DNA of 64,000 bases, from contig NZ_VUNM01000005.1 in assembly GCF_009695655.1 (NCBI RefSeq), positions 24,001-88,000 on the forward strand, written 5' to 3'. The notes under the pieces are model-generated. The model had not been told where the DNA came from. It saw nothing but the letters and a program-made list of their open reading frames with translations, and did not search any database. Within the stretch, counting starts at the first letter, position 1, and the number at the start of each line of letters is the position of its first letter. Shown piece by piece: positions 1 to 64,000 of the stretch. The position numbers were made by a program, and so were the translations under genes. The DNA is from Sharpea porci. GTDB taxonomy: Bacteria; Bacillota_I; Bacilli_A; Erysipelotrichales; Coprobacillaceae.

Positions 1-360
1 CGTAAAAAGAGAAAGAAAAGGCTGAATGAGAAAAAGTCCAATAATCACAAAGATTAATGAGTGCAAGAAACTCATATAAATACCCTGTGTTGCGATATAG
101 GAAGCCTTCTTCTCCTCATTGGCACCTAAATGACGGGCAATAAGTGCATTCATGCCCACTCCTAAACCAACACTCATCGCTAGCGAGAAATTCTGTAAAG
201 GAAAGATGAGTGAAACAGCTGTTAACGCATCTTCTCCTAGCTTTGCGACAAAAATACTATCGACTACATTATAAAGTGACTGGATCAACATGGAGATCAT
301 TGGGGGAAATGCCATCGACATCAATAAAGGGAAAATAGGTTTATCTTTCATTTGATTCAT
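1..360 (-). CDS. MATE family efflux transporter, N-terminal part (cut by window edge)
   Basis: The first 120 residues of a multidrug/toxin extrusion (MATE) antiporter are visible; the rest lies beyond base 1. The reading starts MNQMKDKPIFPLLMSMAFPP, followed by the family-typical stretch with SMLIQSLYNVVDSIFVAKLG and, further on, GVGMNALIARHLG, all in hydrophobic helices. Members pump cationic drugs or metabolites out of the cell in exchange for Na+ or H+. The ATG at 358-360 follows a strong AGGAGG site about 7 bases upstream. An intrinsic-terminator-like hairpin lies directly before that site, so expression is probably controlled by read-through. The substrate cannot be told from sequence. 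Confidence 0.9.
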   Translation of the reverse strand, partial: MNQMKDKPIFPLLMSMAFPPMISMLIQSLYNVVDSIFVAKLGEDALTAVSLIFPLQNFSLAMSVGLGVGMNALIARHLGANEEKKASYIATQGIYMSFLHSLIFVIIGLFLIQPFLSLFT

Positions 361-374
361 AAATATCCTCCTGA

Positions 375-432
375 CATAAAAAAAGCTACAAACCCGACTA
401 TTTTTCTCAGAAATAGCCAAATTTGTAGCTTT
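375..432 (-). terminator. Terminator hairpin in the 5' leader of the MATE gene
   Basis: Arms AAAGCTACAAA (382-392) and TTTGTAGCTTT (422-432) are perfectly complementary, with an inner CTATTT/AAATAG pairing. Read on the minus strand the hairpin is followed by a run of seven T, then at once by the Shine-Dalgarno site of the MATE gene. A terminator in this position suits transcription attenuation; it could also end transcription from the flavodoxin operon. Confidence 0.75.
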
Positions 433-677
433 GTTTCTTTAAGCAAGCTCTATTCTATAGGAAGAACGCCTAGAATGCAAGCCGTTTTCGAAAAGTATTG
501 TCCCATTGTGTGCGCATCGCTAACAGTTCATCATCTCTTTAAGACTTGTCTCACCATTAGAGAAATGTCATTCCAAGCAAGAATGTTAATGACAATGCAT
601 TGACAAAAGTAAGCAGAACGTGCGCAAGGTATCAAGAACTTCCTTTATGAAAAATCAATGTGCATATAGCCAGCCCA

Positions 678-1070
678 TTAAAGCATCTTTTTCGCAAACT
701 GCTGAGCTTCTTTGATTTGTGTATCATTAGCCTTTCCACGCACATAGAACACTTCATCCGCAACCTGAATGCCCTTTTGTTTTAGTTCTTCTTTGATGAC
801 TTCGATGGCATGTTTTGAAATCCAAGAAGTAGAAAAGACAGCTGCCTTCTTTACATTCTTTGCATCTATTTCTTTCAAATATGACTTAAGATGTTGATCA
901 ATACCATAAGCATAAAGTGCACCACCGATAAATAATACATCAACAGGCTTATTAAGTTTGCCTGCTGAATCATCAACAGAAACAGCTTTAATATCTAAGC
1001 TTCTGGCAATCTCGTCAGCCACAAGTTTTGTATTGCCTGATCTCGAATAATAACGTACTGCACAGTTCAT
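678..1070 (-). CDS. Flavodoxin-like protein
   Basis: A 130-residue flavodoxin-fold protein. The FMN phosphate-binding loop is visible near residues 6-13 (RYYSRSGNT), followed by alternating strands and helices, including VDVLFIGGALYAYG near residues 43-56 and a second loop with FSTSW near 80. Length is close to a minimal flavodoxin (about 140). It should carry electrons at low potential or reduce a partner enzyme in the cytoplasm. It lies 11 bases after the ferritin-like gene in the same direction, so the two are very likely co-transcribed, suggesting a role in iron storage or peroxide/oxygen defence. Which partner it reduces is not evident. Confidence 0.85.
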   Translation of the reverse strand: MNCAVRYYSRSGNTKLVADEIARSLDIKAVSVDDSAGKLNKPVDVLFIGGALYAYGIDQHLKSYLKEIDAKNVKKAAVFSTSWISKHAIEVIKEELKQKGIQVADEVFYVRGKANDTQIKEAQQFAKKML

Positions 1071-1081
1071 ACTTACGCCTC

Positions 1082-1537
1082 CTATAATTGTTGAACTAAC
1101 CAGTTATTTCTACCAATACATTCAATTAATTCAAGCTGAGCTTCACCCCAGTACATGTCTTCTTCTTCATCCTGGTAATATTTCACTAAGATGTCATATG
1201 TTGTATAGTCCTGGCGTGCTTCTTCAATCATTGGTGCTAAAGCAGCTAGGCCGTCTTTAGAAACCTGTAAGTCATACTTAATCCATTCAACTGGATCTTT
1301 GCATACTTTACCTTCAGCCTTAGCTTCGAGCTTTACTTCACATCCTAAGTCAAGCAAACGATCGATACACTGCTGTACATAGCCTCTTTCTTCAGTGGCA
1401 TGTTCTGCATACTTGTCTGCAAGCTTATTGAAGCCTTCAGCCTTGAATACTCTTGACTGAATCATGTGGCCGTCGGCCTGCTGTGATAACTGTGTAATGA
1501 TCATCTGTAATCCTTCTAAATACTGTTTGTTTTCCAT
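1082..1537 (-). CDS. Ferritin-like (bacterioferritin/Dps-type fold) protein
   Basis: A 151-residue, highly acidic, all-helical protein. Carboxylate/histidine pairs typical of a ferritin-like four-helix bundle are visible: the EHATEERGYV stretch near residues 45-54 and DEEEDMYWGEAQLELIE near 123-139. It probably binds iron or a diiron centre and may store iron or act as a peroxide-consuming protein. A good AAGGAGATAG site precedes the ATG. It is the first gene of a two-gene operon with the flavodoxin; a consensus-like promoter and an imperfect 29-bp palindrome lie upstream. Family assignment by helix pattern is fairly safe; the exact subfamily (bacterioferritin, Dps, DUF892-like) is not. Confidence 0.75.
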   Translation of the reverse strand: MENKQYLEGLQMIITQLSQQADGHMIQSRVFKAEGFNKLADKYAEHATEERGYVQQCIDRLLDLGCEVKLEAKAEGKVCKDPVEWIKYDLQVSKDGLAALAPMIEEARQDYTTYDILVKYYQDEEEDMYWGEAQLELIECIGRNNWLVQQL

Positions 1538-1567
1538 ATTTCTATCTCCTTATCATTTTAATTGTGT

Positions 1568-1624
1568 GTAATTAAGTTGTCCTCAACTACAATTACATTG
1601 TACACAATCTAAATAAGAAAACAA
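1568..1624 (-). promoter_or_regulatory. Promoter and palindromic operator of the ferritin-like/flavodoxin operon
   Basis: On the minus strand a TTGTTT -35 box (1619-1624) and a TACAAT -10 box (1597-1602) are 16 bases apart. Just downstream, 1568-1596 is an imperfect palindrome with outer arms GTAATT/AATTAC and inner GTTG/CAAC halves, placed over the expected start site. This suits a repressor; a stress regulator or the adjacent TetR protein are candidates. Confidence 0.6.
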
Positions 1625-1635
1625 TAAAGAAAAAA

Positions 1636-1678
1636 GATGCTTTCTCTCATAATGAGAGAAATATACATTATTCTCTCA
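1636..1678 (-). terminator. Hairpin after the TetR gene (TTCTCTCA/TGAGAGAA)
   Basis: TTCTCTCATAATGAGAGAA (1642-1660) is a perfect 8-bp stem with a 3-base loop; another TTCTCTCA copy lies at 1671-1678. On the minus strand a run of T follows six bases after the stem, so it can terminate the TetR gene. The repeated, symmetric octamer could equally be an operator. Confidence 0.55.
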
Positions 1679-1679
1679 C

Positions 1680-2207
1680 TTACAAAAGCAGCACCTTTAA
1701 TCTTTCTGGTAAAGCGAGTATCATATCATCCAATAGTTGATCAATTGATATCTTTTCTTCATCTAAAAGCCATTCACATATCAATGCAACACTTCCATAT
1801 GCATAGATTTTAATAATGGCTTTAAGGCTTTGATCAAGGTCTTGTCTTTTTGATACCTCATCACTAAGCAATTCTATCCAAGTATAAGCCATATAACCGA
1901 TAAAAGAGTCCATCCCACTTGTATGCAACAATAAATTACGTATATATTTCCTCAGATTATAGAGATAAACTAAACCCTCTTTCAGTCCTGATTTCCAGTC
2001 TTCACCCTGTTCCATGATATTTCTTGAATGTTGGCTATAATCCCAGGCAATCAAATCAAATTTATCACTAAAGTGGCGATAAAAGGTAGCAGGTGAATAG
2101 CCGCTTTCATCCGCAATATCCTGAATCGTAATCTTGTCGACTGGCTTTTTTGAAGCAAGTTCCTGAAAGGAAGCTACAAGGATTTCTTTTGTCGTTTGTC
2201 TTTTCAC
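1680..2207 (-). CDS. TetR/AcrR family transcriptional regulator
   Basis: About 175 residues. The N-terminal helix-turn-helix is clear: ITIQDIADESGYSPATFYRHF is the classic TetR recognition region, followed by a C-terminal helical ligand domain of the DhaS/YbiH-like kind. It should repress a nearby transporter or stress gene and release DNA on ligand binding. I prefer the GTG at 2205-2207 because AGAGG sits 8 bases before it; a GTG three codons upstream overlaps the Shine-Dalgarno site. Neighbours are the ferritin-like operon downstream and the divergent LytTR gene upstream; either may be its target. The ligand is unknown. Confidence 0.85.
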   Translation of the reverse strand: MKRQTTKEILVASFQELASKKPVDKITIQDIADESGYSPATFYRHFSDKFDLIAWDYSQHSRNIMEQGEDWKSGLKEGLVYLYNLRKYIRNLLLHTSGMDSFIGYMAYTWIELLSDEVSKRQDLDQSLKAIIKIYAYGSVALICEWLLDEEKISIDQLLDDMILALPERLKVLLL

Positions 2208-2270
2208 GCATTTCACCTCTTCCTTCTCTTATTCTACAAGAAAACTGTTCTTCCTCCAATCTATTTCTTC

Positions 2271-2320
2271 TTGCATCTTAACACTCCATTTTTGCATCTT
2301 AGCAATACCTTTAAGACAAT
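2271..2320 (+). promoter_or_regulatory. Promoter with two LytTR-type direct repeats
   Basis: TTGCATCTTA occurs at 2271-2280 and again at 2292-2301, exactly 21 bp apart, the two-turn spacing typical of LytTR-domain binding sites. The downstream copy also supplies a TTGCAT -35 box, 17 bases before GACAAT (2315-2320). This fits autoregulation of the LytTR gene that follows. Confidence 0.6.
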
Positions 2321-2354
2321 AATCATGTATGCTTGAGTCGAAGAGGTGAAGAAA

Positions 2355-2768
2355 ATGTATGTGAAAATAGAAATTGACAGTTCTCTAAAAGAACCCTATG
2401 CCATCATCTATACGAATACGATGACTGAAGAAATTCAAAAAGTTGTTGATTATCTCGACAATAAAGATTCCCCACTTTGAGCTATGCAGGAAGATCGTAT
2501 TATCATTCTCAAACAAGAAGATATCTATCTGATTCGTGTTGAAGGTGGAAAGACCATGATTTATACATCTGATGCCTGTTATCAATCGAAGAAAAGACTC
2601 TATGAAATCTATCAAAGTGTCGATAAAACATTTATGCAGATTTCAAAACAAACAATTATTCATTTTACCTACTTACAAAGTGTTGAAACCTCCTGGAGTG
2701 GCACTTTTCTAATCAAGCTGAAGAACCATCAGTTTGATTATGTTTCAAGAAAATATTTGCCTGCATAA
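2355..2768 (+). pseudogene. LytTR-domain DNA-binding regulator with in-frame TGA
   Basis: From ATG 2355 (behind AAGAGGTGAAG) the frame reads 41 codons, meets TGA at 2478-2480, then continues in the same frame with AMQEDRIIILKQEDIYLIRV and on to a full LytTR fold (YQSKKRLYEIYQ, FMQISKQTIIHFTYLQSVE, DYVSRKYLPA). Intact relatives of about 145 residues read through the TGA position and extend a few residues past LPA. The family regulates its own operon together with a DUF3021 membrane partner, which follows here. A nonsense mutation is the simplest reading. The downstream part (ATG 2484) might still be made as a bare 94-residue DNA-binding domain, but no good Shine-Dalgarno site precedes it. Confidence 0.75.
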
Positions 2769-2795
2769 AAAAGTATTTAGGTCTATAAGAAAAAT

Positions 2796-3197
2796 ATGAA
2801 AAGACGATTATTGAAAAGTATTTTTGAAGGTATATCCATTGATTGTATGATTTTTGAATGTATTTATAGTGGGACATTTTCACTGACATCCTACCAATTC
2901 ACAAAGATGGTCATTGGGGCAATGCTTGTTGGTTTTGGCTTTTCGATACCGTCCTTCATCTATGAAAATGAGAAGTATTCCTTACTTGTACAAACACTGA
3001 TTCATATGAGAATTGGTGTTATCGTGATGATTATTGTGGGCTGGATTCCCTTGAATTATGGCCTTTCAACTGCAATCTTCATGATTGTTCTAGAAATAGC
3101 GATATCTATCTTGATTTGGTTGATCTACTGTCTTCAAAATAAAAAGCTCGTCAAGAGCATGAATGAGCGTATTCATGAAATACAGAGTAAAAAATAA
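2796..3197 (+). CDS. DUF3021 family membrane protein (LytTR partner)
   Basis: A 133-residue protein with four hydrophobic segments (about residues 12-30, 37-56, 66-86 and 90-112) and a basic C-terminal tail (KKLVKSMNERIHEIQSKK). Size, topology and position right after a LytTR gene match DUF3021 proteins. In comparable LytTR regulatory systems the membrane partner holds the DNA-binding protein inactive until a signal arrives; that role is inferred here. It starts 27 bases after the LytTR stop, without a strong Shine-Dalgarno site, so translation may depend on read-through from the upstream gene, which is now interrupted. Confidence 0.75.
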   Translation: MKRRLLKSIFEGISIDCMIFECIYSGTFSLTSYQFTKMVIGAMLVGFGFSIPSFIYENEKYSLLVQTLIHMRIGVIVMIIVGWIPLNYGLSTAIFMIVLEIAISILIWLIYCLQNKKLVKSMNERIHEIQSKK

Positions 3198-3213
3198 CAC
3201 TGTCTTTTCAATA

Positions 3214-3257
3214 GCGAAAAAAAAGATGACGAGATGTCATTGCATCTTGCCATCTTT
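3214..3257 (-). terminator. Terminator of the kptA/PNPOx operon
   Basis: AAAGATGACGAGATG (3222-3236) pairs with CATCTTGCCATCTTT (3243-3257) with two wobble pairs. On the minus strand the hairpin is followed by eight T, giving a strong intrinsic terminator. It sits between convergent genes and could also slow plus-strand transcription from the DUF3021 gene. Confidence 0.8.
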
Positions 3258-3738
3258 ATGATTCCTTGACATGCTTTCCTGTCATTTTCTCAATATCCAT
3301 TTGCAGCATACAGATACGAGATATCGTTTTAGCTATTAAGTCTTCAACATCTTCTTCACTAGGATAATATTTATTACCAAGCTTTCTTAAATGATAGATA
3401 AGGCTTTTCTGATCAGTGACTTCATGAATTGTCCCAAGACAAATAACACTATGAAAATGCATTGGCCACTCCCCTTCATTTTGATAGCCTTCATCAAGGA
3501 TAGTAAAGCACACTTTATTATTTTCCCTCAACAAATCCAGTTTTAATCCTTCTTTTGCGCCATGGAAATAAAGCTTGCCATTTTCTTCATCATAATATTG
3601 GTTGATAGGAACACTATAAGGAAAGCCATTTTCACCATGCATCGATAATACACCTCGTGGTGCTTTTTTCAAAACCTCAATACATTCTTCCCTTGTTATT
3701 TCTTGTTTAAAACGTCTCATTTTACGATAGTTATACAT
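3256..3738 (-). CDS. Pyridoxamine 5'-phosphate oxidase-fold (NimA-like) flavoprotein
   Basis: A 160-residue split-barrel protein. The start MRRFKQEITREECIEVLKKAPRGVLSMH, the GFPYSVPINQYYD strand and GKLYFHGAKEGLKLDLL closely match the family of nitroimidazole-resistance NimA-like and related FMN or heme-binding oxidoreductases. Such proteins bind FMN in a dimer interface and reduce small molecules. It follows kptA by 13 bases and has its own Shine-Dalgarno site (GAGGC). Physiological substrate unknown; drug resistance should not be assumed from family alone. Confidence 0.8.
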   Translation of the reverse strand: MYNYRKMRRFKQEITREECIEVLKKAPRGVLSMHGENGFPYSVPINQYYDEENGKLYFHGAKEGLKLDLLRENNKVCFTILDEGYQNEGEWPMHFHSVICLGTIHEVTDQKSLIYHLRKLGNKYYPSEEDVEDLIAKTISRICMLQMDIEKMTGKHVKES

Positions 3739-3751
3739 ATTATTGCCTCGC

Positions 3752-4291
3752 TTATTGTTTTTGTAGATATTGAACAGGTACTTCTTTTGTCAGATAGACA
3801 TGATTGACAGAAAGATAGAAATGATAGCCATCTTCATACATCTTTCTTGCATTAATTTTATAGATGACACATTTTCCATGCCTGCTGCCAACCTTCTGTG
3901 CTGTCTCTGTATCTAAAGAGAGATGCACATAGAGTCTTGTCTTAGGAATGAGTCCTATTGCATCTATCGAGGCAACATACTTTTCACCCGTTCCATGCCA
4001 TAATATATCCGGGGGAACAACTTCTTTCAGTTCGACATCAACAGGAATAGAATGGCCCTGATTAGCACGTATCATCGTATGATCCTCATTAAAACTATAT
4101 CGCTGCTTATTATCTGAAGCCACAATATCTTCAAGAAGATCTTTGTTGAAATTTGGATATTTGCGTTGTATGCCAGCAATCAGCTCATCCACCTTAGCCC
4201 ATCCATGTTGATCTAGAGTGATACCAATGGCCTGTGGCTTGTGCCTTAAAATAAAAGCAATGTATTTTCCTATTTGAGTCTTCTGATCCAT
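3752..4291 (-). CDS. kptA: RNA 2'-phosphotransferase (KptA/Tpt1)
   Basis: A 179-residue protein with the Tpt1/KptA plan: N-terminal winged-helix part (KYIAFILRHKPQAIGITLDQ, HGWAKVDELI) and a C-terminal ADP-ribosyltransferase-like part with LWHGT and RLYVHLS motifs that bind NAD+ and the RNA phosphate. The enzyme moves a 2'-phosphate from RNA to NAD+; in yeast it completes tRNA splicing, while in bacteria the natural substrate is unclear (possibly RNA repair or capped RNA). AGGAAGTGAGAAC precedes the start. It lies between the DUF2798 gene and the PNPOx-fold gene in one direction. Confidence 0.93.
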   Translation of the reverse strand: MDQKTQIGKYIAFILRHKPQAIGITLDQHGWAKVDELIAGIQRKYPNFNKDLLEDIVASDNKQRYSFNEDHTMIRANQGHSIPVDVELKEVVPPDILWHGTGEKYVASIDAIGLIPKTRLYVHLSLDTETAQKVGSRHGKCVIYKINARKMYEDGYHFYLSVNHVYLTKEVPVQYLQKQ

Positions 4292-4353
4292 GTTCTCACT
4301 TCCTTGAATATTGTAAGAGCCTTTTCATCCTACTTCAACAAAAAGATTTCCAT

Positions 4354-4845
4354 TCATGCGAATAACCATTTTGTTAGTTTTCTAGTAAAAGGTGAAGCGG
4401 CAAAGATATTCCAGAAGAAGGCCATGGGGAAGTTCTCCATAAGTGTGCCTACAAAAATAGCAGGTAACTGAAGAAGAGGCTGATGTCCAAGAATAATACT
4501 AAAAAGAATAGAAGCAATAAGACTCATGGATGGACACATAATCATAATTGTTGCTCCCTGACGCATCAACATACAGAAGTAGGAAGGATCACTCTCCTGA
4601 TCACAAAGACTGTTTGCGAGATGTTGACCAAGACGATTGCCATAGAGTGTTGAAATTATAAAGACAATAATACCCATATAGCTTGCCTCTTTTAAAGCAG
4701 CTAGAAAGACATCATTATGCATCGATGAAAACCCACCCACCTGCATATGATAGCCTAGCTTGTAAGCAATATTATAGACTTCCATACCAATAGCCATTGA
4801 ATAGGACATAATGAGGCTAAAAATCATACTTTGCATTTTTTTCAT
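4354..4845 (-). CDS. DUF2798 membrane protein
   Basis: About 163 residues, with four predicted membrane helices. Two copies of the DUF2798 pattern can be seen: a first helix with SLIMSYSMAIGMEVYN and a later one with FVGTLMENFPMAFFWNIF, plus polar residues N/E at matching places. Function unknown. I choose ATG 4843-4845 because AGGAGG lies 9 bases before it; a TTG six codons earlier overlaps that site. It has its own promoter (4948-4975) and a hairpin in its leader. Confidence 0.8.
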   Translation of the reverse strand: MKKMQSMIFSLIMSYSMAIGMEVYNIAYKLGYHMQVGGFSSMHNDVFLAALKEASYMGIIVFIISTLYGNRLGQHLANSLCDQESDPSYFCMLMRQGATIMIMCPSMSLIASILFSIILGHQPLLQLPAIFVGTLMENFPMAFFWNIFAASPFTRKLTKWLFA

Positions 4846-4879
4846 AACATCTATCCTCCTCAAAGTAGAAATAAATAAA

Positions 4880-4902
4880 GCGCAGCCTCTAGGAGACTAC
4901 GC
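4880..4902 (-). terminator. Hairpin in the DUF2798 leader
   Basis: GCGTAGTCTC (minus strand) pairs with GAGGCTGCGC using G-U wobbles, followed by TTTATTTATTT, about 20 bases before the Shine-Dalgarno site. It could be a weak terminator/attenuator or a stabilising leader structure. Confidence 0.45.
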
Positions 4903-4947
4903 CAATTAAGACTTATTTCTTCTTTGTGGGTTACACTTTATTACCTT

Positions 4948-4975
4948 ATTTTAATCTTTTTTGACATAAATACAA
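4948..4975 (-). promoter_or_regulatory. Promoter of the DUF2798 gene
   Basis: TTGTAT (-35, 4970-4975) and TAAAAT (-10, 4948-4953) on the minus strand, 16 bases apart, between the oleate hydratase stop and the DUF2798 gene. The implied leader is about 95 bases and contains the hairpin at 4880-4902. Confidence 0.5.
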
Positions 4976-4985
4976 GCTGAAAAGT

Positions 4986-6923
4986 TTAGGATTTCTTTTT
5001 ATGCAACAATGCTGCAACAGTCATAAGTGAAGCAACGGTCACGCCTGCACCAATCTTTGCCGCCTTTGAATCTTTGAGTTCAGAGACTTTCGAAGTCACT
5101 TCGACTTTGACTTTAGGCATTTTTACGATTGGGGCAAAGTCCTTTTTCTCTGCTGCTCCAAGTTTTATCAATAGCTTAGATATTTCTGTATTATTGATGA
5201 GTTTGAAAGCACCAGCTATTGCAGCTTTCTGACTTGCAGGCAATGGCCAGTCCTTGATCATCTTGCCATCATTCATCTTCACGCCCGCTTTAATCAATTC
5301 TCGCACATCAAAGATAGATCCCCATACTTCTGGAACCCCTCTATCAACATTACATAATGTATAGACAGCTTCCATAGCTGTACGGATGGAATATTCTGTT
5401 GTAAAGACTGTGTCTCTTGGTGTTTCGGCATACTGGCCGACAAATGCCATATTGACTGAACCTTCAGGTACAACCAATGGGCGATCGCCATAAGCACGTG
5501 GTTCAAAGAATGATGTGACATAAGGCATCATACATGGTGTTGTATTGCATTCTTTGGCAAGTGCATCTATCTCATCAACTGGAATACCAATATGATAGAG
5601 CCATTCTTGACATAACTCTTCACCAGTACACTTATACATTGGCTTATGCACATAATCACCATCATCATCCCAGCAATTCAAGCCATAAACCCAGATCAAG
5701 CAATGATCGTCAGGCTGATCAACGAACTGTCCTTGACGGTTAATTGTCCAGCTTAATAACCATGATGAATCTTTTGCCGTAACAATACCACCAGTAACAA
5801 CCTTACCACTTAATGGGTCACGATGACAGATCTTTTCAATTGCACTTAAGATCTGCTTATTTGCTGTATCAACAGTCCAGCTTTCCCAGCTTGTTTCCTT
5901 GATATCTCTGAAGAATTTATCAGGATGTCCAAAAGCATCATCCTGCGCTGCTAACTTCTTCCAGAGTTCAATGGAAGGACCCTGACCATTCTTGATTGTG
6001 ATTTCTGGGGCATGTGTCTGGTCACCATAAGCACTGCCATCACCTTGTGAACCATTGGTAATAAATACAAAGTCATCGTCTGTAAGTTCAATGTGTTTTT
6101 CCACACCATCCTGTACATAGGCGATAGAACGAGCTACTTTTCTTGTTGGAGATGTTTCACACTGGATATCGGTAACTTGTGTATTATAGGCAATCTTACC
6201 ACCGGCATCTTCGATATATTTCAACATTGGAAGAATCATGGATTCATACTGATTATAACGCGTAAAGCGCAGGGCACTTAAGTCAGGTAAACCATCAATA
6301 TGGTGAATATATCTTTGCATATAGAGCTTCATTTCAAGAGCTGAATGCCATTTTTCAAAGGCAAACATTGTCTGCCAGTAAATCCAGAAGTTTGTCTTGT
6401 AGAAATCTTCATCAAAGACATCATCAATTGTCTTGTCGGCAAGTTCTTCATCCGTTGAAAGCATAAGCTTAAGAATCTGTTTTTCCGCATTCTTATTTAA
6501 TCCATATTGGCGATCAGTATGGGCATCCTGGCCTTGTTTTTCTGTTACACGACAAAGAGAATAGTTTGGATCTTCTTTATTAAGTTTGTAATATTCAGAG
6601 AAAATGGTTTCACCAGGATTGACAATGGAAGGAATGGATCTAAAGAGATCCCACATACATTCAAAGTGATTATCCATTTCACGGCCACCACGCATAATAT
6701 AGCCTTTTTGTGGGTCATGGAGACCATCACAAGAGCCACCAGCTACTGGAAGAGATTCAAAGACTGTAATGTTTTCACCGGGCATTTGTGCATCCCTAAT
6801 AAGAAAACAAGCTGCAGCTAAACCGGCAAGGCCAGAACCAACGATATAAGCATGTTTCTTTTCTATGCCTTCAGGCTTTTCAGGCTTCGCAAAAGCTTCA
6901 TAATTACCACTACTGTAATACAT
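4986..6923 (-). CDS. ohyA: Oleate hydratase (FAD-dependent fatty acid double-bond hydratase)
   Basis: A 645-residue protein of the MCRA/oleate hydratase family, which adds water to cis-9 double bonds of oleate and linoleate to give 10-hydroxy fatty acids, detoxifying host unsaturated fatty acids. The FAD fingerprint GSGLAG lies at residues 29-34; RGGREMDNHFEC holds Glu82, the residue implicated in FAD positioning and catalysis. Further family blocks are visible (IHHIDGLPDLSALRFTRYNQ, CMMPYVTSFFEPRAYGDRP). The extreme C-terminus adds a short hydrophobic helix (AAKIGAGVTVASLMTVAALL) ending in KKK, probably for membrane contact. A strong promoter and a perfect palindrome precede the gene. Confidence 0.95.
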   Translation of the reverse strand: MYYSSGNYEAFAKPEKPEGIEKKHAYIVGSGLAGLAAACFLIRDAQMPGENITVFESLPVAGGSCDGLHDPQKGYIMRGGREMDNHFECMWDLFRSIPSIVNPGETIFSEYYKLNKEDPNYSLCRVTEKQGQDAHTDRQYGLNKNAEKQILKLMLSTDEELADKTIDDVFDEDFYKTNFWIYWQTMFAFEKWHSALEMKLYMQRYIHHIDGLPDLSALRFTRYNQYESMILPMLKYIEDAGGKIAYNTQVTDIQCETSPTRKVARSIAYVQDGVEKHIELTDDDFVFITNGSQGDGSAYGDQTHAPEITIKNGQGPSIELWKKLAAQDDAFGHPDKFFRDIKETSWESWTVDTANKQILSAIEKICHRDPLSGKVVTGGIVTAKDSSWLLSWTINRQGQFVDQPDDHCLIWVYGLNCWDDDGDYVHKPMYKCTGEELCQEWLYHIGIPVDEIDALAKECNTTPCMMPYVTSFFEPRAYGDRPLVVPEGSVNMAFVGQYAETPRDTVFTTEYSIRTAMEAVYTLCNVDRGVPEVWGSIFDVRELIKAGVKMNDGKMIKDWPLPASQKAAIAGAFKLINNTEISKLLIKLGAAEKKDFAPIVKMPKVKVEVTSKVSELKDSKAAKIGAGVTVASLMTVAALLHKKKS

Positions 6924-6947
6924 AAGATGTCCTCCTTAATCAATAAT

Positions 6948-7003
6948 TGACCATTGGTCATTTTCTATACCATAATCATAACGTAAGCCCTTTCAAGTGT
7001 CAA
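6948..7003 (-). promoter_or_regulatory. ohyA: Promoter and TGACCATTGGTCA operator of oleate hydratase
   Basis: TTGACA (6998-7003) and TATGAT (6975-6980) are 17 bases apart on the minus strand, a near-consensus housekeeping promoter. TGACCA-T-TGGTCA (6948-6960) is a perfect 13-bp palindrome just downstream of the start site, where a bound repressor would block elongation. Confidence 0.7.
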
Positions 7004-7036
7004 TTGTTTTCATACAAATACAAAAAAAGAGATGCA

Positions 7037-7547
7037 TCAACATCCCTTTAATGGCAACCAAATTGCACAATTCATATTGCGCATCCTGCATATCATCGGC
7101 TTGATAGACTTCAAGCATCAATGATGAATCCAGCTGTCGCTTTTGTCCTTCTCGTGGATACCAATCCTGCCATATTTCTGTATTAAGTTTTTGCAGGCTA
7201 TCAGGCAAAGGGCCGTACGTTGTAAAAATCGCCCACATGCAAGCAGGATATTCAAGAAGTTTTCAACCTTCTACGACTTCTCCACCATTGTATAATCCAG
7301 CAATCTAGTACTCAAAACAATCACCTTTTTGTTTTCACAAATCCCAAACGCACCAATCTTATTGATCAATAACTGCTTGTTCCAAGGTGTTTTCAGGTTA
7401 TTGGGTTTGAAAGAGATGGGAGAATCTTTCACTATATGCCTTCTGCCAAAAGGCAGGACATTCTTTATAGCCTTCTTCTTGTTTGATTGTTTTATGAAAA
7501 CCAATAAATGTGAGTGCTTCTTTCTTTGCATATTTGACATCCATCAT
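7037..7547 (-). pseudogene. GyrI-like (AraC effector-binding domain) protein, degraded
   Basis: Starting at ATG 7545-7547 (behind GGAGAAAAG) the frame gives MMDVKYAKKEALTFIGFHKT and ECPAFWQKAYSERF, the usual start of stand-alone GyrI-like effector-binding proteins, then stops. The matching C-terminal half continues in other frames (WAIFTTYGPLPDSLQKLN, EIWQDWYPREGQ, LMLEVYQADDMQ), and a last shift gives IWLPLKG at the end. Several frameshifts and stops make this a decayed gene of originally about 155 residues. Intact relatives bind small amphipathic molecules. Confidence 0.75.
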
Positions 7548-7575
7548 TCTTTTCTCCAATTCTAATATGAATATC

Positions 7576-8985
7576 TCATATTCTTACATCATGAACAAGA
7601 TGATAAATACAATCAAAGACTTCTGCCATATGTTCGAGTTCAAGATTAGAATAGTGAATAATATACATATGCCTATGACTTGTATGATGATCCATATAAT
7701 AATCAGATAAAGACTGCATATGAATGCCCTTTTCTTCAAGTCTTCTCTTTACCTCTTCTTCTGATAGATCCGTTTTAAGTTTCATTAAGAAATGCAAGCC
7801 TGATTCATTTTCATGGACCTCACAAATAGTATGCAAAGGACTTGCATTCAAGATTTCAAGTAGCTTTTTACGTTTTCTAGAGTAATAGAGGCGCATGCGA
7901 TTAATATGTTTTTCAAAATAGCCCTCGTTGATGAATGAAGCTAAGGTATATTGTTCTATATTTGAAACGGTACATGAAGAGAAGGCAAGATGCTCATAGT
8001 ATTTATTGGCAAGATGAACAGGAAGAATCATGTAACTGATGCGCATTGTTGGAGCAAGGGATTTGGAGAAGGTATTCATGTAGATGACCTTTTCACAGCC
8101 ATCAATACTCAAGAGTGTTGGAAGGGGCTTGCCATGGCTTCTTAGCTCGCTATCATAGTCATCTTCAATAATATAACGTCCATTCTTTTCATTCGCCCAG
8201 CCTAAGATTTCATAACGACGACTTGCCGGCATGGTAATGCCTGTCGGAAAATGGTGATTAGGACAAATATGGGCAATATCAACATGTTGATTTTCTAGCT
8301 CACAAGGCATGATGCCATTTTCATCAATATTGGCATAAACGCACTCAACACCATATTGTTGATAAATCTGCATGAGTTTCTTGTAGCCAGGATTTTCTAT
8401 ACCATAACAATAATCATTTCCTAATAGCTGAATAAGAAGCCCATAGAGATATTCCGTACCTGCGCCAATGATAATTTGATTAGGATCAACACGCATTCCC
8501 CGGAAAGATGCGAGATGCTTACTGATAGCTTCCCTTAATTCATAGAGTCCATTAGCTGGTGCAACATTCATTAATTCCTTTCGCTTATGTGACAAATTAT
8601 CTCTTGATAGCTTAGCCCAGATAGAAAAAGGAAAGTTATCAGGATTAATCATATTATTAGACAAATCGTATGTATAGGTTTTTGGTGGTTGGGGAACTTT
8701 TATATCGAGATTAATGGATAGTTTTTGGGGCATTTTTTTCAGTCCTTCTATCTGTGAGACAAAGTATCCTTTTCTTGGATAAGTGTAAATATAGCCTTCA
8801 CTGATCAACTGGTCATAGGCATTTTGAATCGTTATGGTACTCATGCCATGATGGGAAGCAAAGCTTCGTTTGGAGGGCAGCTTTGTCCCTGGGGCGAGTT
8901 GACCACTGATAATATCGGATTTTATGGCCTGATAAACTTGTTCGTATAGGGGGATATCTTTGTTTGTAAAGGTATAGGTCAGCAT
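7576..8985 (-). CDS. pdxR: MocR-type (GntR-aminotransferase) regulator, PdxR-like
   Basis: A 469-residue fusion of an N-terminal GntR winged helix (YEQVYQAIKSDIISGQ, PSKRSFASHHGMSTITIQNA, residues about 14-75) and a class I aminotransferase fold with the PLP-lysine region (YMNTFSKSLAPTMRISYM, near residue 300). In this family the aminotransferase part senses PLP and the wing activates pdxST for de novo vitamin B6 synthesis. The gene is divergent from pdxS-pdxT, with 107 bases between the coding regions, the arrangement typical of PdxR. The pdxS promoter has a poor -35 box, fitting activator dependence. Regulator identity is inferred from context plus domain architecture. Confidence 0.88.
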   Translation of the reverse strand: MLTYTFTNKDIPLYEQVYQAIKSDIISGQLAPGTKLPSKRSFASHHGMSTITIQNAYDQLISEGYIYTYPRKGYFVSQIEGLKKMPQKLSINLDIKVPQPPKTYTYDLSNNMINPDNFPFSIWAKLSRDNLSHKRKELMNVAPANGLYELREAISKHLASFRGMRVDPNQIIIGAGTEYLYGLLIQLLGNDYCYGIENPGYKKLMQIYQQYGVECVYANIDENGIMPCELENQHVDIAHICPNHHFPTGITMPASRRYEILGWANEKNGRYIIEDDYDSELRSHGKPLPTLLSIDGCEKVIYMNTFSKSLAPTMRISYMILPVHLANKYYEHLAFSSCTVSNIEQYTLASFINEGYFEKHINRMRLYYSRKRKKLLEILNASPLHTICEVHENESGLHFLMKLKTDLSEEEVKRRLEEKGIHMQSLSDYYMDHHTSHRHMYIIHYSNLELEHMAEVFDCIYHLVHDVRI

Positions 8986-9030
8986 CTTTATCTTCTCCTT
9001 CTGGCATCTTATATTTATTTAATTTGGATA

Positions 9031-9059
9031 TTTTTATATAACCAGTTAAATTGTATGAT
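9031..9059 (+). promoter_or_regulatory. pdxS promoter with TAACCAGTTA inverted repeat
   Basis: TATGAT (9054-9059) is a good -10 box; 17 bases upstream is only TTTTTA. Between them, TAACCAGTTA (9039-9048) has TAAC/GTTA symmetry. A weak -35 with a symmetric site in the spacer suits activation by the MocR-type regulator encoded next door. Confidence 0.45.
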
Positions 9060-9092
9060 ATCACCAAGAAGAATACAAGGGGGAATAAAAAT

Positions 9093-9968
9093 ATGAGTAA
9101 TGAAAGATATGCATTGAATAAAGGGCTGGCACAAATGCTTAAGGGTGGTGTGATTATGGATGTCACAACACCAGAACAAGCCAGAATTGCCCAGGAGGCA
9201 GGAGCATGTGCTGTCATGGCACTTGAAAGAATACCTGCTGATATCAGAGCTGCTGGTGGAGTTTCACGAATGAGTGATCCAAAAATGATTAAGGGCATTC
9301 AGGAAGCTGTCAGCATTCCGGTCATGGCGAAATGCCGTATTGGCCATTTTGTCGAAGCACAGATTCTTGAAGCTATTGATATTGATTATATTGATGAATC
9401 CGAAGTACTTTCTGTCGCTGATGATGTCTATCATATTGATAAGACAACTTTCAAAGTACCATTTGTCTGTGGCGCAAGAGACTTAGGTGAAGCTTTAAGA
9501 AGAATTAATGAAGGGGCTTCAATGATTCGTACAAAGGGCGAACCTGGTACTGGTGATGTTGTTCAGGCAGTCCGTCATATGCGTAAGATGAACGCTGAAA
9601 TTAGAAAAATTGTGGCGATGGAAAAAGATGAACTCTTTGAAGAAGCTAAACAGCTTCGTGTTCCTTACGACTTAGTACTTTATGTTCATGAACATAAAAG
9701 ACTTCCTGTTGTCAATTTTGCCGCAGGTGGTGTTGCCACACCAGCCGATGCCGCTTTAATGATGCAGCTAGGAGCCGAAGGTGTCTTTGTCGGATCAGGT
9801 ATCTTTAAGTCTGGAGATCCCGCAAAACGTGCTTCAGCCATTGTTCAGGCAGTTACAAACTATCAGGATGCAGCTCTTATCGCAAAACTCTCAGAAGATC
9901 TTGGAGAAGCAATGGTAGGTATTAATCCAAGTGAAATCAAGGTGATCATGGAAGAAAGAGGACAATAA
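9093..9968 (+). CDS. pdxS: PLP synthase synthase subunit PdxS
   Basis: A 291-residue (beta/alpha)8 protein, nearly identical in plan to all Pdx[20 protein letters not shown] with the catalytic lysines in [13 protein letters not shown] and [12 protein letters not shown]...[11 protein letters not shown], and the C-terminal [20 protein letters not shown] phosphate site. It condenses ribose 5-phosphate, glyceraldehyde 3-phosphate and ammonia (from PdxT) to PLP in a 12+12 complex. I start at ATG 9093 behind AAGGGGGAA, giving the normal family length. pdxT follows after two bases. Confidence 0.98.
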
Positions 9969-9970
9969 TT

Positions 9971-10546
9971 ATGAGAGTTGGCATATTAGCTTTACAAGGA
10001 GCTTTTATTGAACATGAAAAGATAATCCAAAATTTAGGTGCAGAAGTTGTTGAAATAAGACAATTAAAAGATCTTGATGGCATTGATGGCCTGATTCTTC
10101 CAGGAGGCGAAAGCACAGTCCAGGGTAAGCTTTTAAGACAGCTTAACTTACTTAAGCCAATTCAACAGCTCATCAATGAAGGTTTACCTGTTCTTGCGAC
10201 TTGTGCTGGTCTTATTCTTCTAGCTAAAACAATAGATGGCGAAGAGAGCGCCCACCTAGGCACATTGCCAATCGTCATTAAACGAAATGCCTATGGAAGA
10301 CAGCTGGCCAGCTTTACTTCAGATATTGACATTAAGCCTGTTGGTTCTTATCCCGCTGTTTTTATCCGTGCACCTTATATTGAATCTGTAAATGATGATG
10401 TTGATATTCTTGGTGTTGTCAATGACCATATTGTCGCTGTTCAATATCACAATCAGTTAGGCTTCTCCTTTCATCCCGAACTTACAAATGATCCTAGAAT
10501 TCATGAATACTTTCTTTCACTTATTAAAAACAACCATCATAACTAG
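9971..10546 (+). CDS. pdxT: PLP synthase glutaminase subunit PdxT
   Basis: A 191-residue class I glutaminase that supplies ammonia to PdxS. The oxyanion loop GGESTV (near residue 46), the nucleophile in ATCAGL (near residue 78) and the His-Glu pair in FSFHPELTND near the C-terminus form the expected triad. Length fits the family (about 190). It is translated from a start two bases after the pdxS stop and is followed by a strong terminator, so the operon has just two genes. Confidence 0.97.
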   Translation: MRVGILALQGAFIEHEKIIQNLGAEVVEIRQLKDLDGIDGLILPGGESTVQGKLLRQLNLLKPIQQLINEGLPVLATCAGLILLAKTIDGEESAHLGTLPIVIKRNAYGRQLASFTSDIDIKPVGSYPAVFIRAPYIESVNDDVDILGVVNDHIVAVQYHNQLGFSFHPELTNDPRIHEYFLSLIKNNHHN

Positions 10547-10556
10547 CTTTACATTC

Positions 10557-10592
10557 AAAAAGACTATAGGGCATCGCTCCTATAGCCTTTTT
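10557..10592. terminator. Bidirectional terminator after pdxT
   Basis: AAAAAGACTATAGG (10557-10570) pairs with CCTATAGCCTTTTT (10579-10592), with one wobble pair, an 8-base loop and a T run on either strand. It ends the pdxST operon. Confidence 0.9.
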
Positions 10593-10602
10593 ATTATAGT
10601 TC

Positions 10603-10770
10603 CTATTTGATAGCTATAACTGTAATCCATGGCTTTCTTTCATGATGAAAACAATCAATATTTTTAAATCCTGCCTTTTTTAGAGTTTCTTTAATGAACT
10701 ATTCATAATCCTTGTCAACCAAGGTACCATGTTTTACAATAAAGCCATCAGGTCCACCACCTGTATTATT
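10603..10770 (-). pseudogene. C-terminal remnant of a class I SAM methyltransferase
   Basis: One minus-strand frame reads GGGPDGFIVKHGTLVDKDYE, a stop (TAG), then FIKETLKKAGFKNIDCFHHE and RKPWITVIAIK with a final stop. The last block is the usual end of small SAM-dependent methyltransferases. The N-terminal SAM-binding domain is absent, so this is a decayed 3' end. Confidence 0.6.
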
Positions 10771-10773
10771 CAC

Positions 10774-10791
10774 ATTCTATTAAAATAGAAT
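10774..10791 (+). promoter_or_regulatory. Perfect palindrome ATTCTATT-AA-AATAGAAT before the DUF4097 gene
   Basis: An 18-bp perfect inverted repeat ends immediately before the AGAAGGAG ribosome site of the DUF4097 gene. It is well placed for a repressor operator or an mRNA hairpin masking that site. Confidence 0.5.
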
Positions 10792-10805
10792 AGAAGGAGT
10801 ATAAA

Positions 10806-11570
10806 ATGAAAAGAAAGCATATTATTTTTCTAGTTATAATCATTGTTATTGGTATTGTTGCTTTATTTTATGGGGCAATGAGACATTTAGATATAACTAT
10901 GGATAATGGTCGTTTCAGTATTTCCATGGATTCCCCTAAAAAAGCTACTGTCCATAAAAATCTTGAAGCCTTTGACAGCATCGACATCAAACTCAACAAT
11001 GCAGATATTGAGCTTAAAAGTGGCAATAACTATGCCCTGTTCTATCATGGCAAGAAAGACGAATGTCCTACTGCCACAATCAAAGATGGCCTACTTACTA
11101 TAAAAGAAAGCCATACTCATTCTTTAAGCAATAATAATCCTGAATTAGTCATCACTATTCCAAAGAATATCAACACGCTTGAGAATGTCTCTCTTGTATC
11201 CAGTGATGGTGATATCACTATTGACCCAATCAATAAATTAAGCATTCATGCATTGACGATGGATAGCAGTAATGGTGATCTTGATTTAGAACAAAGCATT
11301 GTCAATAATCTAATAGCAACATCATCTAATGGTGATATCGATGTTGAAGATAGCAGCTTGACAACATCCAGCTTAAAAACAAGCAATGGTGATATTTCTG
11401 TCAGTCTAGCTGATCATCTTAATAATTATTTTGTTTCAGTGAAAAGTGATTCAGGTGATATTTCTATTGGTGATAATGACTATGACTCTGGATCAATTCA
11501 AGTTGGTCATGGTTCTCAAAAGATTACTGCACAAACTGATAATGGTGATATTGATATTGAAAATGATTAA
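10806..11570 (+). CDS. DUF4097-type membrane-anchored beta-repeat protein
   Basis: A 254-residue protein with a signal anchor (residues 4-24, IIFLVIIIVIGIVALFYGAM) and an extracellular part rich in short strands. The repeated SSNGDID/TSNGDIS/TDNGDIDIE units every 15-25 residues are the hallmark of DUF4097 solenoid domains (bactofilin-like putative adhesin fold). It probably sits on the outer face of the membrane; function is unknown. A strong AGAAGGAG site precedes the start and a terminator follows, so the gene is monocistronic. The PadR/DUF1700 partners often seen with this family are absent here. Confidence 0.8.
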   Translation: MKRKHIIFLVIIIVIGIVALFYGAMRHLDITMDNGRFSISMDSPKKATVHKNLEAFDSIDIKLNNADIELKSGNNYALFYHGKKDECPTATIKDGLLTIKESHTHSLSNNNPELVITIPKNINTLENVSLVSSDGDITIDPINKLSIHALTMDSSNGDLDLEQSIVNNLIATSSNGDIDVEDSSLTTSSLKTSNGDISVSLADHLNNYFVSVKSDSGDISIGDNDYDSGSIQVGHGSQKITAQTDNGDIDIEND

Positions 11571-11583
11571 TTTCATCTGTTTT

Positions 11584-11616
11584 AAAAGAGCAAGTATTCG
11601 AAATGCTTGCTCTTTT
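11584..11616 (+). terminator. Terminator after the DUF4097 gene
   Basis: AAAGAGCAAG pairs with CTTGCTCTTT across a short loop, followed by CTTTTA. It is symmetric enough to work for both converging directions. Confidence 0.8.
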
Positions 11617-11619
11617 CTT

Positions 11620-11848
11620 TTATCTTTTCTTAAAACGTCCAACTTTTGTAAGTCTATTAGGTAGCTTGGGAAGTTTTCCTGATGTCTGAATAATTGCTTT
11701 TTCTTCACATACAGCAATACACTTACCACATTTTGTACAATCAAAGTCATCAATCATATGAATATATTTAGATTTACCTTCAATACATTCCGCATACAAA
11801 TGCCGTTAGAAAGATACTGACAGCTATTTTGATATTTTTTGTTTTCAT
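11620..11848 (-). pseudogene. Small secreted/anchored 4Fe-4S protein, frameshifted
   Basis: From ATG 11846-11848 (behind AGGGAG) the frame reads MKTKNIKIAVSIFLTAFVCG, a membrane or signal helix, then stops. One base over, the frame continues with ECIEGKSKYIHMIDDFDC, then TKCGKCIAVCEEKAI and a basic tail. C-x2-C-x2-C-x3-C is a [4Fe-4S]-binding motif. A single +1 shift would restore a protein of about 75 residues. The parent family is not recognised beyond the ferredoxin motif. Confidence 0.55.
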
Positions 11849-11981
11849 TGAATATAGCTCCCTTCCTGTAATAAAAACCATGTTCTTTATGTCCAAGAAG
11901 ATTGTATATTTTTAACCACATCAAAAATATGCCCTTTTTTTCTCAATTTCATATTCCTTTTTAATCTTTTAAAATACAAAA

Positions 11982-12027
11982 AGAAGAAGGAACAAAAAGG
12001 TGACTCACTTTTTTGTTCCTTCTTCTC
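11982..12027 (-). terminator. Long perfect-type hairpin, terminator-like
   Basis: The arms, about 20 bp, read outward from a small loop and are followed by five T on the minus strand. No gene directly feeds it, which hints at an unannotated small transcript between it and the hairpin at 12119. Confidence 0.6.
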
Positions 12028-12118
12028 ATTTATGAAGCTTCGCTTATAAGTATCATGGAAAGTCATGAAATTCTTATTTAATCGAGATATCTAAAATAAG
12101 CATTTCATTCAACAAAAA

Positions 12119-12169
12119 AGCTAGAAATCTAAAGCTTACCAGGCAGATAAGATCATGATTTTTCTAGCT
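12119..12169 (-). terminator. Probable terminator of the TA operon
   Basis: AGCTAGAAATC and GATTTTTCTAGCT flank a 27-base loop; the minus-strand product ends in CTAGCTTTTTT. It lies about 100 bases after the toxin stop. Confidence 0.55.
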
Positions 12170-12266
12170 CTCATTCAAGTATTATTATAAGGAAACAGGG
12201 TAAGCCCCCCTTCCTGTCTCTATATATTTTAAGAAATAAGTTAAATTTTTATAGCAAGTGTAGCGT

Positions 12267-12569
12267 TTAGGAATCAAAAATTTTTGTTATGTCTTGATAA
12301 CGATTAATTACACGATAGATTTCCAAATAGTCATTATTAACCATATAAATAATGATAAAATTCTTCCATATAATATACTTATATTTCGTATGAAAGGTAA
12401 CACGCTTAGATAAATCTGAACCTATTTTTGGAAACATTCGAAGATTTTCAAACTTATCATAAATCATACCGATCGTTTTAGTAGCGTATTCTTTATTATC
12501 ATCTGCAATGTAGTCAAAAATATCCGTCAAATCATTTATAACAACTGGATTGATTCGAAGTTTTAACAT
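12267..12569 (-). CDS. RelE/ParE-type toxin
   Basis: A 100-residue protein with the RelE/ParE superfamily pattern: VVINDLTDIFDYIADDNKEYA at the N-terminus, KFENLRMFPKIGSDL in the middle and YKYIIWKNFIIIYMVNNDY near the end. Members cut ribosome-bound mRNA (RelE/YoeB) or poison gyrase (ParE); which one applies cannot be read from the sequence. The upstream antitoxin gene ends two bases before this start, so the pair is co-transcribed, in the usual antitoxin-first order. Confidence 0.85.
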   Translation of the reverse strand: MLKLRINPVVINDLTDIFDYIADDNKEYATKTIGMIYDKFENLRMFPKIGSDLSKRVTFHTKYKYIIWKNFIIIYMVNNDYLEIYRVINRYQDITKIFDS

Positions 12570-12571
12570 CT

Positions 12572-12820
12572 TTATTTACCCACAGCTGCTTTTAACTCTT
12601 CTAAAGTTAACCATCCATCACCATTTTTCACTGCTTCTTCTGCTTCCTGTAATTTCATTAGAAGCTTTTTTTCTGCACGTTCTCGCTCGTAATCTTCTAT
12701 GTCCATCACTACAAAACGACCTCTGCCATTTTTTGTAAGAAATACTGGTTCTCCTTTATGGCAGTGTTTTAAAACCTCATTATAATTTCTCAAGTCAGAT
12801 ACTGGTAAAATATGAGACAT
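12572..12820 (-). CDS. Phd/YefM-type antitoxin
   Basis: An 82-residue protein beginning ILPVSDLRNYNEVLKHCHKG, then EPVFLTKNGRGRFVVMDIED, the Phd/YefM dimerisation and DNA-binding fold, and a C-terminal helical tail (EEAVKNGDGWLTLEELKAAV) that should wrap the toxin. It should neutralise the RelE/ParE protein encoded downstream and repress the shared promoter, where a palindrome lies between the promoter boxes. Confidence 0.88.
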   Translation of the reverse strand: MSHILPVSDLRNYNEVLKHCHKGEPVFLTKNGRGRFVVMDIEDYERERAEKKLLMKLQEAEEAVKNGDGWLTLEELKAAVGK

Positions 12821-12862
12821 AATCTTTCAACTCCTTTTCTTTTAATAAATCTTTCTACCCTT

Positions 12863-12889
12863 AGTATATAATATATTTCGAAATATTCA
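12863..12889 (-). promoter_or_regulatory. TA promoter with ATATTTCGAAATAT operator
   Basis: On the minus strand TTGAAT (12884-12889) and TATACT (12863-12868) bracket the perfect 14-bp palindrome ATATTTCGAAATAT (12873-12886). Binding of the antitoxin there would shut the promoter. Spacing between the boxes is 15, slightly short. Confidence 0.5.
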
Positions 12890-12939
12890 ACGTAATTTTT
12901 TACAGCAACAAAAACAAACTTTAAACAAAATGCATTTTT

Positions 12940-12976
12940 AAATACCCCTGTTTTCTATGGAAAAACGTTCTATGAA
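12940..12976 (+). repeat. Dispersed 37-nt element, copy 1
   Basis: Matches 23467-23503 at 32 of 37 positions, without gaps; shared core CTGTTTTCTA and GTTCTATGAA. About 85 bases downstream both copies also share AAACCAAT followed by CTTTTCAT-like sequence, so the duplicated unit may be about 135-140 bases. Confidence 0.6.
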
Positions 12977-13155
12977 ATAGAAAAAGATATTATATGGGTT
13001 GATTGTTAATATGAAGGAGTTATATCAAACATGATCTTATGAAGTTGAGTGAAAGACTATAAACCAATGCTTTTTCATTTCACCAATTATAATCATAGCT
13101 TCTAAGTAAAGTGCTAATATTGAAACTCTTTATGTGCGATAGCACTAGTTGTGTA

Positions 13156-13184
13156 TTGTCTAGAATATCATATTGTGCTACAAT
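13156..13184 (+). promoter_or_regulatory. scfA: Promoter of the SCIFF peptide gene
   Basis: TTGTCT (13156-13161) and TACAAT (13179-13184), 17 bases apart, about 45 bases before the peptide start. Confidence 0.65.
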
Positions 13185-13227
13185 TCTCGTAAATAAAGAG
13201 GATTCAAGAATTTGGAGGAGATTCATT

Positions 13228-13374
13228 ATGAAGAGAATTAAAACACTTGAAACTAAAGACCTTTGCGCAAGTGCAAAAACTGGTGGATGTGGCGAATGCC
13301 AGACTTCATGCCAGAGTGCTTGTAAGACAAGCTGTGGTGTTGCTAACCAGCAGTGTGAAAATAAGAACAAATAA
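13228..13374 (+). CDS. scfA: SCIFF peptide precursor (six Cys in forty-five)
   Basis: A 48-residue peptide starting MKRIKTLETKDLCASAKTGG, followed by the SCIFF core with CGEC, QTSC, QSAC, KTSC and a last Cys before ENKNK. Such peptides are modified by the radical SAM enzyme encoded downstream, which forms a Cys-to-Thr thioether (ranthipeptide class). The real start is ATG 13228, behind GGAGGAG. Two departures from the usual core: the residue after the fifth core Cys is Gly, where Thr is usual, and there is an additional Cys at position 13, making seven. The biological role of SCIFF is not settled; in clostridia a signalling role has been proposed. Confidence 0.93.
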   Translation: MKRIKTLETKDLCASAKTGGCGECQTSCQSACKTSCGVANQQCENKNK

Positions 13375-13396
13375 TTGTCTTTAGGCAAATTCCCAT

Positions 13397-13420
13397 GCCG
13401 CCGATAAGGCGGCTCTTTTA
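13397..13420 (+). terminator. Intercistronic terminator between scfA and scfB
   Basis: GCCGCC-GATAA-GGCGGC is a perfect GC-rich stem followed by TCTTTTATTG. Placed between peptide and maturase, it should let most transcripts stop after the peptide, giving an excess of substrate over enzyme. Confidence 0.8.
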
Positions 13421-13472
13421 TTGTCCAAACAATAAAAACAAAAAATTGATTAATTAATGGAGTGAATGATAA

Positions 13473-14966
13473 ATGGTACATCAATATAAATTGAACAATT
13501 ATAACATTGTTCTTGATACTTGTTCAGGTTCAGTACATTCTGTTGATGATGTTGCTTATGACATCATTGCCATGTATCCTGATCATGATGAACAAGAAAT
13601 TGTGAATGCGATGATGGAGAAATATGGCGAAAGGCCGGATGTGACTCCTGAAGATATTCGCTTTTGTATTGAAGACATTACAACTTTAAAGAATAATCAC
13701 AAATTATTTACCCCTGACACCTATGAACCACTTGCTGGAGAATTCAAGAAAAGAAATGTCGGGGTCATCAAAGCATTATGTCTACATGTATCCCATACAT
13801 GTAATCTAAATTGTGAATACTGTTTCGCAAGCCAAGGGAAATATCATGGTGATCGTGCATTAATGAGCTTTGAAGTGGGTAAAAGAGCTATTGACTTCTT
13901 AATTGAAAACTCAGGCACACGTCACAACTTAGAAGTTGACTTCTTTGGAGGTGAACCACTATTAAACTGGGATGTATGTAAACAGGTTGTTGCCTATGCC
14001 CGTTCAAGAGAAAAAGAAACAGGTAAACATTTCCGTTTCACTGTAACGACAAATGGTATGCTTATTGATGATGACATGATTGATTTTTGTAACAAAGAGA
14101 TCAGCAATGTTGTTCTTTCATTAGATGGACGTAAGGAAGTCCATGATCGCACACGTGTTGACTACAAAGGAAATGGCAGTTATGACCAGATTGTTCCTAA
14201 ATTCCAGAAAATCGTGAAAGCACGTGGTGGAAAGAACTACTATATGCGTGGCACTTTCACCCATGCCAATACTGATTTCACAAACGATGTCTTGCATATG
14301 GCTGATCTTGGTTTCACAGAATTGTCAATGGAACCTGTTGTTTCTAAGCCAGGTGATCCTCTTGCTTTAACAGAAGAAGATTTACCTATCATCAAAGAAC
14401 AGTATGAAATACTCGCAAAAGAAATGTTAAAACGCGACCGCGAAGGGAAAGGTTTCACATTCTATCATTATATGATTGACCTGAAATCAGGACCATGTAT
14501 CTATAAGAGAATTTCAGGCTGTGGTTCAGGAACAGAATATATGGCGGTAACACCTTGGGGTGACTTATACCCTTGCCATCAGTTTGTTGGGGAAGAGAAA
14601 TTTAAATTAGGCGATATCTATCACGGTGTTACAAATCATGAAATTCAGGAAGACTTCCGTTCATGTAATGCTTATGCAAGACCTGACTGTCAGGATTGCT
14701 GGGCTAAGCTTTATTGTTCAGGTGGCTGTGCTGCCAACGCCTACCATGCAACTGGTAGTGTGAAAGGCATCTATGAATATGGATGTGAATTATTCCGTAA
14801 GAGAATGGAATGTGCCATCATGTTGCAGGTGGCGGAAGACTTGGAAGGAATCGATGGATCAGTAAGACATGGTTATACGTCTGCGAACTTCTCAGTTGGT
14901 GAAGGAAACTTAGCTGATGATGACTGCAGTGATTGCTCATCTGATGATTGCACAACAACGAAATAA
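13473..14966 (+). CDS. scfB: SCIFF radical SAM maturase
   Basis: A 497-residue enzyme with three parts: an N-terminal peptide-recognition domain (residues about 1-95, with CSGSVHSVDDVAYDII), a radical SAM barrel with the cluster motif CNLNCEYC near residue 115, and a C-terminal SPASM domain with auxiliary-cluster cysteines (SGCGSGTEYMAVTPWGDLYPC, CQDCWAKLYCSGGCAANAYH). It makes thioether crosslinks in the SCIFF peptide. Start ATG 13473 follows TGGAGTG. The protein ends in an acidic tail carrying three more cysteines (DDDCSDCSSDDC), which I do not expect in the family core. A terminator follows at 14972-15004. Confidence 0.95.
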   Translation: MVHQYKLNNYNIVLDTCSGSVHSVDDVAYDIIAMYPDHDEQEIVNAMMEKYGERPDVTPEDIRFCIEDITTLKNNHKLFTPDTYEPLAGEFKKRNVGVIKALCLHVSHTCNLNCEYCFASQGKYHGDRALMSFEVGKRAIDFLIENSGTRHNLEVDFFGGEPLLNWDVCKQVVAYARSREKETGKHFRFTVTTNGMLIDDDMIDFCNKEISNVVLSLDGRKEVHDRTRVDYKGNGSYDQIVPKFQKIVKARGGKNYYMRGTFTHANTDFTNDVLHMADLGFTELSMEPVVSKPGDPLALTEEDLPIIKEQYEILAKEMLKRDREGKGFTFYHYMIDLKSGPCIYKRISGCGSGTEYMAVTPWGDLYPCHQFVGEEKFKLGDIYHGVTNHEIQEDFRSCNAYARPDCQDCWAKLYCSGGCAANAYHATGSVKGIYEYGCELFRKRMECAIMLQVAEDLEGIDGSVRHGYTSANFSVGEGNLADDDCSDCSSDDCTTTK

Positions 14967-14971
14967 AATAG

Positions 14972-15004
14972 ACTACCAAAAGTTTTTCCTTTTGGTAGTT
15001 TTCA
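14972..15004 (+). terminator. Terminator after scfB
   Basis: ACTACCAAAAG pairs with CTTTTGGTAGT around a T-rich loop, followed by TTTTC. Confidence 0.85.
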
Positions 15005-15035
15005 ATTAGAATAGAAAAGCGAAAGGATGATTGTC

Positions 15036-16427
15036 ATGAAACCAACCCATAATACATATACCCCAGTCGCCGACTTTATCGAAGACTATATTCAAAGTCA
15101 TACAGTACGTGCCCATATGCCTGGTCATAAAGGTAGAGCCCCAACAGATAACCAGGATGCCATCTATGCTCATGATCTTACAGAAATCACCGGTGCAGAT
15201 TCACTCTATGAAGCAGAAGGTATTCTTCTTCAAAGTGAAGAGATTGCAACTTCGCTATTTGGTTCCTATCATACCTATTACTCAGCAGGAGGCTCTTCAC
15301 AATGTATCAAAACGATGTGTGCCCTAGCTTGTGCCTACCATTACCAAAATCATACACAACGCCCTTTGATACTTGCTGGACGTAATGCCCACAAGACATT
15401 CATCCATGCCTCACAGCTACTAAGATTTGATATCAGATGGCTAGAAAGCAGCGATGATGATTCCTTATGTGAATGCAAGATAACCCCTGCTTCACTTGAA
15501 AAAGCACTCTCTTCTTTAGATGCATTGCCTTGTGCGCTTTACCTGACAAGTCCTGACTATCTTGGTAATATCTTAGATATCAAAGAGCTAGCTGCAGTGT
15601 GTCATAAATATCATATGATCTTACTTGTCGATAACGCACATGGTGCTTATCTGAAATTCATGGATGAACCATTCATTCACCCCATTGATGCTGGGGCTGA
15701 TCTAGTCTGTGATTCTGCCCATAAGACATTACCTGCTCTCACTGGTGCAGCTTATCTTCATATAAGCAAGCATGCGCCAGCAGCTCTTCTCAAGCTCTCA
15801 GCTACCATCAGGGATTATAGTGTCATGTTTGGTTCAACAAGTCCTTCTTATCTCATCATGGAGTCAATGGATCATGTAAATGAGTGGCTCATTAAGCATC
15901 CTGACGCCTATAAGCAATTTGCCATCAAAATAAGCAAATTAAAACAAAATATCAAAGCATTAGGTTTTCATTTAAGAGAGAATGAACCATTCAAAATTAC
16001 GCTGTCCGTTCCTAATCAGGGAAAATCCTTGATGGCAGACCTTACTGCCCATCATATTGAATGTGAGTATGCTGATCCGGACTTTGTCGTATTGATGTTA
16101 ACTCCCTTTAATAGCGATGAAGATCTTAGTCGTATTAATCATGTGTTTGCCTCCTTATCTCATAAGGAAAAATATCTTCAAAATAGAATGAAGCGGATGA
16201 AAACATCTCTTCCTGAAGTGAAGTATCAGCCTTATGAAGTCCTTTTTGCTTCAGAAGAAGAAATCAATGTTGATGAAAAATGTATTGGTCGTATCTGTGT
16301 CAGATGTCATATTGGCTGTCCCCCTGCCATTCTTCCCATTGTCCCTGGTGAAGTCATCAATGCACAAACTATCATAGTTTTAATGAAATATGACATCAAA
16401 ACCATACATGTCCTCAAGAATTTATAA
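15036..16427 (+). CDS. Orn/Lys/Arg decarboxylase-family PLP enzyme
   Basis: About 463 residues with the fold I decarboxylase plan: HMPGHKGRAP near the start, DLTEITGADSLYEAEGIL, a substrate/PLP loop with YYSAGGSSQC, the PLP aspartate in LLVDNAHGAYLKF and the Schiff-base lysine in VCDSAHKTLPALTGAAYL. It resembles the Bacillus SpeA/YaaO group that decarboxylates arginine, lysine or ornithine to polyamine precursors; the exact substrate is not clear. ATG 15036 is favoured because GAAAGGA lies 8 bases before it, while an ATG three codons earlier overlaps that site. It stands alone after the SCIFF locus terminator. Confidence 0.88.
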   Translation: MKPTHNTYTPVADFIEDYIQSHTVRAHMPGHKGRAPTDNQDAIYAHDLTEITGADSLYEAEGILLQSEEIATSLFGSYHTYYSAGGSSQCIKTMCALACAYHYQNHTQRPLILAGRNAHKTFIHASQLLRFDIRWLESSDDDSLCECKITPASLEKALSSLDALPCALYLTSPDYLGNILDIKELAAVCHKYHMILLVDNAHGAYLKFMDEPFIHPIDAGADLVCDSAHKTLPALTGAAYLHISKHAPAALLKLSATIRDYSVMFGSTSPSYLIMESMDHVNEWLIKHPDAYKQFAIKISKLKQNIKALGFHLRENEPFKITLSVPNQGKSLMADLTAHHIECEYADPDFVVLMLTPFNSDEDLSRINHVFASLSHKEKYLQNRMKRMKTSLPEVKYQPYEVLFASEEEINVDEKCIGRICVRCHIGCPPAILPIVPGEVINAQTIIVLMKYDIKTIHVLKNL

Positions 16428-16486
16428 GATACAAAAAGCACTTATAACTTTACATGCTCTCTTCTAGATTTTGCATATTCGAGATT

Positions 16487-16508
16487 TTGATATACTTATG
16501 TATATCAA
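16487..16508 (+). promoter_or_regulatory. Inverted repeat TTGATATAC-TTAT-GTATATCAA
   Basis: A perfect 9-bp inverted repeat with a 4-base centre lies about 15 bases before the Shine-Dalgarno site of the next small gene. It looks like an operator, possibly for the small protein itself. Confidence 0.55.
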
Positions 16509-16537
16509 CTCATAGCTATCACAGGAAGGAACAAAAT

Positions 16538-16696
16538 ATAGAAGATAAATACAAGGCTCAAAAGAAATATGCAAAGAATAATATAAAGAAACTAAGTTGT
16601 TCATATCCTGCTGAATTTGTCAATCAATTCAAGGATGCATGGAAAAAACTCAACATTAAAATTAAGATCAAGACAAAAGACCTATCAGTCGAATAA
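16538..16696 (+). CDS. Small basic protein, Arc/RHH-like, without a standard start codon
   Basis: About 52 residues: EDKYKAQKKYAKNNIKKLSC then SYPAEFVNQFKDAWKKLNIK, ending in a lysine-rich tail. The opening closely resembles small ribbon-helix-helix-like proteins that begin with M-x-x-KYKAQKKY. A strong AGGAAGGA site lies 7 bases before the codon where Met is expected, but that codon is ATA (16538-16540). Either a rare ATA start is used or the start was lost by mutation; the only in-frame ATG (16454) is far upstream with no ribosome site. The upstream palindrome and the terminator overlapping the stop suggest a compact, intact transcription unit. Confidence 0.5.
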   Translation: MEDKYKAQKKYAKNNIKKLSCSYPAEFVNQFKDAWKKLNIKIKIKTKDLSVE

Positions 16697-16710
16697 ACGA
16701 ATGATAGGTC
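16679..16710 (+). terminator. Terminator overlapping the small gene's stop
   Basis: GACCTATCA (16679-16687) and TGATAGGTC (16702-16710) pair perfectly, followed by TTTTAGG. The stop codon lies in the loop. Confidence 0.85.
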
Positions 16711-16788
16711 TTTTAGGCATGTAATCTTTCAATCCTACCTAATATCATTTTTATCACATTTCTATGAACAAAGCTTATATCATATTGC

Positions 16789-17436
16789 TTATGTATGACT
16801 TAATTCAATGATTCTATGGCAGCTATTTGCGACATTCATATCATGTGTCACAATCACAATTGTTTTATGTTGTTGATTCATTTGAAGTAATTTATGCATG
16901 ACGAGATCCCTATTGCTTGCATCTAAAGATCCTGTTGGTTCATCTGCTAAGATAATATCACAATCTTTAATGATCAGTTTAATTAGGGCAAGCCTTTGTT
17001 GCTCTCCTCCACTTAATTGATAGACTTTATTTTTAAGTTTACCTGTTAATTGGAATTCATCAAGAAGTCTTTCCATTTCTTCTTTTTGTATTTTCTTTGA
17101 AGTCTTCTTGTAAGCATAGGCAAGTTTTAAATTCCATTCAACAGTTTCATCTTCAACCAAACCATAGTTCTGAAATAAATAGCCTATTGTATATCTTCTA
17201 AGCATCATAGCATCTTTTGTATTGATATGCTTTATAGTTTTCCCTTTTATCATATAATGGCCTGATGTTGGCAAAGAGATTAATCCAAGGATATTAAGTA
17301 ATGTTGTTTTACCACATCCACTCTCACCTACAATAGCAACCATCTCTCCTTCATTGATTTGCATATTCATATTATGTAGTACTGTTGTTCCTGCAAATGT
17401 CTTATTAAGATTTTCTATTTCAATAATTGGCTTCAT
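16789..17436 (-). CDS. ABC transporter ATP-binding protein (bacteriocin-export/MacB-like type)
   Basis: A 215-residue ATPase with all motifs: Walker A GESGCGKTTLLNILG near residue 38, Q-loop YLFQNYGLVEDETVEWNL, signature YQLSGGEQQRLAL near 139, Walker B CDIILADEPTGSLD near 160 and the H-loop VTHD. The QNYGLVEDETVEWNL region and short length recall the lactococcin-972-group export ATPases. It follows the DUF1430-type permease by three bases and should energise it. Last gene of the operon with the two-component system upstream. Confidence 0.9.
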   Translation of the reverse strand: MKPIIEIENLNKTFAGTTVLHNMNMQINEGEMVAIVGESGCGKTTLLNILGLISLPTSGHYMIKGKTIKHINTKDAMMLRRYTIGYLFQNYGLVEDETVEWNLKLAYAYKKTSKKIQKEEMERLLDEFQLTGKLKNKVYQLSGGEQQRLALIKLIIKDCDIILADEPTGSLDASNRDLVMHKLLQMNQQHKTIVIVTHDMNVANSCHRIIELSHT

Positions 17437-17439
17437 CTC

Positions 17440-19434
17440 CTATTCCCCTTTCATGATTTCGGATATATTCCATAAAATCAGCTTATTAAACATAATAAAA
17501 AGTAATACAAAATCTAAGAAGACTGAAACAAAGATAATAAGTATATTTTGTTGTAAGAGGAATAATGGGATTGCAAGAACAAGAATAATCATTTCGATGA
17601 TCAGTTGGTATTTCATACTTTTTATTCTTGAAAAGCCCATTAAATATTTGAGAGCATATCTTTTTCTATTAACCATTATCTCTAAATAGTTTGAAAAGAA
17701 TATAATCATTATCAACGTTATGACAAATAACGCTACAAAAACAAAAGACTGATAAACAAGAAATTCATAATATCTAATATCATCAGATAGCGGTGTCAAC
17801 ATAGTTCCTGCTGAAAGCAAATTGTTAAGATCATACTTTTTTAAAAGCATTTTGTACGCATCTCGATCTTTTAACTCAAATGCCAGTTTCCCATTAGACA
17901 TTTCTGATAAATACCATGTTCCTGCAAACTGTCTATGATCAATAAAGACAATCGCATTTCTTATTTCCTTCCCTGTTTCTAATAAGTATTCATTAAGTAA
18001 AGGTGTTATCTGATGATCTTGAATATAGATGATTTGAAAATCATGATGATCTTGTTCTGCTTTACCTAGATAGTAATTGTCATAGTTCATCATGGCATTA
18101 TATTGCTCATGACAGAATGCTTCTACATCTTTATCACCTTTATATTTCTCAGGCACTAATATAACTGCTTGATCTTTAGGCAAAGATAACTTTTTACCAT
18201 TCACCCCCACAAAATTCATATACCTCTCATAATAATTCTCATTAACAACTACATAATTATCAGAATAGGAATCATTTAATTTTTCAAAGCTTGTCTGGTG
18301 TATTTTATAATAGGCATCATTGGTGATAGATGTCATATTCGCATCCACAAGTAAAGCCTGATTGTTATATTCTCTATATAGGCTTTTCACATTCTTTGCG
18401 AGATGCTCAATATGATTATGATCTGAAAATACTTTGTCATACTCATCTGAATTAAAGCCATTGGATGTGAAATACTTTGATAGAACTCTATATTTGTTGA
18501 TTGTATGAACTGAGGCATTATAGTTTTTCAGTTGATGAGAGAGTATTGAAATTGATATCGTCACAACAAGAATAAATACAATTTTTATTACATGAATGGC
18601 ATTATTCATTGTTGAAGAATAGATATGATTCTTTATCACAGCATTGATATCAATGTTTCTTATACTAAACTGGGTAAACATTAATTGAATAATATTCATT
18701 ATTCCAACCACACAAAATGTTATCAACAGGCCAATAAAGTAATCCCTGCTTACATTCTTATTCAACATACAATAACTAAAATGCAACAAGAACGTTACAA
18801 CAAAAGCAATAAACTCCATTGGGATAAATTCAGAAAATGAATCCACAATCATTCTTCCCGATGAAAATCCATTAAGTTTCTTAATAGCATTGACTTTCAT
18901 TCTAGATATTGTATAAGCCAATAAAATAAATTGTGATATGAGAAGAAGTATCAATAGATTCATTGCATTATTCTTAGCTACTTGCATATAGCTTACCTTG
19001 TCATTTTTTACAGGACTGATTGTTATTCCTAGTTTTTGGGCAATATCTCTTAGTTGCTTAGAAGATGCATTGGTTTTGAATGTTCCTGTTGAATCAATAA
19101 AATCCTCTTTACCTAGTGTTAGATATTTGATTTCTTTTTCTTTACTTAGTGGTTTTAAGGGAGACACTGAGATATCCTTCGTATCATAAACTTCATATTT
19201 CTGCATGCCATCCATGGATACTGGTTCTTTAATAATCTCTACAGAGATATTTCTTGCCAGCAATTCATTATAGAGCTGCCCTAAGTTCTCACCATTGGCT
19301 TCTTCTACATAATAGCTATTGTAATGGCTAACTCCCATATTATTGAGAAAATAAATATCATAAAAGGACTGCCCATAAATAAAGGAACATACTAACATTT
19401 GTCCAACAAGAAAAATGAGAAGAAATTTTTTCAT
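17440..19434 (-). CDS. ABC transporter permease, bacteriocin-associated (DUF1430-like)
   Basis: About 664 residues. An N-terminal membrane helix is followed by an extracellular domain, three membrane helices around residues 160-260, a large second extracellular domain (residues about 305-560) and three or four helices at the C-terminus: the FtsX/MacB-like layout of bacteriocin-associated integral membrane proteins. No protease domain is present. It may export or detoxify an antimicrobial peptide together with the ATPase. I choose the start MKKFLLIF (19432-19434); an ATG four codons earlier directly abuts AGGA. The Shine-Dalgarno region can be masked by pairing with the preceding small ORF. 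Confidence 0.82.
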   Translation of the reverse strand: MKKFLLIFLVGQMLVCSFIYGQSFYDIYFLNNMGVSHYNSYYVEEANGENLGQLYNELLARNISVEIIKEPVSMDGMQKYEVYDTKDISVSPLKPLSKEKEIKYLTLGKEDFIDSTGTFKTNASSKQLRDIAQKLGITISPVKNDKVSYMQVAKNNAMNLLILLLISQFILLAYTISRMKVNAIKKLNGFSSGRMIVDSFSEFIPMEFIAFVVTFLLHFSYCMLNKNVSRDYFIGLLITFCVVGIMNIIQLMFTQFSIRNIDINAVIKNHIYSSTMNNAIHVIKIVFILVVTISISILSHQLKNYNASVHTINKYRVLSKYFTSNGFNSDEYDKVFSDHNHIEHLAKNVKSLYREYNNQALLVDANMTSITNDAYYKIHQTSFEKLNDSYSDNYVVVNENYYERYMNFVGVNGKKLSLPKDQAVILVPEKYKGDKDVEAFCHEQYNAMMNYDNYYLGKAEQDHHDFQIIYIQDHQITPLLNEYLLETGKEIRNAIVFIDHRQFAGTWYLSEMSNGKLAFELKDRDAYKMLLKKYDLNNLLSAGTMLTPLSDDIRYYEFLVYQSFVFVALFVITLIMIIFFSNYLEIMVNRKRYALKYLMGFSRIKSMKYQLIIEMIILVLAIPLFLLQQNILIIFVSVFLDFVLLFIMFNKLILWNISEIMKGE

Positions 19435-19444
19435 ATATATTACC

Positions 19445-19629
19445 ATTCCTAAAGAATTAGGTAAGAGTCTAAAATATGAATCTGATACGGAACAACTCTC
19501 AAGAATATTGAATTCACTACTTTTTATCTTTCATATTTTAATATGCATAAAGCGGAGAGAAGTTCCCTATCATATAACTTTTTTCAATCTTATGTTCTCC
19601 TTTTTTCTATAACTCTTACCTAAAGGAAT
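19445..19629 (-). promoter_or_regulatory. Long-range inverted repeat masking the permease ribosome site
   Basis: Minus-strand ATTCCTTTAGGTAAGAGT (19612-19629) is complementary to the region at 19445-19468 (ACTCTTACCTAA, six unpaired bases, AGGAAT). The second arm contains the permease Shine-Dalgarno AGGA, and the first arm lies inside a 28-codon ORF. Translation of that ORF would open the pairing. Confidence 0.5.
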
Positions 19630-19656
19630 CATATCAACTCTCAATAACAGAATCAT
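19570..19656 (-). CDS. Small ORF (28 codons) between kinase and permease, possible leader peptide
   Basis: ATG 19654-19656 sits behind GTGAGGATGAAG, 15 bases after the kinase stop. The product starts MILLLRVDMIPLGKSYRK and ends KKENIRLKKVI. A second Shine-Dalgarno (AAAAAGGAG) precedes an in-frame TTG near the end, so the region may also be the leftover start of a lost peptide gene. Its codons form one arm of the inverted repeat that masks the permease start, which argues for a regulatory leader. No homologue recognised. Confidence 0.4.
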   Translation of the reverse strand: MILLLRVDMIPLGKSYRKKENIRLKKVI

Positions 19657-19671
19657 AACTTCATCCTCACT

Positions 19672-21003
19672 TTAACCTAACTTTTTAGGCAATGTGATAT
19701 TTACTTGCATTCCATTATGATTTCTAAATTCTGTAGTTCCTGAATGTAATTCAATAATTCTCTTAACAACAACCGTTCCCCAACCGTGGACTTCATTGAT
19801 ATTTTGTTGTCCATTATTTATTCTTTGCGCCTTCTCTTCATTCATCCCAACACCATTATCACTAAAAGTCATGACTATATGATCAACTTCTTCTTTGATA
19901 TAAATAGAGATGCGACACCCCTGTTCATTATGAACAATACTGTTGATAAGAAGATTATCGACAGCTCTCTTAAATAAATGCTCATCACCCTCTACATAGA
20001 TTTTTCCTCTTTTAGAATCATGATCAAATACAAATTCATACTGATCCAATGCATAGATATTCATCACATCAGCGATGCATTCCCTCATAAGTCTACATAT
20101 ATCAATAGTTTTCGATTTAAGAATAAATTGTTGATTGTCTAATTGATTGATAAGATTTAAATCGTTGACGAGAAATGTGATTTTGAATGATTGATTCTTA
20201 ATCACTTCTAGCATTTGTTTCTTTTCAATGTCCTGCTCTAAGTCACCAAGCTCCTCTGTCTTTCCTACAATAACTGATAAAGGCGTCCTGATATCATGTG
20301 ACACGCCTGCTAACCATTCTTCTTTCATAGCATTTGTTTTCTTGACTATAAGCTTTTGTTCGTTGAGTCTCTTTGATACTTTGTTGATAGCTGCTTTTAT
20401 ATCTTTGAGATAGCCTTTTTCTTCTAATGCAATCTCTTCTTCTTGCGATACATCCAGTATGCCAGATACAACAGTATTCAGTTCTTTCATAAATATTAAA
20501 GACATATAATATGCTAATACAATGGTAATAAGTACATTAAAGAATACAAGAAGCACAAGAATCATTCTTGCCTCTTGAATTCCAACAGATAGGTTTGCCT
20601 TCCAGATACTATCAGGCGCATTTCCCAAGACAACAAGCCCTCCTGGTATATTCAACATCTCTACTGGATAGTCTTCAACATACCATTTTGAATAATCAAT
20701 AAGTTCTCCCAATTCATAATTTCTTTTTAATTTCTTTGGAAGTTTATATGAATAAGCTAAACTTCCATTCTTTTTAAGAACCATCATCCATTGATAATGA
20801 TCGTTGATATACTTTTTGCTATTCTTGCTGACTGTACAAGACTTCTCATCTATCTTTATCCCATCAATAAATTGAATCATTCTTTCAGGATCTTTTCTTT
20901 CCATGGAATGAGTCCATACTTTAATAAAAATGGTGTTGATAATGATTAATATGGAAACAATCACTACTGTGATCTTGATATATCTTTTAATTATGTTCTT
21001 CAT
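19672..21003 (-). CDS. Sensor histidine kinase
   Basis: A 443-residue membrane kinase: first helix about residues 8-28, an extracellular domain of about 115 residues, second helix about 145-170, then a HAMP-like linker, the H-box VSHDIRTPLSVIVGK near residue 235, N-box DNLLINSIVHNEQG, G1 box FSDNGVGMNEEKA and G2 box HGWGTVVVKRI. It should autophosphorylate on a signal and pass phosphate to the response regulator encoded 10 bases upstream. With the bacteriocin-type transporter downstream, peptide or cell-envelope sensing is a reasonable guess; unlike BceS kinases it has a large extracellular loop. Confidence 0.92.
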   Translation of the reverse strand: MKNIIKRYIKITVVIVSILIIINTIFIKVWTHSMERKDPERMIQFIDGIKIDEKSCTVSKNSKKYINDHYQWMMVLKKNGSLAYSYKLPKKLKRNYELGELIDYSKWYVEDYPVEMLNIPGGLVVLGNAPDSIWKANLSVGIQEARMILVLLVFFNVLITIVLAYYMSLIFMKELNTVVSGILDVSQEEEIALEEKGYLKDIKAAINKVSKRLNEQKLIVKKTNAMKEEWLAGVSHDIRTPLSVIVGKTEELGDLEQDIEKKQMLEVIKNQSFKITFLVNDLNLINQLDNQQFILKSKTIDICRLMRECIADVMNIYALDQYEFVFDHDSKRGKIYVEGDEHLFKRAVDNLLINSIVHNEQGCRISIYIKEEVDHIVMTFSDNGVGMNEEKAQRINNGQQNINEVHGWGTVVVKRIIELHSGTTEFRNHNGMQVNITLPKKLG

Positions 21004-21013
21004 GATATTCGTG

Positions 21014-21709
21014 TTAGACTTTTAATTTATAGCCAATTCCTTTAATAGTAAGTAAATATTGTGGTTCAGATGGATGCGCCTCTATCTTCTTTCTAATTCT
21101 TCTTATATGCATGATAAGACTCTGTTCATTGCCATCCATTTCTTCTCCCCAAATGGTTTCTGCAAGTGCATCCTTTGTCACAACGCGGTTCTTATTTTCA
21201 TATAACTTTTTTAATATTGTTCTCTCTGTAGCTGTCATGCCAACACTTTCTTGTCCTTTAATAATAAGATTTTGTGAGAAATCAATCTCCACTTCTCCTA
21301 ATTTAAAGAACAGATCTCTTGAATGATCAAATTGATAAGCACGTCTTAATATCGCTGAAATTCTAAAGATGAGCTCCTTCATCAAAAAAGGCTTAGTGAT
21401 ATAATCATCAGCCCCTAGTCCAAGCCCAACAAGCTTATCGACATCCTCATCTTTAGCTGTTAAGAAAATAACTGGCACATCTACATACTTTCTTGCAAAT
21501 TGTAATATTTCATATCCATCTCCATCAGGCAGCATAATATCCAAGACAAGTAATTGAGGTCTTTCAGACATAAATAATGTTTTAGCCTCTTTTACAGTAC
21601 TAGCTGAAATTGTTCTATAGAAGCCTTCTCTTAGAAGCTCTTGTTTTATATGTGTAATGATTTCTTTTTCATCATCTACAAGCAGTATTTTATATTCCTT
21701 GATATTCAT
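21014..21709 (-). CDS. OmpR/PhoB-family response regulator
   Basis: A 231-residue regulator: receiver domain with acidic pocket (LLVDDEKEI), phospho-Asp in LLVLDIMLPDGDGY near residue 58, Thr in VIFLTAKDED and Lys in DDYITKPF; C-terminal winged helix with MTATERTILKKLYENKNRVV and IMHIRRIRKKIEAH. It should control this operon, which also encodes the kinase and ABC transporter. Start ATG follows a weak AGGAGAC site. Confidence 0.94.
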   Translation of the reverse strand: MNIKEYKILLVDDEKEIITHIKQELLREGFYRTISASTVKEAKTLFMSERPQLLVLDIMLPDGDGYEILQFARKYVDVPVIFLTAKDEDVDKLVGLGLGADDYITKPFLMKELIFRISAILRRAYQFDHSRDLFFKLGEVEIDFSQNLIIKGQESVGMTATERTILKKLYENKNRVVTKDALAETIWGEEMDGNEQSLIMHIRRIRKKIEAHPSEPQYLLTIKGIGYKLKV

Positions 21710-22224
21710 ACAGTCTCCTATTTTTGTAGTAAATTCTTAATGACAAATAATATCTTATATTTTTCTCAAAAAAATTGATAGTACCAATTAATACTATCAA
21801 ATGATGTTCATAAGACTTCTTGAGATAAGCGTAAGTATAATTTTCTACTTATTTCAGGAAAGTAAGTATTTCGTTAACTTATACCATTTGTCATAATGTC
21901 TCATTTTCCATCTAATGAGAAGATCCTTTTAAGGATGAGTCAAGATAGAACGAGATTCATCACAAGTCAAAGCATTCTCATAGCTTGAATCACCCAAAGC
22001 AAATCATTTTCATAGTATTTACGTTATAAACATTTCATATACGTTGCTGCAAAAAGAATAACATACGCAAAATATTTTATACAGCACCTGAATTTACTGA
22101 TTTCAATTATTCCCTATGTTAGAATTGAATTAGATAACACTATCAATAGTTTAACACTGGGTTTGTTCGCGAAATTTACATAGTCTCTAACGAAATAATA
22201 GTTTTCATAAATTGGAGGTAGAAT
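21710..22224. other. 515-base gene-free stretch with several hairpins
   Basis: No convincing ORF. It contains three inverted repeats: TTGATAGTA/TACTATCAA (21775-21800, with a T run on the minus strand), TCTCATT/AATGAGA (about 21898-21921) and ATCCTTTTAAGGAT (about 21926-21939). It must hold promoters for the response regulator operon (minus) and the 404-residue protein (plus), but I could not pick clear -35/-10 pairs. Confidence 0.5.
21775..21800 (-). terminator. Hairpin upstream of the response regulator
   Basis: TTGATAGTA-CCAATTAA-TACTATCAA, a perfect 9-bp stem; on the minus strand it is followed by seven T. It resembles a terminator in the leader of the two-component operon, or an operator. 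Confidence 0.5.
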
Positions 22225-23439
22225 ATGAATCAAAAAGAAAGCATTATCAGCCCAAACGAACTCACTATAACTAACACTGAAAACGAATTAATAGAGCTTA
22301 CTGAAGATTTGTTAAGAGATGCTAAAGCTTCTATTCATAACAATAAAACATTAAGTGTTCCTATTGCAGAATTATCTACTTTAGGTGCAGGTATTTCTTC
22401 ATTGATTCCAGCATTTAATACAGTTACGCAAACAACATCAATTGCGACAGATGGTTTATACAGAGTTGCAAATTCAGCGGCAGGTGATATTTTAAAGCAA
22501 GCTAAAGATGGTACATATTGGGGAGCTATGAAAACAGCAACTGGCCGTTCTAAAATGGCCAAATTTGCTGAAGTAGGTCCTTTGAATGCAACAACACAAA
22601 CTGTGGCTGCATTCAATCCAGGGACGATGTTAATGGCCGCAGCTCTATATTCTATAGAAAAGAATCTTGATGAAATAAAGAAAACGCAAAAGAAGATCAT
22701 GTCATTCTTAGAAATAGAAAATGAATCGCAAATCGAAGCTGATCTTGAATCCCTTATGAGTATTGTTTCGAATTACAAATATAATTGGGATAACAAGCTC
22801 TCAATAGCAAGTAGTCATAAACTTGTTATTGACATTAAAAATCGTGCTAGAAAAAACATGAATGCCTATCAAAAGAAAGTCACTGATTCACTCTCATCAA
22901 AACAATATGTCGTTGCCCAAGGAAAAATAAATGCATTCCTATCAGAATTAGAAAAGAAATTTAAGTATTACAGATTATCTCTTTACATTTTCTCATTAGC
23001 ATCATTGATAGAAATTATGCTAAGTGAAAATTATAGAGAAGATTATATCTGTAGAATCAAAAAAGAAGTTAAAACAATGTCTGATACATATCGTATGCAA
23101 TTCACTAAAGCTTCTTTGTATTTAGAAAAAATGGCTAATATTGGCATAGAAACCAATATTGTAAAGGGAATAGGAACTGCTGGTAATACTTTGGGAAAAT
23201 TTATTGGGAATATTCCTTTAATTAAAGAAGGTCCTGTTGATGAATTCTTGCAAGATAAAGGTTCCCATTTGCAGAAAAATGCTATGAAAATAGAACAAAA
23301 AGCGATACGTTCATTTGCGACATTGGGCAATCCAGAAACAAGTGTATTTGAAGATAGAATGGATGATATGATTCAAATCTTCAATCATACATCACAAATA
23401 TGCTTTAATCAGGAAAAGATTTATCTAATGACAGATTAA
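22225..23439 (+). CDS. Unrecognised 404-residue protein, helical with hydrophobic segments
   Basis: I do not recognise the family. A strong TTGGAGG site precedes the ATG. Visible features: a low-complexity N-terminus, then Gly/Ala/Thr/Ser-rich amphipathic stretches (ELSTLGAGISSLIPAFNTVT near residue 50; NPGTMLMAAALYSIEKNLDE near 132) followed by a long charged helical region (residues about 145-310, coiled-coil-like, with IKKTQKKIMSFLEIE) and another Gly-rich patch (IGTAGNTLGKFIGNI). There is no signal peptide. A hydrophobic hairpin between long helices recalls alpha-helical pore-forming proteins, but this is only an impression. It lies alone, between the two-component operon and the ABC-F gene, with terminator-like structure and a repeat element after it. 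Confidence 0.8.
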   Translation: MNQKESIISPNELTITNTENELIELTEDLLRDAKASIHNNKTLSVPIAELSTLGAGISSLIPAFNTVTQTTSIATDGLYRVANSAAGDILKQAKDGTYWGAMKTATGRSKMAKFAEVGPLNATTQTVAAFNPGTMLMAAALYSIEKNLDEIKKTQKKIMSFLEIENESQIEADLESLMSIVSNYKYNWDNKLSIASSHKLVIDIKNRARKNMNAYQKKVTDSLSSKQYVVAQGKINAFLSELEKKFKYYRLSLYIFSLASLIEIMLSENYREDYICRIKKEVKTMSDTYRMQFTKASLYLEKMANIGIETNIVKGIGTAGNTLGKFIGNIPLIKEGPVDEFLQDKGSHLQKNAMKIEQKAIRSFATLGNPETSVFEDRMDDMIQIFNHTSQICFNQEKIYLMTD

Positions 23440-23466
23440 GAAAAATGTTTATGATTATTTTTCTAT

Positions 23467-23503
23467 AAATATCTCTGTTTTCTACGAAAAAAAGTTCTAT
23501 GAA
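23467..23503 (+). repeat. Dispersed 37-nt element, copy 2
   Basis: Second copy of the element at 12940-12976 (32 of 37 identical). Here the unit runs on into a strong hairpin whose 3' arm (AACCAATACTTTT) is partly shared with copy 1. Confidence 0.6.
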
Positions 23504-23545
23504 GGACTAATCTCAAATATGTTTCTTTAAAGTTAAATGGATGAA

Positions 23546-23593
23546 AAAAGTATTGGTTGTTGCTTTCTTAATAAGCAATAAACCAATACTTTT
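23546..23593 (+). terminator. Strong hairpin after the 404-residue gene
   Basis: AAAAGTATTGGTT and AACCAATACTTTT pair perfectly over 13 bp, extended by TTGCTT/AAGCAA inside. It ends in TTTTCAT and can serve as a terminator or as the 3' end of a small RNA. Confidence 0.7.
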
Positions 23594-23844
23594 CATATTG
23601 CGTTTTATATTGTTATCGATTGTTTCTTACGAACATAATTTTCGCTCATTTGTAATCATAAAGCCAGGTGATTGATAGAAACAAATTACATTCCTAGTTT
23701 ATCATGCACCCACAAGAATTAAGGATGCTATTCCTGTACTGAAAACTTTATAATATTGAAGCAATACCCTGCCTTTAAACAAAAAGATCAACATATTGTC
23801 AAGATTAGCCATTTTGTTTCAAGACACTTTGACATCCTATTTTC

Positions 23845-25305
23845 TTATAGTTGAATTATTCTTGTTGCGATGGCATCTCGAAAAGCTTTGTCGTGTTCAA
23901 CAAATATCATTGTTGGGGAAAATGCTTTAAGCAGTTGTTCAATTTGCATCCGGGAATAGATATCAATATAGTTAAGAGGTTCATCCCAAACATAGAGATG
24001 TGCTTGGTCACATAGACTTTTGGCAATAAGGACCTTTTTCTTTTGTCCAGCTGAAAAATCCTGCATGTCTTTCTCAAACTGTATGCGTTCAAAGTCCATT
24101 TTTCTTAGTATTGCTTTAAATAGACTTTCATCTAGAGAGTTATCTTGTGCATAGTCAGACAATCTGCCTTTAATGTGTGATGTATCCTGTGGTACATAAG
24201 AAATAACAAGCCTAGAGCCACGTTGTATTGTACCAGTATGTTCAATTGACTCGCCGATTAAAAGCTTCAGTAAACTGCTCTTCCCACTTCCATTTTTGCC
24301 ATCAAGCGCAATACGTTCTCCTTGTTGGATTGTAAATGTAACAGGATCAGATATAACCTTTCCATCATAACAACAAGCAACTTCAGAATAAGAAACAAGC
24401 GTATTAGCATGATATTTTTGTGGTGAAAGTTTGAGATTTTCTACTGTTTCAATATTCTTTAATAGACTTAATTTTTGTTTTATGGCTTGTTGCTGTCTTG
24501 CTTCGATGTTTTTCGAACGCTTCATCATTTTAGCTGCTTTATGGCCTACAAAGCCCTTGTCTGCTGCACCAATTTTTGATGCTTCCACACGATCAGACCA
24601 CTGTGACGAACGCTTTGCGGATTGTTGTAATCTATTGATGTCTTTTTTTAAACGTTTATTCTGGGCGAGTTCAAAGTTTTGTTGTTGTGTGAAGTTTTGC
24701 ATCCAAGAAGAGAAGTTACCACTTTGTACTTCAATAGTTGATCTGTTGAGAGATAAAATGTGATCAACACACCCATCTAAGAAATGACGATCATGTGAGA
24801 CAAGTAGAAATCCCTTCTTCTTTTTCAAATACCCAGCAACAATCTCACGTGCTTCTACATCTAAATGGTTGGTCGGTTCATCAATCAAGAGAAAATGTTC
24901 TTCATTACAAAACAAAGCAGCTAATAAGACCTTTGTCTGTTCGCCATGAGAAAGTGTATTGAATGGTCGATAGAGCACATCAGCTTCCATATCTAAATAT
25001 GACAGTTCTCGCATTAATTCCCATTCTTCAGCCATTGGTGCAACTTCAAGGAATATTTCATTGGTAAGCTTTGTTTTGTCTGCTATAGGATAAGGAAAAT
25101 AATCAAACTCAACAGATGCTTCAATATTTCCATTATATTCATATTGACCAAGTAAGAGCTTTAATAATGTTGTCTTTCCTCTTCCATTCCTCCCAACAAA
25201 GCCAGTTTTCCAATTGCTATCAATCTGGCAATTAACATTTTCAAAGATATTCTCATAGCTTGTTGGATAGGAGAAGGTGAGATTTTCTATTTTAATCATC
25301 GACAT
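23845..25305 (-). CDS. ABC-F ribosomal protection protein (Lsa-like)
   Basis: A 486-residue protein with two ATPase domains and no membrane helices: Walker A GRNGRGKTTLLKLLLG and GKNGSGKSSLLKLLIG, Walker B LLIDEPTNHLD and VWDEPLNYID, and a linker between them (residues about 195-290) rich in basic helix (KRLKKDINRLQQSAKRSSQW). Length and linker match the Lsa/Vga-type proteins, which displace lincosamides, pleuromutilins and streptogramin A from the ribosome. The first signature is degenerate (FNTLSHGEQTK), the second FSAGQKKK, as is common in this group. An attenuator with a leader peptide precedes it. The actual resistance spectrum cannot be predicted. Confidence 0.92.
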   Translation of the reverse strand: MSMIKIENLTFSYPTSYENIFENVNCQIDSNWKTGFVGRNGRGKTTLLKLLLGQYEYNGNIEASVEFDYFPYPIADKTKLTNEIFLEVAPMAEEWELMRELSYLDMEADVLYRPFNTLSHGEQTKVLLAALFCNEEHFLLIDEPTNHLDVEAREIVAGYLKKKKGFLLVSHDRHFLDGCVDHILSLNRSTIEVQSGNFSSWMQNFTQQQNFELAQNKRLKKDINRLQQSAKRSSQWSDRVEASKIGAADKGFVGHKAAKMMKRSKNIEARQQQAIKQKLSLLKNIETVENLKLSPQKYHANTLVSYSEVACCYDGKVISDPVTFTIQQGERIALDGKNGSGKSSLLKLLIGESIEHTGTIQRGSRLVISYVPQDTSHIKGRLSDYAQDNSLDESLFKAILRKMDFERIQFEKDMQDFSAGQKKKVLIAKSLCDQAHLYVWDEPLNYIDIYSRMQIEQLLKAFSPTMIFVEHDKAFRDAIATRIIQL

Positions 25306-25414
25306 AATATGATACTCCTTTCAATTTTCAAAATTTATAAATTCAACACTAACCTATATCACTAAAACCATATATGCCAACTTTTCTCCATTCTCATTAG
25401 TACCACTTCCTTTC

Positions 25415-25608
25415 AAAAAAAGAGAGCTGCAAGAAATTCATTCTTACAGCTCTTCATAGCAAAATAAAGCCCTTTAATAGGGACAATTAACTATATTGAG
25501 ATGAAATAGACTTATAACTTTCTTGCAACAGGCATAGTTGTACTATTAAAAGTACAACCACATCTTCCAGTTTTATTTGCAAGAAAAGTTAATCATCCTT
25601 CCACCTCT
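25415..25608 (-). promoter_or_regulatory. Transcription attenuator of the ABC-F gene
   Basis: In transcript order: a leader ORF (25573-25596) containing arm 1 (AACTTTTCTTGCAA, 25577-25590), arm 2 (TTGCAAGAAAGTT, 25516-25528), and a terminator hairpin (25424-25452, GAGCTGTAAGAA with TTTCTTGCAGCTC) followed by a T run (25415-25420). Arm 2 can pair either with arm 1 or with the TTTCTTGCA of the terminator's 3' half. A ribosome held on the leader ORF would free arm 2 to break the terminator. A further hairpin (GTTGTACT/AGTACAAC) lies between arms 1 and 2. Confidence 0.8.
25573..25596 (-). CDS. Leader peptide MINFSCK of the ABC-F gene
   Basis: A 7-codon ORF directly behind the strong site GAGGTGGAAGG. 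Its last codons form arm 1 of the attenuator, so the position of the ribosome decides the downstream fold. Short leader peptides of this sort are known before other antibiotic-inducible ABC-F genes; the peptide itself is not recognised. Confidence 0.7.
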   Translation of the reverse strand: MINFSCK

Positions 25609-25621
25609 TTCTATTAGCTAT

Positions 25622-25650
25622 ATTCTATCACATATTCAATTAATAATCAA
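25622..25650 (-). promoter_or_regulatory. Promoter of the ABC-F leader
   Basis: TTGATT (25645-25650) and TAGAAT (25622-25627) on the minus strand, 17 bases apart, shortly before the leader peptide's ribosome site. Confidence 0.65.
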
Positions 25651-25978
25651 GCACTACCTTATTTACAGTATTCTTCTAATCTCTTCTTTATTTCACAAAA
25701 GCTTTCCAACATTAGTTTTATATTTCTTTTGAAAATTTACAACAAAATCATCTACATTGCTTATTTTAGTTATACATAATTATATTGCACAAGTTTTCTT
25801 ATTCACCCGCTATTATTCTTTTATAAAGCTGTAAAAAATAGTATCTATAATTTTGTGGTACTAAGTTAAGTTTGAGAATAACTTCAACGTCTTTTCTATG
25901 CTGCTAACTTGTAACTACCTCGGTACTCTTTTTATATACTTCAGGATTATATAGGACAATACAGATAAAATCGCAAAA
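25651..25978. other. AT-rich gene-free stretch at the edge of the accessory patch
   Basis: Only short broken frames on the minus strand (for example one giving MLESFCEIKKRLEEYCK). No assignable feature; probably decayed DNA. Confidence 0.5.
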
Positions 25979-26128
25979 TCACTTTCTTAAAAACTGGGTG
26001 GTATTTCCGTCCTTAACTTTTATGGCTCTCCTAAATTGTGTTAGGCTCATATTAACTCCTACACTACTATAAATGGCAATTTTATTTGTTTCTATTTCAT
26101 TTATCTGAACTTCAAGAGAAAGCGTCAT
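25979..26128 (-). pseudogene. Short remnant ORF after the TA module
   Basis: The frame reads MTLSLEVQINEIETNKIAIY then SSVGVNMSLTQFRRAIKVKD and ends at QFLRK, and remains open upstream into the toxin gene end. There is no ribosome site. It looks like the 3' end of a lost gene. Not recognised. Confidence 0.3.
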
Positions 26129-26156
26129 GCCTCTATAAACATGAATAGGTTTAATC

Positions 26157-26474
26157 TTAAAGGCCTCGGATAATACTTAAGTAATCTTGTCTCTGGTCTA
26201 CCACTGCATAAACTGTTACAACTTTTTTGTCATCATCAACTTTATAAAAGACAAGATCTTTTTCTAAAATAAGTCCTAAATATCCTTGACGCTTTAACAC
26301 ATTGTATCTTGGGTGTACACCGATGTAAGGATTCTCCCCCAAATTCATAATAGATTTTTCCAAATAATCCAATTTCTCAAGTGCTACGTCGTTTCCAAAG
26401 TTCTGAGCTATTAACAAAACTATATGACGAATTAAGGAATCCGCTGTATCCGTTCTTTCAACTTTATACTTCAA
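26157..26474 (-). CDS. RelE/ParE-type toxin (second TA module)
   Basis: A 105-residue toxin-fold protein: KVERTDTADSLIRHIVLLIA, LEKLDYLEKSIMNLGENPYI and the C-terminal strand block YLGLILEKDLVFYKVDDDKK, VVTVYAVVDQRQDY. This pattern fits the RelE/ParE superfamily. The start lies two bases after the antitoxin stop. It shows little resemblance to the toxin at 12267 beyond fold-level pattern, so the two are separate acquisitions and not a recent duplication. Confidence 0.85.
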   Translation of the reverse strand: MKYKVERTDTADSLIRHIVLLIAQNFGNDVALEKLDYLEKSIMNLGENPYIGVHPRYNVLKRQGYLGLILEKDLVFYKVDDDKKVVTVYAVVDQRQDYLSIIRGL

Positions 26475-26476
26475 GC

Positions 26477-26755
26477 TTAGCCCTCCTTAAGTATCTTTCG
26501 CAAATCATCGAATGTATCCTTAATCGGAGCTACTCTTCTACACCTAACATCTTCATCAGCTTCAGCCAGGATTTCTAAAAGTTCTATTCTAGCCTTCATT
26601 CTCTTATATTCTTCATAGCCAAGAGAAACTGTATCACCTCTTCCATTTACTGTGATGATTACAGCCTCATTATTTTCACGGCACTGTTTTGATACTTCGT
26701 TATAATGATTTCTAAGATCTGCTGATGGGCGAATTATTTCTTTTAATTCATACAT
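26477..26755 (-). CDS. Phd/YefM-type antitoxin (second TA module)
   Basis: About 92 residues: IIRPSADLRNHYNEVSKQCR and EAVIITVNGRGDTVSLGYEE form the Phd/YefM DNA-binding dimer fold, followed by a helical toxin-wrapping tail. Start ATG 26753-26755 lies nine bases behind GGAG; an ATG three codons earlier overlaps that site. Should repress its own promoter together with the toxin. Confidence 0.86.
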   Translation of the reverse strand: MYELKEIIRPSADLRNHYNEVSKQCRENNEAVIITVNGRGDTVSLGYEEYKRMKARIELLEILAEADEDVRCRRVAPIKDTFDDLRKILKEG

Positions 26756-26903
26756 TATTATCATCTCCGTTCCTTGATAGACACATTATATCGCTATATG
26801 TCTATTGTTTCAATTCATGAGTTGTTTTTACAGCAGCAATGTAACCCTAAAGGTATAGGCATAATTTATTTTTATACATATCAATAGTTGTAGACATAGG
26901 AAA

Positions 26904-27140
26904 TCAATCTTCACCTGACGCACCCCCAGTTGTCAAGAAATCCTTGACAACTGATTTCTTATTCAACTCTCCTTCTTTAAAACAATTATTTGCATGCAAA
27001 CTCACATTTTGTTTTGTTGTATCAAATAACTCTGCCATTTGAGCTTGCGAAAGCCATACCGTATCTCCATCCATCGGCACAGACAATGTCACTTTCTTAT
27101 CAGATGTTTCAAATAAAATTATCTCATTATTCTGTTCCAT
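26904..27140 (-). pseudogene. RhuM-type protein, N-terminal fragment
   Basis: 78 residues match only the start of RhuM-family proteins (normally over 300): NEIILFETSDKKVTLSVPMD, DTVWLSQAQMAELFDTTKQN and VVKDFLTTGGASGED, then a stop. The N-terminal part is a helix-turn-helix-like domain; the catalytic or effector remainder is missing. It overlaps the preceding helix-turn-helix gene by 14 bases, suggesting they were once co-transcribed. Confidence 0.75.
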
Positions 27141-27378
27141 CTATATCCTCCCTCCTGACACTTCCCTTATCTTCTAAAATCTTTTCCATTTTGGAATAAT
27201 ACAATATCAGTCTCAAAACATAGTCTGGCATCTTTCTTCTTCCGGCTTCCCATTCCTCTAATGTACGAAGCGGAATATCCATATATTCGGAAAACTGTTT
27301 ACGATTAAGTCCCAAATCCGCTCTAATATTCTTCAAAGTTTCTATCTGGTTTTTTAATTCTTCTTTTTTTTCTCCCAT
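27127..27378 (-). CDS. Helix-turn-helix (XRE-like) regulator
   Basis: An 83-residue protein with an Xre/antitoxin-type motif: LNRKQFSEYMDIPLRTLEEW, EAGRRKMPDYVLRLILYY. Relatives often accompany toxins or mobile genes. It overlaps the RhuM fragment and has a good GGAGG site (AGGAGGC). Target unknown; it may regulate this patch. Confidence 0.8.
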   Translation of the reverse strand: MGEKKEELKNQIETLKNIRADLGLNRKQFSEYMDIPLRTLEEWEAGRRKMPDYVLRLILYYSKMEKILEDKGSVRREDIDGTE

Positions 27379-27588
27379 GATAGCCTCCTATGTTAGCCAC
27401 TCATTGTGTGGTTTTATTGTAAAACGAAATTTTGAACTTTTCAACTATATAAGAAAGCAATTTCCTATGATACAAAAAAGTGGAGATTTCTCTCCGCCTA
27501 AATAAAAACCTATTATTTTATATATTCTCTTTTCATTTTTTGTGCTGAAAATCAATGATTATAAACACCCCCATTTACAATCCATTTA

Positions 27589-28421
27589 TCAAATTGTTTT
27601 CTTTACTCTTGTCACCATTGGCTTTTCTTTACATTCTTCAACTATTTCAAGTTCTCCACGCTCCACAAAGCAAAGAACCCGCTCATACAAAGAAAAATCT
27701 CCAACCATTAATTCGTATACTCCCATTACATCTCCTACTAACCTGGCAATTGTAAATTTTTCCGGGAGCTTAATTGTCGTATTTCTGATAAATGAATCCA
27801 GGAAATCTTCCGGTAAACTTACAAGATTTCCGCTAACCATAAGTCTCATCGGTGCGTTTTCCTTGCAAAGTTCTTTCCACCTATCAGAACAAATCTCAAT
27901 CTGCTTTTTTGTAATTTCCTTTTCCAACTTCAGTGCTTCATAATACATTTCAGGCCCAAGCATGGCCGTTCCCCGACAATAATAAGAACCGGTCCAATAA
28001 TCCGGTGGAATAAATACTGTACTGATATTCTTATAATATTTTTGGCTATCCAAAAAACTCATAAGCCAATAGAAGGCATTTATTTCATCAGGAGCACTGC
28101 TATACCATATTCGTATTTCTTCCTCATTTTTATGGCAATTTTAAATTCCTGTAAATATTTATTATTCTTCTTTTTTAAATCATCAATCCAATCTTTGGCA
28201 AGAGATCCGGCTATTCCCGCTGGATACATAGTACTTATACTTTTATATAAATACTGATATCTCCTGTCAGACGGAATTTTTTCAGATATATCCCCAAAGG
28301 CAAGATTATATTCCAAACAGGTAATATCGTTTGCACCCATTGAGTTTTCCCCTATTCCTACATCTTGAGCAGCTCTTAAACTTGCTCCCACACTAAGTCC
28401 AAATACGATCTCCTTTTTCAT
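27589..28421 (-). pseudogene. DUF1835/DUF3658 protein with a single frameshift
   Basis: The first part starts MKKEIVFGLSVGASLRAAQD and passes the ISEKIPSDRRYQYLY block; a second frame carries IRIWYSSAPDEINAFYWLMS and the C-terminal DUF3658-type half (RLMVSGNLVSLPEDFLDSFI). The frames join if one A is added to the run at 28127-28131, which would restore about 275 residues. The family is widespread in Firmicutes but has no known function. A recent mutation or a sequencing error in the A run are both possible. Confidence 0.75.
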
Positions 28422-28444
28422 TTATTATTATCCCCTTTTTTCAT

Positions 28445-28525
28445 TTAGCATAATAACTTTCCAAATTTGAAAGAACCATTATCACCAGCCTGACTTCTAA
28501 ACTCCTCGAATTCGAGGGCCTTCAT
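28445..28525 (-). CDS. Possible 26-residue ORF before the DUF1835 gene
   Basis: ATG behind ATAGGAGTGATT; reads MKALEFEEFRSQAGDNGSFK then FGKLLC and a stop, 20 bases before the DUF1835 start. The good ribosome site and the tight spacing favour translation, but the peptide may be a truncated protein. Not recognised. Confidence 0.35.
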   Translation of the reverse strand: MKALEFEEFRSQAGDNGSFKFGKLLC

Positions 28526-28831
28526 AATCACTCCTATATTATGCTATATCTGTAAAAGAAATAAACTCATTTTCCAGAATCATTTTAGAATCAATCATAG
28601 AATCATAATAAAAAAGGACCGGGAACGAACGCTCTCAACCCTTGATATTACTGGTTTTCTATACACTTGCAAACCACTTGGAACTACTCACTCGTTATTC
28701 CATCTCTAGAAAGGCATCAATATCTTGCGAAATTGATTTTCTTTTATAGCTATATGTTGTTGTAGTTTTACGTTTATTCCATCGATTTTTTTGCTTTTTA
28801 TGACTTTTTGCAACCAAAGCGCAATCGGAAA
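28526..28831. other. Gene-free stretch in the accessory patch
   Basis: Short broken frames only. On the minus strand 28615-28680 encodes a basic fragment (YRKPVISRVESVRSRSF) of unknown origin. No operon signal identified. Confidence 0.45.
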
Positions 28832-29152
28832 TTAATAATCTTCTTTCAGTCTCTTTTCAATATCAGAGGCACTGTATAATACTCTAGTTACCGTGATAGT
28901 CTCGTCCTTGAATACATAAAATATCGAGTAATTATTTGCCAGCATTCGCCTAAGCCCTTGCGAGCGTTCTGGTTCAAAATCTACCAGTCTGAATTTCTCT
29001 GGGAAAAAGCCAAGTTCGAGTGCAGCATCAGCTATTTTGTTGTACTGGCCCATAGCATTTTCCAGCGATTGCAAATTCAATGCGATATATTCATATATCC
29101 CATTTATATCTGTCAGTGCTTTATCAGTGATTTTTACAGCATATTCTCTCAT
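28832..29152 (-). CDS. RelE/ParE-type toxin (third TA module)
   Basis: A 106-residue toxin: YAVKITDKALTDINGIYEYI at the start, ENAMGQYNKIADAALELGFF in the middle and NNYSIFYVFKDETITVTRVL, YSASDIEKRL at the end, the ParE/RelE pattern with a C-terminal arginine-containing strand. Its start overlaps the antitoxin stop by four bases (ATGA type), implying translational coupling. Confidence 0.87.
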   Translation of the reverse strand: MREYAVKITDKALTDINGIYEYIALNLQSLENAMGQYNKIADAALELGFFPEKFRLVDFEPERSQGLRRMLANNYSIFYVFKDETITVTRVLYSASDIEKRLKEDY

Positions 29153-29454
29153 TTGTGACTCTCTCTAAAAGCTGCAAATGCTGACTTTGCATCCTGTACA
29201 CGGCCTGCTTCAATATCATCAAAGCCTTCCTGTAATTTTGTATGAATCTCTGCAGTTGTCATAAGATCTGCATTAATAGCATCTGGAGCCTGCGGTAATA
29301 CTACTTTAAACGGAATACCTCCTGTAAGCGTAATCTGCTTTAAATACATATCAATAGCTGTAGACATTGGGATTCCAAGACGTGAAAGTACATCTTCAGC
29401 CGCTTTTTTCGTTGAAGGATTAACTCGTAAATTAAGTGTTGCTGTTTTCTCCAT
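29149..29454 (-). CDS. RelB/DinJ-type antitoxin (third TA module)
   Basis: A 101-residue ribbon-helix-helix antitoxin: TATLNLRVNPSTKKAAEDVL, SRLGIPMSTAIDMYLKQITL and TGGIPFKVVLP are the textbook DinJ/RelB start, followed by a helical tail. It should bind the toxin and the operator immediately upstream. GGAG precedes the ATG. Confidence 0.93.
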   Translation of the reverse strand: MEKTATLNLRVNPSTKKAAEDVLSRLGIPMSTAIDMYLKQITLTGGIPFKVVLPQAPDAINADLMTTAEIHTKLQEGFDDIEAGRVQDAKSAFAAFRESHK

Positions 29455-29477
29455 ACTATCAACTCCTCTTTATTTAA

Positions 29478-29500
29478 TTGTAACGCTATTTGCGTTACAA
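29478..29500 (-). promoter_or_regulatory. Operator TTGTAACGC-TATTT-GCGTTACAA of the DinJ-type module
   Basis: A perfect 9-bp inverted repeat 24 bases before the antitoxin start, well placed for autorepression by the RelB/DinJ protein. Confidence 0.7.
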
Positions 29501-29608
29501 TACAAGGCGCGTTTGCACCTTTATCGCTTGGTTTTATCATTTGCAAGCAATAGTGAATAAAACTATTACGGCATTTATTGCTTCACTTATTACGGCAACT
29601 TAATTATG

Positions 29609-30066
29609 TTATGCTTTGCACTTCGCCTCAGCATTCCATTCATTTCCACAAAGCTTACAGCACACTGCGACCTTATTATGTCGACTTTTATACTCTCCTA
29701 TAACTTCAACATTAGGATTGCTGTCAGTCATTTCGTTGACGAATTCGAACTGCGTTTTTCGAACACTTGAATGAGCCTTCTCAGTTCCACATTTTCTGCA
29801 CCCATATCCTTATAATAATTGTGCTGGTATAGCATTCCACTCATTATTACACTTACGACAGCGTACATGTATCCGTATATTGACATTAATAAAATGATCT
29901 ATAACCTCTATATTTTGATTAATCTTATAAAGCTTTTCAACAAACTCTTTATGAGTCTGAGCCCTTGACGCAACAGCAGCCTTTATTTCTATCATTTCCC
30001 ATTCATTATCTGTAAAATGAACATCGACATTCCTGTCATGAAGTAGTTCAATAGTCAGTTTTTTAA
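29609..30066 (-). pseudogene. Treble-clef zinc-finger repeat protein, interrupted
   Basis: One frame reads THKEFVEKLYKINQNIEVID, VRCRKCNNEWNAIPAQLL, then TAA, and continues with GYGCRKCGTEKAHSS, TQFEFVNEMTDSNPNVEVIG and CCKLCGNEWNAEAK to a second stop. The repeated unit (HxEFVxK..NPNIEV..VxCxxCGNEWxA) is a zinc-ribbon domain seen in phage and mobile-element proteins linked to endonucleases. No start codon or catalytic domain is present; this is a remnant. Confidence 0.65.
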
Positions 30067-30468
30067 TTCAGAATGGTTTCCAGAATTCAAATCAATATTT
30101 TAACATTATGCAATCGCTTTGACATGGTGATACTATCCCACTAGGCATTGATTATATATTGTTATCAAACTTATTTCTGCTCTCTGACATTTTTCTCGTT
30201 TTTTTGCATCACGATTAATGCTTCGACTATGAACAAACCAATTTCTTAATATATAAAAAATGCGTGGGAAGAGAATCAATTCTTCTCACGCATCTTAAAT
30301 GCCTTTGCTTTTTCTATACTAATAATATCATTGCTATTCACCCGTGTTTATGTCCAATGTCGGTCAAGACAGGACGAAGCGAGACAAGGTTTCATTTCCC
30401 TGATAACAACTTCTGCAACCAAAGAATTTGAAGGTCCAGTATTTATGCCCGTTTCCAGCGATAATACA
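30067..30468. other. Gene-free stretch between accessory patch and guaA
   Basis: Contains the guaA terminator (30260-30293). Between it and the guaA stop lie about 170 bases with no intact ORF; no riboswitch recognised. This is an unusually long 3' untranslated region, possibly the scar of an insertion. Confidence 0.5.
30260..30293 (-). terminator. Terminator downstream of guaA
   Basis: ATGCGTG...CACGCAT, extended inside by AAGA-type pairing around a short loop, with six T following on the minus strand. Confidence 0.8.
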
Positions 30469-32016
30469 TTATTCAAACTCAATAGTTCCTGGTGGTTTAG
30501 AAGTAATATCATACATTACTCTGTTAACACCACGAACTTCATTGATGATACGACTCATGACTGTGCTTAAGACATCAAATGGAATATTGGCTGCTTCAGC
30601 CGTCATAAAATCAATGGTATTGACAGCACGTAATGCAATCGCATAGTCATATGTTCTTTCGTCACCCATGACACCTACTGAACGCATATTCGTAAGTGCT
30701 GCGAAGTACTGACCGATTGAACGATCTAAGCCAGCCTTAGCGATTTCTTCACGATATATAGCATCAGCATCCTGGACAATACGTACTTTTTCTGGTGTAA
30801 CTTCACCAATGATACGAATGCCCAAGCCTGGACCTGGGAATGGCTGTCTGAAGACTAAGTATTCTGGAATACCGAGTTCTAGACCAACTTTACGTACTTC
30901 ATCTTTAAATAAATTACGTAATGGTTCAACGATTTCTTTAAAGTCAACATAATCTGGTAAACCACCAACATTATGATGGGACTTAATAACAGCTGATTCT
31001 CCACCTAGTCCTGATTCAACAACATCAGGATAGATTGTTCCCTGAACTAAGAAGTCAACTGCACCAATCTTCTTGGCTTCTTCTTCAAAGACACGAATAA
31101 ACTCTTCACCAATAATCTTACGCTTTCTTTCTGGTTCCGTTACGCCTTTAAGCTTTTCATAATAACGAGAAGCGGCATCAACACGAATGAAGTTCAAGTC
31201 ATAAGGTCCTTCCGGTCCAAAGACTGCTTCGACTTCATCGCCTTCATTCTTTCTAAGTAGTCCATGGTCGACAAAGACACAAGTCAGCTGTTTACCAACA
31301 GCCTTAGAAAGAAGGACAGCGGCTACCGAAGAATCAACGCCTCCTGAAAGAGCACATAAAACCTTACCATCACCGACTTTTTCTCTAATGGCTTTAATCT
31401 GTTCATCAACGAAATTAGCCATGATCCAGTCCTGTGAGAAGTGGCAGACATTTACGACAAAGTTTCTGATCATCTCAGTACCCTGTTCTGTATGTAAGAC
31501 TTCTGGGTGGAACTGAATGCCATAAAGCTGACGGTCGTCTGTTGATTCAAATGCGGCAACAGGACAGTTTTCTGAATGGGCAATACTCTTGAAGTTTGGA
31601 CCTAACTGACTGATGTAGTCAAAGTGACTCATCCAAACGACAGAATCTTCCTTTAAATCTTTAAATAAAGGGCTTGTTGTATCAAAATGGACATTCGTCT
31701 TGCCATATTCTCTAAAGTCAGCTCTTTCCACCTTGCCACCAAGCAAGTGCTGCATAAGCTGTGCTCCATAACATAAGCCAAGTACTGGAATACCTAGATT
31801 GAAGAGCTCTTTACTATATGTTGCAGCACCTTCGACATAGCAGCTATCAGGGCCACCTGTCAGGATGATTCCTTTAGGATGCATTGCTTTAATCTTTTCG
31901 ATATCCGTTTTATAGGAATAGATTTCACAATAAACCTGATTCTCACGTACACGGCGTGCAACGAGCTGATTATATTGACCACCAAAGTCAATGACAATCA
32001 TTAATTCGTTCTTCAT
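30469..32016 (-). CDS. guaA: GMP synthase (glutamine-hydrolysing)
   Basis: A 515-residue enzyme converting XMP to GMP with glutamine and ATP. N-terminal class I glutaminase (residues 1-190) with GLCYGAQLM nucleophile loop and HPEV; ATP pyrophosphatase domain with the P-loop [12 protein letters not shown] near residue 228; C-terminal dimerisation domain ending [14 protein letters not shown], the usual GuaA terminus. A TATAAT -10 box lies about 35 bases upstream of the start (32047-32052), so guaA may have its own promoter in addition to read-through from purA. Confidence 0.98.
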
Positions 32017-32078
32017 GCATTTCTCCTTTTCTTTAATTTATACGACATTATAATACAAACTCAAACATATAGAAAGTA

Positions 32079-33377
<1,299 letters not shown>

Positions 33378-33402
33378 TCATATATGACTTCATGACATAC
33401 TT

Positions 33403-33446
33403 ATTATAATATGCTTATTGATATAAGTAAAATTAATAAATATAAT
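33403..33446. promoter_or_regulatory. Overlapping divergent promoters of purA and the LysR gene
   Basis: Plus strand: TTGATA (33418-33423) and TATAAT (33441-33446), 17 apart, towards LysR. Minus strand: TTTACT (33426-33431) and TATAAT (33403-33408), 17 apart, towards purA. The boxes interlock, so polymerases would compete. Confidence 0.65.
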
Positions 33447-33471
33447 ACTAGATATTAGGAGGACTAATATC

Positions 33472-34380
33472 ATGAATACTAAACTTGAACAATATCGTAT
33501 CTTTAATGAAGCAGCGACAACTCTCTCTTTTTCCAAAGCAGCCCATCATCTCTATATCTCCCAATCCGCCGTTTCACAGGCCATCAACAGCCTTGAAAAA
33601 GAATTGGATGTAAAGCTCTTTATCAGACTCTCTAAAGGTGTCATGTTGACACCTGAAGGAGAAATGATGCATAAGAATATTGCTGAAGCTTTAACGCTGA
33701 TCTCTTCGGCAGAAAATAAACTGACAAGCTTCAAGGAGCTTAAGAGTGGCTCATTGACGATTGGTGCTGCGGATGCTTTATGTGAACATTATTTATTAAA
33801 TTATATTGTTCAATATCGCAAGCTTTATCCCAATATCAATCTGAAGGTGGTCAATGGGACAAGCTTGGAGACCATCAAGATGGTTAAGAATGGTTCAATC
33901 GATTTAGCTTTTGTGAATATGCCTTTATTTGATGAGGCATTGTCCATTAAGCCATGTCTTGATGTTCATGATATCTTTGTTGGTGGTCATCAGGATGATC
34001 ATATTTATAGCTATGAAGAGATTGCCAGCCAGGAACTCATCATGTTGGAACGTTTAAGTAATTCAAGGCATTATATTGATCATATTTTCTCCACCAATGG
34101 TGTTCTGCTTAAGCCTGCTATGGAATTAGGCGCTTATGCCTTACTTGTCCTTTTTGCGAAATATAATCTTGGTATTTCTTGTATTATTAAAGAGTTTTCA
34201 GCACAAGAGCTAGAGAATCATGAAATCTATGAACTGAAACTTGCCAAAGAGATTGCTCCCCGTCAGATTGGTTATGCCTACTTAAAGCGTAAAAGCCTAA
34301 GTGCGAGTGCAATGGAATTTATTAAGCTGCTTACTCATCCTCAAATGGAAAATGATAATCAAGATGATAACGATTTCTGA
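33472..34380 (+). CDS. LysR family transcriptional regulator
   Basis: A 302-residue LysR protein: winged helix at residues 1-60 with SFSKAAHHLYISQSAVSQAI, NSLEKELDVKLFIRLSKGVM, and a periplasmic-binding-like effector domain with LTIGAADALCEHYLLNYIVQ. It has a strong AGGAGG-type site. The gene is divergent from purA and convergent with the Ldh2-type dehydrogenase, whose end it overlaps by 50 bases. Effector unknown; the dehydrogenase is a possible but unproven target. Confidence 0.92.
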   Translation: MNTKLEQYRIFNEAATTLSFSKAAHHLYISQSAVSQAINSLEKELDVKLFIRLSKGVMLTPEGEMMHKNIAEALTLISSAENKLTSFKELKSGSLTIGAADALCEHYLLNYIVQYRKLYPNINLKVVNGTSLETIKMVKNGSIDLAFVNMPLFDEALSIKPCLDVHDIFVGGHQDDHIYSYEEIASQELIMLERLSNSRHYIDHIFSTNGVLLKPAMELGAYALLVLFAKYNLGISCIIKEFSAQELENHEIYELKLAKEIAPRQIGYAYLKRKSLSASAMEFIKLLTHPQMENDNQDDNDF

Positions 34381-35443
34381 TATCAAGGAATTCTTTTTGA
34401 ACACTGATACCAAGTGGAACGCCTTTATCCTTGCGTTCTAAGTAAGCAAGATATTCCTTTTCACCTGCTGTATAGATACGTGTTGCCCCAGGTGCTTTCT
34501 TGCTTGCGCGAAGCTGACGACAAATGTCACCTGTCGTTTTTCTTAATATTTCTTCTCCCATGAAGAATTCAGGATTGATGACAATAAAGAAATGTCCTAG
34601 TTCGATTGGTTTCTTGTTGCCCTGTTCATCCTTACCTGATAAGTCCTTCATGAAATGAGCAGCAGAAAGAGCGCTTGAAAGCATTTCAACGACTGTGGCA
34701 TAGCCATAGCCCTTATAGCCTGCAAGATCTTCACCAATACCACCTAATGGAGCAAGAGCTGCTTCGCCTTTAACGAGATCTTCAAGAATCTCTTTTGCAT
34801 TGGTCTTGCTTTCACCATTTGCGCCAATAACTACACCTGCTGGGACATCTTTGTCTATTCTTGCATAGACTTCAATCTTGCCTCTTTGATAGATGGATGT
34901 TGCACAATCAAGAATAAAATCAAAATCTTCATCCGTTGGAATCGCAAATGTGAGTGGGTTTGTTCCTAGCATATTTTCGACCCCAAATGTTGGAGCAATA
35001 GAAGGACGAGCATTCGTGCCACAAATACCAATCATGCCTTGACGACTTGCCATGCTTGCCCAGTATCCAGCAATGCCATAATGGGTAGAATTACGGATTG
35101 CCCCCATTGCCATACCATATTTCTTAGCCTTTTCAATAAGTGCAGTCATACACTTATAGCTTGCCACCATTCCCATACCATTATGGGCATCAGCGACAAT
35201 TGTCGTTGGGGTGTCTTTAACGACTTCATAATCTGTGACAGGATTTTGAATACCTGCTTCAATACGATCAAGATAGATGGGCTTGAAGCGATTGCAGCCA
35301 TGGCTTTCAATACCTCTTCGATCACTCTCTAAAAGGACATCTGTGCAAATTTTTGCATCTTCCTCAGGTACACCTACATGGACGAATGCATCTGTCATAA
35401 AATGTTGTAATAAGTCCCAAGGGACATATGTTTTCTTTTCCAT
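34331..35443 (-). CDS. Ldh2/malate dehydrogenase-type NAD(P)-dependent oxidoreductase
   Basis: A 370-residue member of the malate/L-lactate/ureidoglycolate dehydrogenase family, distinct from Rossmann-type LDH. Visible blocks: DVLLESDRRGIESHGCNRFK, MGAIRNSTHYGIAGYWASMA (catalytic His), IGICGTNARPSIAPTFG, LGTNPLTFAIP and ALAPLGGIGEDLAGYKGYG. It should oxidise or reduce a 2-hydroxy/2-oxo acid. The start follows AGGAGG. The 3' end overlaps the LysR gene head-on. Substrate not resolvable. Confidence 0.9.
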   Translation of the reverse strand: MEKKTYVPWDLLQHFMTDAFVHVGVPEEDAKICTDVLLESDRRGIESHGCNRFKPIYLDRIEAGIQNPVTDYEVVKDTPTTIVADAHNGMGMVASYKCMTALIEKAKKYGMAMGAIRNSTHYGIAGYWASMASRQGMIGICGTNARPSIAPTFGVENMLGTNPLTFAIPTDEDFDFILDCATSIYQRGKIEVYARIDKDVPAGVVIGANGESKTNAKEILEDLVKGEAALAPLGGIGEDLAGYKGYGYATVVEMLSSALSAAHFMKDLSGKDEQGNKKPIELGHFFIVINPEFFMGEEILRKTTGDICRQLRASKKAPGATRIYTAGEKEYLAYLERKDKGVPLGISVQKEFLDIRNRYHLDYHFPFEDE

Positions 35444-35534
35444 AAGAAAAACCTCCTATTACTATTTTAACCAATCTGTTTCTTCAAAAATAGAAAAACA
35501 AGCATTGTTGAAAAAATAGCTAGAAGGTTGTCAC

Positions 35535-36044
35535 TTATTTCATACCAAGCATCTTTAATGCCCCAACAACGGCATAAATATCTGTCCCATCTTCCATAAC
35601 ATAGCGTTTTGATGTGATAGGTAAGTTCTGATCTTTTAAGAATATTAAGTCATTATTTCTTTTAATTTGTTCTTTCTCAAAGATTTTCTTATATCTTTTG
35701 ACAATCTTAGCGCTTGTCACATGCATTTCATTATAAACATCCTTTGTCAATATATCCCCATTGGCTGCCGTAATAGAAAATGTTGACATGCCGTCATTAA
35801 CTAATACCTCCTCCATATGTTCAAACATGGCTTGAAGCATAGCCTTATACATGCCTGATAAATGATAATGTTCTAAGGATACATTAAGCGCAAAGTCATA
35901 ATTCTCTTCGCCATTCATTTCTAAGAAATGATAAATGATCTGAAGCATTTTATCGGCTGAGACATTGGCTCTAATGCATGTTGGCTCTATTTCATATCCT
36001 TCTTCAATGATTGCATCCGTTTCTATTCCTTTAATATATTCCAT
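35535..36044 (-). CDS. Unrecognised 169-residue protein next to a TPR protein
   Basis: I do not recognise the family. The start MEYIKGIETDAIIEEGYEIE is followed by a mixed alpha/beta sequence with MLQIIYHFLEMNGEENYDFA and LSGMYKAMLQAMFEHMEEVL; no signal peptide, no membrane helix, no metal motif. I start at ATG 36042-36044, which lies behind GTGAGG and inside the end of the TPR gene (14-base overlap), so translation is probably coupled. The pair likely works together; no function can be assigned. Confidence 0.75.
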   Translation of the reverse strand: MEYIKGIETDAIIEEGYEIEPTCIRANVSADKMLQIIYHFLEMNGEENYDFALNVSLEHYHLSGMYKAMLQAMFEHMEEVLVNDGMSTFSITAANGDILTKDVYNEMHVTSAKIVKRYKKIFEKEQIKRNNDLIFLKDQNLPITSKRYVMEDGTDIYAVVGALKMLGMK

Positions 36045-37689
36045 TCCGTTTTTCCTCACAATCCTTCATTTCTTTAATACTTTCATCATTCAATGTATAC
36101 TCATGCACATAAGTAATCTTGCCACTTCTCAGATAGTCTTTAACTTCCTTAAAGTCCACATAAGCCTCTTCATATTCCTTTAAGACATAGAGAATATGAG
36201 CATAATCTTTTAAAGAAACATAATAATAGTATTCTCTTGATTCTTTGTCTTTCTTGCGATACTGCTGGCTTATAATCAAGCACTCCTTTAGATAATCACG
36301 TGCACTTTCAAGATGTCCCAACGCTTCTTCTACATAGCCCATATGGCGCATAGCTAAAGATAAGCTATAGGCTGAAGGTATAGTATGATAGCTATTGTTG
36401 ATCTGAATGCGCAAAAGCAGGTCGTCATAGAAGTATTGATAGGCAAGATCATACTCTTCATGATTGAAGTAATGCCAGCCAATATTCATTAAGGCAATCC
36501 CTTTTTCTGCATAGTCATGATATGCCCCTCTGATATTAGCCACTTGACTTACTTCTTTAAGAGCTTCTTGAAAATAATGCATGGCATTATCTTTGTCATC
36601 GATTTTCTCATAACAACGTCCTAATTTCTTATGAATAATACTTTGAGAAAAGAGATTATCGATACTTTGTTCTTTAAGATCATCAGTGATAATCATCTTT
36701 TCCACCTGACAATAATGCTGGATAGCTTGTCTGTAATCTTCAAGAGCAAGATAAGCATCTCCCTTATATTCAATTGCCACAATAAGATCATCATGCACAA
36801 ACTCTTCAGGTAAAGCGAGGAGATATTGATAGCTCTCTTCAAACAAATCTAAGACTTCCTGCCCATCCATATCTAACAGCATCAGTCTTAAGGCAATCTG
36901 TCTTAACCCAATAGCCAGGGCATATTGATTGTCATCAGTCTGCTCCTCAAGATAGAGCTTGCGATATACAGCTGTTTCTGCTTTATGAAAGAACAGCGAA
37001 CGATTTTCATCATCAAGACGATGATAAATCAAGGCAATACGCTCTAAGACATGACCATAACGATAATCCTGTTCTCCTGCTGATATTTGTGAAAAGAGAT
37101 TTTGATAAGCTTTTAGTGCTTCTTCATCCTTTTCTTCAAGAAATAAGATATCAGCAAGCTGTTCAAGGGCACTTGTGGCATTATGGCGGTTGATATCATT
37201 ATCATTCTCTTTCGCAACTTCACAAAGAAGAACAGCAGCATTTTGATAACACTCTTGTGCTTGGTTATAAAGCTCTCTAGCCTTTAGAAACTGTCCATAA
37301 TTCGTATAATCCACAGCTAATAAAATCACATCATCTTCATCATAGACATCACGATCTTCTTCTATCATCTCCTGAAATAATCCATCAATTTCATAGAGAT
37401 GACCTTCATCCTTTTCACTCAAAAAATAATCCATCAACTGATCATTATAAAGCAAGTCATCAAAAGATACATCTTCACAATAAGAAAGCATCAAATCATA
37501 AAGCTCACTCAAACTAAAATGACTTGATAGAGGTCTATACTCAACCTGAATATCACTCAAGCCATTAGGTGATTGATAGCCATATTCAATCGTCAGCTGA
37601 TGACTATTGCAATTGAGACCAATATAACTTACCACTCGTTTGATTTCATGATCTTGTGAATCATATATGTATAATGTGATTTCATCCAT
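36031..37689 (-). CDS. TPR-repeat protein
   Basis: A 552-residue acidic protein. The N-terminal 115 residues form a separate alpha/beta domain; the rest is a series of tetratricopeptide-like helical pairs (FLKARELYNQAQECYQNAAV, ALEDYRQAIQHYCQVEKMII, NAMHYFQEALKEVSQ, YEEAYVDFKEVKDYL). It probably acts as a protein-binding scaffold in the cytoplasm; there is no signal peptide and no DNA-binding domain. It is co-transcribed with the unrecognised gene downstream and divergent from the HIT gene. Many matched repeats are degenerate, so the exact number is uncertain (about nine). Confidence 0.82.
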   Translation of the reverse strand: MDEITLYIYDSQDHEIKRVVSYIGLNCNSHQLTIEYGYQSPNGLSDIQVEYRPLSSHFSLSELYDLMLSYCEDVSFDDLLYNDQLMDYFLSEKDEGHLYEIDGLFQEMIEEDRDVYDEDDVILLAVDYTNYGQFLKARELYNQAQECYQNAAVLLCEVAKENDNDINRHNATSALEQLADILFLEEKDEEALKAYQNLFSQISAGEQDYRYGHVLERIALIYHRLDDENRSLFFHKAETAVYRKLYLEEQTDDNQYALAIGLRQIALRLMLLDMDGQEVLDLFEESYQYLLALPEEFVHDDLIVAIEYKGDAYLALEDYRQAIQHYCQVEKMIITDDLKEQSIDNLFSQSIIHKKLGRCYEKIDDKDNAMHYFQEALKEVSQVANIRGAYHDYAEKGIALMNIGWHYFNHEEYDLAYQYFYDDLLLRIQINNSYHTIPSAYSLSLAMRHMGYVEEALGHLESARDYLKECLIISQQYRKKDKESREYYYYVSLKDYAHILYVLKEYEEAYVDFKEVKDYLRSGKITYVHEYTLNDESIKEMKDCEEKRNGIY

Positions 37690-37760
37690 ATATTCTACCT
37701 ACCTTAAGCTTTCCCATTATATCAAAAAGGAGTAGAATGAATACAGGAGGATGGAAAAAA

Positions 37761-38168
37761 ATGGATCAAAATTGTATTTTCTGTAAGATTGCGAATAAAG
37801 AGATTCCTGGTAAGATTGTTTATGAGGATGATGTATGTATGGCATTTTTAGATTTATCCCAGGTTACTGATGGTCATACACTTGTCATTCCTAAAAAACA
37901 TTACGCTTCTATTCTAGAAGTGGATGATGATGTATTGATGCATATGAGTGTTGTAGCTAAGAATCTTGCCAACAAGATTGTTGAGAAAATGGGGGCTAAG
38001 GGCTGCAATATCCTTTCTAATGCCAATGAAGTCGCTGGTCAGACAGTGCATCATTTCCACATTCATATCATTCCTCGCTACGAAGAGAATGAAGGCATTA
38101 AGATTCACTTTACTGATCGTTCAAAGGATGTTGATCTTGAGGCAATCTACAAGAAAATTATGGACTAA
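37761..38168 (+). CDS. HIT family nucleotide hydrolase/transferase
   Basis: About 135 residues. The histidine triad VHHFHIHIIPRY is near residue 97, and a zinc-type CIFCKIANKEIPGKIVYED start marks the Hint/HinT-like branch, which hydrolyses adenosine phosphoramidates. I start at ATG 37761, ten bases behind AGGAGG; an ATG eight codons earlier has no ribosome site. A strong bidirectional terminator follows. Confidence 0.94.
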   Translation: MDQNCIFCKIANKEIPGKIVYEDDVCMAFLDLSQVTDGHTLVIPKKHYASILEVDDDVLMHMSVVAKNLANKIVEKMGAKGCNILSNANEVAGQTVHHFHIHIIPRYEENEGIKIHFTDRSKDVDLEAIYKKIMD

Positions 38169-38197
38169 AAAATCACTACAATCAGTAGTGATTTTTT
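38167..38197. terminator. Bidirectional terminator between HIT gene and dnaI
   Basis: AAAAAATCACTAC-AATCA-GTAGTGATTTTTT is a perfect stem with A and T runs on both flanks, ending both converging genes. Confidence 0.93.
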
Positions 38198-39102
38198 TAC
38201 AAAGCATAGGCATTGACCATGCTGCTAATTTTATCAGCAATACGTTCTCTTCTTAATGCATCAGCTTTATCACTTGCCTTCGTGCAGGTATAGGCCTGGG
38301 CGAGCTGATCAAGCGAGAAGGTTGAAGTAAAGAAAGTAGGCAGTTCATTAATTGCTCGATAATTGAGAATTGTCCCGAGAATTTCATCCCTGCTCCAGGC
38401 TGTCACATTCTCATCCCCAAGTCCATCTATCAACAAATAAGGAACATTAATGACTTGATTCAAATAACTTTCATCCTGTTCATAATTATTAAAGCTCGCT
38501 TTCATTTCATAAAGAAATGTGGACATATTCATTATGCCAACATCCTTCCCCTGACGAGCTAAGGCATTCATCAAGCTTGCTAGTAACACCGTCTTGCCAC
38601 TGCCGCTCTTGCCAGAAAGATAAATTCCTTTTGATGTGGGATGTTTGCGGTAAGCGACGATGGCCTGAATAGCCAATTTCATATTCGCTGATAAATGAGA
38701 AGGATCAGTCACGAAACTTGTTTTATTCAACTGAATCAGTGCCATCTTGTTTGACATATTATTGTAGACAAAATGTCTTAAAAGGCTATTCTCTTCTCGC
38801 TTCTCTTCACCAAAGCGACAATATGAAAGAGTGGAAGAAATGGCATTGCCGTCAAATACAAGCGTCTTGCATAATCCTTTACTGACCTTTGGACAATGCG
38901 CTAACCCTGTACAAACAGCACACTCCTTCCTGTCTTCATCGAATCCAAGCAGTTCTGCCCAGTAATCTGAAAGATGCTGATAACTCAAATGATTTGTTTT
39001 GACAAACTCGGCAATAGCTGGATTGGTAATAAGTTCCTGTAAGCTTTTTTTCTTGATTTCTGAAATATCATCAAGCTCTATTTCCTGATCAATCTTTATC
39101 AT
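38197..39102 (-). CDS. dnaI: Primosomal protein DnaI (helicase loader)
   Basis: A 301-residue AAA+ protein: N-terminal helicase-binding part with a zinc site (CAVCTGLAHCPKVSKGLC, residues about 60-80) and a C-terminal ATPase with Walker A YLSGKSGSGKTVLLASL, Walker B VPYLLIDGLGDEN and sensor motif TFFTSTFSLDQL. It loads the replicative helicase at oriC and restart sites. The start overlaps the end of the DnaB-type gene by four bases, so the two are coupled. Confidence 0.93.
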   Translation of the reverse strand: MIKIDQEIELDDISEIKKKSLQELITNPAIAEFVKTNHLSYQHLSDYWAELLGFDEDRKECAVCTGLAHCPKVSKGLCKTLVFDGNAISSTLSYCRFGEEKREENSLLRHFVYNNMSNKMALIQLNKTSFVTDPSHLSANMKLAIQAIVAYRKHPTSKGIYLSGKSGSGKTVLLASLMNALARQGKDVGIMNMSTFLYEMKASFNNYEQDESYLNQVINVPYLLIDGLGDENVTAWSRDEILGTILNYRAINELPTFFTSTFSLDQLAQAYTCTKASDKADALRRERIADKISSMVNAYAL

Positions 39103-40340
39103 GATGTCTCACCTTTCAATTCTTCAATAAGTTTCATAAAGTCATCATCATTAACACGTTCTTGAACATTTTGGGCTGGTGACTGCTTTGGCTTTTCACC
39201 ATTCCTTGTGCGTTCATAACCCATAACAGCCTCATAAGCTTCTTTGGCTGTATGGAGATGTTTACGGCTCCAGCTTGCTCCAATTGTTTCACAATAACTA
39301 CGATTCAATGTTTGATTATTGTTGCCTAACACATACTCCAACAAGACATTGACAACGCCCGGCGTTAAGTCAAGCTGCGTCATCAGAGTTTCTGCAATCG
39401 CCAAGTCATGCATAACCGGCTCTTTTCCCCCCTGCTTTTCCTTCAACAACTGATAGGGAGAAATTGTTTCAAGATAGTTCAAATGCTGGCTGATTGGATC
39501 ATTGGCAGTGTGCTGTGAGCGGTAGGCTTCTGGTTGTGTATGATAGACTTCGGAAAGCTGGCTGGTGCTATTGAGATTATAGAATTCCTGGCATTTCTTC
39601 TTAAAAAGCTCCCGATCAAAACGATTATCAATCACACTTTCCCGGGTCAATGAGGCAAGGGCAATGGCATCCACATTATAGACAACTGCCAGCTGAACGA
39701 TAAAGTCTTTCTCATTGTCAATAATATAGGCTGGTAACTGATAGTCACGCAATGTCTCATAAAACAAAGACAAATCATAATCATAGATGATATTGGCTTC
39801 TTTTTTATGGGCATAATTGAATTTTGTTTTGAGTGGTGGCTTGTCATTCAGACGAATGTCAAAGACATCCTGAAAACGGGCAGTGATATCTTCATAGCCT
39901 GTCATCTTTTCACCCGCAATACGGAAATAATCACGTACACGCATGACATCATCACGCCCTATTGTATGAATCAGTAAGGTTGTAAGAATCTGGTTCGCAA
40001 AGAAATGATTGATTGATAAAGGCATTTGTACGCGAAATAGATATTTTGTCTTACCATCCTCACTATTGCGATAAGTTTTCAACAAGCCAATTGCCTCAAG
40101 CGTCTCAAGCACTTCTTGTAAGCGAGTGAGAGAAAGTCCAGAATAGATCAACAGGCGATCAACAGGACAAAGAACATGGAAACGGTCCATGCGCTTCGCC
40201 TCGGTATAAAGCAAATTATAAAGCGTATAGCCTTCAATGCCAATAAGAGGCTGATAGAGATAAATCAGCTCATCTTCCATCATACTATCGAGTGGATAGG
40301 CATATTCAGCGATATACATATCTGTCTTATAAAGTGCCAT
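39099..40340 (-). CDS. dnaB: Replication initiation/membrane attachment protein DnaB (Bacillus type)
   Basis: A 413-residue DnaB_2-type protein, not the helicase. It has two DnaD-like helical domains: an N-terminal one (YAYPLDSMMEDELIYLYQPL, CPVDRLLIYSGLSLTRLQEV) and a C-terminal one with QLDLTPGVVNVLLEYVLGNN, followed by the YxxxIxxxW-like segment (YCETIGASWSRKHLHTAKEA). It assists helicase loading with DnaD and DnaI. It overlaps coaE by 14 bases. Confidence 0.88.
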   Translation of the reverse strand: MALYKTDMYIAEYAYPLDSMMEDELIYLYQPLIGIEGYTLYNLLYTEAKRMDRFHVLCPVDRLLIYSGLSLTRLQEVLETLEAIGLLKTYRNSEDGKTKYLFRVQMPLSINHFFANQILTTLLIHTIGRDDVMRVRDYFRIAGEKMTGYEDITARFQDVFDIRLNDKPPLKTKFNYAHKKEANIIYDYDLSLFYETLRDYQLPAYIIDNEKDFIVQLAVVYNVDAIALASLTRESVIDNRFDRELFKKKCQEFYNLNSTSQLSEVYHTQPEAYRSQHTANDPISQHLNYLETISPYQLLKEKQGGKEPVMHDLAIAETLMTQLDLTPGVVNVLLEYVLGNNNQTLNRSYCETIGASWSRKHLHTAKEAYEAVMGYERTRNGEKPKQSPAQNVQERVNDDDFMKLIEELKGETS

Positions 40341-40908
40341 CCTTATTCACATCCTCTAATATCTTTAAGATCTGTCCTTCAAGATCTTCCAAATAACCAC
40401 TATTATCAATGGTATAAGTGGCCAATGCTTTCTTTTGGACAAGTGGCATCTGAAGATCAATACGATTTTTTGCCTCATCCCTTGATAGATGATCTCTTTT
40501 CATCAAACGTTCTATCTGCCTATCCTCATCAAGATAAACACATATTGTCTTGTCACAAAGCTGATCAAAATGTGTTTCAAAAAGCAAAGGAACATCGAGG
40601 AAAACGAGATGATGGCGACTATGCTTAATATGGTCTTCCATAACCTGATAAACATAGGGATGAAGAATGCTTTCAAGAAGCTGACGCTTAGAAGCATCAT
40701 GAAAGACTAACTGACCAATTTCATGACGGTTGATCGTATGAAAAGTATCCTGAATAAGCTTGTAACAGCCACTTCCCTCTTCATAGGCTTGATGAACAAT
40801 CTGATCCGCATCAACAACATCATAGCCATGTGTGATCAGATAGTTCGTCACCGTTGACTTCCCGCTCGCAATGCCCCCTGTTATACCAATAACAGTCTTA
40901 CTTCCCAT
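40327..40908 (-). CDS. coaE: Dephospho-CoA kinase
   Basis: A 193-residue P-loop kinase: IGITGGIASGKSTVTNYLIT at the N-terminus, DVVDADQIVHQAY, the lid region LMKRDHLSRDEAKNRIDLQM and IDNSGYLEDLEGQI at the end are all CoaE hallmarks. It phosphorylates the 3'-hydroxyl of dephospho-CoA, the last step of coenzyme A synthesis. It lies inside the replication operon, overlapping the oxidoreductase gene upstream by 11 bases, a position coaE also has in Bacillus-type operons. Confidence 0.95.
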   Translation of the reverse strand: MGSKTVIGITGGIASGKSTVTNYLITHGYDVVDADQIVHQAYEEGSGCYKLIQDTFHTINRHEIGQLVFHDASKRQLLESILHPYVYQVMEDHIKHSRHHLVFLDVPLLFETHFDQLCDKTICVYLDEDRQIERLMKRDHLSRDEAKNRIDLQMPLVQKKALATYTIDNSGYLEDLEGQILKILEDVNKDGTL

Positions 40909-41860
40909 AAGTCACCTCATGAATACGTTCAAGAAGACTGACTTCATCAATCGTATCCTGATGGGACATGCGCTTAGCTTCATAGTTAATATAGCTAATA
41001 CCATGATGTACAGCCGCAATCTCACTATAGAAATCATCACCATCAAGTTCTCTTGTCACACTCTGGCTTTCACCTTCATAATTGACAGTAGCTGATGTTG
41101 GGCGATAGAAATAATCCATTTCAATACTGCCTTTTGTCCCGATGATTTTTCCTGAGCGCTTGTTTTCTGGATCATCGATGGCACATTCGAAATACGCCTC
41201 TGCTCCATTTGCGAATGTCAATGTCACTTTGTCATGAATATCAATGCCATTTTTAAATGTTGCATCATTGTCAATATGTGTGACATCACTCTTGATGACA
41301 TCAAGAATACTGGCAATATTATAGACACCAACATCATAAAGAGCACCACCCATATTTTGATCAAAGAGATAACTATCGGGTGAGATTTGATTGATACTGT
41401 TGGACGTAAAGTAGTTCTCAACACGCACAATATTCCCAATCAAGCCTTTTTCAATCTGTCTATGAAGCACTTCTACAAGCGGGATGAATCTTGTCTTCAT
41501 CGCTTCCATAAAGAAGAGATGATGCTTCTTGGCATAATTTGTCGCCGTTATGGCTTCTTCTCTTGAAAGGAATGCTGGTTTTTCGACAAGAACACATTTG
41601 CCATGCTTGAGTGATTCCATCACCCACTTGAAATGCAGGCCATGAGGCAAGGCGATATAGACAACATCCACATTCTCATCTTCCAACATATCCTCATAAT
41701 TTTCATAAAGGACGGCTGGATGATATTTTTCTTTGAATTCTTCTCTTTTTTGTGCATTATGACTCGCTCCGGCATAAAAGTCGGCTTCATCAAATTGGGC
41801 TAGGCTAGAAACAAAGCGATGCGCAATGTTGCCTAGTCCCATAACACCCCAATGTAACAT
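40898..41860 (-). CDS. Gfo/Idh/MocA family oxidoreductase
   Basis: A 320-residue NAD(P)-dependent dehydrogenase: Rossmann start GVMGLGNIAHRFVSSL, the LVEKPAFLS motif (catalytic Lys near residue 94) and the GVYNIASILDVIKSDV helix after GGALYDVG, with a C-terminal beta-sheet domain. Substrates are usually sugars or sugar derivatives; dihydrodiol or 1,5-anhydro-type activity cannot be told. It sits between mutM and coaE within a few bases of both, so it is part of the operon although functionally unrelated to replication. Confidence 0.9.
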   Translation of the reverse strand: MLHWGVMGLGNIAHRFVSSLAQFDEADFYAGASHNAQKREEFKEKYHPAVLYENYEDMLEDENVDVVYIALPHGLHFKWVMESLKHGKCVLVEKPAFLSREEAITATNYAKKHHLFFMEAMKTRFIPLVEVLHRQIEKGLIGNIVRVENYFTSNSINQISPDSYLFDQNMGGALYDVGVYNIASILDVIKSDVTHIDNDATFKNGIDIHDKVTLTFANGAEAYFECAIDDPENKRSGKIIGTKGSIEMDYFYRPTSATVNYEGESQSVTRELDGDDFYSEIAAVHHGISYINYEAKRMSHQDTIDEVSLLERIHEVTYGK

Positions 41861-41863
41861 AAA

Positions 41864-42676
41864 TTAGTACCTCCGTTTCTGGCAGACAGGACAATAATAG
41901 GTCCCTCGGCCATTTAATGTAATTTTCTTTATATCTGAACCACAGATAGAACATGTCTTTTGTTCATGAACATCAAGCTGCACCTGAAATAAACCATGGA
42001 TACCATTGGCATCAAAGGAATGAATCGTTGTGCCGCCCTGTGCAATAGCTTCATCAAGCACTTCTTTAGAGATATCAATCAGCTCCTGAACACGCTTCTT
42101 GCTTAAACGCTTGCCCCTTGTACGAGGATCCATGCGCATGCGAAAACAGATTTCATTCGCATAAATATTACCAATACCCGTCAAGATGGATTGATCAAGA
42201 AGCAATGTCTTGATTGGCAAGGATGAACGGTGGATTTTTTCATAAATATCTTCAAACTGTGCATTTTGAGGCTCTTGTCCTAGCTTGCTTAGTGGTGGCA
42301 AATGACGATAGTTGTCTTTATCGACAAGCATCATGCGTCCAAACTTTCTTGTATCATTATAACGTAAATCGTTACCATTGCCTAAGTGAAAGATGACATG
42401 ATCATGCTTATTGTATGGTGTACCTGTGGGCTTGATATTATATTTGCCTTCCATTCTTAAATGGCTGATAAAGGCATAATCATCAAGAATAAAAATCAGA
42501 TATTTACCATAACGATCAATATCAATGATATGTTGGTGGGTGAGTGCTTGTTTGAATAAAGCAACATCTCCATCAATAATCTTCTGATAACGTATTTCAA
42601 CGCTTTCTATTTCCTGATGAAGAATAAAGTTCTTGAGTGTTCTTCTAACGGTCTCAACTTCTGGTAATTCTGGCAT
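41864..42676 (-). CDS. mutM: Formamidopyrimidine-DNA glycosylase
   Basis: A 270-residue Fpg/MutM enzyme that removes 8-oxoguanine and nicks the backbone. After the initiator Met, the catalytic Pro2-Glu3 is in MPELPEVETVRRTL; the beta-strand lysine lies in DRYGKYLIFIL, the helix-two-turn-helix in LLDQSILTGIGNIYANEICF, and the C-terminal zinc finger has CSICGSDIKK...YYCPVCQKRR. The start follows the polA stop by one base. Confidence 0.97.
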   Translation of the reverse strand: MPELPEVETVRRTLKNFILHQEIESVEIRYQKIIDGDVALFKQALTHQHIIDIDRYGKYLIFILDDYAFISHLRMEGKYNIKPTGTPYNKHDHVIFHLGNGNDLRYNDTRKFGRMMLVDKDNYRHLPPLSKLGQEPQNAQFEDIYEKIHRSSLPIKTLLLDQSILTGIGNIYANEICFRMRMDPRTRGKRLSKKRVQELIDISKEVLDEAIAQGGTTIHSFDANGIHGLFQVQLDVHEQKTCSICGSDIKKITLNGRGTYYCPVCQKRRY

Positions 42677-42677
42677 A

Positions 42678-45290
42678 CTATTTTAAATCCGCCCAGTTTC
42701 TTGCATAATTGCCTTCTACAAGTAATGGGACATCAAGCTTGAAGCATGATTCCATTGCTTCTTTGACAACCTGCATAAATGTTTCCACTTCATCTTCATA
42801 GACATCAAAGATCAATTCATCATGAATCTGGAGAATAATCTTGCTTTTGAAATGATGTTCTTTAATCGCCTGATCAACCGCAATCATCGCTAGTTTCATA
42901 ATATCGGCACCTGATCCCTGGATAGGCGCATTCATTGCGAAACGCTTAGCCTGTTCACGGACCATGAAATTTTTATCATGGATAGTTGGAATATAGCGTT
43001 TACGATTAGCTACTGTGCTGACATAGCCTGTTTCTTCACAATCCTTAACAACCTGATCCATGTAAGTCTTGATTTCAGGATAAGTTTCAAAATATTTCGC
43101 AATAAAGAGTCTTGCTTCATCAAGCGTCATATTATTCTGTCTTGAAAGTCTAAATTCACTCATGCCATAAATTATCCCAAAGTTAATCGTCTTTGCCTGT
43201 CTTCTTTGCAGACTTGTAACTTCTTCATCTGGCACGCCAAAGACAAGTGCAGCCGTATGAGCATGGATATCCTTGCCTGCTTTAAAGGCTTCAATGAGTC
43301 TTGTCACATGGGCAAGATGGGCAAGAATACGCAATTCAATTTGGGAATAGTCAAAGGAAACAAGATAGCCATGTTCACTCACAAAGGCTTTTCTGATTTT
43401 CTTTCCTTCTTCGCTTCTTACGGGAATATTTTGTAAGTTAGGATCGACGGATGAAAGACGCCCAGTCTGAGTTAAGGTCTGTTTATAGATGGTATGAATC
43501 TTGCCATCATCAAAGATCTGTTCCTGCAAACCTTTAAGATAGGTTGAAGAAAGCTTTGTTTTCTGGCGATATTCTAAGACGAGTGGAACAATGGGATGCT
43601 GGTCACTGATTTTTTCTAAGATATCCTGGCTTGTCGAATAGCCAGTTTTTGTCTTCTTGCCACTCTTGAGGCCAAGTTTCTCAAAGAGAATATCGCCTAG
43701 CTGTTTAGGTGAAGAGATTTTGAATTCTTCACCAGCGAGCTTGTAGATCTCCTGTTCAAGTTCTTCAATTTCTTGATCAAACTGCTGATCCATGCTGATA
43801 AGCACATCACGATCAACCTTAGCCCCCTGATATTCCATATCGGCAAGAATATAAGTGACGGGCATTTCAATTTCTTCATAAAGATGATATTGTTCTTCAT
43901 CCTTGAGTTTCTTGATAGCGACATCCTTCAATTCATAAATAGCCTTGGCCTTTTCAAGCGTATCTCTTGCCACTTCATCAAGTTCAGGCACATGTCTTTT
44001 AGCACCCTTGCCATAAACCTCTTCTTCATAGCGCACACCATGATAGTCATAATATTCACTAACATCCTTCATATTTTCCTTAATACCAGGTGTTAAGACA
44101 TATGTTGCAAGAGATAAATCAAAATCATATCCCTTCACTTCAATATCATGCCATTTACAAGCTAGAATAGCTCCTTTAATCGCAAAGCCATCTTTTTTCT
44201 TCTTCTCATCTTTCATGTAGCTAAGAAAGCCATCATCTTTCAAGGCATCTTCAAAGCTAATATAATAGCTTGCTTCATCATTATAAATACCAAAGCCTAA
44301 GATATCTGATTTATGATAATTTTCATCAAAGATATTGACATAGACAGCACTCTCTTTTGTGATACTAGGAAGTGTCTTGACGATATCATAAGTCAAAGGC
44401 TTTTCTTCTTTTTGTTCAGTATTGATTTCGAGTCCTTTTAATAAGGAATGCATATCATATTTCTGATAGAAAGCCTTAAGTGTATTGAAATCAAAGCCAT
44501 CATAATGGGCAATATCCAAAGTGACATCCATAGGAATATCTCTAAGAATTGTGGCAACCTTCTTGCTCATAAGAGCATCATCAATACCATCTCTCACCTT
44601 TTCTCCAAGCTTCCCCTTAATTTCATCCTTATGTTCATTAATACCTTCAATACTGCCATATTGATGAATAAGCTTTAAAGCCGTCTTTTCACCAACACCC
44701 TTGATCCCAGGAATATTATCAGCACTATCGCCCATCAAGCCAAGTAAATCTCTAACCTGGTCAGGTTCAATATCCCATTTTTCTTTCAAGGCAGCTTTGT
44801 CATAAATATCAATGCCAGTCACACCTTTGACTGTACGATAGACCGTTGTCTTATCACTAACAAGCTGGAAAGCATCTTTGTCACCTGTATAAATAGCGAC
44901 TTCAAGATTATGAGCTTCCCCAAATGATGCAAGCGTACCAATAATATCATCACCTTCATATCCTTCTAATTCATAATAAGGAATATTATGTGCTGTCAGA
45001 TATTCTCTAGCCATCGCAAACTGGGGAATCAGCTCATCAGGTGTTTTTGTACGTGTGGCTTTATAGCTATCAAGTAAATCATTTCTAAAAGTATGTTTGC
45101 CATAATCAAAGGCAACTAAGACATAGTTGGAGGGATTATCGGCAAGAATACGATCAATCATTCTTGCAAAGCCAAAGATGCCATTGGTTGGAATGCCATC
45201 CTTGTTGATCATATAGTTACCCATATATCCTGTTGCATAGAATGCTTTAAAAAGTAATGAATTACCATCTATTAAAATTAATTGTTCCAT
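42678..45290 (-). CDS. polA: DNA polymerase I
   Basis: An 870-residue Pol I: N-terminal 5'-3' exonuclease/flap domain (LILIDGNSLLFKAFYATGYM, GYEGDDIIGTLA, GLMGDSADNIPGIKGVGEKT), a central degenerate 3'-5' exonuclease-like domain and a C-terminal polymerase domain with motif A VSFDYSQIELRILAHLAH, motif B RRQAKTINFGIIYGMSEF and motif C LQIHDELIFDV. The central domain lacks the usual clustered acidic exonuclease residues, as in many Gram-positive Pol I. It repairs gaps and removes Okazaki primers. Confidence 0.97.
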   Translation of the reverse strand: MEQLILIDGNSLLFKAFYATGYMGNYMINKDGIPTNGIFGFARMIDRILADNPSNYVLVAFDYGKHTFRNDLLDSYKATRTKTPDELIPQFAMAREYLTAHNIPYYELEGYEGDDIIGTLASFGEAHNLEVAIYTGDKDAFQLVSDKTTVYRTVKGVTGIDIYDKAALKEKWDIEPDQVRDLLGLMGDSADNIPGIKGVGEKTALKLIHQYGSIEGINEHKDEIKGKLGEKVRDGIDDALMSKKVATILRDIPMDVTLDIAHYDGFDFNTLKAFYQKYDMHSLLKGLEINTEQKEEKPLTYDIVKTLPSITKESAVYVNIFDENYHKSDILGFGIYNDEASYYISFEDALKDDGFLSYMKDEKKKKDGFAIKGAILACKWHDIEVKGYDFDLSLATYVLTPGIKENMKDVSEYYDYHGVRYEEEVYGKGAKRHVPELDEVARDTLEKAKAIYELKDVAIKKLKDEEQYHLYEEIEMPVTYILADMEYQGAKVDRDVLISMDQQFDQEIEELEQEIYKLAGEEFKISSPKQLGDILFEKLGLKSGKKTKTGYSTSQDILEKISDQHPIVPLVLEYRQKTKLSSTYLKGLQEQIFDDGKIHTIYKQTLTQTGRLSSVDPNLQNIPVRSEEGKKIRKAFVSEHGYLVSFDYSQIELRILAHLAHVTRLIEAFKAGKDIHAHTAALVFGVPDEEVTSLQRRQAKTINFGIIYGMSEFRLSRQNNMTLDEARLFIAKYFETYPEIKTYMDQVVKDCEETGYVSTVANRKRYIPTIHDKNFMVREQAKRFAMNAPIQGSGADIMKLAMIAVDQAIKEHHFKSKIILQIHDELIFDVYEDEVETFMQVVKEAMESCFKLDVPLLVEGNYARNWADLK

Positions 45291-45294
45291 GTAT

Positions 45295-48200
45295 TTACTT
45301 CACTTTCTTGATTTGGTTCATCACAAGAGAAAGACTATCTTCTCTTTTTTGGACACGTACATTCATTAAGACTGTACGGTCTTTTTCAAGAGGATGTGAT
45401 GGGTCCTCACTATAACGTCGATACTGATTGCTGAAGACAGTTGCTTCTAATTCACCTGTATCATCATTACCACTGATAAAGGCCATCTGATTACCTTTCT
45501 TATCGACAATAACCTTAATACGATGAAGAACAACCATCACTAAGATTGTCTTATTCACCATACTTTCATCAATATCAGCCACATTGACAATGGGCAGATT
45601 CTTCTTACGATAAGCATTCTTCAGCATGGCAAGCGGATGCGTAGAAAGATAGAGGCCTAAGACATTCTTCTCATTTTCTAAGCGTTCCCATTTAGATTCC
45701 TTGAAATCACGTAGTATTGGTGGATCAGCAACAGCAATGGTTGCCTTTAAATGCGCATATTCCACAATAGTCGCAAGATTACCCTTGATATAGGCACGAT
45801 TGCTTTCGAATTCATCAAAAGCCCCTGCATCTATCAGGCTTTCTAGTGCATTGGCCGGCATCCTGCTTGATTGCATTCTCGCTATAAAGTCATAGATATC
45901 GCTAAAAGGTCCATGTTCCTGTCGTTCTTGATCAAGTGCCTTATAGAAAGCATAACCAATATTCTTGATTGCCGTTAAAGAATAGCGAATCCCACCATTT
46001 TCAACGACAAAACGATGCTTGGAGTGATTGATGGATGGCCCGAGAATCTTGACGCCATAACGTTTACTTTCTTCAATGACATGAAGCTTGGCTGTCTGTG
46101 AACTGCCTTCATTAGAAAGAATGGAGGCAAAGAAATAAAGCGGATAATTGGCTTTTAAATAGGCAAGCCAGTAAGCTACAACACCATATGCGACAGAGTG
46201 GGATTTATTAAAGCCATAATTTGCAAACTTTTCAATCAATTCATAAATCTCCACAGCCTTCTTCTCACCATACCCATTAGCAATAGCACCTTCAATAAAG
46301 CTTTCACGCATGTCACTCATCGCCTGGGCATTCTTCTTGCTGACAGCTTTACGTAAAATATCTGCTTTGCCTAAGCTAAAACCAGCAACCTGACGAGCAA
46401 TCTGCATAATCTGTTCCTGATAAATGATTATGCCATGGGTATCTTTTAAAATAGGAATCAGACTTTCATCAACATAATGCATTTTGCCTTGATGGGCACG
46501 GTTTTCTAGATAAAGAGGAATGTTTTCCATTGGTCCAGGTCGATAGAGGGCGATGGCATCGACAATATCCATAAAGGTTCTAGGACGCATTCTTTTAAGA
46601 AGATTACGCATACCTTCACTTTCTAGCTGGAAGACTCCATAGGTATCACCATTTGAGAGAAGCTGATATGTTTTGGCATCATTGAGGGGAATGGCCGATA
46701 AGTTAACAGTTTCACCTGTATCTTTCTTGATATCCTCAAGAATATAACTAATCATTGTTAGGTTCTTAAGTCCAAGAAAGTCCATTTTTAAGACCCCTGC
46801 ACTCTCAATATAATCTTTGGAGTACTGTGTCATAATCATGGAGCTTGGTCCTCTGACTAAGGGAACCATTTCTCTAAGTGGATATTTGGAAATAACGACA
46901 CCAGCAGCATGCATGGAAATATTACGTGGTAAATATTCTACTAAGCTCATAGGCTTGATTAATCGCTGTAATGCCTGAGTGCCATCAACCATCTTCTTAA
47001 ATGAAGATGATGTCTGATACATTTCAGTAATGGATTTTCTATTCTTAGGTCCTGTAGGTACCATTTTAGCAAGCATCTCTAGGCGTGGTAATGGCAAGCC
47101 AACAACCTTCCCAAGATCCTTGATGGCATTTCTTGGTCCATAAGTTGAGAAGGTCACAATCTGGGCAACCCGTTCCTGTCCATATTTCTTAATCACATAG
47201 TCAACGACTTCATCACGACGATCATCCTCAAAGTCGATATCAATATCAGGCATACTGACACGTTCTGGATTGAGAAAACGTTCAAAAAGCAAATTGTATT
47301 TGAGCGGATCGATATTGGTAATGCCTAGCACATAGGCAACAAGTGAGCCAGCTGCTGATCCTCTGCCAGGGCCTACAAGTATACCATGTGTCTTTGCAAA
47401 ATGAACATAATCATAGACAATCAAAAAATAATCATCAAAACCCATATCATGAATCACTTTCAGTTCATAAAAAAGTCTATTCTTATAGCTTTCAGGAATA
47501 TGCTTACCAGAAAAGCGTTTCTTTAAGCCAACAATACATAAGCTTCTTAAATATTCATCATGAGGTGCCTGGTGAGGCGTTGGATAATAAGGCAGATTCT
47601 TCATCCCAGTAGGAATGGAAGCTTTGCATATTTGAAGCACTTCTTCTGTATTCTTAAGAATCTCACGATCAAAAAGCATGGCTATTTCACTGCTGTTTTT
47701 AAGATAGCGTTGATTTGTATCACTTTCAAAGTAAGGGGAAAGCGGACGGGACTCTTTTGCCGCCTGCAACAAATCAACCGTAATGGCCTCCTGTGGCCTT
47801 AAATAGCGCACATCATTGCCCCAGACAACCTTCACATTCACAAAATTGGCAATCGCCAGCAAACGCTTATTATTGACTTCCTGATTGGCCAAGCCATGAT
47901 TTTGCATCATCACAAGATAATTATCACCAAAAGCTTCTCTAAAGCTACGCATATAGCGTTCAGCTTCCTTTTCCATATCTTTCGCAATATACCGTTCTAC
48001 AATACCATCATCACTTGCTGAAATGATATAAAGATGATGTTTATAAGCAAGTAACTCTTGAATATCAATAGCACCCTCATCAGAAAGATTAATATCACTC
48101 ACTATTCTTACAAGACTAAAATAGCCATCATCATCTTTCGCAAGAAGGGTGAAAGGATAGACTTCCTGATCAATCAAGATAGAAGCCTCAACACCAAAGA

Positions 48201-48381
48201 TGGGCTTGATATGATATTTCTGACAGGCTTCATAAAACTCAAAAGCACCATACATATTGTCTGTGTCACATATAGCCAGAGCATCCATTTGTTTCTCTTT
48301 TGCCATTTTGACAAGCGCATCAATCAGGATTGTTGATTCTTGAAAACTATAACAGCTCTTTACCTGTAAATGTCCAAACAT
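45295..48381 (-). CDS. dnaE: DNA polymerase III alpha subunit DnaE
   Basis: About 1028 residues of a DnaE-type C-family polymerase (no internal exonuclease, so not PolC). N-terminal PHP domain (HLQVKSCYSFQESTILIDAL), catalytic palm with the aspartates in SMPDIDIDFEDDRRDEVVDY, helix-hairpin-helix and OB domains towards the C-terminus. In the first PHP motif the second metal-binding His is replaced (HLQVKS versus the common HxHS), so PHP metal binding is probably incomplete. I start at MFGHLQVKS (48379-48381), behind AGAGGTGG. In Firmicutes with PolC, DnaE extends primers on the lagging strand. First gene of the replication/repair operon. Confidence 0.96.
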   Translation of the reverse strand: MFGHLQVKSCYSFQESTILIDALVKMAKEKQMDALAICDTDNMYGAFEFYEACQKYHIKPIFGVEASILIDQEVYPFTLLAKDDDGYFSLVRIVSDINLSDEGAIDIQELLAYKHHLYIISASDDGIVERYIAKDMEKEAERYMRSFREAFGDNYLVMMQNHGLANQEVNNKRLLAIANFVNVKVVWGNDVRYLRPQEAITVDLLQAAKESRPLSPYFESDTNQRYLKNSSEIAMLFDREILKNTEEVLQICKASIPTGMKNLPYYPTPHQAPHDEYLRSLCIVGLKKRFSGKHIPESYKNRLFYELKVIHDMGFDDYFLIVYDYVHFAKTHGILVGPGRGSAAGSLVAYVLGITNIDPLKYNLLFERFLNPERVSMPDIDIDFEDDRRDEVVDYVIKKYGQERVAQIVTFSTYGPRNAIKDLGKVVGLPLPRLEMLAKMVPTGPKNRKSITEMYQTSSSFKKMVDGTQALQRLIKPMSLVEYLPRNISMHAAGVVISKYPLREMVPLVRGPSSMIMTQYSKDYIESAGVLKMDFLGLKNLTMISYILEDIKKDTGETVNLSAIPLNDAKTYQLLSNGDTYGVFQLESEGMRNLLKRMRPRTFMDIVDAIALYRPGPMENIPLYLENRAHQGKMHYVDESLIPILKDTHGIIIYQEQIMQIARQVAGFSLGKADILRKAVSKKNAQAMSDMRESFIEGAIANGYGEKKAVEIYELIEKFANYGFNKSHSVAYGVVAYWLAYLKANYPLYFFASILSNEGSSQTAKLHVIEESKRYGVKILGPSINHSKHRFVVENGGIRYSLTAIKNIGYAFYKALDQERQEHGPFSDIYDFIARMQSSRMPANALESLIDAGAFDEFESNRAYIKGNLATIVEYAHLKATIAVADPPILRDFKESKWERLENEKNVLGLYLSTHPLAMLKNAYRKKNLPIVNVADIDESMVNKTILVMVVLHRIKVIVDKKGNQMAFISGNDDTGELEATVFSNQYRRYSEDPSHPLEKDRTVLMNVRVQKREDSLSLVMNQIKKVK

Positions 48382-48444
48382 GCTTCCACCTCTTTTCACC
48401 CCATTATAACAAACTCTCTCCTTTCCTTCCACCTGCTTGCCTAT

Positions 48445-48471
48445 AAAAAAAGAAGTCTAGTTGCCTAGACT
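48445..48471 (-). terminator. Terminator after the flavodiiron gene
   Basis: AGTCTAG-GCAA-CTAGACT on the minus strand followed by TCTTTTTTT. It separates the flavodiiron gene from the dnaE operon. Confidence 0.85.
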
Positions 48472-48479
48472 CCTGTGTA

Positions 48480-50270
48480 TTATTCAATTCTTTCGAAATC
48501 ACTAGCGCCATGCTTACATAATGGACATACAAAGTCATCAGGTAATTCATCACCTTCATAAACATAGCCACAAACCTTACATACCCAGCCTTTCTTGCCA
48601 GCTGTTTCTGGTTTTGGTTTAACATGATCCTGATAATAAGTATATGTCATTGTTGGCACTTTTGAAAGCACACGCGCTTCTTCCACTGTACAGATATACA
48701 TATGGTGACTTTCGATATCAAGCTTGCTTTCAACCTTTAAGCTGATGACAGCATTGATGTACTGTGGGAGGATGGCTAAGCCATTATCAGTACGATGGAA
48801 TTTCATATTTTCAAACTTGTTGACAGCACGTCCAGACTGGAAGCCATACTGCTTGAAGACTTCAAATGGTGCTTCTGTTGAAAGGCAGTTGATATTCATG
48901 ATGCCTGTCTTATCAATGATATGGTCTGTATAATTCTTCTTGTTGATACATACAGCTACTCTTGTAGGACTATCAGCAACCTGGCTAACTGTATTGACAA
49001 TACAGCCATTGTCAATCTTGCCATCATTTGTCGTAACAACATAAAGACCATAGCCTAATCTAAAGAGGGCTGTCATATCATTCTTGTTGGCAGTATCACT
49101 TGCTCCTACATATTCAGAACATAAGTCAGCAGCAAGAGCTTCGAGCTGTTTTGTGCTTGTTTCATTAAGTGCAGACATGATATGCACAACATTTTCATTA
49201 AGATTGATATTCTTTAGGTTGGATAACTTCTTAATAATGACTTTAGCAGCCTGTGGTGCCCAAGTTCCATTTTCAATAATACCAATCGTTTTATTCTGAT
49301 AATTACGTTCTACTAAATGATCAAGAAATTCATTCATGAATGGGAAAATATCAGCATTATATGTCGTTGTCGCAAGCACAAGCTTACCATATGCAAATGC
49401 ATCTGCAACAGCTTCACTCATATCACAACGTGCTAAATCATAGACTTTGACATCAGGACACTGATTCGCTTTTAATAAATTTTCAAGTTTCTCTACTGCT
49501 GCCTTTGTATGACCATAAACACTTGTATAAGCAATCATGATGCCTTCTTTTTCAGTTTCATAGCCACTCCACTTTGTATAGAGGTCAAGATAATAGCCAA
49601 GCTTTTCTGCTAATACAGGACCATGTAATGGGGCAATAATCTGAATATCAAGATCAGCTGCCTTCTTCAAGACATTCGTCACCTGCATACCATATTTACC
49701 TACAATACCAATATAGTATCTTCTGCCTTCGCTTTCCCAGTCTTCTTCTACATCCTGAGCACCAAATTTACCAAAGGCATCAGCCGAGAATAATACTTTA
49801 TCTGTGGCATCATATGTAAACATGACTTCTGGCCAGTGAACCATTGGCGCAAACACGAATGTGAGCTGATGATGACCTAAATCGAGTGTATCACCATTTT
49901 CTACAACCAATCTCTTTGGAGCAATATCTTTGCCAAAGAACTGTTCCATCATTTTGAATGTCTTGGCATTTCCTACAACAGTTGCTTCTGGATAAACTTC
50001 TAAGAAATTCTTAATATTCGCTGAGTGGTCTGGTTCCATATGTTGTACGACAAGATAATCTGGTTTTTTGTCACCAAGTGTACTCGCAATATGATCAAGC
50101 CATTCATGTTTGAAATTCTGGTCTACTGTATCCATGACAAGAACCTTGTCATCATCAATGATATATGAGTTATAACTCATACCATGAGGGACCTTATACT
50201 GACCTTCAAATAGATCTATCTTATGGTCATTCACACCTACATAATAGATACTATCAGTTACTTTATACAT
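48480..50270 (-). CDS. Flavodiiron protein fused to flavin reductase and rubredoxin
   Basis: A 596-residue fusion. Residues 1-245: metallo-beta-lactamase-like diiron domain with VQHMEPDHSANIKNFLEVYP (H-x-E-x-D-H). Residues about 250-395: flavodoxin domain (MIAYTSVYGHTKAAVEKLEN). Residues about 405-545: flavin reductase-like split barrel (NDMTALFRLGYGLYVVTTND). C-terminus: rubredoxin with WVCKVCGYVYEG and DFVCPLCKHG. Such proteins reduce O2 or NO to water or N2O; here the chain of electron carriers is built into one polypeptide, needing perhaps only NAD(P)H. It has its own promoter and terminator. Confidence 0.94.
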   Translation of the reverse strand: MYKVTDSIYYVGVNDHKIDLFEGQYKVPHGMSYNSYIIDDDKVLVMDTVDQNFKHEWLDHIASTLGDKKPDYLVVQHMEPDHSANIKNFLEVYPEATVVGNAKTFKMMEQFFGKDIAPKRLVVENGDTLDLGHHQLTFVFAPMVHWPEVMFTYDATDKVLFSADAFGKFGAQDVEEDWESEGRRYYIGIVGKYGMQVTNVLKKAADLDIQIIAPLHGPVLAEKLGYYLDLYTKWSGYETEKEGIMIAYTSVYGHTKAAVEKLENLLKANQCPDVKVYDLARCDMSEAVADAFAYGKLVLATTTYNADIFPFMNEFLDHLVERNYQNKTIGIIENGTWAPQAAKVIIKKLSNLKNINLNENVVHIMSALNETSTKQLEALAADLCSEYVGASDTANKNDMTALFRLGYGLYVVTTNDGKIDNGCIVNTVSQVADSPTRVAVCINKKNYTDHIIDKTGIMNINCLSTEAPFEVFKQYGFQSGRAVNKFENMKFHRTDNGLAILPQYINAVISLKVESKLDIESHHMYICTVEEARVLSKVPTMTYTYYQDHVKPKPETAGKKGWVCKVCGYVYEGDELPDDFVCPLCKHGASDFERIE

Positions 50271-50303
50271 AGTAAAACTTCCTCCTTTTAATACCTACCC
50301 TAT

Positions 50304-50332
50304 ATCTTAAAGTAAGCTCTTTCTTTTTACAA
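50304..50332 (-). promoter_or_regulatory. Promoter of the flavodiiron gene
   Basis: TTGTAA (50327-50332) and TAAGAT (50304-50309) on the minus strand, 17 bases apart, shortly before an AAAGGAGG ribosome site. Confidence 0.55.
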
Positions 50333-50358
50333 TCAGTATAACTCATTTTTTTCACAAA

Positions 50359-50397
50359 AAGGAGATTTCAAAGCTAAATCAACTTCAAAACCTCCTT
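50359..50397 (-). terminator. Terminator after the small Cys-rich gene
   Basis: AAGGAGGTTTTGAAG and CTTTGAAATCTCCTT pair with a few mismatches and wobbles, followed by TTTGTG. Moderate strength. Confidence 0.55.
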
Positions 50398-50401
50398 AAA
50401 A

Positions 50402-50632
50402 CTATCTTCCTCTTACAAACATACGACTAATAAAAGCCATATTGATCTCTTTGATTTCACGTTTTCCATCAATATAGTCACGATACATATCAAAAGGATC
50501 TCCAGCCCCAAACACACCACATCCTGAGCAGTTCTCACAGCCGGCTGAATCATCACAATTCAAGGCCTCCTGAATAATTTTGAGGCGTTCTTCTCTTGTC
50601 GTATCTTTAATGAGTGTACTTTTCATATCCAT
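50402..50632 (-). CDS. Small Cys-containing protein, unrecognised
   Basis: About 76 residues. A cysteine cluster CDDSAGCENCSGCGVFGAGD (four Cys) suggests a metal or Fe-S site; the rest is helical with KREIKEINMAFISRMFVRGR at the end. I place the start at ATG 50630-50632 (MDMKST) behind GTAAGGTG; the third in-frame Met, two codons later, is also possible. It lies 55 bases after the SDR gene in the same direction and shares its terminator, so it may belong to that operon. Function unknown. Confidence 0.7.
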   Translation of the reverse strand: MDMKSTLIKDTTREERLKIIQEALNCDDSAGCENCSGCGVFGAGDPFDMYRDYIDGKREIKEINMAFISRMFVRGR

Positions 50633-50704
50633 CACCTTACCTACCTTCATACTAGTTCAGTAGGTTGTTGATGTCAAAGAAAACACTTTATAAGATGAAA
50701 AGTT

Positions 50705-51466
50705 CTAAAGCATGCTTGTCATGCCACCATCAACGACAAGTAGCTGTCCTGTTGTATAGGTGCAGGCGTCACTCGCAAAGTAAATAAGTGCTCCATTCAT
50801 TTCACCCTCACGGCCAAATCTCTTGAGAGCGACACGGTTCTTAAGGACTAATGAACCAGGTGCATCCAAAGCATCATGAGTCATTTCTGTGTCATAGACA
50901 CCAGGAGCAATCGCATTGACAAGAATATGATAAGGTGCTAAGTCACCAGCCATGGCCTTTGTCAGATTAACTACGCCACCCTTAGCGGCAAAGTAGCTTA
51001 CCTGTGAAGGACCAGCCTGAATACCACCAACTGAAGCAATATTGATTATGCGTCCATATTTCTGCTTCATCATGACTTTTGAAACTTCACGTCCCATCAA
51101 GAACACACCCTTAAGATCCGTATTGAGCACTTTGTCCCATTGAGCTGTTGTATGGTCACTTAAACCACTTGAATATTCCACAACACCAGCATTATTGACA
51201 AGAATATCAATATGGCCAAAATGATCAGCTACGTCTTTAACTGCCTGACAAATGCTTTCTTCATTTGTGACATCACAAGTTACTGCTAGGCAATCATGGC
51301 CATTTTTCTTCAATTCTTCAGCAAGTTTTTCAAGTCGTTCTTTTCTTCTTGCTAGAATAGCGACATCACAGCCCTGTTCACTTAAAGCTTTCGCAAATTG
51401 TCTGCCTAAGCCGCTTGATGCCCCTGTTACAATGGCAACTTTGCCTGTTAAATCAAATGTAATCAT
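50705..51466 (-). CDS. Short-chain dehydrogenase/reductase
   Basis: A 253-residue classical SDR. The cofactor motif TGASSGLGRQF is near residue 15, NNAG near 91, and the catalytic set is S in NIASVGGIQAGPSQVSYFAA (Tyr) with Lys in AAKGG; it ends with TTGQLLVVDGGMTSML. The family includes 3-oxoacyl-ACP reductases and hydroxysteroid dehydrogenases. The YFAAK form (instead of YxxSK) occurs in some members. It follows the OYE-type reductase by nine bases, pointing to a two-step reduction/oxidation of one substrate. Confidence 0.92.
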   Translation of the reverse strand: MITFDLTGKVAIVTGASSGLGRQFAKALSEQGCDVAILARRKERLEKLAEELKKNGHDCLAVTCDVTNEESICQAVKDVADHFGHIDILVNNAGVVEYSSGLSDHTTAQWDKVLNTDLKGVFLMGREVSKVMMKQKYGRIINIASVGGIQAGPSQVSYFAAKGGVVNLTKAMAGDLAPYHILVNAIAPGVYDTEMTHDALDAPGSLVLKNRVALKRFGREGEMNGALIYFASDACTYTTGQLLVVDGGMTSML

Positions 51467-51475
51467 ATTATCCCT

Positions 51476-53392
51476 CTATTCCATAATGCGGATGGCATGA
51501 TAAGCTTCATGGACCGCTGTTAATATTTTTCTTGGTGCAACTGCATCACCGATGATGGCAACATCTTCATATTTCTCTTCAAGAAGATCTTCAAGTTCAT
51601 TATTTGGTTTAAAGCCAACCGCATTAAGAACGGTATCACATTCTAGTGTGATTGTCTGACCATCTCTTTCAAATGTCACACTTGTAGGTGTGATATTTGT
51701 GACTTTCGCATTTGTTTCTTTTTTAACACCGCGATCTTTGATCATCTTTCTTAAGTGCTGGTCATTATTTAAACAATGATTAGCTGTATATAGAATATCT
51801 GGACACATTTCTACCAAAGTCACATCGCCACCCTTACCAGCAATATCACATGCTGCTTCACTGCCAGCTAAACCAGCACCAATGACAACAACTTTCTTAC
51901 CAACTGTTGCCTGATGTGTCAAATAGTCACTAGCAAGTGTTGTTGTTTCAATACCAGGAATAGGTGGCTTAGCAGGTGTTGATCCAGTGGCAAGAATAAC
52001 TTTATCATAGCCACTTGGAATATGATCTTTTGAAATAGGTGTAGAAAGATGCACATTGACATCAAGTTTTTGACACTGGATTTTTAAGTAGTCGATAAGC
52101 TTAAGAACATCTGCCTTGAAATCAGGTCCACCAGCAGCCCATAAAGTGCCACCTAGCTTATCTTCTTTTTCATAAAGATCAACATCAAAGCCGCGGCGTC
52201 TCGCTGTGATAGCAGCCATCATACCACCAGGGCCACCACCAATGACAAGCACTTTACGCTTTGTGCCATCTGGTTTTGGCAAGGCATAAGCCTTTTCAGC
52301 ATAACATAATGGATTGACAGCACAATAATAATGCTTGCCACTAAAGCCAGATAATAAGCATTCATTGCAGCCCACACATGGTGCAATATCTTCAGGATGT
52401 CCAGCTTTGACTTTCTTAGGCCAATATGGATCAGCAAGCATCTGATGCGCTAAGCCAACATAATCCAAAATACCATCTTCAATAGCCTTCTTCGCCACTT
52501 CCGGATCTTTTAAATTACCATCACCAAGTACAGGAACACTAACGACATCTTTAATAGCCTTCTGGACATCAAGCTTGAAGCCTGGCTTACTATATACCGT
52601 TGTAATAGCCTGGAACCATTCTTCATAGCAGCCCGTATCAACATGAAGGGCATCAACACCAGCTTTTTCAAGAATTTTGGCCATTTCAATACCTTCATCG
52701 ATTGTTCTAAAGCCTTCAACTCTCTGATGAGGTGTAAATTTTACAAGCAGTGGCATATTGGCAGGAATATTCTTTCTAATCGCATCAATACATTCTAATG
52801 TGAAACGCATTCTATTTTCCAATGATCCACCATATTCATCCGTTCTATTATTCCATTGAACTGAATGGAACTGATCTAATAAATATCCACCATATGCATG
52901 TAATTCAACACAATCAGCTCCAGCATTAACAGCTAGTGAGGCACTATAGCCAATCTTTTCAACTAAGTAATGAATATCATCTTTAGAGAATGGCTTGCAG
53001 ATTAAATTTGGAAACCAGAAAGCAGGTACGCTGCCAGCACTATAAGGTGGTGTAAAAGGATCAGTAAACTGCTGTCTGCCTAGTCCTGGAGAGAGCTGTA
53101 CACATACCTTTGCCCCATAGGCATGACATCTCTCAATAAGCATATTGAGTCGTTCCACATGATGGAAATCAGATAGCTCAGTACATGGTCTTGGTTCAAA
53201 CTTCGTAGAAACAACATTTGCCCCGGTGATAATAAGACCAGCACCACCTTTTGCACGTTCTTCAAAATAATCGATACCCTCATTACAATAGGCACCATCA
53301 GCCTCTCCTGTCGTTCCCATTGGTGACATGAAGATTCTGTTTTTTAATTTCATCTTACCAATATAGGTTTTGTCAAATAAACCTCTTGCCAT
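51476..53392 (-). CDS. NADH:flavin oxidoreductase, 2,4-dienoyl-CoA reductase/BaiCD type
   Basis: A 638-residue three-part flavoenzyme: FMN-binding TIM barrel (MKLKNRIFMSPMGTTGEADG; HAYGGYLLDQFHSVQWNNRT), a [4Fe-4S] segment (CVGCNECLLSGFSGKHYYC), and C-terminal FAD/NAD domains (VLVIGGGPGGMMAAITARRR; KVVVIGAGLAGSEAACDIAG). The architecture matches 2,4-dienoyl-CoA reductase, enoate reductase and the bile acid enzymes BaiCD/BaiH, which reduce an activated C=C. The divergent TetR gene and operator suggest induction by its substrate. Bile acid or steroid chemistry is possible but not shown by sequence; no other bai genes are seen here. Confidence 0.93.
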   Translation of the reverse strand: MARGLFDKTYIGKMKLKNRIFMSPMGTTGEADGAYCNEGIDYFEERAKGGAGLIITGANVVSTKFEPRPCTELSDFHHVERLNMLIERCHAYGAKVCVQLSPGLGRQQFTDPFTPPYSAGSVPAFWFPNLICKPFSKDDIHYLVEKIGYSASLAVNAGADCVELHAYGGYLLDQFHSVQWNNRTDEYGGSLENRMRFTLECIDAIRKNIPANMPLLVKFTPHQRVEGFRTIDEGIEMAKILEKAGVDALHVDTGCYEEWFQAITTVYSKPGFKLDVQKAIKDVVSVPVLGDGNLKDPEVAKKAIEDGILDYVGLAHQMLADPYWPKKVKAGHPEDIAPCVGCNECLLSGFSGKHYYCAVNPLCYAEKAYALPKPDGTKRKVLVIGGGPGGMMAAITARRRGFDVDLYEKEDKLGGTLWAAGGPDFKADVLKLIDYLKIQCQKLDVNVHLSTPISKDHIPSGYDKVILATGSTPAKPPIPGIETTTLASDYLTHQATVGKKVVVIGAGLAGSEAACDIAGKGGDVTLVEMCPDILYTANHCLNNDQHLRKMIKDRGVKKETNAKVTNITPTSVTFERDGQTITLECDTVLNAVGFKPNNELEDLLEEKYEDVAIIGDAVAPRKILTAVHEAYHAIRIME

Positions 53393-53427
53393 AACGCTTC
53401 CTCCTTTATACCTTGGTAATATTTTAC

Positions 53428-53468
53428 TTTACTCAAGTAAATTATAGACCATTACGCACTGATGTCAA
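53428..53468 (-). promoter_or_regulatory. Promoter and operator of the OYE/SDR cluster
   Basis: Minus strand TTGACA (53463-53468) and TATAAT (53441-53446), 16 apart: both boxes consensus. TTTACTTGAGTAAA (53428-53441), a 14-base palindrome, touches the -10 box and covers the start site, ideal for repression by the divergent TetR protein. Confidence 0.75.
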
Positions 53469-53550
53469 TATATTCACATGAAGATAGTGATTTTTTTAAC
53501 AAATCTTCTTCATTCATTTGTGTTATAGTATGAGTAAGGAGTTTTAAACT

Positions 53551-54135
53551 ATGAAAATCACAGCAGAAGAAATCAAACAAAAAGCTATCGCGCTCTTTTT
53601 AGATAAAGGCTACAACAATGTCACTATTCAGGATATCTGTGACGAGCTGCATATTACAAAGCCTACCTTATATAAATATGTCAATGCCAAAGAAGAACTG
53701 ATTTTAGATCTCTATGACCAGACGATTGATCAGCTTGTCAAAGATACTTATAAGCTCGTTGATAGCGATAGTCATCTTGAACAACTACTTATCATTTTCT
53801 CCACCCTCATCAAAGAAACGAAGAAATATGGTTATGATCTATTTAGCCAAATGTTTATTGCGAACTTAAAAGAAAATAAAAGAAGCTTTGAAATGCGTGA
53901 AAGTCTAACTAAGCTATGCATGATCATTATTAAGAAAGCCCAGACAAATGGGGAAATCCATAATCAATCACCTTGTGAAACGCTCTACAAGGCTTTAGCG
54001 CATTGTTTTACAGGTTATGAAGTGATGTGGTGTATTAATAAGCAGTCTAGCTTTGATGAGGCTTTTTATTTAAGCATGAATGCCCTTCTTGATGTTGATG
54101 GACAATATCAAGAGTTATATAAACAGTTTCTTTAA
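53551..54135 (+). CDS. TetR/AcrR family transcriptional regulator
   Basis: A 194-residue TetR protein: KITAEEIKQKAIALFLDKGY at the start and VTIQDICDELHITKPTLYKY as the recognition helix-turn-helix; the C-terminal ligand domain is helical. AAGGAG precedes the ATG. It is divergent from the OYE/SDR operon and most likely represses it by binding the palindrome at 53428-53441. Ligand unknown; a planar hydrophobic substrate of the reductase would fit. Confidence 0.93.
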   Translation: MKITAEEIKQKAIALFLDKGYNNVTIQDICDELHITKPTLYKYVNAKEELILDLYDQTIDQLVKDTYKLVDSDSHLEQLLIIFSTLIKETKKYGYDLFSQMFIANLKENKRSFEMRESLTKLCMIIIKKAQTNGEIHNQSPCETLYKALAHCFTGYEVMWCINKQSSFDEAFYLSMNALLDVDGQYQELYKQFL

Positions 54136-54158
54136 ATCATGGTTCGCCATGATTTTTT
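54134..54158 (+). terminator. Terminator after the TetR gene
   Basis: AAATCATGG-TTCG-CCATGATTT with the stable TTCG loop, followed by TTTCTTT; it begins at the stop codon. Confidence 0.9.
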
Positions 54159-54166
54159 CTTTAGGC

Positions 54167-54198
54167 AAAAAAAGAACGTATTCATACGAATACGTTCT
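54167..54198 (-). terminator. Terminator after the PFOR gene
   Basis: AGAACGTATTC-GTAT-GAATACGTTCT on the minus strand, then a run of T. Confidence 0.9.
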
Positions 54199-54205
54199 CA
54201 ATATA

Positions 54206-57200
54206 TTATTCAGCAGCTGCTGGATCGAGAGCCATAGCTTCTGCTCTTGCTCTACGACGTTTAGCATCAAGAAGACATTTTTCCATTAATGCATCAGCAT
54301 GTTCTGGATTAACCTTATATAACTGAGCGAATCTGTTTTCAGTTAATAAGAAGTCTTTGAACTTACTGAAGTCTGGAGCCTTAGAGTCGATTGTCAATGG
54401 ATCCTTGCCTTCTTCAGCAAGTCTTGGATCATATCTTAACAAGTTGAAGTAGCCACATTCAACAGCAAGTTTTTCCTGTCTATCACTATTAGCTAAGCCA
54501 CCCTTGATGTGCTGTTCTGTACATGGAGAGTAAGCGATAATGAGTGAAGGACCATCATAGCTTTCAGCTTCCTTGAAGGCCTTGATTGCCTGCATTGGGT
54601 TAGCTGCTAAGGAAATCTGAGCAACATAGACATGGCCATATGCCATAGCAATCTGAGCTAAGTCCTTCTTTGCAACTTTCTTACCTGAAGCAGTGAACTT
54701 AGCGATAGATGCAGCCTGTGATGACTTAGAAGACTGACCACCAGTATTTGAATACATTTCTGTATCAAGTACTAAGACATTGACATTCTGGTCATTAGCT
54801 AGAACATGGTCTAATCCGCCATAACCGATATCATAAGCCCAGCCGTCACCACCGATAATCCACTGGCTCTTAGTGACTAAGTCAGCTTTCATATCAAGTA
54901 ATTTCTTCAAGCCTTCTACCTGAGTCTTTTCTAATGCTGCAACAACATCATCATAAAGTTCAGCTTCTTTTTCACGCTGACCCTTAACAGCTTCATACTT
55001 TTCAAGTACTTCTTTGACATCTGCTTCAGCATCATTCTTGTTTGCTTCAATAGTTTCAAGAATATATTTAGCTTTATAGTTTTCAGCTAATTTCATACCG
55101 AAACCATATTCAGCATTATCTTCGAATAATGAGTTAGCCCAAGCTGGACCAAAGCCCTTCTTGTCTGTTGTCATTGGAGTTGATGGACATGAACCACAAT
55201 AGATTGAAGAACATCCAGTAGCGTTCGCAATTCTCATATCCTGACCGAATAACTGAGAAGCTAAACGATAATATGGAGCTTCACCACAGCCGGCACATGC
55301 ACCACTTGCTTCAAAGTAAGGTTTTCTGAAGCCTACACCCTTAATAGTGTTAGCCATTGGACCTTTGAATAAGTCACTTCTGTATTCAGCATTTTCATAC
55401 ATCCAGTAAGCTAAATCACCATGTGATAATTCTTCCTTAACAGGAACCATAGTTAAGGCCTTTTCACCCTTCTTGCCTGGACATACCTGAGCACATAATG
55501 TACAGCCTACACAGTTATCAGGAGAAACCTGAATTCTGAATGATAAGCCATCTGCGCCCTTAACACCCATTGGTTTTAAGACATCATTGCTGATATCTTC
55601 AGGTGCGTTCTTGATTTCATCTTCACTTAATAAGAAGGCACGGATTGTCGCATGAGGACATACCATGACACACTGTGTACACTGGATACAGTTATCTTTA
55701 TTCCATCTTGGAACACTAACCGCAATACCACGACGTTCTTTTAATGCCATACCATTCTTCATTGTACCATCTAACTTATCTAAGAAAGCACTTGTAGGTA
55801 AGTCATCACCAGTTAAGCCATCAATTGGTGTTACATAGTTGTCGAAGTAGTCATCACCTGTTGGTGCATGCATTGCATTGACTTCAAGATTAGCCCATGC
55901 AGGATCAACTTCTACTTCAACCATCTTATCCTTACCTGCATCAATAGCCTGGTAGTTGCTTTCAACGATTGCATCACCCTTAGAACCATAAGACTTCTTA
56001 GCAGCTTCTTTCATTAAGCGAATAGCTTCATCAAGAGGTAAGATGTTCTGGTTCAAAGCAAAGAATGCTGACTGAAGAATTGTATTTGTATGTCTACCCA
56101 TATGGCATTCTTCAGCTAACTTTGTTGCATCGATAATATAGAGTTTCGCATGTTTTTCTGCTAACTGTTTCTTAACTCTATTTGGTAAGTAGTTAGCTAC
56201 TTCGTCCTTAGAGAATGATGTATTCAATAAGAATGTACCACCCTCTTTTAAGTTACGTAACATATCATATTTGAAGACATAGTTATCAACCGAACATGAG
56301 ATAAAGTCAGCACGGTTAATATAATATGTTGAACGAATTGGTGTAGGACCAAATCTTAAGTTAGAACGTGTAGCACCACCTGATTTCTTAGAGTCATAAG
56401 CAAAATATGCCTGACAATATAAATCAGTATTATCACCAATGATCTTGATTGATGACTTGTTGGCAGAAACAGTACCATCACTACCTAAACCATAGAATAA
56501 GCACTGTGTAGCATCAGTCTTAACTTTGAATGAGCTATCGACTGGTAATGATAAATGAGTCACATCATCAACAATACCAATTGTGAATGGATGCTGTGGC
56601 TGATCCTTAGCTAAGTTATCAAATACAGCCTTACAATCCTTAGCTGTTGTATCCTTAGAACCTAAGCCATAACGACCACCAATAATTTCAATATTCTTAT
56701 CTTTTAATACTTCTACGACATCCAAGTATAATGGTTCACCAGTAGAACCCATTTCCTTAGTACGATCAAGTACAGCAATCTTCTTAACTGATGCTGGTAA
56801 GACGTCAAGTAAGTATTTAGCAGAGAATGGACGGTATAAGTGAACCTTAATTAAACCAACCTTTTCTCCCTGTTCATTTAATGTATCAACAACTTCTTCA
56901 ATTGTCTGAGTGACTGAACCCATGGCAATAATGATTCTGTCAGCTTCTGGATCACCATAGTAAACAAATGGTGCATAATGACGTCCAGTGATTTCAGAAA
57001 TCTTCTTCATGTAATCAGCTGTGATATCAGCAATATCTTCATAATGTTTATTCTGTGCTTCACGGCTCTGGAAATAAACGTCATCATTTGTAGCTGAACC
57101 ACGTGTTACAGGATTAAGATGTGGGTTAAGCTGTCTATTCTTGAATGCCTTTAATGCATCCCAGTCTAAGAGACTGCCCAATGTCTCATAATCCATAACT

Positions 57201-57751
57201 TCAACTTTCTGAATTTCATGTGATGTTCTGAAACCATCAAAGAAGTGCATAACTGGAACTGAAGCCTTAATAGCAACTAAGTGAGCAATACCACCTAAGT
57301 CCATAACTTCCTGAACTGAGTGAGAACATAACATTACGATACCTGTCTGACGACAAGCATAAACATCCTGATGATCACCAAAGATGTTTAATGATGATGT
57401 AGCTAAAGCACGTGCAGCTACATGGAATACACCTGGTAATAATTCACCTTGAATTTTATATAGGTTAGGAATCATTAACAGTAAACCTTGAGATGCAGTA
57501 AATGTTGTTGCAAGAGCACCACCCTGAAGTGCACCATGAACAGCACCTGCAGCACCAGCTTCTGACTGCATTTCAATGACATTGACTGATGAGCCAAAGA
57601 TGTTCTTCTGACCTTTTGAAGCCCATTCTTCAGCATGTTCTGCCATTGGAGAAGATGGTGTAATTGGATAGATTGCAGCAACTTCACTAAATGCATAAGC
57701 AACGTGAGCGGCAGCTGTATTACCATCCATTGATAAATATTTTTTTGCCAT
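54206..57751 (-). CDS. nifJ: Pyruvate:ferredoxin (flavodoxin) oxidoreductase
   Basis: A single-chain 1181-residue PFOR that cleaves pyruvate to acetyl-CoA and CO2 while reducing ferredoxin or flavodoxin. Domain order is normal: pyruvate/TPP domain (AYAFSEVAAIYPITPSSPMA), CoA and gamma domains (residues about 260-640), ferredoxin domain with two [4Fe-4S] motifs (CIQCTQCVMVCP; CVGCTLCAQVCPG, near 690-750) and the TPP-binding domain with CAGCGEAPYYRL and GDGWAYDIGYGG. A central enzyme of anaerobic energy metabolism. A promoter and palindrome lie upstream. Confidence 0.98.
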   Translation of the reverse strand: MAKKYLSMDGNTAAAHVAYAFSEVAAIYPITPSSPMAEHAEEWASKGQKNIFGSSVNVIEMQSEAGAAGAVHGALQGGALATTFTASQGLLLMIPNLYKIQGELLPGVFHVAARALATSSLNIFGDHQDVYACRQTGIVMLCSHSVQEVMDLGGIAHLVAIKASVPVMHFFDGFRTSHEIQKVEVMDYETLGSLLDWDALKAFKNRQLNPHLNPVTRGSATNDDVYFQSREAQNKHYEDIADITADYMKKISEITGRHYAPFVYYGDPEADRIIIAMGSVTQTIEEVVDTLNEQGEKVGLIKVHLYRPFSAKYLLDVLPASVKKIAVLDRTKEMGSTGEPLYLDVVEVLKDKNIEIIGGRYGLGSKDTTAKDCKAVFDNLAKDQPQHPFTIGIVDDVTHLSLPVDSSFKVKTDATQCLFYGLGSDGTVSANKSSIKIIGDNTDLYCQAYFAYDSKKSGGATRSNLRFGPTPIRSTYYINRADFISCSVDNYVFKYDMLRNLKEGGTFLLNTSFSKDEVANYLPNRVKKQLAEKHAKLYIIDATKLAEECHMGRHTNTILQSAFFALNQNILPLDEAIRLMKEAAKKSYGSKGDAIVESNYQAIDAGKDKMVEVEVDPAWANLEVNAMHAPTGDDYFDNYVTPIDGLTGDDLPTSAFLDKLDGTMKNGMALKERRGIAVSVPRWNKDNCIQCTQCVMVCPHATIRAFLLSEDEIKNAPEDISNDVLKPMGVKGADGLSFRIQVSPDNCVGCTLCAQVCPGKKGEKALTMVPVKEELSHGDLAYWMYENAEYRSDLFKGPMANTIKGVGFRKPYFEASGACAGCGEAPYYRLASQLFGQDMRIANATGCSSIYCGSCPSTPMTTDKKGFGPAWANSLFEDNAEYGFGMKLAENYKAKYILETIEANKNDAEADVKEVLEKYEAVKGQREKEAELYDDVVAALEKTQVEGLKKLLDMKADLVTKSQWIIGGDGWAYDIGYGGLDHVLANDQNVNVLVLDTEMYSNTGGQSSKSSQAASIAKFTASGKKVAKKDLAQIAMAYGHVYVAQISLAANPMQAIKAFKEAESYDGPSLIIAYSPCTEQHIKGGLANSDRQEKLAVECGYFNLLRYDPRLAEEGKDPLTIDSKAPDFSKFKDFLLTENRFAQLYKVNPEHADALMEKCLLDAKRRRARAEAMALDPAAAE

Positions 57752-57773
57752 ATTATATAACCTCCTACGAGAT

Positions 57774-57822
57774 ATTATACCCCTAATAAAAACCCTTTTT
57801 CAAGCCTTATTCTAACCGGTTA
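57774..57822 (-). promoter_or_regulatory. nifJ: PFOR promoter with upstream TAACCGGTTA palindrome
   Basis: TTGAAA (57798-57803) and TATAAT (57774-57779) on the minus strand, 18 bases apart. TAACCGGTTA (57813-57822) is a perfect palindrome just upstream of the -35; the wider TTGTAACCGGTTAGAA loosely resembles a Rex-type redox site but is two bases short of it. Confidence 0.55.
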
Positions 57823-57993
57823 CAACCTTGAAATATCAAACTTTACGCAATTTATTTCCCTAACTTTTTAAAGCCTTTACAAATTTCTCGCTATTCATCT
57901 TCTAAAATTCATCTACAACTAAAAGTCTTCTACACATCTACGATATTTAATGATATGATGTTTTTGCGAAAAATGTCTATAAGGAGCTAGAGA

Positions 57994-59223
57994 ATGAACA
58001 AAAGAAATTGTATTATTGGTCAATCCGGTGGTCCTACTGTTGCCATCAATGCCTCACTTGCTGGAATTATCCAACAAGCAAAGAAGGATGGTTATGACCA
58101 TATCTATGGTATGATCAACGGCATTAAAGGATTATTGGAAAATACTTATATGGATTTAGAAGAAGCCGTCAAGAATGATGATGATCTTCATGATTTGAAA
58201 ACTTCACCAGCCATGTATCTTGGTAGCTGTCGCTATAAATTGCCTGATCAAAGTGACGATCCTGTATTTGAACAGCTTTTCCATAAATTTGAAGAACTAC
58301 AAATTACAGATTTCTTCTATATTGGGGGAAATGATTCAATGGATACTGTGGCAAAGCTTTCAGAGTATGCCAAGATTATGAATTCAGACATTCACTTTAT
58401 TGGTATTCCTAAGACGATTGATAATGATCTCATGGGTACTGATCATACGCCTGGCTATGGCTCAGCCGCTAAATATGTAGCTAGCAGCATGCTTGAAATT
58501 GCCTATGACAGTTCCATTTATAAATTAAAAAGTATTACTATTGTTGAAATCATGGGCCGTAATGCTGGTTGGCTGACAGCTGCTAGTGCTTTGGCACGTA
58601 CTGCCTATTCTGATGCCCCTGATTTGATTTACTTGCCTGAAGTACCTTTTGATCAAGAACAATTCCTTGATGATATTGCGAAAGTCTTTGAAAAAAAGCG
58701 TTCGGTTATTATTGCCGTGAGTGAAGGCATTAAAAACAAAGATGGCGACTATCTTGACCAAGATAGCCGCTATGTGAAGAAAGATGCCTTTGGTCATATT
58801 CTGCATTCCGGGACAGGTAAAGTGCTTGAGACCATTTGTTTTAAACGCTTTAAATGTAAAGTCCGTTCTATCGAACTCAATGTCTTACAACGCTGTGCTA
58901 TGCATATTGCCTCAGAAACTGATATTGAAGAAAGTTTCATGATTGGCAGTAAAGCTGTTCACTATGCAAAAGATCATAGTGGTGTGATGGTAGTCATTAA
59001 GCGCTTATCAAATGATCCCTATCAGTCAGAAGCAGCCGTTGCTGATGTCAGCCAAATCGCTAATCTCGAACACAAAATTCCAGTGAACTGGATCAACGAT
59101 GCTCACAACGATATCACGAAAGAACTTTATGATTATATATATCCACTTATTCAAGGAGAAGTGAATGTTCGTTATCATAATGGCATTCCTTCCTACATCA
59201 ATATCCGTCACTTGGAGAAATAG
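57994..59223 (+). CDS. pfp: Phosphofructokinase, PPi-dependent type
   Basis: A 409-residue PFK-A family protein. Motifs: GQSGGPTVAINASLAG at the start, YIGGNDSMDT and GIPKTIDNDLMGTDHTPGYG. The Asp after GGN and the Lys in PKTIDND (instead of Gly/Gly in ATP enzymes) mark pyrophosphate as phosphate donor. EIMGRNAGWL is the hexose-binding motif. It catalyses reversible fructose 6-phosphate phosphorylation in glycolysis. The gene is divergent from PFOR, has an AAGGAG site and is followed by a strong terminator. Confidence 0.93.
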   Translation: MNKRNCIIGQSGGPTVAINASLAGIIQQAKKDGYDHIYGMINGIKGLLENTYMDLEEAVKNDDDLHDLKTSPAMYLGSCRYKLPDQSDDPVFEQLFHKFEELQITDFFYIGGNDSMDTVAKLSEYAKIMNSDIHFIGIPKTIDNDLMGTDHTPGYGSAAKYVASSMLEIAYDSSIYKLKSITIVEIMGRNAGWLTAASALARTAYSDAPDLIYLPEVPFDQEQFLDDIAKVFEKKRSVIIAVSEGIKNKDGDYLDQDSRYVKKDAFGHILHSGTGKVLETICFKRFKCKVRSIELNVLQRCAMHIASETDIEESFMIGSKAVHYAKDHSGVMVVIKRLSNDPYQSEAAVADVSQIANLEHKIPVNWINDAHNDITKELYDYIYPLIQGEVNVRYHNGIPSYINIRHLEK

Positions 59224-59249
59224 AAAACACCAGCAATGCTGGTGTTTTC
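59223..59249. terminator. Bidirectional terminator after the PFK gene
   Basis: GAAAACACCAGC-AAT-GCTGGTGTTTTC, a perfect stem; it begins at the stop and also ends the convergent SanA-like gene. Confidence 0.93.
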
Positions 59250-59864
59250 TTATATATGGATTTTTGTGAAGTGCTGAACAATCTTATAGCACTTATAAAG
59301 AATATATTCAATTGTCTCATTCTTGAGAAATTCAACACGTTTCTTCGTTGTTTTATACATTGATGTCTTTGTTGGAGAGGAGTAGGCATCAATGCCTACA
59401 TCCTTCGCCATCAACATGGCACGACGCATATGTAAAGCATCTGATACAACAAGAGCTGTTTTCAAATTATTCTGATTCATGAGTTTCTTGGCATAGATAA
59501 GATTTTCTAATGTTGTTTTAGAGCTTTCTTCAATGAGAATATCTTTTTCTTTGACACCTTTACTTAAGGCATACTGTTTAGCCACTTCACTATCGCTATA
59601 TTTCTGTCCTGCGACTTTACCACCGGTAAGAATGAGTTTAGAAACATCTTTGTTATTATAAAGATCAACGGCATGATTGATACGTTCACGATAAACGGCA
59701 TTCACGCGATTATAGGCCACACTTGCGCCTAATACAATGGCGACATCAGCCTGACGTGTTTCATCACGATAGCTATAGAAATAGATACTTGCCCCATTAC
59801 CTACGACATAGACACTAAGTACAAGAATCATCACTAGAAGTATCTTGCCTATTTTCTTCAGCAC
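59250..59864 (-). CDS. SanA/YdcF-like (DUF218) membrane-anchored protein
   Basis: About 204 residues. An N-terminal membrane helix (KIGKILLVMILVLSVYVVG) is followed by the extracellular DUF218 domain: ADVAIVLGASVAYNRVNAVY, KLILTGGKVAGQKYSDSEVA, SSKTTLENLIYAK and ALVVSDALHMRRAM. SanA-type proteins influence cell envelope permeability and resistance to large antibiotics. GTG 59862-59864 (VLKKIGK) lies behind GGGGTGAGAAT and is the likely start; an ATG ten codons earlier has no ribosome site. Confidence 0.85.
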   Translation of the reverse strand: MLKKIGKILLVMILVLSVYVVGNGASIYFYSYRDETRQADVAIVLGASVAYNRVNAVYRERINHAVDLYNNKDVSKLILTGGKVAGQKYSDSEVAKQYALSKGVKEKDILIEESSKTTLENLIYAKKLMNQNNLKTALVVSDALHMRRAMLMAKDVGIDAYSSPTKTSMYKTTKKRVEFLKNETIEYILYKCYKIVQHFTKIHI

Positions 59865-59921
59865 ATTCTCACCCCCCTCAAATGATATTATCATACACTT
59901 TTTTTGAAAAAAAGCACGAAT

Positions 59922-62069
59922 TTATGAAGCAATCATTGATAATCCCACACGATTACGCTTCTTGTCAATGTCAATGACATAAACATCGACGATATCACCT
60001 ACATTGACCACTTCTAATGGGTGTTTGATATGACGCTTGCTCATTTTTGAGATATGTACAAGCCCATCTTCATGTAAGCCAATATCGACAAAAGCGCCAA
60101 AGTCAACGACATTACGCACAGTACCCGAGAGTTTCATATTCAACTGTAAATCATCAAGCGTTAAGACATCACTGCGTAATACAGGTGCTTCATATTCATC
60201 ACGAGGTGAGCGTGATGGTGCTTTGAAGGCATCTATTAAGTCTTCTAGTAAATATGTTGAAAAATGTAATTCTTCTCGAGCCTGTTCCTGATTCAATGTT
60301 TTTAAGACTTCCTGCATTTTTGATGTTCCAATATCTGCAATGGAAAGATGAAGATAATCTAAGAAACGCATCGCATCATCATAGTTATCAGGATGAATGG
60401 CCGTCTCATCAAGAATATTAAGTCCTTCTGGAATACGCAAGAAACCAACAGCCTGTTCATAGGTCTTAGGCCCTAATTTTGGCACATCTAGCACTTCCTG
60501 ACGTTGCTTAAACATGCCATTTTCTTCACGATATTTGACAATGCTTTTGGCTGTTGATGCGCTTAAGCCAGAAACATACTGTAAGAGTGATGGTGATGCT
60601 GTATTGATATTCACACCTACCTGATTGACAACTTTTTCGACAACGAAATCAAGCTGTTCTCCTAAAGCCTTCTGGTTCATATCATGTTGGTATTGACCAA
60701 CGGAAATAGATTTTGGATCAATCTTAACAAGTTCTGCAAGTGGATCCTGCAGTCTTCTTGCGATAGAGACAGCCGAACGTTCTTCGACCGCAAAATCAGG
60801 AAATTCCTCTTTAGCCAGCTTACTTGCCGAATAGACAGAAGCCCCAGCTTCAGAAACAATGACATACTGGACATCAAGCTTATATTTCTTAATAAAAGCA
60901 GCAATCCAAGCTTCTGATTCTCTTGATGCTGTTCCATTGCCCATAGCAATGACTTCAACATGATAGTCTTTGATCATTCTAAGTAGTGTTGCTTCATCCT
61001 GATGATGATCTTTATTAGGCAATGAGATATAACATTTATCTATGCCAAGCACTTTACCCGTTGGATCAACGGCTGCAAGCTTACAGCCTGTTCTAAAGCC
61101 AGGATCTAAGCCAAGTACATATTTATCTTTTAATGGTGCCTGCATGAGGAGATGTTCTAAATTTGTTGAGAAAAGTGCAAGTGATTTTTCTTCTGCTCTT
61201 TCTGTCAATTCATTACGGATTTCACGTTCAATAGAAGGTCTGATTAAACGATCAAAAGCATCCTTGACGCACGCTTCAATGATATCATTGACTACACTCT
61301 TCTTATGACCAACGATACTTCGATTGATATAGTCATAGAAACGCTCTTTATCAATATCAAAAGACACACTTAAAATCTTTTCCTTTTCGCCACGATTAAT
61401 AGCAAGAATACGGTGTTCCCTCAAATTCTTAATACGTTCACTATATTCATAATACATGGCATAAATGCCTTTTTCATCAACTGCATTCTTTTTTAATTTC
61501 GTTGTCAGAATTCCTGTTTTGTTGATGAGATTCTTTGTATATTGACGATATTTTACTTCATCACTGATTTTTTCAGCAATAATATCTTTTGCCCCATCAA
61601 TAGCTTCCTGAATACTTGTTACATCGTCATTGATATACTGTGATGCTTCTTTTTCAAGATCTCCCTTGATAGGTAATAACATTATCCAATTAGCTAATGG
61701 TTCTAAGCCCTTGGCAATAGCGACAGTCGCTCTTGTCTTCTTCTTTTCTTTATAGGGACGATAGTAATCTTCAACTTCAGTCAGCTTACTTGCTTCAAGA
61801 ATAGCTTTCTTCAGTTCATCATTCATCATGCCCTTTTCTTCTATGAGTCTGATGACATCTTCTTTTCTTTCTTTAAGCTTAAGAGCATAATCATAATCTT
61901 TTGCGATGGCTCGAATTTGATCTTCATTTAATGCACCTGTCACTTCTTTACGATAACGGGCAATAAATGGTACCGTGGCTCCTTCACTTAATAAATTGAG
62001 GACTGCCTTAACTTGGGCTTTATGAATTTGTAATGTCTTGGCAGTTAGATTGATAATTTCTTCATTCAT
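59922..62069 (-). CDS. tex: Tex family RNA-binding transcription accessory protein
   Basis: A 715-residue Tex/YdcI protein: N-terminal helical part (VPFIARYRKEVTGALNEDQI), YqgF-like nuclease-fold domain (LGLDPGFRTGCKLAAVDPTG), helix-hairpin-helix pair (VGVNINTASPSLLQYVSGLS) and a C-terminal S1 domain (LSGTVRNVVDFGAFVDIGLH, DGLVHISKMS). It interacts with transcription and RNA metabolism. The start lies within the Nudix gene end (8-base overlap). Confidence 0.95.
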   Translation of the reverse strand: MNEEIINLTAKTLQIHKAQVKAVLNLLSEGATVPFIARYRKEVTGALNEDQIRAIAKDYDYALKLKERKEDVIRLIEEKGMMNDELKKAILEASKLTEVEDYYRPYKEKKKTRATVAIAKGLEPLANWIMLLPIKGDLEKEASQYINDDVTSIQEAIDGAKDIIAEKISDEVKYRQYTKNLINKTGILTTKLKKNAVDEKGIYAMYYEYSERIKNLREHRILAINRGEKEKILSVSFDIDKERFYDYINRSIVGHKKSVVNDIIEACVKDAFDRLIRPSIEREIRNELTERAEEKSLALFSTNLEHLLMQAPLKDKYVLGLDPGFRTGCKLAAVDPTGKVLGIDKCYISLPNKDHHQDEATLLRMIKDYHVEVIAMGNGTASRESEAWIAAFIKKYKLDVQYVIVSEAGASVYSASKLAKEEFPDFAVEERSAVSIARRLQDPLAELVKIDPKSISVGQYQHDMNQKALGEQLDFVVEKVVNQVGVNINTASPSLLQYVSGLSASTAKSIVKYREENGMFKQRQEVLDVPKLGPKTYEQAVGFLRIPEGLNILDETAIHPDNYDDAMRFLDYLHLSIADIGTSKMQEVLKTLNQEQAREELHFSTYLLEDLIDAFKAPSRSPRDEYEAPVLRSDVLTLDDLQLNMKLSGTVRNVVDFGAFVDIGLHEDGLVHISKMSKRHIKHPLEVVNVGDIVDVYVIDIDKKRNRVGLSMIAS

Positions 62070-62514
62070 GTCCTGATTCCTTAATTTCCTTATATTCTTT
62101 CATCTTATCATATTCACTAAGAGCTTCCTTGATATCATTGAAGATATGAGGATCAAGAGTTGCCTGAAGTTCTTTTTCATCCACCCACTTATAATCCGTA
62201 TGTTCCTCACTAATTTGCACATGGTCATCTTCAGGAATAGCTAAAAAGCCAATTCCTACAGTCTGATAATCCTCACGAATAGCTGTGAAAGTATAGATTG
62301 GCTTTATTATTTTAATCTTCAAGCCTGTTTCTTCTCGCAATTCTCTTTTCAAAGCCTGATGGGGTGTTTCTCCATATTCTAAGCCACCCCCAGGAAGTTC
62401 CCAATATCCTAGTCCATCGGTAGAAGGACGAACTCTTTTCATGATAAGTGTCTTTCCATTATACACGCAAATTCCTTTTACCGTTATGTGAAATCTTATT
62501 TTTTTCTCTGCCAT
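62062..62514 (-). CDS. Nudix hydrolase
   Basis: A 150-residue Nudix protein. The box GGGLEYGETPHQALKRELRE followed by ETGLKI fits G-x5-E-x7-REUxEExGU, so a divalent metal site for nucleoside-diphosphate-X hydrolysis is intact. Such small enzymes clear oxidised or deaminated nucleotides; the substrate is open. A good GGAGA site precedes the start. It is translationally coupled to tex. Confidence 0.9.
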   Translation of the reverse strand: MAEKKIRFHITVKGICVYNGKTLIMKRVRPSTDGLGYWELPGGGLEYGETPHQALKRELREETGLKIKIIKPIYTFTAIREDYQTVGIGFLAIPEDDHVQISEEHTDYKWVDEKELQATLDPHIFNDIKEALSEYDKMKEYKEIKESGHE

Positions 62515-62642
62515 CTCTCTCTTCTCCTTTTTGTGTTATATTAACACTCTTTTGATCGAAGACAAATCTTTTTTGACTTTGCTGAATAATTCTAATGTCA
62601 GACTGATGAAAATTCGCTATAATGTTGAGCGAGGTGAATAAA

Positions 62643-64000
62643 ATGGATTTTAAAAAAGAAGCTTTACAATATAAAGATGCTTTACTTAAAGATTTAAAAA
62701 CACTCTGTCAGATTCCTTCAACAATGGATATGTCGAGCGCAAAAGATGGCCAGCCATTTGGTGAAATGCCCCGTGTTGCCTTAGACCAAATGATTGCGAT
62801 TGGACAACGTGATGGGTTTGTGACTGATAACTGTGATGGTTATGCTGGTTCAATTGATATTGGTGAAGGCGATGCCGTATTTGGTATCCTAGGTCACTTA
62901 GATGTCGTTCCTGTCAATAAGACTGGATGGCATTACCCACCATTTGATTGCACACAGGACGGTGATATGCTTTATGGCCGTGGTGTTGCAGATGACAAAG
63001 GTCCTTTGCTGGCAGCCTATTATGCAGCTAAAATCATCAACAAGATGGACTTCGAGAAGAAGATGAAGATACGTGTGATCTTTGGGACAAATGAAGAAAA
63101 TGGTTCAGAATGTGTGGCATACTATTTCAAGCATCGTCCTTATCCTGCTTTAGGCTTTACGCCTGATGCTGACTTCCCTGTTGTCTACGGAGAAAAAGGT
63201 ATCGCTAGAATCAATGTCAAAGGACATTTTGCCCCTAATGGCCTGATGAGTTTTATGTCAGGTGATGTTGTCAATATCGTTCCTGGACATGCACAAGCCG
63301 TTGTTGATAGTCATGATGACTTAACAGAAAGCTATCAGGCTTATTTAGAAAAGCATCAATTAACGGGTGAAATTGAAGATTATCATGGCAAAACTAAACT
63401 CACTTTAAAAGGTGTTTCTGCTCACGGTTCAACACCTGAACTTGGTCAGAATGCAGCTGTAATGCTAGCTCATTACTTAGTTGATCATGTAGAAAATGAT
63501 TTTGTGAACTTTATAGACAAATATTTCTATGAAGATGTCAACGGGAAAAAGCTTGGTGTCTTTAAAGAAGGTCATATGGGCTTAGTGACATGTAACTTAG
63601 GCATTATCAGCTATAGCGAAGGTAAAGGCAGTTTAAGCATTGACTTCCGTCTTCCTCATGAAATGAGTGAAGAAGAATTTATTCCTACGCTCGCCACAAC
63701 ATTCACAATGCATCATTTCACAAGTTTTGACTATGACTGGACGAATGCCCTCTTTGTCAATCCAGAAAGTGATTTGATCAAGAATCTTCATCAGGCTTAT
63801 GTTGATGTCACTGGTGATCATGAACATGGACCTCAGTGCATGGGTGGTGGGACTTATGCAAAGGAAATGCCTAATTGTGTAGCGTTTGGTGCTGAATTCC
63901 CAGGTCACAACAATGGTATGCATCAAAATGATGAACATATTCTTATTGATGACTTAATGGATGCTGTGGCCATTTATGCTGCTGCACTTTACAACATCCT
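62643..64000 (+). CDS. M20 dipeptidase (PepV/Sapep type), cut by the window end
   Basis: The frame is open from ATG 62643 (behind GAGGTG) to the last base, giving about 452 residues, close to full length (about 465). Zinc ligands and catalytic residues of the PepV group are visible: GHLDVVP with His/Asp, GRGVADDKGP, the Glu pair in FGTNEENGSE and the second Asp in PDADFPVVYGEKG. A lid domain lies at residues about 190-350. It removes N-terminal residues from dipeptides or beta-Ala peptides. Transcribed divergently from the Nudix gene. Confidence 0.93.
   Translation, partial: MDFKKEALQYKDALLKDLKTLCQIPSTMDMSSAKDGQPFGEMPRVALDQMIAIGQRDGFVTDNCDGYAGSIDIGEGDAVFGILGHLDVVPVNKTGWHYPPFDCTQDGDMLYGRGVADDKGPLLAAYYAAKIINKMDFEKKMKIRVIFGTNEENGSECVAYYFKHRPYPALGFTPDADFPVVYGEKGIARINVKGHFAPNGLMSFMSGDVVNIVPGHAQAVVDSHDDLTESYQAYLEKHQLTGEIEDYHGKTKLTLKGVSAHGSTPELGQNAAVMLAHYLVDHVENDFVNFIDKYFYEDVNGKKLGVFKEGHMGLVTCNLGIISYSEGKGSLSIDFRLPHEMSEEEFIPTLATTFTMHHFTSFDYDWTNALFVNPESDLIKNLHQAYVDVTGDHEHGPQCMGGGTYAKEMPNCVAFGAEFPGHNNGMHQNDEHILIDDLMDAVAIYAAALYNI

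Follow-up and report, generated by a model that had tools for sequence, protein, structure and literature searches.

A probable ribosome-controlled attenuator upstream of an lsa-type ABC-F gene in Sharpea porci and its relatives

The lsa locus and its leader

The window, i.e. the whole stretch of 64,000 nucleotides of the Sharpea porci genome analysed here (contig NZ_VUNM01000005.1, forward strand, positions 24,001 to 88,000), carries on its minus strand a gene for an ABC-F ribosomal protection protein. With 761.2 bits against the NCBIfam profile NF000167 (cut-off 750) the product is a full-length member of the Lsa family, and its nearest solved structure is that of Lsa(A) (7nhk); a bona fide ABC-F resistance gene is hence located directly downstream of the leader described below. 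A plus-strand ORF of 404 amino acids without Pfam match (22225-23439) lies beside lsa, and on the other side it is adjoined by a DUF3658 protein and by two toxin-antitoxin pairs of type II, ParE/Phd and ParE/RelB (26157-29454). The latter stretch falls within a segment of about 8.6 kb (21798-30440, comprising lsa and the two toxin-antitoxin pairs) which, save for a weak match, is missing from the congener assembly, where contig breaks prevent the empty site from being displayed; a search of the same assembly yielded no lsa. Within the host family the closest lsa is 60% identical, compared with 70-87% for Clostridia from other families. Judging from these comparisons, the lsa segment was likely, though not provably, acquired by the host lineage.

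Read 5′ to 3′ on the minus strand, the region consists of a promoter, a ribosome site, the upstream open reading frame (uORF) MINFSCK*, a hairpin, arm 2, a spacer, the terminator, a remnant ORF and lsa. The promoter, strong ribosome site, seven-codon ORF, three arms and terminator listed by a previous sequence-only reading were all recovered on this strand between 25650 and 25415. The individual features are as follows (positions within the window).

25622-25650, minus strand: promoter; -35 TTGATT (25650-25645), 17-base spacer, extended -10 TG-n-TAGAAT (25627-25622)
25601-25607, minus strand: Shine-Dalgarno sequence (SD) GAGGTGG of the leader ORF, read from the sequence; in the repressed fold its partner is 25506-25498
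25573-25596, minus strand: leader ORF MINFSCK*, seven codons and stop (ATG ATT AAC TTT TCT TGC AAA TAA)
25577-25592, minus strand: arm 1, TTAACTTTTCTTGCAA, within the leader ORF; partner of arm 2 (anti-antiterminator)
25534-25562 (ends approximate), minus strand: apical hairpin P2 in the interval between arms 1 and 2, from the fold and strong covariation
25515-25529, minus strand: arm 2, GTTGCAAGAAAGTTA; partner of arm 1 or arm 4
25498-25506, minus strand: TTTCATCTC; partner of the leader ORF ribosome site in the repressed fold
25441-25453, minus strand: arm 3, the terminator 5′ half, from terminator search and covariation
25423-25441, minus strand: arm 4, comprising the terminator 3′ half and loop bases; its positions 25441-25426 form the antiterminator with arm 2
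25415-25421, minus strand: U tract of the terminator, from terminator search
25362-25397, minus strand: remnant of a second module, ORF MRMEKSWHIWF*, from alignment with L003, L004, L007, L008 and L025
25315-25320, minus strand: lsa SD AAGGAG, read from the sequence
23845-25305, minus strand: lsa-family ABC-F ribosomal protection protein, 486 amino acids, from family profile and nearest structure

The intrinsic terminator (25453-25423 plus U tract) forms 13 pairs and is the only one within 600 bases, where 0.1 would be expected; lsa starts about 110 bases past it with its own SD. A generic promoter scan did not rise above chance (5 found versus 3.8 expected). The score of the window promoter was matched or exceeded in 3% of shuffles, and a -10 element with at least five of six matches recurs at the same spacing in 43 of 54 leaders.

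Arm 2 can pair with the uORF over 10 consecutive positions, followed by four more beyond a one-base bulge, or alternatively with the terminator at 15 of the 16 positions 25441-25426. In 2000 shuffles of the sequence downstream of the retained uORF, the score of the first pairing was reached 53 times and that of the second 4 times, but never both at once, which corroborates the earlier proposal that the middle arm pairs either with the leader ORF or with the 3′ half of the terminator. The classical 2:3 arrangement, i.e. pairing of the middle arm with the terminator 5′ half, was considered and dropped, as arm 2 resembles arm 3 and complements arm 4. The folding energy of the leader RNA is -68.6 kcal/mol, compared with -39.5 ± 4.3 for shuffles (z = -6.76), and the repressed fold closes over the ribosome site of the uORF itself, a point which had escaped the sequence-only reading; in 47 of the 54 leaders the mean pairing of this SD exceeds 0.5. 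Two features of the transcription attenuators of ABC-F resistance genes are present: a short uORF with its ribosome site at the transcript start, and an anti-antiterminator, an antiterminator and an intrinsic terminator that exclude one another.

Conservation and covariation in related leaders

The best 80 lsa homologues in public genomes were collected, each with its upstream DNA. A ribosome site followed by a short M-x-x-F-S-C-K/R-type uORF, 190-410 bases upstream of lsa, was found for 55 of these 80 closest homologues; the pattern used for this first set demanded Cys in the final or penultimate position and therefore inflates the apparent conservation of the peptide. The uORF MYKFSC* or a similar one is present in another seven genomes from the family of the host. 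After removal of duplicates nearly all leaders displayed the same arms at similar distances, with L044 and L036 hard to place. Evidently, leader peptide and fold are not specific to this locus, as had been supposed, but occur in most of these homologues, in the family of the host and with plasmid-borne lsa(E) (see below).

A covariance model (R1), which covers only the part from the uORF to arm 2 and excludes the terminator, matched whole genomes in 18 of 43 cases within the host family and in 11 of 392 within a sample of the phylum. All 24 loci other than that of the window are situated directly upstream of an lsa-type ORF, which in two of them is cut by the contig end after 35 codons. Distant matches contain other uORFs (MKTVSYR*, MSDFPDKK* and forms of 13 codons) and yet keep complementarities and layout, as read by eye; likewise by eye, the uORFs of L103-L105, L139 and L141-L143 are longer or changed. 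In codons 2-6 of the leader 9 departures from the consensus were synonymous and 59 were not, so that, bearing in mind the Cys-biased search pattern, conservation at the level of the peptide is unsupported. Together with the complementarities kept by the divergent uORFs, this ratio argues that RNA pairing rather than the peptide is under selection; the amino acid sequence of the leader peptide probably does not matter in itself.

For covariation analysis 37 leaders were aligned, L044 and L036 being omitted for want of a reliable placement of their arms. The RNAalifold consensus comprises the uORF:arm 2 helix, the apical hairpin and the terminator, with compensatory changes in 24 of 36 pairs. 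The arm 1:arm 2 helix is 96% paired with double changes in 6 of 14 pairs (0/500 shuffles), and the terminator helix 93% paired with double changes in 10 of 13 pairs (0/500 shuffles). The arm 2:arm 4 helix is 95% paired with double changes in 5 of 13 pairs, a count reached by 13 of 500 shuffles, while its covariation score and cells were reached by none; given the resemblance between arms 1 and 4, some of this signal is a consequence of the other two helices. For all three helices the numbers of paired and of doubly changed cells as well as the covariation scores remained unreached in 500 shuffles, and sliding one partner by 1-3 columns roughly halved the pairing. The covariation of the three arms in relatives, which the sequence-only reading had named as a decisive check, is thus observed for every helix. 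Furthermore, the bases of the terminator loop, dispensable for the terminator itself, are still complementary to arm 2 in 34 and 36 of the 37 leaders.

Many clostridial and Bacillus lsa loci (L007, L009, L025, L081, L056 and others) contain a second module after the terminator, 60-150 bases upstream of lsa. Its uORF encodes M..VVTHDLLRI(S/V).., the codons of which form the inverted repeat CTCCGTATA/TATACGGAG, and is followed by a hairpin adjoining the lsa ribosome site; the module looks like an erm-type translation attenuator. In the window and in L008 this module, M..VVTHDLLRI.. in intact relatives, was lost through frameshift and deletion, whereas L003 has the second module alone, without the first. 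Neither the module nor its decay had been recognized in the sequence-only reading.

Several individual leaders are worth recording. The 200-base lsa leader is identical in seven records that carry different genus names (L009 and L013-L018: Faecalicatena, Anaerostipes, Fusibacillus, Clostridium, Agathobaculum and two MAGs), pointing to recent transfer or spread of the gene. L138 and L144 represent two lsa leader copies in one genome, each at a contig end, and one of the two shows an internal duplication or insertion. In L055 a deletion has fused the uORF to arm 2 (MSNLFCAVVPIARKLKVYSLDIL); this naturally broken attenuator should be informative on constitutive or lost expression.

Modelled ribosome stalling and competing explanations

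A stalled ribosome was modelled by a 31-base mask over the leader AUG and its surroundings at the stage where arm 4 has just been transcribed. As long as arm 1 was free, the probability of the antiterminator was close to zero in almost every leader. With this mask it exceeded 0.5 in 46 of 54 leaders, compared with 1 of 54 for the free RNA, and control masks over the apical hairpin or the spacer had this effect in only 1 and 0 of 54 leaders, respectively. Leaders outside the alignment mostly reached 0.8-0.99 with the mask, exceptions being, e.g., L091 and L098. For the window the antiterminator rose from 0.00 to 0.86 on masking (0.63 with a longer 5′ end). Here it was favoured for about 6 nucleotides of elongation only, and the terminator won once its base emerged; in the full-length RNA at equilibrium the terminator was still dominant with arm 1 masked (P ~0.97), unlike in L061, L040 and lsa(E), which retain the antiterminator at full length. 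The fold with and without arm 1 blocked, proposed along with the sequence-only reading, gives a divided answer: in the window the antiterminator is favoured while arm 4 emerges, but a free arm 2 would not suffice on its own for read-through. A simple equilibrium model is ruled out for the window copy, in which the switch must therefore be kinetic, relying on kinetics or pausing. The window copy may be a weaker form, for which a G/A mismatch in its antiterminator offers a visible reason, and it may be poorly inducible.

The anatomy, the alternative pairings, the covariation, the conservation of the unit before lsa genes and the computed switch are what the analysis shows, and with a probability of about 0.82 we regard the leader as a ribosome-mediated transcription attenuator of the vmlR/cplR kind which controls the Lsa-type ABC-F gene. 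In the absence of drug the ribosome would clear the seven-codon leader ORF, arm 1, formed by the leader codons, would pair with arm 2 and cover the leader ribosome site, and arms 3 and 4 would make the terminator, so that transcription would end ahead of lsa. In known relatives lincosamides, streptogramin A and pleuromutilins cause stalling at the start codon of the uORF (PMC12421871, PMC9226507, PMC10201436). By analogy, a peptidyl-transferase drug of these classes would hold the ribosome at or just past the leader start codon, where its footprint would hide arm 1 and leave arm 2 unpaired. Arm 2 could then capture arm 4 as it leaves the RNA polymerase, and the polymerase would continue into lsa owing to the delayed terminator. 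This pairing would start from the terminator loop; as the loop is transcribed ahead of the 3′ half of the stem, arm 2 would be given a head start. The identity of the drug, the position of stalling and the actual read-through are the parts of this scheme that we infer.

The transient antiterminator of the window would also be in line with a degenerate, mostly closed attenuator, leaky or constitutively low and hardly responsive to drugs, which would have arisen after acquisition of the gene via the antiterminator mismatch and loss of the second module. The many relatives which, like lsa(E), keep the antiterminator at full length, the decay of the second module in the window and its sister L008, and the lack of the lsa segment in the congener assembly speak for it. 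However, uORF, ribosome site, arms 1-4, U tract and promoter are all intact, and the switch still computes as arm 4 emerges, so that we judge such a degenerate state unlikely for this genome.

That the region merely combines a fixed intrinsic terminator with an unrelated hairpin would agree with the terminator of the window winning at equilibrium in all states, but is very improbable: the likeness of arms 1 and 4 and the complementarity of arm 2 to both are kept across 54 leaders, the terminator-loop bases stay complementary to arm 2, and the antiterminator is released by masking arm 1 and not by masking other stretches. Sensing of cysteine or of the general translation rate, i.e. amino-acid attenuation instead of a response to antibiotics, was suggested by the Cys codon, which is the last or next-to-last in the commonest uORF form. 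This position was imposed by our own search pattern, however; a single Cys codon is involved, it is absent from the distant members MKTVSYR* and MSDFPDKK*, and every match of the model precedes a drug-protection gene and none a cysteine gene. We rejected this explanation as scarcely credible.

Known ABC-F leaders and plasmid lsa(E)

Attenuation based on a uORF has been described for vmlR (MIN), cplR (MRI), lsa(A) (predicted MAGN), tiaA/are5sc and others (PMC9226507, PMC10201436, PMC12421871). The vmlR leader of Bacillus subtilis combines the uORF MIN with an anti-antiterminator, an antiterminator, a terminator and an SD-sequestering hairpin (PMC9226507). It shares with the window a very short uORF in the first hairpin that opens AUG-AUU-AAC, three alternative structures and an ABC-F target. 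In contrast, the window uORF comprises seven codons which themselves constitute arm 1, its arm 2 captures the 3′ half and loop of the terminator, and an intact SD-sequestering hairpin before lsa is lacking. The window leader does not belong to the vmlR leader family proper (uORF MIN* plus SL-4 hairpin), as its uORF runs on after MIN and the module separating terminator and lsa has decayed. The cplR leader of Clostridioides difficile, with the uORF MRI (PMC10201436), is similar in its clostridial ABC-F gene, a uORF sequestered in a 5′ hairpin and a terminator ahead of the gene; it differs in that its terminator stem contains the SD of the gene, implying translation attenuation as well, whereas the lsa SD of the window is separate. 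For lsa(A), likewise an Lsa-family gene with a predicted uORF, MAGN is different from that of the window (PMC10201436). This prediction covered close LsaA homologues only (80% identity cut-off, PMC10201436) and for this reason did not extend to the clostridial type. Leaders of the Bacillus-type lsa/lsa(B) also place a uORF and a terminator upstream of an lsa gene, but with another sequence, other arms and a uORF of the MIN* type; the leader of lsa(B) itself is of this Bacillus type and not of that of the window.

The Rfam model RF02452 (‘Bacillus sRNA ncr1575’) matches L147:470-686, the lsa leader of a Priestia plasmid with the uORF ATGATTAACTAA (MIN*), at 148.6 bits, and the ncr1575 ‘sRNA’ may represent transcripts terminated at an ABC-F attenuator. 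In the window the RF02452 covariance model found no match, and Rfam as a whole gave no credible match for the window leader at gathering or permissive thresholds. Nor was a description of this leader type encountered in the open-access literature searched. The family of the window leader, which also precedes the lsa genes of many gut bacteria, is apparently undescribed so far and without Rfam entry, within a known kind of control.

The leader of lsa(E) on enterococcal plasmids (L146:575-937) exhibits the uORF MYNFSC*, the arms and the terminator, and is a member of the same RNA family (56.1 bits against R1, E = 1.9e-9). It was located via the gene and the covariance model; a DNA similarity search of plasmids with the whole leader had matched the gene alone and no leader. 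Its computed switch goes from 0.00 to 0.92, and in contrast to the window the stop follows directly after Cys and the antiterminator is stable at full length. The lsa(E) upstream region was matched in 111 plasmid records, mostly from Enterococcus and 109 of them with at least 99% identity; among the matches listed none carries an annotated feature at the leader. It seems to us an even bet that a single mobile, undescribed family of RNA switches, selected for its RNA pairing and not for its peptide, controls lsa across Clostridia and the host lineage and has reached enterococci and other hosts together with plasmid lsa(E), in which case lsa(E) would be drug-inducible by means of a leader from gut commensals.

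The covariance model provides a means of finding lsa-type genes with this leader. The shared leader further suggests that the uORF codons are conserved for their role as one arm of the RNA rather than for a peptide that stalls the ribosome; this fits drugs whose stalling at the start codon depends little on sequence. Whether a resistance gene appears in a standard susceptibility test is determined by drug-inducible expression, and as plasmid lsa(E), which is of clinical relevance, has its leader in common with lsa genes on the chromosomes of gut bacteria, the inducibility of lsa(E) can be tested directly.
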